Below, piece by piece: positions 1 through 20,874 of a DNA stretch of 20,874 nucleotides (positions within the stretch are counted from its first letter, which is position 1; every line of letters starts with the position of its first letter). This DNA is from a virus. The stretch covers positions 5,202-26,075 of IMG/VR virus record IMGVR_UViG_3300029448_000368; one strand, written 5' to 3'. Under the pieces are notes generated by a model. That model was not told where the DNA came from. It saw only the letters and a program-made list of their open reading frames with translations, and made no database searches. A program made the position numbers and the translations under genes.

Positions 1-734
1 AAGTTAGCACTATCACCACCCAATGCTACTACATGACCAGCACCCATAAACAATCCTTTTCTACTCATACTCATTATTAATTGATCTGAGCCATTGTCTA
101 TTGCATTAAAATTTATTAGTCCTCTTTCACTGCCACTGTTTGTTCTACCAATACGCCCTGTTATGCTTCCATATGTGTCTGTGTTACCCGCACTATCTTT
201 TCCTTTGAATATTATACTGCCCAATAAATCATCTACTGCTGGACTTGTGCTTATTCTATTAAAAACTAAATCTGGGCCTGCTGTAGCACCATTATCTGTC
301 TTGGTTAAAGTTATACTATCTGTAATACTAATATCTGTTGCTGTTAATGTTCCTGTTAAATCAAGTGTAGATTCACCTTCAACAGCCGCAATAGCATTTG
401 CATCTGCATATGCTGTCTCTGCTTCTAAATTTATTAATCCTGTTGAGTTATCATATCTTAAAATAAAATTATCTTGTGATGCACCTACTGTTTGATCTGC
501 GTTAAATGTAAAATTACCAATTAAAACATTACCTGTTCCGTGTGGTTCAATATCAATATTACCATTAGAAGCACTTGTAATTTTATTACCATTAACATCT
601 AAATTACCACCAAGTTGTGGACTTGTATCGCCTACAACATTAGCTAATTTACCTGTGTCAATTGTTCCTATCTCGTCCTGTCCGCTAATTGATAGTCCTA
701 TGTTTAATCCTGTTCCTGTACTTAAAATACTCAT
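1..734 (-). CDS. Tail fibre / fibre-like structural protein, N-terminal part (cut by window edge)
   Basis: The frame opens at the ATG at 734-732 and stays open to the window edge, giving about 244 residues with no stop, so the C-terminus is missing. An AGGAGC ribosome binding site lies six bases before the ATG. The protein starts MSILSTGTG and contains DTSPQLGGNLDVNG, a short motif that recurs at the N-termini of fibre and structural proteins of marine phages and cyanophages. It is followed by low-complexity beta-rich text with many Asn, Gly, Thr and Asp residues and no cysteine. Position directly after the J-like tip gene, at the distal end of the tail operon, fits a fibre or receptor-binding role. 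The fibre assignment is inference from motif and position; the lost C-terminus would carry any receptor-binding domain. Confidence 0.65.
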   Translation of the reverse strand, partial: MSILSTGTGLNIGLSISGQDEIGTIDTGKLANVVGDTSPQLGGNLDVNGNKITSASNGNIDIEPHGTGNVLIGNFTFNADQTVGASQDNFILRYDNSTGLINLEAETAYADANAIAAVEGESTLDLTGTLTATDISITDSITLTKTDNGATAGPDLVFNRISTSPAVDDLLGSIIFKGKDSAGNTDTYGSITGRIGRTNSGSERGLINFNAIDNGSDQLIMSMSRKGLFMGAGHVVALGGDSAN

Positions 735-742
735 TGTTGCTC

Positions 743-2242
743 CTATCTATTTTCTATAAAAATTGTTTCTTTACTATTTGGATACTCTTGTAATGTAACA
801 TCAACAGTACTGTCTTGATTGAATACAACACTTTGTACAATCATATATTTTATATTAGCACCTGTCCAACCTGGTACCTCGTGATTCACTTTAACCAAAT
901 CGTCAACTTTTAATTCCAACGCTGTATGCGCCGCTTTAAACTGTACTGTGGTTGTAAATCTACTTTGATCCAAATAATACTGTGCTACTTTTTGCGCCAT
1001 TGTTTCATTACCAATCATATCAAGATCAACTGTACCTTCATTGACAAAATTACCATCAGCAGTTAAATAATCATCACTGCCAAGTCCTTTCATAATTTTA
1101 CTATTAGGTTGCCAGTTATTTTCTGGGTTAAAATAATTAACTTTCATTTGATTGTATCTTGATTTTTTGCTTCCTAAACTAATAGTCCAACCACCAATAA
1201 TATTACCAGTGTTAAACTCAAATGCCGCGTTCTTTTCTGATGTTGTTCTCACTCTATTAACACTTATAGCGTACTTACCTTTGTTATAATATAGGTTAGC
1301 ATTACTGCTTCCTAATATTTTTTGTACATTATTAAATATTGTATCTTCTGTATCTATAGCACCTTTGAATGTTAATCCGATTGTATCAAAATAACTTTTT
1401 GCACTACTAAAGGTTGCTAAATCAAGTTCATCTTTTGCTAATCCTTTACCGTAGGTGCTGTTCATTAAATAATCCAATAATATATTTGCTGGGTTATCGT
1501 GTTTACTGTGAGTTCTTAACGCATCTTCTGTAGCACTCCCATCTGCGTTTGCAATCATTAAATCAACATCTTTGATTCTCTGACCATTTGCTTCTATGAA
1601 TATGGTTGGTGATGTTGGAAATTTATCTCTACTAAATTTTAATCTTGCATACAAGTATGCTACACCACGCATTCTATAATCACTGGTCCATTCGTCACTT
1701 TTTCTTGCGTCAAAATCATCAAATGTATTATATTCTCTTCCAACACTATGTGTTTGATCTGTAGGTCCTCTAAACAACGCTACATCTAAAACACCACTAA
1801 AGTAACTATCTATACCACCACTGCTTGTCCAAGCATCTCTGTCATTTAGAATAATTTTTGTTGCACTTGGTCCATCCATATTATGTGAACCATCTGCTAA
1901 CGCACCACCGTGTGCGTATGCTAATACAATATGTAAATATTGCGTTCCACTTGTGACTCCATTGTTGTCAGTTGTTTGTAAATATACCCTAGTACCACCA
2001 ACACGCCTGCTTCCATATATAACTGGTAAATTTGCTGTATTGCTGGCTTTATTAACCAACATTCCGTTATCTTGTAATTTTCTTTTACCTGCGGCACCAC
2101 TGCCAAATATACTTTGTGTTGCGTATTGTAAACCGAGACTAAACAGAGTAGCACCAATACCCGATAATCCTAATGCCGCCGCGGCATATGGAGCGAATAT
2201 CGCTACACCAATTGCAATTATTTTACCAACACTTTTACCCAT
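743..2242 (-). CDS. Tail tip / host-specificity protein J-like (short form)
   Basis: A 499-residue protein. The first 50 residues are hydrophobic and Gly/Ala-rich, as is usual at the N-terminus of J-like tip proteins. Next comes NLPVIYGSRRVGGTRVYLQ (about residues 72-90), followed by a long mixed alpha/beta region with DNPANILLDYLMNSTYGKGL (about 245-264), typical of putative phage tail proteins of the J/TipJ type. These proteins close the tail tip and contact the host receptor. Lambda J is more than twice as long, so the fibronectin-like and receptor-binding C-terminal parts are absent here and may be supplied by the next gene (1-734). The gene follows the NlpC-like gene with only two bases between them, the same order as in other siphovirus tip modules. 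I am confident of a tip protein and less sure that this one determines host range. Confidence 0.75.
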   Translation of the reverse strand: MGKSVGKIIAIGVAIFAPYAAAALGLSGIGATLFSLGLQYATQSIFGSGAAGKRKLQDNGMLVNKASNTANLPVIYGSRRVGGTRVYLQTTDNNGVTSGTQYLHIVLAYAHGGALADGSHNMDGPSATKIILNDRDAWTSSGGIDSYFSGVLDVALFRGPTDQTHSVGREYNTFDDFDARKSDEWTSDYRMRGVAYLYARLKFSRDKFPTSPTIFIEANGQRIKDVDLMIANADGSATEDALRTHSKHDNPANILLDYLMNSTYGKGLAKDELDLATFSSAKSYFDTIGLTFKGAIDTEDTIFNNVQKILGSSNANLYYNKGKYAISVNRVRTTSEKNAAFEFNTGNIIGGWTISLGSKKSRYNQMKVNYFNPENNWQPNSKIMKGLGSDDYLTADGNFVNEGTVDLDMIGNETMAQKVAQYYLDQSRFTTTVQFKAAHTALELKVDDLVKVNHEVPGWTGANIKYMIVQSVVFNQDSTVDVTLQEYPNSKETIFIENR

Positions 2243-2244
2243 AA

Positions 2245-2670
2245 TTATTCTTCGCTATCGTTTTTACGCCAAGCACTTGTTCTTATTTTATTAACTGCTT
2301 TAGCTGTGTAATTGTTTAGTCCCTTTTCAGTCATAGTCCAAAACGCACCATTATGAAATATATAAGGAATATGCAACCAATTAAATTGACTGTGTACTAT
2401 TATATCACCTTCTTGCCATCTTGGGTTTTTGCTTGTTATTTCATTAAAATCGTGTATGTTCATCCATTGATTTACACCCATATAACTTTTACTAAAATCT
2501 CTTGCATCTTGTTTTGTTCTATAATTGCATAAACTCATTAAATTTGTGTCGTATGCATAATCGTGAAACTCAAATAAAAATGTATTGCAGTCGTTTGTGC
2601 CCCAAGCATAGTCTGCGCCAGTCTTACCTGCAATATATTTTGCTAATTTAAATTTGTTTTGTAATTTCAT
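2245..2670 (-). CDS. NlpC/P60-like cysteine peptidase of the tail tip (putative)
   Basis: A 141-residue protein between the hub-like and J-like genes, the usual place of a lambda gpK-type or GTA-type cell-wall peptidase. The N-terminal part has W23-G24-T-N-D27-C28, the nucleophile motif of NlpC/P60-like and DUF6950-like phage proteins. A GDII turn at 88-91 is followed by three histidines (93, 100, 106) that could supply the catalytic base. A typical 'hHxGi' block is not obvious, so activity is uncertain. It would cleave peptidoglycan peptides during DNA injection or act only in tip assembly. The assignment rests on the WGxxDC motif plus position. Confidence 0.6.
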   Translation of the reverse strand: MKLQNKFKLAKYIAGKTGADYAWGTNDCNTFLFEFHDYAYDTNLMSLCNYRTKQDARDFSKSYMGVNQWMNIHDFNEITSKNPRWQEGDIIVHSQFNWLHIPYIFHNGAFWTMTEKGLNNYTAKAVNKIRTSAWRKNDSEE

Positions 2671-2674
2671 ATAT

Positions 2675-3289
2675 CTATTCCTTCCATTGTATGTCTTGTA
2701 CTATCTTATTTGCGAACTCAAATCCTTTATCGCCGCTATATATTTCTTTATGTCTATTATCATTAGTTATCAATCCAGTACTACGCTCGTAATCAACCCA
2801 ATGTGAGCTACAAGTAGTTGCTAATGTTGTTGTACCTGCTGGATCATCCTGTATAACAGGACTATCAACTCTGCCTTTAAATATTAAAAAGCTTCCTATA
2901 TGCGTATCGTGATCAAAAAATGTTCTGTATATTCTTACATCTTTATCTATATAATCATACTGCAATATATCACTTATAAAGTTCGTGCCAAGTTCGTGGC
3001 TTGGTAATCCACTTAAACTTACAGTGACCTCACTGGTTGTAAATAACTTTTCTTCTTGTACTGCACTAAATCCTAAAAATTGTCCTACGCTTAAAAATGT
3101 CACTTGTCCAAGTATGTTTGATAAACTAGCAAAATGTGGATCTTGTAAATTAACATCAGCTGGTGCGTTTGTGATAAAAACACCATCATCAATATCTATA
3201 TACAGGCTCTCATAACATTGTAAAACTTTTTTACCAATAGCCTCTGTAACGCTACTTGCATTCGAATCTATAATTGGAAAACCAGCCAT
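2675..3289 (-). CDS. Baseplate/tail hub-like protein (gpL or DUF2163-like position)
   Basis: A 204-residue protein. Its middle, DKDVRIYRTFFDHDTHIGSF followed by KGRVDSPVIQDD, and its later part with CSSHWVDYERSTGL resemble the repeated beta-structured hub proteins found upstream of NlpC/P60 genes in siphoviruses and gene transfer agents. The ATG at 3289 overlaps the stop of the preceding large tail gene by one base (TAATG), so the two are probably translationally coupled. By position it matches lambda gpL or the GTA hub (DUF2163) protein, connecting the distal tail to the tip. No cysteine cluster like the iron-sulfur ligands of lambda gpL is visible (only C25 and C160). I recognise the context more strongly than the sequence. 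Confidence 0.55.
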   Translation of the reverse strand: MAGFPIIDSNASSVTEAIGKKVLQCYESLYIDIDDGVFITNAPADVNLQDPHFASLSNILGQVTFLSVGQFLGFSAVQEEKLFTTSEVTVSLSGLPSHELGTNFISDILQYDYIDKDVRIYRTFFDHDTHIGSFLIFKGRVDSPVIQDDPAGTTTLATTCSSHWVDYERSTGLITNDNRHKEIYSGDKGFEFANKIVQDIQWKE

Positions 3290-5892
3290 TATTTAAACTC
3301 ATCCAAATCAAATCTACAAGTAAATCTATATAAACCATCAGTACCAACTTCGTATTCTAAAGCGTCTTCTGACATTGTGACTCTTAAACTGAATGGATTC
3401 TTATAAAAACTCCTGCCAGCCGCTGTAATATTCATTCCTACAGCAAATCTTATTTTTGCTTCACCGTATTTGTTTGATGTTACATTGTCGTTAATAACAT
3501 GGCGTATGCTTCCGTTATTACTACTACTACTTGGTACAATTAAACATTCACCTCTTATAAAACAATTTGTATCGCTGGCTCTAAAACCTTCAAGTAAAAA
3601 TGTTTTTGTACCAGCAGTTATATCTTGCCTTAATCTTAACTGATGTGTATTAAGATTGCTGTTAGCAGTATCAGTTCTCTGCCAAATTAAATTACTTGTT
3701 AAACTTGAACCGCCTTGTTTTATAATAAAGAAAAAAGGTGTTGCTTGTCCTCTTGCCGCTTGATGTACTGCTTCAAATTGTCTAAAGTCATCATATACCA
3801 TCGGCGGATAACTTACCTCTAATTGATGCTTTATAACACCACTGCTTCTCACATACTTGGTACCATTTTGTGATAATGTTGTACTACTTGGAATGGTTTG
3901 TGTAATGTTTATACCATTAGGTGTTATATGTGTTGGCCAATTTTTTCTATTATCAAAACCATCTGTATCCCATTCATCATCTGTATCAAAATCATCTGGT
4001 GCGTATGTCGCTGGTGCTACATATTCATCTGCTTTTGCGTTAATAGGGAATACACCAACTTTTTCTATAACATGACTTGATGGTTTAGCTGGGCTTCCTG
4101 ATAATATAGCATTGTTATGCACATCAGTTGAACTTGTTAATCCAAGTCCTGCTAGTGTAAATAAACCTCTTTGCGGAAATACATCCAATTGACTTGTTCC
4201 ATCTATATAACCTTGCGTACTTAAATCAGGTGTAGCTGTTGGGGTTGCTACATATGTTGGTGTAAATGCACTTGTTGCACCTGGTCTCCAAAACTTTGTA
4301 AAGTCATATACTGCACCATTAACTGTTGCATTACTGCTGTTTTGATATTGATATTTTATTGTACCTGGGCTTCTTGTAACTGTGCTAAACAATTGATATA
4401 TCAACATATTAAAATTTCCATTATCATCGCCACCATCAGGTTTTGTTCCACTATACAATGTAGTTGCTTCACTTGCTAGTGGATGTGTTAATGGACTTAC
4501 TGGATTTAAACTTGTATCATTTACTTGTCCTGTAAAAAATAATCCACCAACATTTGTTCCACTTGCTGGTAATAAATCACCATCAAAATATTGAGCCGCA
4601 CTAGAATATGTTCCAGTTGATTCATTTCTATATGTCCAAAAATCAATAATATGAATCTGTCCTGCTACAACACCAGTAGCATTTGTTGCTGTTAAAAGCG
4701 AACTATCTCTGCCTGTTATTGTAGGATCTGTTAATATGTCAATAACTTTTGTTGTATCATTATACTTGTATCCAAAATATGCACTTTTAGTGACAGTAGT
4801 GCTAACATCATAAGCAGGAATAGCCTTACTTACTCCAGATCCTAGTGTGAGTTCAACTCTACAGAATCCACGATATATATTACTTGTATTTTCACTGCTT
4901 GTTTCCGGTGTCATATTTTGTGACTTAATACCAGTACGAACTGCGTTAAATCCTGCACTACTTAAATCTACTTGTATGGGAACTGTTGATCCACTACTTG
5001 CTATATTAATTTGTATTCCGTGTATAGTTGCTCCAGGATCATTATCGTGTAAATCAACACCTTGACCGCCTGTGAGTGTAAATGGTGTTGTTCTACCACT
5101 ATCGCTAAACAATTTATAACTGTTTGATCCACTTATCTTTTCTAAATATACCAGTGTTCCACTACTTGCACTACTCAATGTTCCTGCACCCATATTAGCG
5201 AATGTATCTGCTATTTGTAATACATCACCTGTACTAAATGTTTCTTGAAATATATCAAAGTGAGCTACTACACCATTATAACTGCCATCATCTAAAGCTG
5301 TAAAGAATACATCTGATTGTGCTTTAAAAAGGTTATCTACTTGTGCTAATCTTGTTAAACCAGAGTCTTCGTACAATATTACATTAAAACCATCAACAAC
5401 GCTTACATATGGTTTGATCATATTCAAATTTCTATGTGCGGCTCCACCCGAATCTGTATCAAAACCAAAAAACTCAATCTGATCACTGTTTGCAAAATTA
5501 TGTGCGTGTGTAAACTGCACTTTTACTTGTGGCATATTGTTGCTGTTCAATTCATAGTGTACACCAGCAATAGTTCTACCGTTTGGTTGAATGTTCCACT
5601 CAACTGCTGGATACTTTGCGAACTGATGAAAGGTTGGATTTGTATCATCGCCGTGACTATCAAAATAGTGTTTATATGCCGCGAATCCTGTGTTAATACT
5701 ACTTGTTGTTCTACTTAAATTATTTGTGTAATGTAAAGCACCTGTGTTGTGTGCTGTATATGTATATGTTCTTATATCATCAACTCTTTTATCGATACCA
5801 AAACTTGCATTGCCTGACCAATCTGCTGAATCAGTTGCGTATCCGTTGCCTGAGTTGTTAGGCCAATTCCATACATCATTTAAATCTGCCAT
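3289..5892 (-). CDS. Large distal-tail-like protein with repeat-bearing N-terminal region
   Basis: An 867-residue protein just after the tape measure gene, where the distal tail protein (lambda gpM or Dit-like) belongs. The last 220 residues look like a distal-tail module: SSGVIKHQLEVSYPP, then AARGQATPFFF near 712, GECLIVP near 781 and a beta-rich C-terminus ending in RFDLDEFK. The first 620 residues are much longer than in a usual distal tail protein. They carry two divergent copies of a roughly 65-residue beta module (about 120-185 and 207-275), recognisable by ILYEDSGLTR and KLFSDSGRTT. Extra beta modules may decorate the tail tip or bind surface sugars. No enzyme motif is visible. The distal-tail call is inferred from C-terminal pattern and gene order. 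Confidence 0.55.
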   Translation of the reverse strand: MADLNDVWNWPNNSGNGYATDSADWSGNASFGIDKRVDDIRTYTYTAHNTGALHYTNNLSRTTSSINTGFAAYKHYFDSHGDDTNPTFHQFAKYPAVEWNIQPNGRTIAGVHYELNSNNMPQVKVQFTHAHNFANSDQIEFFGFDTDSGGAAHRNLNMIKPYVSVVDGFNVILYEDSGLTRLAQVDNLFKAQSDVFFTALDDGSYNGVVAHFDIFQETFSTGDVLQIADTFANMGAGTLSSASSGTLVYLEKISGSNSYKLFSDSGRTTPFTLTGGQGVDLHDNDPGATIHGIQINIASSGSTVPIQVDLSSAGFNAVRTGIKSQNMTPETSSENTSNIYRGFCRVELTLGSGVSKAIPAYDVSTTVTKSAYFGYKYNDTTKVIDILTDPTITGRDSSLLTATNATGVVAGQIHIIDFWTYRNESTGTYSSAAQYFDGDLLPASGTNVGGLFFTGQVNDTSLNPVSPLTHPLASEATTLYSGTKPDGGDDNGNFNMLIYQLFSTVTRSPGTIKYQYQNSSNATVNGAVYDFTKFWRPGATSAFTPTYVATPTATPDLSTQGYIDGTSQLDVFPQRGLFTLAGLGLTSSTDVHNNAILSGSPAKPSSHVIEKVGVFPINAKADEYVAPATYAPDDFDTDDEWDTDGFDNRKNWPTHITPNGINITQTIPSSTTLSQNGTKYVRSSGVIKHQLEVSYPPMVYDDFRQFEAVHQAARGQATPFFFIIKQGGSSLTSNLIWQRTDTANSNLNTHQLRLRQDITAGTKTFLLEGFRASDTNCFIRGECLIVPSSSSNNGSIRHVINDNVTSNKYGEAKIRFAVGMNITAAGRSFYKNPFSLRVTMSEDALEYEVGTDGLYRFTCRFDLDEFK

Positions 5893-5905
5893 TTATGTTG
5901 ACTCC

Positions 5906-8512
5906 TTAACTTGTTATTCCGGCACGGCCTCTTTGGTTAAAACCTTGTGATACCATACCTATAATTTGTGGTTTGTTCTTTAATAGGAACTCCACTCCGG
6001 TTTGCGTGTCTACAGCGTTTAAGTTAAACACTACATTGACCTCTTTACCGCCACCAGTATTTAGCTGACTCATTGGAGTGACTCTGCCCGTTTGCCCAGG
6101 AATGAATAGTTCCGGTTCTCCACCGTCACCAACAATACTTGGCTGTCCCTTTTTAGCAATACCACCATTAGCGAAAAACGGTAATTTAAATCCACCCATT
6201 GGAGCTCCTACTGTTGGAGTACCAAATAAGCTTCCTAAACTAAAGCCGCCACCGCCGCCACCAAGTCCACCAAATAAACCGCCCAATGCTTGTTCAATTT
6301 GACTTTCTAAAATCTTTTGTAAAATATTATCCAATGTTCTTGAGAATACATTTTCTAAAGCACCCAATAAACTTTCACCAGTTCTTATTGCTGTTGCTAA
6401 CTCACTGCTTATGCTTTTGCTTATACCTGCGAAGCCTTCTTCAATTATATCTTGTGTTGTTTTAGCTTTTGCTTGATATATTTCCAATGCTTCCATTTGT
6501 TCTTTAATTTTTGTTGTTAAAAACTCTTGTGATACACCTGCTTGTTTAGCCAATGTATCAACATTTAATAATGCATCATTTAATTGTTTTAATTTTTCTT
6601 TTTGTTCTGTAAAACTCTTAACCAACTCTTCTGATACAGTTAATGGATCATCTTTAGCATCACCACCAGGTGTTCCACCTTTACCAATTTGCATCATAGC
6701 TTGTGCGTATGTATCAATGTTGATCTTACCAGCCGCTAATAACTTATCAAGTTCAGCCACTGCCATAGCTTCGTGTTCAATCTTCGTTGCCGCGGCACCA
6801 GCACTATTAGTCAAGTCTCGCATAAACTTATCAAAACCTGTTAATTCAGGAATAACACCTTTTAACTTATCAAGTTCTTCTTTTGTTTTACCTGTATTCA
6901 TTCCAAGTATTTTAACTGCACTTGCATATGCATCAATACTCATACGCCCTGCTTCAAACTCTTTCTTAATAAATCCTAGTGCTTGTGCTTTAAATTGTGT
7001 TTCTTTTGTTGTTTTTGTGATTTGTTCTTGTAATTTCTTTAGGAACTCGCCATATTCTTGTGCTTGTATTTGCGCCGCACTCATTCCTTGTACTACATTA
7101 TTATTTTGTTCAACTACTTTTTTCGTTGCATCAGCATTCTCTGTTTTTGCTTTTGCTTCTTCTCTAAACTTTTCAGCGTTCTCTCTTAACTTAACAGCTT
7201 GTTCATCAATATCTTCTTTTAGTTGACCAACAGCCTCACTTGCTGTTGTACTTTCTTTTGTCACTATTGAGAAATACATTGTAGTATCGTTTTCAACTGC
7301 CTTAATTTGGTCTTTTAATGCCTGCATTCCAAGCACCATACCATCCATTGCGGCACCAAATCCAAAGTCAACTTGTCCACCTTGATCAGCGAATACTTTA
7401 GCCATCTTCTCATATTCAGCCTGCATTTCTGCTAATTCATTTTTTAATTGTTGTACCCTTTCGCCTTTACCTGACGCTGTACCAACTTCAGCATCAAAGC
7501 CTACACCTGGAATCTTACTAATTGCTACAATTATATGTTTTAATGCGTTTGTAAATGTGTTAAATGCGTTTGTAAAGTCGTCTACGAATCCTGCTACTGC
7601 TGTTATAAACTTACTTGTACCTTCTAAAAATGCGGCCGCTAAATCATTTGCGAACGCTTTCATACCACCAGCATCATCTATTGTGATCTTTATTCTTTTA
7701 CGCAACATTTCTGATAGTTCTTCAATTGTTTCACTTAATGCACCAAAAAACTGCATTCTAAAACCTTTACCAAAATCAAATAAATCTGATAAACTGTCGT
7801 TTGCTTCTTCTGCCGCTTTTGTTAGTGATCCACTAATAATCAAGCCTGCTTCTTCAGCTCTCTTACCAATCATCTCAATTTTGTCCGCACCCATATCTGC
7901 GATGTTAACCATCGCAACACCTTCTGAGTCAAAACCTTTCATTGCTAATGCTAATTTTTCAGTACTGTTTGTTGTACCTGCTAACTTTAACATAAAGTCT
8001 GCGAATACATCTGTACCTGCTCTAAACTTACCGTTAGAGTCTTTCATACTAATGCCCATTTTTTGTAATGGTTTTAGGAGTTCACCAGTACCCATTTGAG
8101 CTTCACCAAGTCTACGCAGGAATCTCTGTAAACCCATATTAAAGGTTTCCGTACTAATACCTGCCCTATTTGCTATAACTTGATATTTTGATAAAAATTC
8201 TGTTGTGACACCCAACTTGTTTGCTACTTTACCCAATGTGTCCAATTGGTTAATAGTACTTTTGGCCATAAAGGCGAAAGCACCTGCCGCCGCTGTAGCC
8301 GCAATACCTGCGTTTCTTAAACCTCTTGTTAAACTGCCTAAACCTTTTAAACCAACTCTTCCAATTGATTTAAAACTACTGTTCATTTTCTTAACAGTAG
8401 CATTTACTTTAGTAGCTCTTGTGTTTGTATTTTTTAACGCTTTATTTACATCATTAATAGGTTTGCTTGTTTTATCTACAACCTCTACAATCAATTCATA
8501 AACACTGGCCAT
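5906..8512 (-). CDS. Tail tape measure protein
   Basis: An 868-residue protein, one of the two longest in the window, placed directly after the frameshifted tail chaperone as in almost all siphoviruses. The N-terminus is Lys-rich and helical. A hydrophobic Ala-rich segment lies at about 70-82, followed by LGVTTEFLSKYQ, a common tape-measure motif. Long stretches of predicted coiled coil (KLRENAEKFREEAKAKTENA and similar) follow. The C-terminus has a glycine-rich run (LGGLFGGLGGGGGG) and then FANGGIAKKGQPSIVGDGGE, the typical tail end of marine phage tape measures. It sets tail length and probably forms a channel for DNA entry. At about 0.15 nm per residue it would specify a tail of about 130 nm, which is an estimate. 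The ATG follows the chaperone stop codon with no gap (TAAATG), and an AGGGAGG ribosome binding site lies just upstream. Confidence 0.93.
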   Translation of the reverse strand: MASVYELIVEVVDKTSKPINDVNKALKNTNTRATKVNATVKKMNSSFKSIGRVGLKGLGSLTRGLRNAGIAATAAAGAFAFMAKSTINQLDTLGKVANKLGVTTEFLSKYQVIANRAGISTETFNMGLQRFLRRLGEAQMGTGELLKPLQKMGISMKDSNGKFRAGTDVFADFMLKLAGTTNSTEKLALAMKGFDSEGVAMVNIADMGADKIEMIGKRAEEAGLIISGSLTKAAEEANDSLSDLFDFGKGFRMQFFGALSETIEELSEMLRKRIKITIDDAGGMKAFANDLAAAFLEGTSKFITAVAGFVDDFTNAFNTFTNALKHIIVAISKIPGVGFDAEVGTASGKGERVQQLKNELAEMQAEYEKMAKVFADQGGQVDFGFGAAMDGMVLGMQALKDQIKAVENDTTMYFSIVTKESTTASEAVGQLKEDIDEQAVKLRENAEKFREEAKAKTENADATKKVVEQNNNVVQGMSAAQIQAQEYGEFLKKLQEQITKTTKETQFKAQALGFIKKEFEAGRMSIDAYASAVKILGMNTGKTKEELDKLKGVIPELTGFDKFMRDLTNSAGAAATKIEHEAMAVAELDKLLAAGKINIDTYAQAMMQIGKGGTPGGDAKDDPLTVSEELVKSFTEQKEKLKQLNDALLNVDTLAKQAGVSQEFLTTKIKEQMEALEIYQAKAKTTQDIIEEGFAGISKSISSELATAIRTGESLLGALENVFSRTLDNILQKILESQIEQALGGLFGGLGGGGGGFSLGSLFGTPTVGAPMGGFKLPFFANGGIAKKGQPSIVGDGGEPELFIPGQTGRVTPMSQLNTGGGKEVNVVFNLNAVDTQTGVEFLLKNKPQIIGMVSQGFNQRGRAGITS

Positions 8513-8689
8513 TTATCGCCTCCCTCTCTTCTGTTGAGCTTTTTTGGTTTCGTTGTTTACCCAAGTAAAGTAATCAACCCAACCTTTTAGCTCAAATGTT
8601 GAAAAGTTCATTACCTCTTCAACACTTTTTCCAAGATCCAACGCTAACTTATAAAAAAATCGAATATCAGGGAGGTCACTTATTTTCCC
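8513..8689 (-). CDS. Tail assembly chaperone frameshift extension (lambda gpT-like), read by -1 shift
   Basis: This stretch is not preceded by its own usable start; it is read when ribosomes slip -1 on the heptamer at 8689-8683. After the shift the frame stays open for 56 codons and stops with TAA at 8515-8513, immediately before the tape measure ATG. The added peptide contains DIRFFYKLALDLGKSVEEVM and FELKGWVDYFTWV, the 'leucine-Gly / E-L-xx-W' pattern of gpT-like C-termini, and ends in a Lys/Arg-rich tail. The fused product would be about 180 residues (175 from the later start). In lambda the gpGT fusion binds both the tape measure and the tail tube protein, and the same role is expected here. 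The conserved place, a correct heptamer in the right phase and a coding-like extension together make this convincing. Confidence 0.88.
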   Translation of the reverse strand, partial: GKISDLPDIRFFYKLALDLGKSVEEVMNFSTFELKGWVDYFTWVNNETKKAQQKRGRR

Positions 8690-9054
8690 GCCTGGTCATC
8701 CTTATCTTTAATATCGTTATTCATTGCTGTTACGATTCTTAGTATAACAGCTGGATCTGTTGATCTCATCAGCTTATGTTTATCACCCATATCAAATTGT
8801 GGGTTTCCATCAGCATCAAGAGCTTTAATAATTAATTGTACAACCAATCCTTCTGTTGTCTTACCCGCTTGTGTGAGTTCGATAACAGCCGCTTCTTGCG
8901 CCATTGTTGTTGTACTCTTATAATAAACTTCTGTATCCCATTCTGGGACTTTAATTGGACCCAATAAGCCACCTGCGATAATAGTCTCAAAGTGTGCTAC
9001 TGCGTTATCAATTAATCTTTTTCTTTGTGGTTTTGTCATTTTTTTCTCCGTCAT
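8680..9054 (-). CDS. Tail assembly chaperone, short form (lambda gpG-like)
   Basis: A 124-residue protein ending DDQAGK, sitting between the tail tube / gpZ-like genes and the tape measure, the standard position of gpG-like chaperones that coat the tape measure during tail assembly. Its last codons are GGA-AAA before TAA, and they form a GGGAAAA slippery heptamer that allows a -1 shift into the downstream frame (see the next entry). There are two possible starts: the ATG at 9054, one base after the upstream stop, and the ATG at 9039 (residue 6), which has a better GGAG site six bases ahead. The second may be the true start, giving 119 residues. Position plus frameshift make the chaperone call strong even without a recognisable sequence motif. 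Confidence 0.85.
   Translation of the reverse strand: MTEKKMTKPQRKRLIDNAVAHFETIIAGGLLGPIKVPEWDTEVYYKSTTTMAQEAAVIELTQAGKTTEGLVVQLIIKALDADGNPQFDMGDKHKLMRSTDPAVILRIVTAMNNDIKDKDDQAGK
8683..8689 (-). promoter_or_regulatory. Programmed -1 ribosomal frameshift site GGGAAAA
   Basis: Read on the minus strand, the last codons of the short chaperone are GCG GGA AAA TAA. The heptamer G-GGA-AAA allows both tRNAs to re-pair one base back on GGG-AAA, after which reading continues ATA AGT GAC. Lambda uses GGGAAAG at the same place. The stop codon directly after the heptamer would favour slipping by pausing. I see no strong pseudoknot downstream by eye. Confidence 0.88.
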
Positions 9055-9055
9055 A

Positions 9056-9442
9056 TTAATTTATTTTGCGTCTACGAGTTAATATTTTCTCCAACGCTGG
9101 TGCAACTATACCTTTATCAGCAATAGGGTCACTAGGGCCGCTATGGGGTTTTATGCCTTGTAAACTATGCATTTTAGGTCCGTACTTGCTACGCACACTC
9201 CCTGCATCCAGTATACCAATGTATGTTGCTTTATTTTCGAACATCTTCTTAGATACTCCTAACTTATATTCTCCTGTGGATCTCCATCTGTCTCTTGCGT
9301 GAGTTCCACTTTTTCTTTCATTATTATAAGGTGTATTATCCCTTATATCTCTATTTACCTCTTTTAAATCAGCTTGAACAGTACGCTCGAGTTTCGTTTC
9401 AATATCTTTTATAATATCGTTAGGGTTGCTCGAGCGTACCAT
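9056..9442 (-). CDS. Minor tail / tail completion protein, HK97 gp10 / lambda gpZ-like
   Basis: A 128-residue basic protein upstream of the tail chaperones, in the place of HK97 gp10 or lambda gpZ-type proteins. The segment IRDNTPYNN followed by HARDRWR (about residues 34-54) matches the 'NTPvdtGraR-W' pattern of that family. Later comes YIGILDAGSVRSKYGP (74-89), matching the usual 'Y-xx-vLe-G' segment, and an 'APALEKIL' helix close to the C-terminus. Such proteins help join or complete the tail. The gene order here places it after the tail tube gene rather than before it. The first five codons sit in a long RNA stem (see the inverted repeat at 9381-9439). The call is by motif and context. 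Confidence 0.65.
   Translation of the reverse strand: MVRSSNPNDIIKDIETKLERTVQADLKEVNRDIRDNTPYNNERKSGTHARDRWRSTGEYKLGVSKKMFENKATYIGILDAGSVRSKYGPKMHSLQGIKPHSGPSDPIADKGIVAPALEKILTRRRKIN
9381..9439. repeat. 11-bp perfect inverted repeat at the start of the gpZ-like gene
   Basis: GTACGCTCGAG at 9381-9391 and CTCGAGCGTAC at 9429-9439 are exact reverse complements separated by 37 bases. The right arm begins one base after the ATG (9442-9440) in mRNA sense, so codons 2-5 would pair with codons 18-21. The arms are GC-rich in an otherwise AT-rich region. Confidence 0.8.
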
Positions 9443-9454
9443 AATATTTTAACC

Positions 9455-9901
9455 TTACGGTGTTACGCTGTATGTCAAGGCGCCTGTTCCGTCAAAAGTG
9501 ATTGAGTATTCAGTCACTCCGTCAAAACTTTGGCTTCTTGTAATATCAGATACGATAGCCGAACCTGAATATATAGCATTACCTGAGTTGGTTGCTGTGT
9601 TTGGATAAAATTCAAAGTCAATCTTATCTCCTGCTTGTACAACAGGTGCCGTTGGTGATGCGTCGTGACCAATTGCTGGATCATCTTTATCCCAATAACC
9701 TTCAACTGAACCGTTGAAGCCTTTGAAAGTTGCAATGATTTTTCTTGCATTCCCAGGTGCTCCCATGCTCGTTGTGTCCACCGTTTCTGATGTCTCAGAA
9801 AGTGAGAACGATGTCACATTAAGCATTTCATGAGAGCTTGACAATGTAGTACCAGTGTCACTTAATCTAACTACGCCGTTAAGTCCTAGTGTTTCTGCCA
9901 T
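9455..9901 (-). CDS. Major tail tube protein
   Basis: A 148-residue protein with the look of a siphovirus tail tube subunit: an acidic N-terminal half with SLSETSETVDTTSMGAPGNA (about 32-51), then KIIATFKGFNGSVEGYWD and a C-terminal beta part with SDITRSQSFDGVTEYSITFD. The 'TSMG' and 'T-F-G-S' pattern is typical of tube proteins that stack as hexamers around the tape measure. There is no added Ig-like C-terminal domain. A strong AGGAGA ribosome binding site precedes the ATG, as expected for an abundant virion protein. It sits between the tail terminator and the gpZ-like gene. No sheath gene follows, which supports a non-contractile tail. Confidence 0.82.
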   Translation of the reverse strand: MAETLGLNGVVRLSDTGTTLSSSHEMLNVTSFSLSETSETVDTTSMGAPGNARKIIATFKGFNGSVEGYWDKDDPAIGHDASPTAPVVQAGDKIDFEFYPNTATNSGNAIYSGSAIVSDITRSQSFDGVTEYSITFDGTGALTYSVTP

Positions 9902-9949
9902 TTGTATTCTCCTAAATTAGCATTAACTATTCTTAGTGAATAGGTTTTG

Positions 9950-10375
9950 TTAAACATTACCACGGGTGTAATAATATTCAACTGTATAAACAATTGCCGC
10001 TTGTCCATATGGTGCTGTTTCACCGATCTCTCTTATTACGATTTCACTTGTTCCGCTATTCAATGCATTACCGCCCAATGTTGTATCTAAAGCTAACTTT
10101 TCTTCGATCTGTTCGATAATACTATTTCTACTTGTATCTCGATTGTTGCTTCTTACTATAACATTAATCAATATATCCATTGTTGCTTTACGCCTGATCG
10201 TATTACCTGTACTAAAATCCTCTCTTCTTTCATTAGCACTTTCCACTAAAATATGTGGGAAGCTTGTTGCCGCTAAATCCGAAAGTACTTTAGGCTCTCT
10301 TGTACAAGTCTTGACATCTGTGATTGCACTTATTTGACTTACGATATGTGCTGTGATGCTTTCGCGTATACTCAT
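9950..10375 (-). CDS. Tail terminator-like protein
   Basis: A 141-residue protein between the head-tail adaptor and the tail tube gene, where tail terminators (lambda gpU-like) or neck proteins are found. It starts MSIRESITAHIVSQISAI and contains SFPHILVESANE (about residues 38-49), DILINVIVRSNN (about 67-78) and a C-terminal YTVEYYYTRG strand. This alternation of helix, beta strand, helix and beta strand fits the terminator fold, which caps the tail tube and joins it to the head. Its ATG overlaps the adaptor stop by one base (TAATG), so the two are coupled. Assigned mainly from order and general pattern. Confidence 0.6.
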   Translation of the reverse strand: MSIRESITAHIVSQISAITDVKTCTREPKVLSDLAATSFPHILVESANERREDFSTGNTIRRKATMDILINVIVRSNNRDTSRNSIIEQIEEKLALDTTLGGNALNSGTSEIVIREIGETAPYGQAAIVYTVEYYYTRGNV

Positions 10376-10821
10376 TATCTGTATATCCTGTCTTGTCTAT
10401 GTTTGTGTTTTTCACTCCTTGAGATTGATCCATCATTATTTCCATCATATTCAACACCCTGAGAAATCTCTGCTTTAATTTCCTCATTGTATCTTTGTCT
10501 ATAATAATCAATCATCTCTCTAAAAGTGTCTCCACCAACTGTAAACGGTGACAACAGAGGTAGGATATGGGCATACAACGCTCTGAACACAGTGGCTCTT
10601 GTCCATTGTGCGTCAGTTAATAGTGATCCATTAAACTCTGAGCCAATTGCACGACCAAGTTGGTTATACCCTTGACTAAAAGCCTTGTTGTACCACTCTA
10701 TTTCAATGTACCTTTTCACATCATTCTCTGCCGCAGTTAATTGCGTTGAGAAATCTGTGATTCCGTGACTTGTTATAGTTGGTACATACTGTAATAAATC
10801 ACTGTTTGTTGCGAATGCCAT
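10375..10821 (-). CDS. Head-tail adaptor/connector protein with EF-hand-like loop
   Basis: A 148-residue mostly helical protein directly after the major capsid gene, matching the place of HK97 gp6-like adaptors that sit under the portal. The N-terminus (NSDLLQYVPTI, then QLTAAENDVKRYIEIEWY) is typical of such adaptors, which begin with a 'sDL--y-p---' helix. The C-terminus is unusual: D126-G-N128-N-D130-G-S-I-S-R-S-E137 is a complete 12-residue EF-hand calcium-binding loop with ligands at positions 1, 3, 5 and 12, Gly at 6 and Ile at 8. It is followed by a short basic tail. The loop suggests a metal-stabilised contact at the neck; this is inference. A GGAGG site precedes the ATG. Confidence 0.7.
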   Translation of the reverse strand: MAFATNSDLLQYVPTITSHGITDFSTQLTAAENDVKRYIEIEWYNKAFSQGYNQLGRAIGSEFNGSLLTDAQWTRATVFRALYAHILPLLSPFTVGGDTFREMIDYYRQRYNEEIKAEISQGVEYDGNNDGSISRSEKHKHRQDRIYR

Positions 10822-10845
10822 ATCCTGTCCTCCTATATACTATAA

Positions 10846-11694
10846 TTAGATAGCCGCGTCCGAATGTATCTTAACGATTTTGTTATCATCAAGTAATGCC
10901 GCGCCAAATGCCGCTGAAGCAACTACTTCAAAACCTCTTAAGGATTCGTTCCTTTGCGTAGCGATACGCAGGTCACGCTTCATAACCATACCAATTGCAT
11001 TTTTGTGGAATACAGCATTAAATGTTGATGGAGTTCCATCTACATCAGTTGAGGCGCTTTCGAATATATCCACGCCGGCCACACGACCCAGAAAATACGA
11101 ACGAGCCGCCTGATTGACTAAGTCGTTTGCACTTGGGTTAGTACCTGAGTTCAATAATGCTTTCTTTAGGTTGTAAGCCGCTAATGGGTTTACTACTGCT
11201 ACTAAACCGTCCATCGGGACAGATTTGTTTCTTAATGTAGCCGCCGCTTTTAAGATGTGATCAATAGTTAATTCACCTGCTGATGATCCAACATCAGTTG
11301 TTGCTGTTGAAAACAAGTCAACAATGACCTCATCCATAGCTTGTGCTACAGCATCACCGAGTACTTTTCCAGCGTCTTGTGCGACAGATAAAGGTGATGA
11401 TTCAATTACGATATCTTGGATAGTAGTCATTGCGCCAAATTCTTTTGCTTCAATGTCAACTGCTGTTGCCGCGATATCTGTGTTTGATAGGTCTTGACCA
11501 GCTGTTAATGCTGTAAGACCTGATACTTTTGGATATACAGGTACAGAAGCTTTTAAGCCTGGTGTGCCTTGCATATCATATACAGTTACTAAATTTCTTA
11601 GTAATGCATTTTCGTTCATAGTAAACTGAGCCGCTTGTGTTATATTTTCAAATAATTGACCGTCTGAGTTTCCAGTTGTTAGTTCGTTTGCCAT
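10846..11694 (-). CDS. Major capsid protein (HK97-fold, putative)
   Basis: A 282-residue protein located between the scaffold gene and the adaptor gene. The sequence fits a major capsid protein: an N-terminal arm, then VPVYPKVSGLTALTAGQDLS, an acidic-basic segment IEAKEFGAMTTIQDIVIESS (the E-loop / spine transition pattern), VAQAMDEVIVDLFS, a central VPMDGLVAVVNPLAAYNLKK (the 'v-n-----l' strand and helix of the HK97 P-domain) and a C-terminal RNESLRGFEVVASAAFGAAL strand pair typical of the A-domain ending. No protease gene is seen in this window, so maturation may be protease-free with a separate scaffold. An AAAGGAAA site lies upstream of the ATG. Confidence 0.85.
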   Translation of the reverse strand: MANELTTGNSDGQLFENITQAAQFTMNENALLRNLVTVYDMQGTPGLKASVPVYPKVSGLTALTAGQDLSNTDIAATAVDIEAKEFGAMTTIQDIVIESSPLSVAQDAGKVLGDAVAQAMDEVIVDLFSTATTDVGSSAGELTIDHILKAAATLRNKSVPMDGLVAVVNPLAAYNLKKALLNSGTNPSANDLVNQAARSYFLGRVAGVDIFESASTDVDGTPSTFNAVFHKNAIGMVMKRDLRIATQRNESLRGFEVVASAAFGAALLDDNKIVKIHSDAAI

Positions 11695-11720
11695 TTTTAT
11701 TTTCCTTTATAAAATGACTC

Positions 11721-11737
11721 CTAGTATTAATTACTAG
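11721..11737. repeat. Hairpin overlapping the scaffold stop codon
   Basis: CTAGTA at 11721-11726 and TACTAG at 11732-11737 form a 6-bp stem around a five-base loop. On the minus strand the scaffold stop codon TAA lies in the loop. It lies about 30 bases before the major capsid ATG and has no following U-run, so it is more likely an mRNA processing or stability element than a terminator. Confidence 0.5.
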
Positions 11738-12428
11738 AAGTAAACTTTCTCGTTTGTCCAACCGCGAACTTATCTTGATAAATCTTACGATGTTCTGGGT
11801 TTTTCATATCGAGATCTGATAATTTAACCTCTCTTGAGGTTGTATGTGTTGCATTACCTTGTGAACCGCCACCTGCTGGTTGAGCCGCTCTCAAGTATGC
11901 GTTCGCGTTAATAAATTCTGCTACTGCTTCTTCAACTGTTGTTGGTTCTGCTGTGTCAGTGTTATAACGCTGTTGGCCTTTTGAATCTAAAACTTCCACT
12001 TGACCTGTTTCATTTAGTCTTACGCTATTTTTCAATAGGTTAGCTACATGGTCTGGGTTAACAGCTTTATGCTTTGAAGCCGCACTTAATAATGCACCAT
12101 CGATGTGAACTGTTTCCAATTTCTTTTGCATCTCTGACATTTTAGCATCTGCTTCAGCTTTTTGCTTTTGTAATAGTTGTTCAAATTGCTCTTTTTTGAT
12201 CATATCTTTTTCTTTAGCCTGTTCTGCTTTTGATTTCAATGATCTGTATTCTTCAACATCAACATCTTCGTACTTACGCTCAACTTGTTTAAGTCTGTTT
12301 GCGATAATACGATCAACATCTTCTTGTTTGAATACTTTCTCAGCCTGGTCTATTTTTTGTTCCTGAACTTCTGTTGCTCCAGTAGCTTCAGCTTCAGTGT
12401 TTTCTATGATTTTATTTTCTTCGTTCAT
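11727..12428 (-). CDS. Capsid scaffolding protein
   Basis: A 233-residue, highly charged protein between portal and major capsid genes, which is where scaffolds sit. It has an acidic N-terminus, a long Glu/Lys/Gln-rich helix (RIIANRLKQVERKYEDVDVE, then KKEQFEQLLQKQKAEADAKM) predicted to form a coiled coil, and a looser C-terminal part ending KFAVGQTRKFTSSN. This matches DUF4355/gp20-like scaffolds that guide capsid assembly and then leave. I chose the ATG at 12428 rather than the TTG seven codons upstream: an AGGGAG site precedes the ATG, and that site would lie inside the gene if the TTG were used. Assigned from composition, coiled coil and order. Confidence 0.8.
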   Translation of the reverse strand: MNEENKIIENTEAEATGATEVQEQKIDQAEKVFKQEDVDRIIANRLKQVERKYEDVDVEEYRSLKSKAEQAKEKDMIKKEQFEQLLQKQKAEADAKMSEMQKKLETVHIDGALLSAASKHKAVNPDHVANLLKNSVRLNETGQVEVLDSKGQQRYNTDTAEPTTVEEAVAEFINANAYLRAAQPAGGGSQGNATHTTSREVKLSDLDMKNPEHRKIYQDKFAVGQTRKFTSSN

Positions 12429-12456
12429 ATTACGATATCTCCCTTGCAAGGATAAA

Positions 12457-12490
12457 ACTGATATTTGGGGGTTTTATTAAACCTATCAGT
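12457..12490 (-). repeat. Hairpin between portal and scaffold genes
   Basis: ACTGATA (12457-12463) pairs with TATCAGT (12484-12490), and inside it GGTTT (12470-12474) pairs with AAACC (12479-12483) around a four-base loop; one side has a six-base bulge. On the minus strand it is followed by a short TTTT run. It may be a weak attenuator or a processing site that separates the portal message from the scaffold/capsid message. Confidence 0.45.
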
Positions 12491-12500
12491 GTATTGCTAT

Positions 12501-13952
12501 TTATTCATTACCAATGTTTGGTGTTTGAATATTCATAGCCTTATGATCTTCTGCTATATTATCAAGAATCTCTTGTAAATCACTTTCGTCTGTGATCAAT
12601 AACCTTGCTATTTCTTGATGCATATAGTGTAAAAAACTATCGTGTGGTACTGCTTTCGCCGCTTTGTCAAACAGCGACAGTTCCTGATGTTTATCACGAA
12701 GATCAAATTTCTTTTCATATGCGATGTAAAAATCATTGTCGGGTTCTATGCCCTGCCAATCAAACCACATCTTCCAAATTTTTCTTTCTGTACTTTCTAA
12801 AACTCCAGCCGTATCTGCTAATTTAGCATTTAACATTTCTTTTTCTATTTGCAATGAGACCCCACTTTGAGCTCCCTTTTTAGCCTTAATAGCTGTTAAG
12901 TGAGTCAAGTCATCAATTGCACTTACCTTTTGTTCTATGCTTTTTAATATACCATCAACACTTGCACCTGTTGGTTGCAATAGATATGGTGTATTTGTAG
13001 TGGTTTCAGGGATTGTGATAATCGCACCTGCTCCACCTGTAATTTCTGCCGCTGGTTCCGCCACTATGCTTGGGGCCGACGATATTCTGATAGTCTGATA
13101 CAATTCGGATGTCAAGTTGTATATTTCTCTTTGCAGATCACATACATCACCAACGGCGCTTGTACCTATGCCCTTGTGGAAGCTCTTGTCTGTTTGTACA
13201 TGAATAAATGGAATATAACCCAATGGGTTAGCATATTCATTATATTCTAAAATTTCTCCATAATCGATAACTAAACTATCTTTTATGTTTGCAGTCTCGC
13301 TTAAATTACTGCCTGAGTATTCTGTTGCACCTTTTGCAACTTTATATACCTCAATCATATCTTCATACCATACTCTTAGTACATCGTAGCTGTGATGTTG
13401 TTCATCAACTACTGTGATACTATCAAGTACTTGTTGTCCGTTTACTTTTTTTCTATAACTCCAGTCTCTCACATTTGTTGGACTGTATAATGTTAAATAA
13501 CTTCTGATACCTTCAGCTATTTCTTGTGCTACAGTATCAACTTGATATGCTGGTCTATCAACGCCAACCCAACAGCCACCGTAGATTCCTACCATGTCAT
13601 TTACCTCACGCATAAAATCATTGAATGTTGTGTTGTCTAAATCAGCGTTATCTAAAAAATCTCTTACGAATGGGTCTTCTGATAATTTACCCAATGTTCT
13701 GCTTGGCGGATTTCTAAATAGAAAACTACGATATGCATCTATTGTTTGACGCACATGGTTTTGTAATGCTGTATCTATTAATCTTTGTTGATATTGATTT
13801 CCAGGTGCTTGATCTTCCGCTATATATTTTCTTAAATAAGCACCATCTCTGTATTCTTCAGCACCCATATAGGATCTCATATAATAATCCCAACGATATG
13901 CGTACTCAGAATAACCAGGGTGTACCTGGCTTAATTGTTTTGCTGTTTTCAT
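12501..13952 (-). CDS. Portal protein (DUF4055-like)
   Basis: A 483-residue protein heading the structural operon, followed by scaffold and capsid genes. The N-terminus KTAKQLSQVHPGYSEYAYRW, then YMGAEEYRDGAYLRKYIAED, resembles DUF4055-type phage portals ('hP-Y-----W---rd---Ge----yl'). Later features fit: FLFRNPPSRTLG near 78, VNDMVGIYGGCWVGVDRP near 117-134 (the 'yGq--vlVD-P' strand of that family), and a helical region in the last 150 residues with SIEQKVSAIDDLTHLT that fits the stem and tunnel. It forms the dodecameric ring through which terminase packages DNA. A GAGGG ribosome binding site lies before the ATG at 13952. Confidence 0.88.
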   Translation of the reverse strand: MKTAKQLSQVHPGYSEYAYRWDYYMRSYMGAEEYRDGAYLRKYIAEDQAPGNQYQQRLIDTALQNHVRQTIDAYRSFLFRNPPSRTLGKLSEDPFVRDFLDNADLDNTTFNDFMREVNDMVGIYGGCWVGVDRPAYQVDTVAQEIAEGIRSYLTLYSPTNVRDWSYRKKVNGQQVLDSITVVDEQHHSYDVLRVWYEDMIEVYKVAKGATEYSGSNLSETANIKDSLVIDYGEILEYNEYANPLGYIPFIHVQTDKSFHKGIGTSAVGDVCDLQREIYNLTSELYQTIRISSAPSIVAEPAAEITGGAGAIITIPETTTNTPYLLQPTGASVDGILKSIEQKVSAIDDLTHLTAIKAKKGAQSGVSLQIEKEMLNAKLADTAGVLESTERKIWKMWFDWQGIEPDNDFYIAYEKKFDLRDKHQELSLFDKAAKAVPHDSFLHYMHQEIARLLITDESDLQEILDNIAEDHKAMNIQTPNIGNE

Positions 13953-14058
13953 ATGTATACCCTCATTATGAGTGTTTTTACTGTGTTTCCCACATTGCTA
14001 ATGCCATTAACCGAACAGTTGTTAATTACATTGTTATTTATCATCGATATATCTTGAT

Positions 14059-14072
14059 TATCTGTACAGATA
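14059..14072. promoter_or_regulatory. 14-bp perfect palindrome, operator-like
   Basis: TATCTGTACAGATA is a perfect palindrome in a gene-free region, ending four bases before the -35 box of a plus-strand promoter. Its symmetry and place suggest a binding site for a dimeric regulator. It does not match the spacing of the E. coli LexA box (CTG-N10-CAG). No candidate regulator gene is in the window. Confidence 0.5.
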
Positions 14073-14076
14073 TAGG

Positions 14077-14104
14077 TTGACAACATAAATACATATGCTA
14101 CTAT
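14077..14104 (+). promoter_or_regulatory. Sigma70-type promoter on the plus strand
   Basis: A perfect TTGACA (14077-14082) is followed after 16 bases by TACTAT (14099-14104), preceded by TGC, an extended -10 element. A start near 14111 would be expected. It points rightward, against all protein genes, and no protein gene lies ahead of it, so its product should be a short RNA ending at the terminator near 14230. Confidence 0.55.
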
Positions 14105-14122
14105 AACTTTGTGTTGAGTAGT

Positions 14123-14186
14123 ACCTAAAGTTCTTCTATTTCCAATAATGTACGCTCATAATACTATTATCCTTAGAACTTTAGGT
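14123..14186. repeat. 12-bp perfect inverted repeat
   Basis: ACCTAAAGTTCT (14123-14134) and AGAACTTTAGGT (14175-14186) are exact reverse complements with 40 bases between them. The right arm ends five bases before the terminator region. It may be the body of the candidate small RNA or a regulator-binding pair. Confidence 0.75.
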
Positions 14187-14190
14187 CATT

Positions 14191-14225
14191 AAAAAACCCG
14201 CAGTATTTTCATATTGCGGGTTTTT
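14191..14225 (-). terminator. Intrinsic terminator, probably bidirectional
   Basis: CCCGCA (14197-14202) pairs with TGCGGG (14215-14220), extended outward by A5/T5. On the minus strand the loop closes on a GAAA tetraloop and the stem is followed by TTTTTT, a classic Rho-independent terminator placed after the three-gene unit 15536-14350. On the plus strand the stem is followed by TTTTTCTTTTTT, so it can also stop transcription coming from the promoter at 14077. Confidence 0.85.
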
Positions 14226-14233
14226 CTTTTTTA

Positions 14234-14303
14234 TGCGGTTAGTGAACTTGTAGTATATTGATTCTGGAGAAGTACAATGTCGTAATGTAATCCACTAACC
14301 GCA
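14234..14303. repeat. 11-bp inverted repeat with a nested stem
   Basis: TGCGGTTAGTG (14234-14244) and CACTAACCGCA (14293-14303) are exact reverse complements. Within the 48-base loop TTGTA (14248-14252) can pair with TACAA (14273-14277). In the minus-strand message this lies between the last moron gene and the terminator. The acceptor-like outer stem is reminiscent of a tRNA, but no T-arm or D-arm forms. Confidence 0.7.
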
Positions 14304-14306
14304 ACA

Positions 14307-14324
14307 TAAGAGTACTCACTCTTA
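14307..14324. repeat. 7-bp hairpin next to the inverted repeat
   Basis: TAAGAGT (14307-14313) pairs with ACTCTTA (14318-14324) around the loop ACTC. It lies 26 bases downstream of the stop codon of the gene at 14350-14733 and may protect the 3' end of that message. Confidence 0.5.
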
Positions 14325-14349
14325 CTACTGATTCTCATCAGCAATACTG

Positions 14350-14733
14350 TTATTTATCTGTTGATTTTTCTATCAACTTTCTGTGATATTTGTCTTTGTC
14401 ATCATACTCAACAGGACTAAAAAAACTAAACATATGATCTTCCATATCATACCATTCTTTATCTTCGTATGCATATGGTTCACATCTTACTTGATCTATA
14501 CCATCGTCCTTTGTTTCGCCAATGACACAATTCATTAAACTGTTATCTTCGTACTTTGACATTGCTTGTTCAGCAGTATCAGCCACAACGAAAACAGTAT
14601 CAACTCTTACGAATCGTCTTCGCTTTTCAGCTTTAAATATTTTCTTACCGCTTAACTTTGCCAACATTCTTTTTGCTTCAGCGTCTTTCTTATCAACGGC
14701 TTCAACATTCAACTCATATTTTTTATTAGGCAT
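14350..14733 (-). CDS. Hypothetical protein, third gene of the moron-like unit
   Basis: A 127-residue protein that I do not recognise. The N-terminal half is rich in Lys and Arg (EAVDKKDAEAKRMLAKLSGK, KAEKRRRFVRV), followed by DTVFVVADTAEQAMSKYED, a strand-helix pattern seen in small proteins that take up one alpha/beta unit. The C-terminal half is acidic and aromatic (YAYEDKEWYDMEDHMFSFFS). No signal peptide or membrane segment is visible. It overlaps the ADP-ribosyltransferase-like gene by eight bases, and the GAGGAG ribosome binding site lies in the end of that gene, so the two are co-translated and may work together. It ends about 120 bases before a strong terminator. Confidence 0.8.
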   Translation of the reverse strand: MPNKKYELNVEAVDKKDAEAKRMLAKLSGKKIFKAEKRRRFVRVDTVFVVADTAEQAMSKYEDNSLMNCVIGETKDDGIDQVRCEPYAYEDKEWYDMEDHMFSFFSPVEYDDKDKYHRKLIEKSTDK

Positions 14734-15283
14734 AACTATACTCCTCTATAAATTCATTGTGATCAGCACAATTAACTCTTTGACTTGCTATATGTGACCA
14801 TAATAAGACTTCTTTCTCATCACCTTCCATCACACACATAACTCTATCAAAAAACCATCTATTATCAACAGGATCAAAACTTTTTACTTTTCCTTTTTGA
14901 TCAAATGTATTAGATGCTTTAAATCTATTTGCAAACCATTCAGCTTTTTCTTTATCTGTGGTCCAACTCCAATCATAATCTGGTAAATCATCTTGATAAC
15001 CTCTATACAACATCTTTGGATTTTTTAACCATTCTTGTGTTGCTTTGTTTGGTCCTGGATTAACATTGAATATATCGTGCCAAGCTTCAACTTGATTTCT
15101 AGGAAATTCAGTTCTCTGCCATACAGCTGATACTATATTCCAATATTCTTCTGGATCTTTTGGTAATTCATCTTTCCACGCTTTAGTAAACAACACCTCT
15201 AATTGTTGATGTCTATCATAAAAATAAAAACCACCATCTGGCATTCTTTTACCCAACCACCAATCGTTTTCTAAATTAGGCAT
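14726..15283 (-). CDS. ADP-ribosyltransferase-like protein (putative)
   Basis: A 185-residue protein. From residue 91 it shows the order of motifs of R-S-E class ADP-ribosyltransferases. LYRG with R94 fits the NAD-binding arginine, WSWTTD (105-110) stands in the STS position and is followed by KAEWFANRF (113-121), and E156-K-E158-V fits the ExE catalytic pair. Small phage proteins with 'lyRG---SWT---a-wFa-r---E-Ev' are known and are often annotated as ADP-ribosyltransferase-like or hypothetical. Such enzymes move ADP-ribose from NAD to host proteins and can redirect host transcription or block defence. The first 90 residues are Trp-rich and unrecognised. It is the middle gene of a three-gene unit with its own promoter and terminator. 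Activity and target are unknown. Confidence 0.55.
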   Translation of the reverse strand: MPNLENDWWLGKRMPDGGFYFYDRHQQLEVLFTKAWKDELPKDPEEYWNIVSAVWQRTEFPRNQVEAWHDIFNVNPGPNKATQEWLKNPKMLYRGYQDDLPDYDWSWTTDKEKAEWFANRFKASNTFDQKGKVKSFDPVDNRWFFDRVMCVMEGDEKEVLLWSHIASQRVNCADHNEFIEEYSYA

Positions 15284-15284
15284 C

Positions 15285-15536
15285 TTATGCTCCCTCTACT
15301 AATTGTCGAGTCTCTTCTAGCAATTTTTGATTGCCACGATAAAGCTCAACTTGTGATTCAATACCATGTGCCATATGCCATTCTTTTACATTTTGTGGTT
15401 CAATAGCATACAAGTAATCACCATAACCGGTTGGATCACCGCAGTATTGCAATTCACATTCATCACACGCATTTCTTACATATGTATCAAAATCTTTTGG
15501 CACACTAAATCTTATAGTATCATATTGTTTTGACAT
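15285..15536 (-). CDS. Hypothetical protein, first gene of the moron-like unit
   Basis: An 83-residue acidic protein that I do not recognise. It starts MSKQYDTIRFSVPKDFDTYV, has two cysteines in ACDECELQYCG (C24, C27, plus C32) that could bind metal, and ends in a helical Glu/Leu-rich tail (NQKLLEETRQLVEGA). An AGGAGA ribosome binding site lies seven bases before the ATG, and a good promoter lies 34-61 bases upstream. One base separates its stop from the ADP-ribosyltransferase-like start. As first gene of the unit it could be a regulator or a partner of the enzyme. Nothing in the sequence decides this. Confidence 0.8.
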   Translation of the reverse strand: MSKQYDTIRFSVPKDFDTYVRNACDECELQYCGDPTGYGDYLYAIEPQNVKEWHMAHGIESQVELYRGNQKLLEETRQLVEGA

Positions 15537-15569
15537 TTTATTTCTCCTTTTGTTTGTGTTTATACTATT

Positions 15570-15597
15570 AATATATATTGATTAGGTAGGTTGTCAA
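15570..15597 (-). promoter_or_regulatory. Sigma70-type promoter of the moron-like unit
   Basis: On the minus strand a perfect TTGACA (15597-15592) is followed after 16 bases by TATATT (15575-15570), five of six matches to the -10 consensus. It lies between the terminase stop and the first moron gene. The -35 is inside GGTTGACAAC, the same ten bases as at the plus-strand promoter 14075-14084. A small imperfect palindrome (ATAGA-TTG-TCTAT, 15600-15612) lies just upstream. Confidence 0.65.
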
Positions 15598-15628
15598 CCA
15601 TAGATTGTCTATATAGTTCGCGGCTTTT

Positions 15629-16855
15629 TTACCATGCACCATATCTTTTTACTGTTCTTTCCTCATATTCTTGCTTAATTGGATACAGATATGACACCAT
15701 ATAACTCCAACTATCATTAACACCATCATAACCCTTTTCGGCATCTTTCTTAGGAATGTTCGTATTTGCTTGGTACTCCCATTTACTAATAGCTGTGATT
15801 GTTTCTCTACAGGTAGGTTCTATGAATAGGTTTCTCTTACCACTTGCGTCACACAATAATCTATTACCGGCATTTATTCTATCTTTTACCAATGGATTTG
15901 CTTTGTTTACCATAACCTTAAATCCATACTGTTGCAATATAGTGTGATCTGTATTACCACCCGCACTTGTTTTTCTTTGCGCCCCGGCACTATCTGGGTA
16001 AATGAATATCATCTTATTTGGATACTTTTGTTTTATTGCTTGACACATTTCATCTGTGTTTGTATTACGCAACACTATTTCATCAACTATATGCAATCCT
16101 GTTTTATACTTTACAGCAATTACAGCCGTCATTTTTGATATGTTAAAGTCTAAACCAATATGTATGTGATTAGGAATCTCACCATCAAACTTTTCTATGT
16201 TATCTTTATCAAATGCATAAAATATAATATTTCCACTACTTTGCCAATTGGCTTCGTACTCTTGTTTAAATGTGGCCAAATCTAAATCTCTTCTTGCGGC
16301 TTCTATTTCTTCTTTGCTTATCTGTCCACCTTCTAGTGTTGTATATTGATACGCACTCCAATCTTCCAACTTGTGAGCTTCCATCCACATATCATAAAAC
16401 CAATTACCCATACCTTGTGGTGTACTAATAAACAACGCACCACCTTCACTATCCGATAGCGTGGGTCTCACTATATCTGTCCAAATTTTTCTATCGTAAA
16501 AGGCGCACTCATCTAAAACTGCGAAATCATATCGACTGCCACGAATACTAACCGCGGCATCAGCACTACGCAATGTGATTGTGCTTCCATTAACCAAATA
16601 CAATGTTAAATCACTTTCGTTAATCTTTTTAACCCATCTTCTCTTTACCAACTGTTCTCTTAAATCTTCCAATATGATATTCTTTGCTTGTCTATAGTTC
16701 AAGCTCATATACATAATCTTTTGATTTGGAAATCTTGCGGCACGAGCCATTTCCCATATTGCCAAATAAGACTTTCCAAAACGCCTTCCGCAACAAGCTA
16801 ATCTAAAGCGATTTTTATCATCAAATATCTTTTGTTGTGGCACACTCAACGGCAT
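15629..16855 (-). CDS. terL: Terminase large subunit
   Basis: A 408-residue ATPase-nuclease that pumps DNA into the prohead and cuts it. The ATPase part shows GRRFGKS (Walker A, 23-29), VLDE (Walker B, 113-116) and STP (coupling motif, 144-146). The RNase H-like nuclease part shows D236 in HIGLDFN, D288 in IYPDSAG, and the DGVND pair (377, 381) near the end. I chose the ATG at 16855: it overlaps the glycosyltransferase stop by one base (TAATG), as do several gene pairs here. The longer reading from 16903 needs a TTG start. Length fits the compact terminases of marine siphoviruses. No small subunit is recognisable before it. Confidence 0.93.
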   Translation of the reverse strand: MPLSVPQQKIFDDKNRFRLACCGRRFGKSYLAIWEMARAARFPNQKIMYMSLNYRQAKNIILEDLREQLVKRRWVKKINESDLTLYLVNGSTITLRSADAAVSIRGSRYDFAVLDECAFYDRKIWTDIVRPTLSDSEGGALFISTPQGMGNWFYDMWMEAHKLEDWSAYQYTTLEGGQISKEEIEAARRDLDLATFKQEYEANWQSSGNIIFYAFDKDNIEKFDGEIPNHIHIGLDFNISKMTAVIAVKYKTGLHIVDEIVLRNTNTDEMCQAIKQKYPNKMIFIYPDSAGAQRKTSAGGNTDHTILQQYGFKVMVNKANPLVKDRINAGNRLLCDASGKRNLFIEPTCRETITAISKWEYQANTNIPKKDAEKGYDGVNDSWSYMVSYLYPIKQEYEERTVKRYGAW

Positions 16856-17694
16856 TACTTTTTGTACTCCGCTCTTAATATCTTGGGTGCTGTTTTTCGC
16901 CAATCAACTCTGTGATGTAATCGTTCGTGTTTCTTACCCAATACTGCTACTCGTACTCCACTAGGGTGCATCATAACACTAAAGAAGCTCTTAACATATG
17001 TACCTGTATCTAAATATAACTCTGTTAAACCACCCTCATTAGACTGCGTTAGCTTCTGTATAATGCTGGTTTTCATTTGTGTTAGCATTATATCGCCTTT
17101 GTGACCCAATCGTACATATGCGTTAACATCTTCATTTGTTCTTCCACTAAACTTAAATGGTCTATCTGTGGCACATACGAAACTGTTCATTGCTTTACGC
17201 TTTGGTCTGTCCCATCCACCTCCACCTTGATAATCACCACCTTGACCCATTGCCAATGTGAGTACTGGTGTGCTTTCAACGAACTCAACCATTGCTGTGA
17301 ATAATCTATCCATATTTGTTAATTGTATACTACGGCTTCTATTGTTATGTTCAGCATTTGTGATATGCTGTATACTACTATAATCATCATCCAATACCAT
17401 AAAGTATTTTAATCCCAACTCTTTGGCTATTGTCCAACACCAATTTCGTGCGAATACAACACCACGCTGATGTGTTTCATTATCCATTGTGTCTGTGATT
17501 TCTGCGGCCTTTAACTTATCAAATACATATACTGAGTCACCATACAATCTCTTGTATTCATCTACAGTATCATCTTGATCATCAACTATGTAAACAATCC
17601 GGCCTGTGTACTTAAATCTATCCAACATACGCTTGGTGTAAATACGGTCTGGTCGCTTGTGAGTTAATATGAATACTGCGAAATCATCACGCAT
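16855..17694 (-). CDS. Glycosyltransferase, TET-associated (TAGT)-like, possible DNA-base glycosyltransferase
   Basis: A 279-residue GT-A type glycosyltransferase. It opens with FAVFILTHKRPD (5-16), then GRIVYIVDDQDD (31-42). RGVVFARNWCWTIAKELGLK (78-97) leads into YFMVLDDDYSS (98-107) with the metal-binding DDD at 102-104, and GRTNEDVNAYVRLG (184-197) holds the acidic pair E188-D189. GTYVKSFFSVMMHPSG (231-246) and HHRVDW (260-265) complete a pattern I know from a conserved phage family linked by Iyer and co-workers to glycosylation of hypermodified DNA bases. I chose the ATG at 17694, which overlaps the ParB-like stop by eight bases. No TET/JBP oxygenase is in the window, so the acceptor is unknown. 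Family call is good; DNA as substrate is inference. Confidence 0.65.
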   Translation of the reverse strand: MRDDFAVFILTHKRPDRIYTKRMLDRFKYTGRIVYIVDDQDDTVDEYKRLYGDSVYVFDKLKAAEITDTMDNETHQRGVVFARNWCWTIAKELGLKYFMVLDDDYSSIQHITNAEHNNRSRSIQLTNMDRLFTAMVEFVESTPVLTLAMGQGGDYQGGGGWDRPKRKAMNSFVCATDRPFKFSGRTNEDVNAYVRLGHKGDIMLTQMKTSIIQKLTQSNEGGLTELYLDTGTYVKSFFSVMMHPSGVRVAVLGKKHERLHHRVDWRKTAPKILRAEYKK

Positions 17695-18448
17695 TGTTAT
17701 CAGCACTTTCCAAGTATATGTCAGCAATATCATCTCTTAATTTAGTATAACCAAGCTCTATTGCTCTATCAAAATCAATTATAACCAACGCACTATCTTC
17801 AAATAGCTTTTGTGTATCTTTATCAGCATGGGCATAGTATTCAGCTATTCTCCCATAATCGAACTCAATATGTCTATAAGCCGCAAGGCTTAAAAATTTT
17901 TTTATATCTGCTGGTAATTCACTCTTCTCTATGTTATCCAACAAGTCTTGAGCTCTGTGATCATCATACAAGTGATCCAACTCTGGCTTATCACCCTTGG
18001 GCTCATACAATGGCGTATCTATCTTCTTTGTGTATGTATCGTCTGACAATTTCAGCATCTTATCAAGCTCTTCACTCTTAAAACCTGTGAGCTCAATATC
18101 ACCTGTGAGTTCTTTCAAATCAGCCAATTCTTCTGTTAATAAATCTTCATCCCAACCTGCTAACTCATTTAACTTGTTGTCAGCTATTCTATATGCTCGT
18201 ACTTTTTCATCACTTATACCGTCCGGCATCTCTAATACTGGTACCTCGGTTAACTGCAACTCTTTGCTGGCTTTCCATCGTGTATGTCCTACTACGATAA
18301 CATCATCTTTATCCACTACTATGGGTTGATTAAAGCCAAACTCTTGAATACTGTCAGCTACTCTTTTTACTGCTTTGGTGTTTTTTCTTGGATTTTTATT
18401 ATATGGCGTCAACTCATCTGGGTGTCGCCACACTATTTCTTTATGCAT
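17687..18448 (-). CDS. ParB-like N-terminal domain protein, partner of the DNA methyltransferase
   Basis: A 253-residue protein. Residues 1-130 form a ParB-like domain: ELTPYNKNPRKN (12-23), SIQEFGFNQPIVVD (33-46), VVGHTRWKA (52-60) and IADNKLNELAGWDEDLL (88-104), then IELTGFKSEELDKML. This version is often found fused to or next to DNA methylases in phages and prophages. The C-terminal part (182-235) with FLSLAAYRHIEFDY, RIAEYYAHA and EDSALVIIDF is a second conserved phage block of unknown role. The gene overlaps the methyltransferase by 16 bases and the glycosyltransferase by eight. An AAAGGA site six bases before the ATG lies in one copy of the 22-base direct repeat. A role in guiding or assisting DNA modification is inferred from context; a classic chromosome-partition role is unlikely without ParA. 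Confidence 0.8.
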   Translation of the reverse strand: MHKEIVWRHPDELTPYNKNPRKNTKAVKRVADSIQEFGFNQPIVVDKDDVIVVGHTRWKASKELQLTEVPVLEMPDGISDEKVRAYRIADNKLNELAGWDEDLLTEELADLKELTGDIELTGFKSEELDKMLKLSDDTYTKKIDTPLYEPKGDKPELDHLYDDHRAQDLLDNIEKSELPADIKKFLSLAAYRHIEFDYGRIAEYYAHADKDTQKLFEDSALVIIDFDRAIELGYTKLRDDIADIYLESADNNA

Positions 18449-19773
18449 AGGGGGTCCTTTCTTGTATTATTTATATCATCAAATAATTGATCAAAAATAT
18501 TATTAGGTTGTATTCTTGTATACCAAGCCTCTATTCTTTTGTTAGCTATTGCTACATAATTAGGGTCTAATTCACACCCTGTAAAGCACATATCCGCCTC
18601 TACAGCCGCCATTCCTGTGCTTCCGCTTCCAGTAAATGGATCCAATACTTTACCACCCGGTGGAGTGACTAACTGTATAAGATATTTCATTAATGCTACT
18701 GGTTTTACTGTAGGATGATTGTTTCCTAAATTGTGCGTAGCAGGATCACTTGTGAATGTTTGCACATTACCATTCTTATCTGTTAGCCCTGTTTGTATTT
18801 TACCTACTGCGTTGCCTTTTGAATAGTTGTCTTTCATACGCCCCAATGTACCTGTTTGTGTATAACCTGGTGTGCCTGGTGCATATACACCATCACCAAT
18901 GTTATTACCTGTTGCTATATGTGCCAAAGGATCTTTGTTTTTTCTCACTAGATAGTTTCCATTTTTTGCAATAAAATCATCACCACCCGGGCCACACACT
19001 CTGTCAGAAACACTTTCAAAACCACAATGTCTTTCTTCTCTGCTTACTTTTGGACAATAGAAATACTTTTGATAGTCTGTGATTTCACCCATAACATTGC
19101 TTGGATATCTACCTTGTAGCCTGTTATCAACATCTCTATCTTTGTTTATATCAGCATCCTTGTCTTTTATATAATCAACACCTTTAGCATCTGCGTGTGC
19201 GTTATTAAATACTGCTTTACTGCCGGTACTATTAGGATATTTCTTCATCCATTTTACATAAGCTTCTGGGTTGTCATCTTTGCCCCATTCAACTCTACTT
19301 ACATCTATATTAAGAGCTCCTGTTCCGTGTGCTAACATATTATCTACGGTTGCTCCTTTAAAAGGTTTTCTTGCCATTACAATAGGTTCATGTCCTGGCT
19401 TTAGGGCTGTTTTCCAACCACTCCATTCATTGTCTATACCACGCTTGTCCAATGCTTTACCAATGTCTTGTGCTTTGGGAAAGCCACTTGCATATATCCA
19501 CATCAATTGATCTCTTATTTCAAAACCAACTATTTCTATATTTGTTGCTAAATGATGATATGTTCTTGCCGCACTAAAAGCCAATAAATGTCCACCTGGC
19601 TTTAACACTCTGTAGCACTCTTGCCAAGTCTCTACTGCACCTGTGTTGCTGTCCCAATCTTTACCAAGGAACTCTATACCATATGGTGGATCTGTGACGA
19701 TACTGTCAAAGTAATTATCAGGATAAGATTTTAGGATGTCCTGATTCATCCCTTGTTTAACTGTAAATTGCAT
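18433..19773 (-). CDS. DNA methyltransferase, N4-cytosine/N6-adenine, beta class
   Basis: A 446-residue methyltransferase. DPPY (28-31, motif IV) precedes the S-adenosylmethionine-binding DPFTGSGSTG (378-387, motif I), which is the beta-class order. Between them are GHEPIVMARKP, GALNIDVSRVEWG, GRYPSNVMGE, YFYCPKVSREER and HPTVKP (353-358), all typical of the long phage/prophage type. A charged Asp/Lys-rich insert sits at about 200-225. The DPPY form favours adenine N6 but cytosine N4 cannot be excluded; the target site cannot be read from sequence. An AAAGGA site precedes the ATG. The last twelve residues are encoded by the 22-base repeat shared with the region upstream of the gene. No restriction enzyme lies nearby, so it is a solitary methyltransferase. 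Confidence 0.9.
   Translation of the reverse strand: MQFTVKQGMNQDILKSYPDNYFDSIVTDPPYGIEFLGKDWDSNTGAVETWQECYRVLKPGGHLLAFSAARTYHHLATNIEIVGFEIRDQLMWIYASGFPKAQDIGKALDKRGIDNEWSGWKTALKPGHEPIVMARKPFKGATVDNMLAHGTGALNIDVSRVEWGKDDNPEAYVKWMKKYPNSTGSKAVFNNAHADAKGVDYIKDKDADINKDRDVDNRLQGRYPSNVMGEITDYQKYFYCPKVSREERHCGFESVSDRVCGPGGDDFIAKNGNYLVRKNKDPLAHIATGNNIGDGVYAPGTPGYTQTGTLGRMKDNYSKGNAVGKIQTGLTDKNGNVQTFTSDPATHNLGNNHPTVKPVALMKYLIQLVTPPGGKVLDPFTGSGSTGMAAVEADMCFTGCELDPNYVAIANKRIEAWYTRIQPNNIFDQLFDDINNTRKDPLCIKK
18449..18470. repeat. Direct repeat, copy A (downstream side of methyltransferase)
   Basis: A 22-base sequence beginning AGGGGGTCCTTTCTTG matches copy B at 19811-19832 with one difference (C/T at position 9). 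On the minus strand it encodes the end of the methyltransferase and also supplies the ribosome binding site of the ParB-like gene. Confidence 0.8.
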
Positions 19774-19810
19774 TTTGTTTCCTTTGTAGCCAATTTACCT
19801 TATTGTTATA

Positions 19811-19832
19811 AGGGGGTCTTTTCTTGTATTAT
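19811..19832. repeat. Direct repeat, copy B (upstream side of methyltransferase)
   Basis: This matches copy A in 21 of 22 bases, 1362 bases away. It overlaps the stop codon of the 88-residue gene and lies 38 bases before the methyltransferase ATG. The change makes AAAAGA of the AAAGGA ribosome site, so this copy has lost that function. Confidence 0.8.
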
Positions 19833-20095
19833 GGTGTAGGCTTTTTATTTATTTGATTTATTGCCGCTGTGATTCCTACACCCACAGCTAAATTTGTTTT
19901 ATTAAATAACGAACTCTTTGGAGCTTGTACGAATGTACCATTTGCTATATCCATACCATTTCGAAAGCTTCTTGCATTTATGTGTGGCGGTGTGCTTCCA
20001 CCATTCTTGGCATATCTATAACCTGCTTCGTGTCCACTACAATCGCTCACACATTTACTTTTAAATCCGTCTCTTTTAAAATAACCTTTAGCCAT
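19829..20095 (-). CDS. Small phage protein with a DCSGH motif, unknown function
   Basis: An 88-residue protein that I cannot name. It is basic at the N-terminus, then shows KCVSDCSGHEAGYRYAKNGG (14-33) with C15, C19 and H22, followed by SFRNGM (43-48). The CSGH-x-AGY pattern recalls small proteins of marine phages without assigned function. A mildly hydrophobic segment (LAVGVGITAAI, 69-79) lies near the C-terminus. It starts on the last base of the holin-like stop (TAATG), so the two are coupled. It could be a small virion protein or a lysis accessory. Cysteine-histidine spacing would allow metal binding, but that is a guess. Confidence 0.75.
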   Translation of the reverse strand: MAKGYFKRDGFKSKCVSDCSGHEAGYRYAKNGGSTPPHINARSFRNGMDIANGTFVQAPKSSLFNKTNLAVGVGITAAINQINKKPTP

Positions 20096-20355
20096 TATTT
20101 CTCTTCTTTACTTTTTGATATTTTACCTGATCCTACATACAGTCCAAAAAATCCTGCTCCTGCTCCTACTATGGTTGCTACGAAGCCTGCTTGTGCTGTT
20201 GTGGGTTCTGGCATTGCCATAAACCATTGTGTTGTACTATAAAAAGCATATGTATATAACGCCATCAATAGTCTTGGAATCAGTCTCCAATTACTCATCA
20301 ACTCTGGTAATTCACATTTGATAAAGTACCATATATTCTTTATGATCTGTTTCAT
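20095..20355 (-). CDS. Holin-like small membrane protein
   Basis: An 86-residue protein with two membrane segments: LLMALYTYAFYSTTQWFMAM (about 29-48) and AGFVATIVGAGAGFFGLYVG (about 56-75), and a charged C-terminal tail (KISKSKEEK). Size and layout fit a class II holin that opens the inner membrane at lysis. I chose the ATG at 20355, which overlaps the upstream stop as ATGA; the longer reading from 20403 runs deep into the upstream gene. No endolysin is recognisable nearby, so the lysis role is not certain, and a virion membrane protein is an alternative. Confidence 0.6.
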   Translation of the reverse strand: MKQIIKNIWYFIKCELPELMSNWRLIPRLLMALYTYAFYSTTQWFMAMPEPTTAQAGFVATIVGAGAGFFGLYVGSGKISKSKEEK

Positions 20356-20639
20356 TTTTTTAATATCTTTCGTGCCCAACTTAATCCGGCCGCTCCACCC
20401 CAACCCAAATAGGCTTGTGTACCTGGGGTGTTCTTTCCTGGCTTGTAATAACTTTTGGCACGGCTAAGAAAACTATATGTTCTCTCAACCGTAGCCATAC
20501 TTACATTTTCGCCTTTTGCAAATTGATTTGCCCTTGCTAAACCCACTGGCGTCATACCCTTACGACTTGCTGGTGCTTCATCTCTTAAAGCTAACGCCCT
20601 CTTAGCATTGGCTCTCATTTGTGCTGTTGGCTTAGGCAT
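20352..20639 (-). CDS. Conserved small phage protein, 'GLARA' family, unknown function
   Basis: A 95-residue basic protein. It contains ALALRDEAPASRKGMTPVGL (15-34) followed by ARANQFAKGENVSMATVERT and YSFLSRA (56-62), and ends with YLGWGGAAGLSWARKIL (77-93). I know this block ('lR----sr-G-T-vGlaRA-----g---S--tv-rm-SFl-Rh') from many phage genomes, where its function is not established; it also appears fused within larger virion-related proteins. Its ATG overlaps the stop of the preceding structural gene by one base (TAATG) and its stop overlaps the holin-like start, so it belongs to the same transcript. Confidence 0.75.
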   Translation of the reverse strand: MPKPTAQMRANAKRALALRDEAPASRKGMTPVGLARANQFAKGENVSMATVERTYSFLSRAKSYYKPGKNTPGTQAYLGWGGAAGLSWARKILKK

Positions 20640-20874
20640 TATGATGCTTCTAAGATAATCTGAAAGTCAGCCGCTACTGCTACATCTGACGAACCCAATC
20701 TTTTAGCACGAATCTCAATGATTCCACCACCTGGGATTGGGAATGGATTTGGTAGGTTGTATGTGATACCTTGACCTTCACCCACGATAGTTGTTAGCTG
20801 TTGTCTGAATACATTTGATCCATCAGGTGCTTTGTTTAACCAAATACTAACCTGTGCTGAACCTGCCGCACTAA
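20639..20874 (-). CDS. Structural-type protein, C-terminal end only (cut by window edge)
   Basis: An open frame enters from the right edge and stops with TAA at 20641-20639. The last 77 residues are visible and include AQVSIWLNKAPDG, TYNLPNPFPIPGGGIIEIRA and ADFQIILEAS. The beta-rich, Gly/Pro-containing text with no cysteine looks like a virion surface or fibre protein. The start is outside the window and the family cannot be fixed from this part. Confidence 0.6.
   Translation of the reverse strand, partial: SAAGSAQVSIWLNKAPDGSNVFRQQLTTIVGEGQGITYNLPNPFPIPGGGIIEIRAKRLGSSDVAVAADFQIILEAS

Follow-up and report, generated by a model that had tools for sequence, protein, structure and literature searches.

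The window analysed here, 20,874 bases long, spans bases 5202-26075 of a virus fragment of 26,075 bases (about 26 kb) and contains late genes for the most part. Within it, genes for a methyltransferase, a ParB-like protein and a TAGT-family glycosyltransferase are followed by the gene for the terminase large subunit (Table 1), with successive overlaps of 16, 8 and 1 bases, figures that proved exact when recounted from the gene coordinates. A sequence-only reading of this DNA had grouped the first three genes into one DNA-modification cassette; the pairing of the TAGT with the ParB-like protein stood up to comparison with other loci, while the methyltransferase as third component did not.

Table 1. 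Genes, domains and repeats of the locus, with positions in the window.
Feature	Position	Strand	Remarks
terL, terminase large subunit	15629-16855	-	PF03237; its first base is also the last of the TAGT stop codon
TAGT-family GT-A glycosyltransferase	16855-17694	-	279 aa from an internal ATG; PF20691 2.2e-36; phrog_842 4.8e-67
DDD motif of TAGT (D102-D104)	17383-17391	-	Invariant in 48/48
ParB-like protein (putative targeting/partner protein)	17687-18448	-	253 aa; PF02195 (ParB_N) 2.4e-8
TAGT-partner domain, aa 139-241	17726-18034	-	No Pfam family; beside TAGT in 246/248 loci
ParB_N head, aa 1-132	18053-18448	-	Fold of ParB/Noc/KorB CTPase, SerK, sulfiredoxin
Beta-class N6/N4 DNA methyltransferase	18433-19773	-	446 aa; PF01555 (N6_N4_Mtase) 8e-32
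22-nt direct repeat, copy 1	18449-18470	-	Directly before the ParB ATG; copy kept in methyltransferase-less relatives
22-nt direct repeat, copy 2	19811-19832	-	Upstream of the methyltransferase; 21/22 identical

Assignment of the glycosyltransferase to the TAGT family is borne out by its match to PF20691 (126 bits, against a curated Pfam cut-off of 27.5); an alternative in-frame start is possible at an upstream ATG, at 17733. Residues E188-D189 and the C-terminal histidine H261 are invariant, as is the DDD motif, in pattern scans that rest on a tighter alignment, the first one having been too diverse. The structure models were built without published-phage rows, and the model of this protein predicts a GT-A fold (pTM 0.87) with a metal-binding DxD motif. 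The structure comparison proposed with the sequence-only reading, a fold search with this model, returned as closest solved structures AvpGT (a nucleoside-binding glycosyltransferase), glycogenin and the peptide S-glycosyltransferase SunS, all at a TM-score of about 0.4; a sequence search against solved structures gave no match. Judged from the model, these neighbours are generic GT-A enzymes, too generic for naming a substrate, and the acceptors of GT-A folds also include proteins, glycans and small molecules. With the characterized T2 enzyme the window protein has the family profile in common, but their pairwise similarity is not significant (E 0.73).

The first part of the ParB-like protein has the ParB_N fold, both by its Pfam match and by the structural matches of its model. 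The GERR motif, with which ParB binds CTP, is replaced by GHTR, and the HTH domain that binds parS in ParB is not recognized in the model; the TAGT-partner domain stands in its place. Splitting the protein revealed this C-terminal domain as the constant part of the ParB-like proteins. It is confidently modelled as a small helical domain that the PDB matches listed do not explain, and it is preceded by a peptide, YTxK[IV]xxPxYEP, that is near-invariant and yet modelled with low confidence. In the Vibrio phage pv27, the partner domain alone (43% identity) forms a gene adjoining the TAGT.

We surveyed 250 loci, 248 of which contain the partner domain; in all of these except two, which are contig ends, the TAGT is adjacent. 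Loci retrieved through the partner domain alone likewise contain a TAGT in every case (80/80). The end of the ParB-like gene overlaps the start of the TAGT gene in E. coli prophages, Lactobacillus, Nocardia, Porphyromonas, Bacteroides, Clostridia and the archaeal virus HHTV-2, and almost all of some 108 further loci show it too, a recurrence that makes it more than chance; the methyltransferase does not recur there. What is conserved is thus the pairing of a TAGT with its own partner domain, which in the window is fused behind ParB_N.

The motifs of the methyltransferase (DPPY before FTGSGSTG) agree with its earlier description as beta-class. The 19-nt core of the repeat that flanks the gene is expected 0 times by chance. 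Three viral contigs have a single copy directly before the ParB gene and no methyltransferase, and two of them (L274 and L275) have the partner-TAGT-terL order and the 1-base overlap of the window. Within the flanks examined, none of 80 methyltransferase relatives has a TAGT or a partner domain nearby. Because of the flanking repeat, these two methyltransferase-less relatives and the 0/80 count, membership of the methyltransferase in the cassette is not borne out and its role as a pathway step is rejected; we judge it to be a separate, recently inserted gene outside the module. Related N6/N4 methyltransferases do lie near two TAGT loci (L074 and L238), making the association an occasional one. 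By its motifs the enzyme is predicted to be an amino-methyltransferase, so its product would offer no hydroxyl, the group onto which known phage DNA glycosyltransferases place the sugar.

The partner domain is either fused to ParB_N (170 loci) or complete as a stand-alone protein (69 loci), and these forms differ in placement. The fused form typically lies before the terminase, which is mostly the next large gene; a scan of 69 loci, mostly fused, gave matches to Terminase_6N (25), Terminase_3 (17), Terminase_2 (13), GpA (9) and TerL_ATPase (6), some of them overlapping. The proposed link of the module to the terminase is supported. The stand-alone form lies mostly among replication genes: helicases, nucleases, polymerases and clamps are among the products of the larger genes around 32 such loci, while terminases number only about two. 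In one locus (L201) DnaN is encoded upstream, in another (L266) the order is DNA polymerase A, partner, TAGT, DnaN, and in a third (L246) a clamp loader is nearby.

At its flexible end, the stand-alone form has a short peptide, QxxLF or QxxLxxF (the fourth residue being L or M). Of 43 unique tails 35 match it, where shuffled tails would give 0.8, a ratio that overstates independence because the tails are related by descent. None of 146 ParB_N-fused proteins has the motif. Examples from the N-termini are MKQTNLF, MKQYDLF, MFKQPTLDIF and MTIQQKLDIF. As QxxLF is the published consensus for bacterial sliding-clamp binding (PMC12309361), these proteins are predicted to bind the clamp. The motif turns up in several distinct parts of the TAGT tree, on which the type of head switches repeatedly, with a few uncertain assignments of head type (e.g., L022 and L136).

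ParB_N heads are also found beside other DNA-modification genes of actinobacterial phages. In Mycobacterium phage Nigel the order is ParB, Tet_JBP, kinase, terminase; in Phelemich and MossRose, ParB, Tet_JBP and an amino-acid:DNA transferase (ADDT), then terminase; in Heathcliff, ParB, a PAPS reductase-like gene, terminase; and in the Rosebush-type phage FrenchFry and Gordonia phage Sour, ParB, DpdA, QueC/D/E, FolE, terminase, as annotated. The Tet_JBP matches in these phages fall short of the Pfam threshold, and the Cooper homolog is identified after PMC12730594. A ParB_N profile made from the family of the window protein matches all seven first genes tested, while the partner-domain profile matches just one of them, the TAGT-linked gene of Nocardia phage NTR1 (the database was small and the E-values are optimistic); thus the head is common and the tail is matched to the enzyme. 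Our chief reason for inferring, by association, that DNA is the likely substrate of the TAGT is this position of related ParB_N proteins ahead of genes for 7-deazaguanine, TET/JBP and PAPS-reductase functions, before the terminase. A possible counter-example was Serratia phage Eta, for which modified guanine was once claimed; its ParB has no adjacent TAGT and is not informative.

That no oxygenase is in view, as observed for the window, holds for the whole 26,075-base record, where the absence of a TET/JBP gene weighs little because the record is only a fragment, and for 73 further records, six of them complete phages or prophages that carry the pair, in a search that detected Nigel as positive control. 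Thymidylate synthase or dCMP hydroxymethylase was found in none of 34 smaller related records (T4 gp42 was detected as control), and a C5-methylase in two of 36 records. Neither a TET protein nor a hydroxymethylase was seen in three small genomes that are complete and contain the pair: c5 (32 kb), jlb1 (38 kb) and coliphage 673R7 (38 kb). The large phages pv27 and Ah1 have a plain thymidylate synthase (td) only and no dCMP hydroxymethylase, which rules out the T4-like homologs as evidence for a hydroxymethylcytosine (hmC) acceptor. Divergent TET proteins can be missed, since those of mycobacteriophages score only 20-28 bits with PF12851. The lack of an acceptor-making enzyme leaves canonical DNA, the product of an unrecognized enzyme, or a protein as the acceptor.

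We propose, with a probability of roughly 0.6, that the TAGT and its partner together glycosylate DNA, directed to it either by ParB_N or by the sliding clamp. The TAGT, with its DDD, ED and His motifs intact, would transfer a sugar from a nucleotide-sugar while held by the partner domain, probably through the YTxK[IV]xxPxYEP peptide, and the partner would bring it to phage DNA by either of two interchangeable heads. With a ParB_N head and genes placed before the terminase, DNA would be modified late, near packaging; with an N-terminal clamp-binding peptide and genes placed among replication genes, it would be modified behind the fork. The purpose may be protection against host nucleases. Counted against DNA glycosylation are the missing acceptor-making enzyme, the presence of glycogenin and SunS among the fold neighbours, the absence of GERR from the ParB-like protein and the lack of significant similarity to the T2 enzyme.

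If DNA is the substrate, the acceptor could take several forms. It is possible, though doubtful, that the TAGT and its partner glycosylate DNA directly, at a base that carries no modification or at some other canonical part, with no prior hydroxymethylation; we know of no such chemistry for phage DNA glycosyltransferases, and if true it would be directed by ParB_N or the clamp and would occur widely among phages of bacteria and archaea, E. coli prophages among them. Rather unlikely is a version of our proposal, overlapping with it in probability by design, in which the TAGT is a conventional glycosyltransferase of hydroxymethylated bases, with the base supplied by the host or by a phage enzyme diverged beyond recognition. 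That divergent TET proteins can be missed would agree with this, as would the characterized T2 member of the family, an enzyme that acts on glucosyl-hmC (PMC13216743) and is encoded in overlap with gene 42, the dCMP hydroxymethylase gene. Against it stand the complete genomes of c5, jlb1 and 673R7, searched with controls that were detected, and the plain thymidylate synthases of pv27 and Ah1. Moreover, we know of no hydroxylated base common to E. coli, Lactobacillus and Haloarcula.

That the glycosyltransferase modifies a protein instead (the partner itself, ParB_N, the terminase, the clamp or a capsid protein) is unlikely, although the fold neighbours glycogenin and SunS, the lack of an acceptor-making DNA enzyme and the near-invariance of a YT...Y peptide modelled with low confidence are all in its favour; this peptide could be the acceptor, as glycogenin's own tyrosine is. 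The E. coli protein is, in addition, named GREB1-related by RefSeq, and GREB1 acts on a protein. A protein acceptor leaves unexplained the clamp motifs, the polymerase and clamp neighbourhoods and the related ParB_N heads beside established DNA-modification genes. The route put forward in the sequence-only reading, in which methyltransferase, ParB-like protein and TAGT act together starting from methylated bases, has the tight gene overlaps and the two TAGT loci near related methyltransferases on its side; the repeats, the methyltransferase-less relatives, the 0/80 count and the absence of the gene from nearly all ParB-TAGT loci make it highly improbable. Least probable is that the protein serves partition, maintaining a plasmid-like prophage with the TAGT as a passenger: the ParB_N homology and the PHROGs label for the window protein, 'ParB-like partition protein', point that way, and the coupling to the TAGT across hosts, the failure to recognize an HTH region in the model and the replacement of ParB_N by a clamp peptide in most of the 69 stand-alone loci point against it.

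Several known systems resemble parts of the module. The beta-glucosyl-HMC-alpha-glucosyltransferase of T2/T6 is likewise a phage-encoded PF20691 protein and adds sugar to DNA, but it needs glucosyl-hmC, whereas the window module has a partner domain and no hydroxymethylase. Phage pathways of TET/JBP, C5-methylase and glycosyltransferase are a further case (Iyer 2013, Burke 2021, cited through PMC12730594); the TAGT family is named after that association, while the records searched are without TET and have almost no C5-methylase. In the 7-deazaguanine system of Rosebush, the DNA of which has dPreQ0 measured at about 28% of G (PMC6884629), a related ParB_N protein is also followed by DNA-modification genes and then the terminase; there, DpdA exchanges the base with no glycosylation, and the ParB has no TAGT-partner domain. 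T4 alpha-glucosyltransferase, a DNA glucosyltransferase that binds the clamp gp45 (PMC13216743), differs in its GT-B fold and its action on hmC, and recruitment in the window module would use a separate partner protein. Fusions of ParB_N with a DNA methyltransferase (phrog_498) have the same kind of head (1e-42 to 1e-51), with the methyltransferase as the enzyme in the same chain. The module suggests that phages may have a common plan for such loci: a ParB_N head, to which one or another DNA-modification enzyme can be joined, placed before the terminase.

Among the papers covered by our search, none deals with the pairing of ParB and TAGT, with the partner domain or with its clamp-motif version, and to that extent the early description as a candidate undescribed system seems fair. 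According to a 2026 study, 288 of 753 phage genomes have a solitary TAGT; it suggests new transferases and makes no mention of ParB (PMC13216743); these phages, left unexplained there, gain a defined protein pair. The module may also lead to novel reagents for glycosylating DNA and to anti-restriction chemistry of a new kind.

At least 80% of the ParB-TAGT DNA is present in 885 of 5,426 complete E. coli genomes (about 16%), and the predicted DNA modification may thus exist in prophages of roughly one in six. The E. coli prophage carrying the pair also has recE/recT, racC and kil, by which we read it as resembling the Rac family. In K-12, a remnant of only 254 matching bases lies in the truncated ynaK.

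In one of the stand-alone loci compared (L201), a DnaN operon precedes the gene for the TAGT-partner domain and that for the glycosyltransferase TAGT itself. Besides DnaN, this operon encodes two proteins: one of 463 aa, which has MKLQPQLF as its N-terminus and contains the motif SCPPYY, and one of 278 aa that is rich in Cys (GCASGMENEAGGCYNDCYAAK). Neither of these two has a Pfam match, and they could be the makers of an acceptor for the sugar.

Where the partner stands alone, without a ParB_N head, several loci contain a Methyltransf_23/12-like SAM-methyltransferase of class I, encoded either immediately 5' of the partner or between it and TAGT; the substrate of this enzyme might be the sugar. 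Stand-alone partner proteins repeatedly match Phage_Gene47 (PF23887) weakly (E 0.005-0.1), always over the same region, and this family is perhaps a distant relative. TAGT occurs in two tandem copies in L020, L021 and L264, possibly adding two sugars; in L264 each copy has a separate partner domain. The Heathcliff cluster suggests a possible DNA modification of sulfur-based type.

Features of the compared loci
Locus and positions	Feature
L201:81-3504	Operon ahead of partner-TAGT: phage DnaN, 463-aa and Cys-rich 278-aa proteins
L098:6601-7005; L078:4304-4711; L112:7459-7878	Stand-alone partner, weak PF23887 match
L080:6244-7011; L078:4701-5468; L027:122-967	Class I SAM-methyltransferase, stand-alone loci
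L359:1-2717	Heathcliff (Pipefishvirus): two ParB genes flanking a PAPS-reductase-like gene, ahead of terminase
L115:776-1744	PHROG 6059 protein, Tet_JBP match

The label of PHROG 6059, queuine tRNA-ribosyltransferase, has been carried over into sequence records and is probably an annotation error, because the L115 protein matches the Tet_JBP oxygenases. Likewise probably erroneous is the label 'beta-glucosyl-HMC-alpha-glucosyltransferase' of phrog_842, the family matched by the window TAGT, where it has been passed on to phages with no sign of hydroxymethylcytosine (HMC). At the low edge of the window (L008), XXXX runs of undetermined residues in the translation indicate a short masked or ambiguous stretch near record base 5200.
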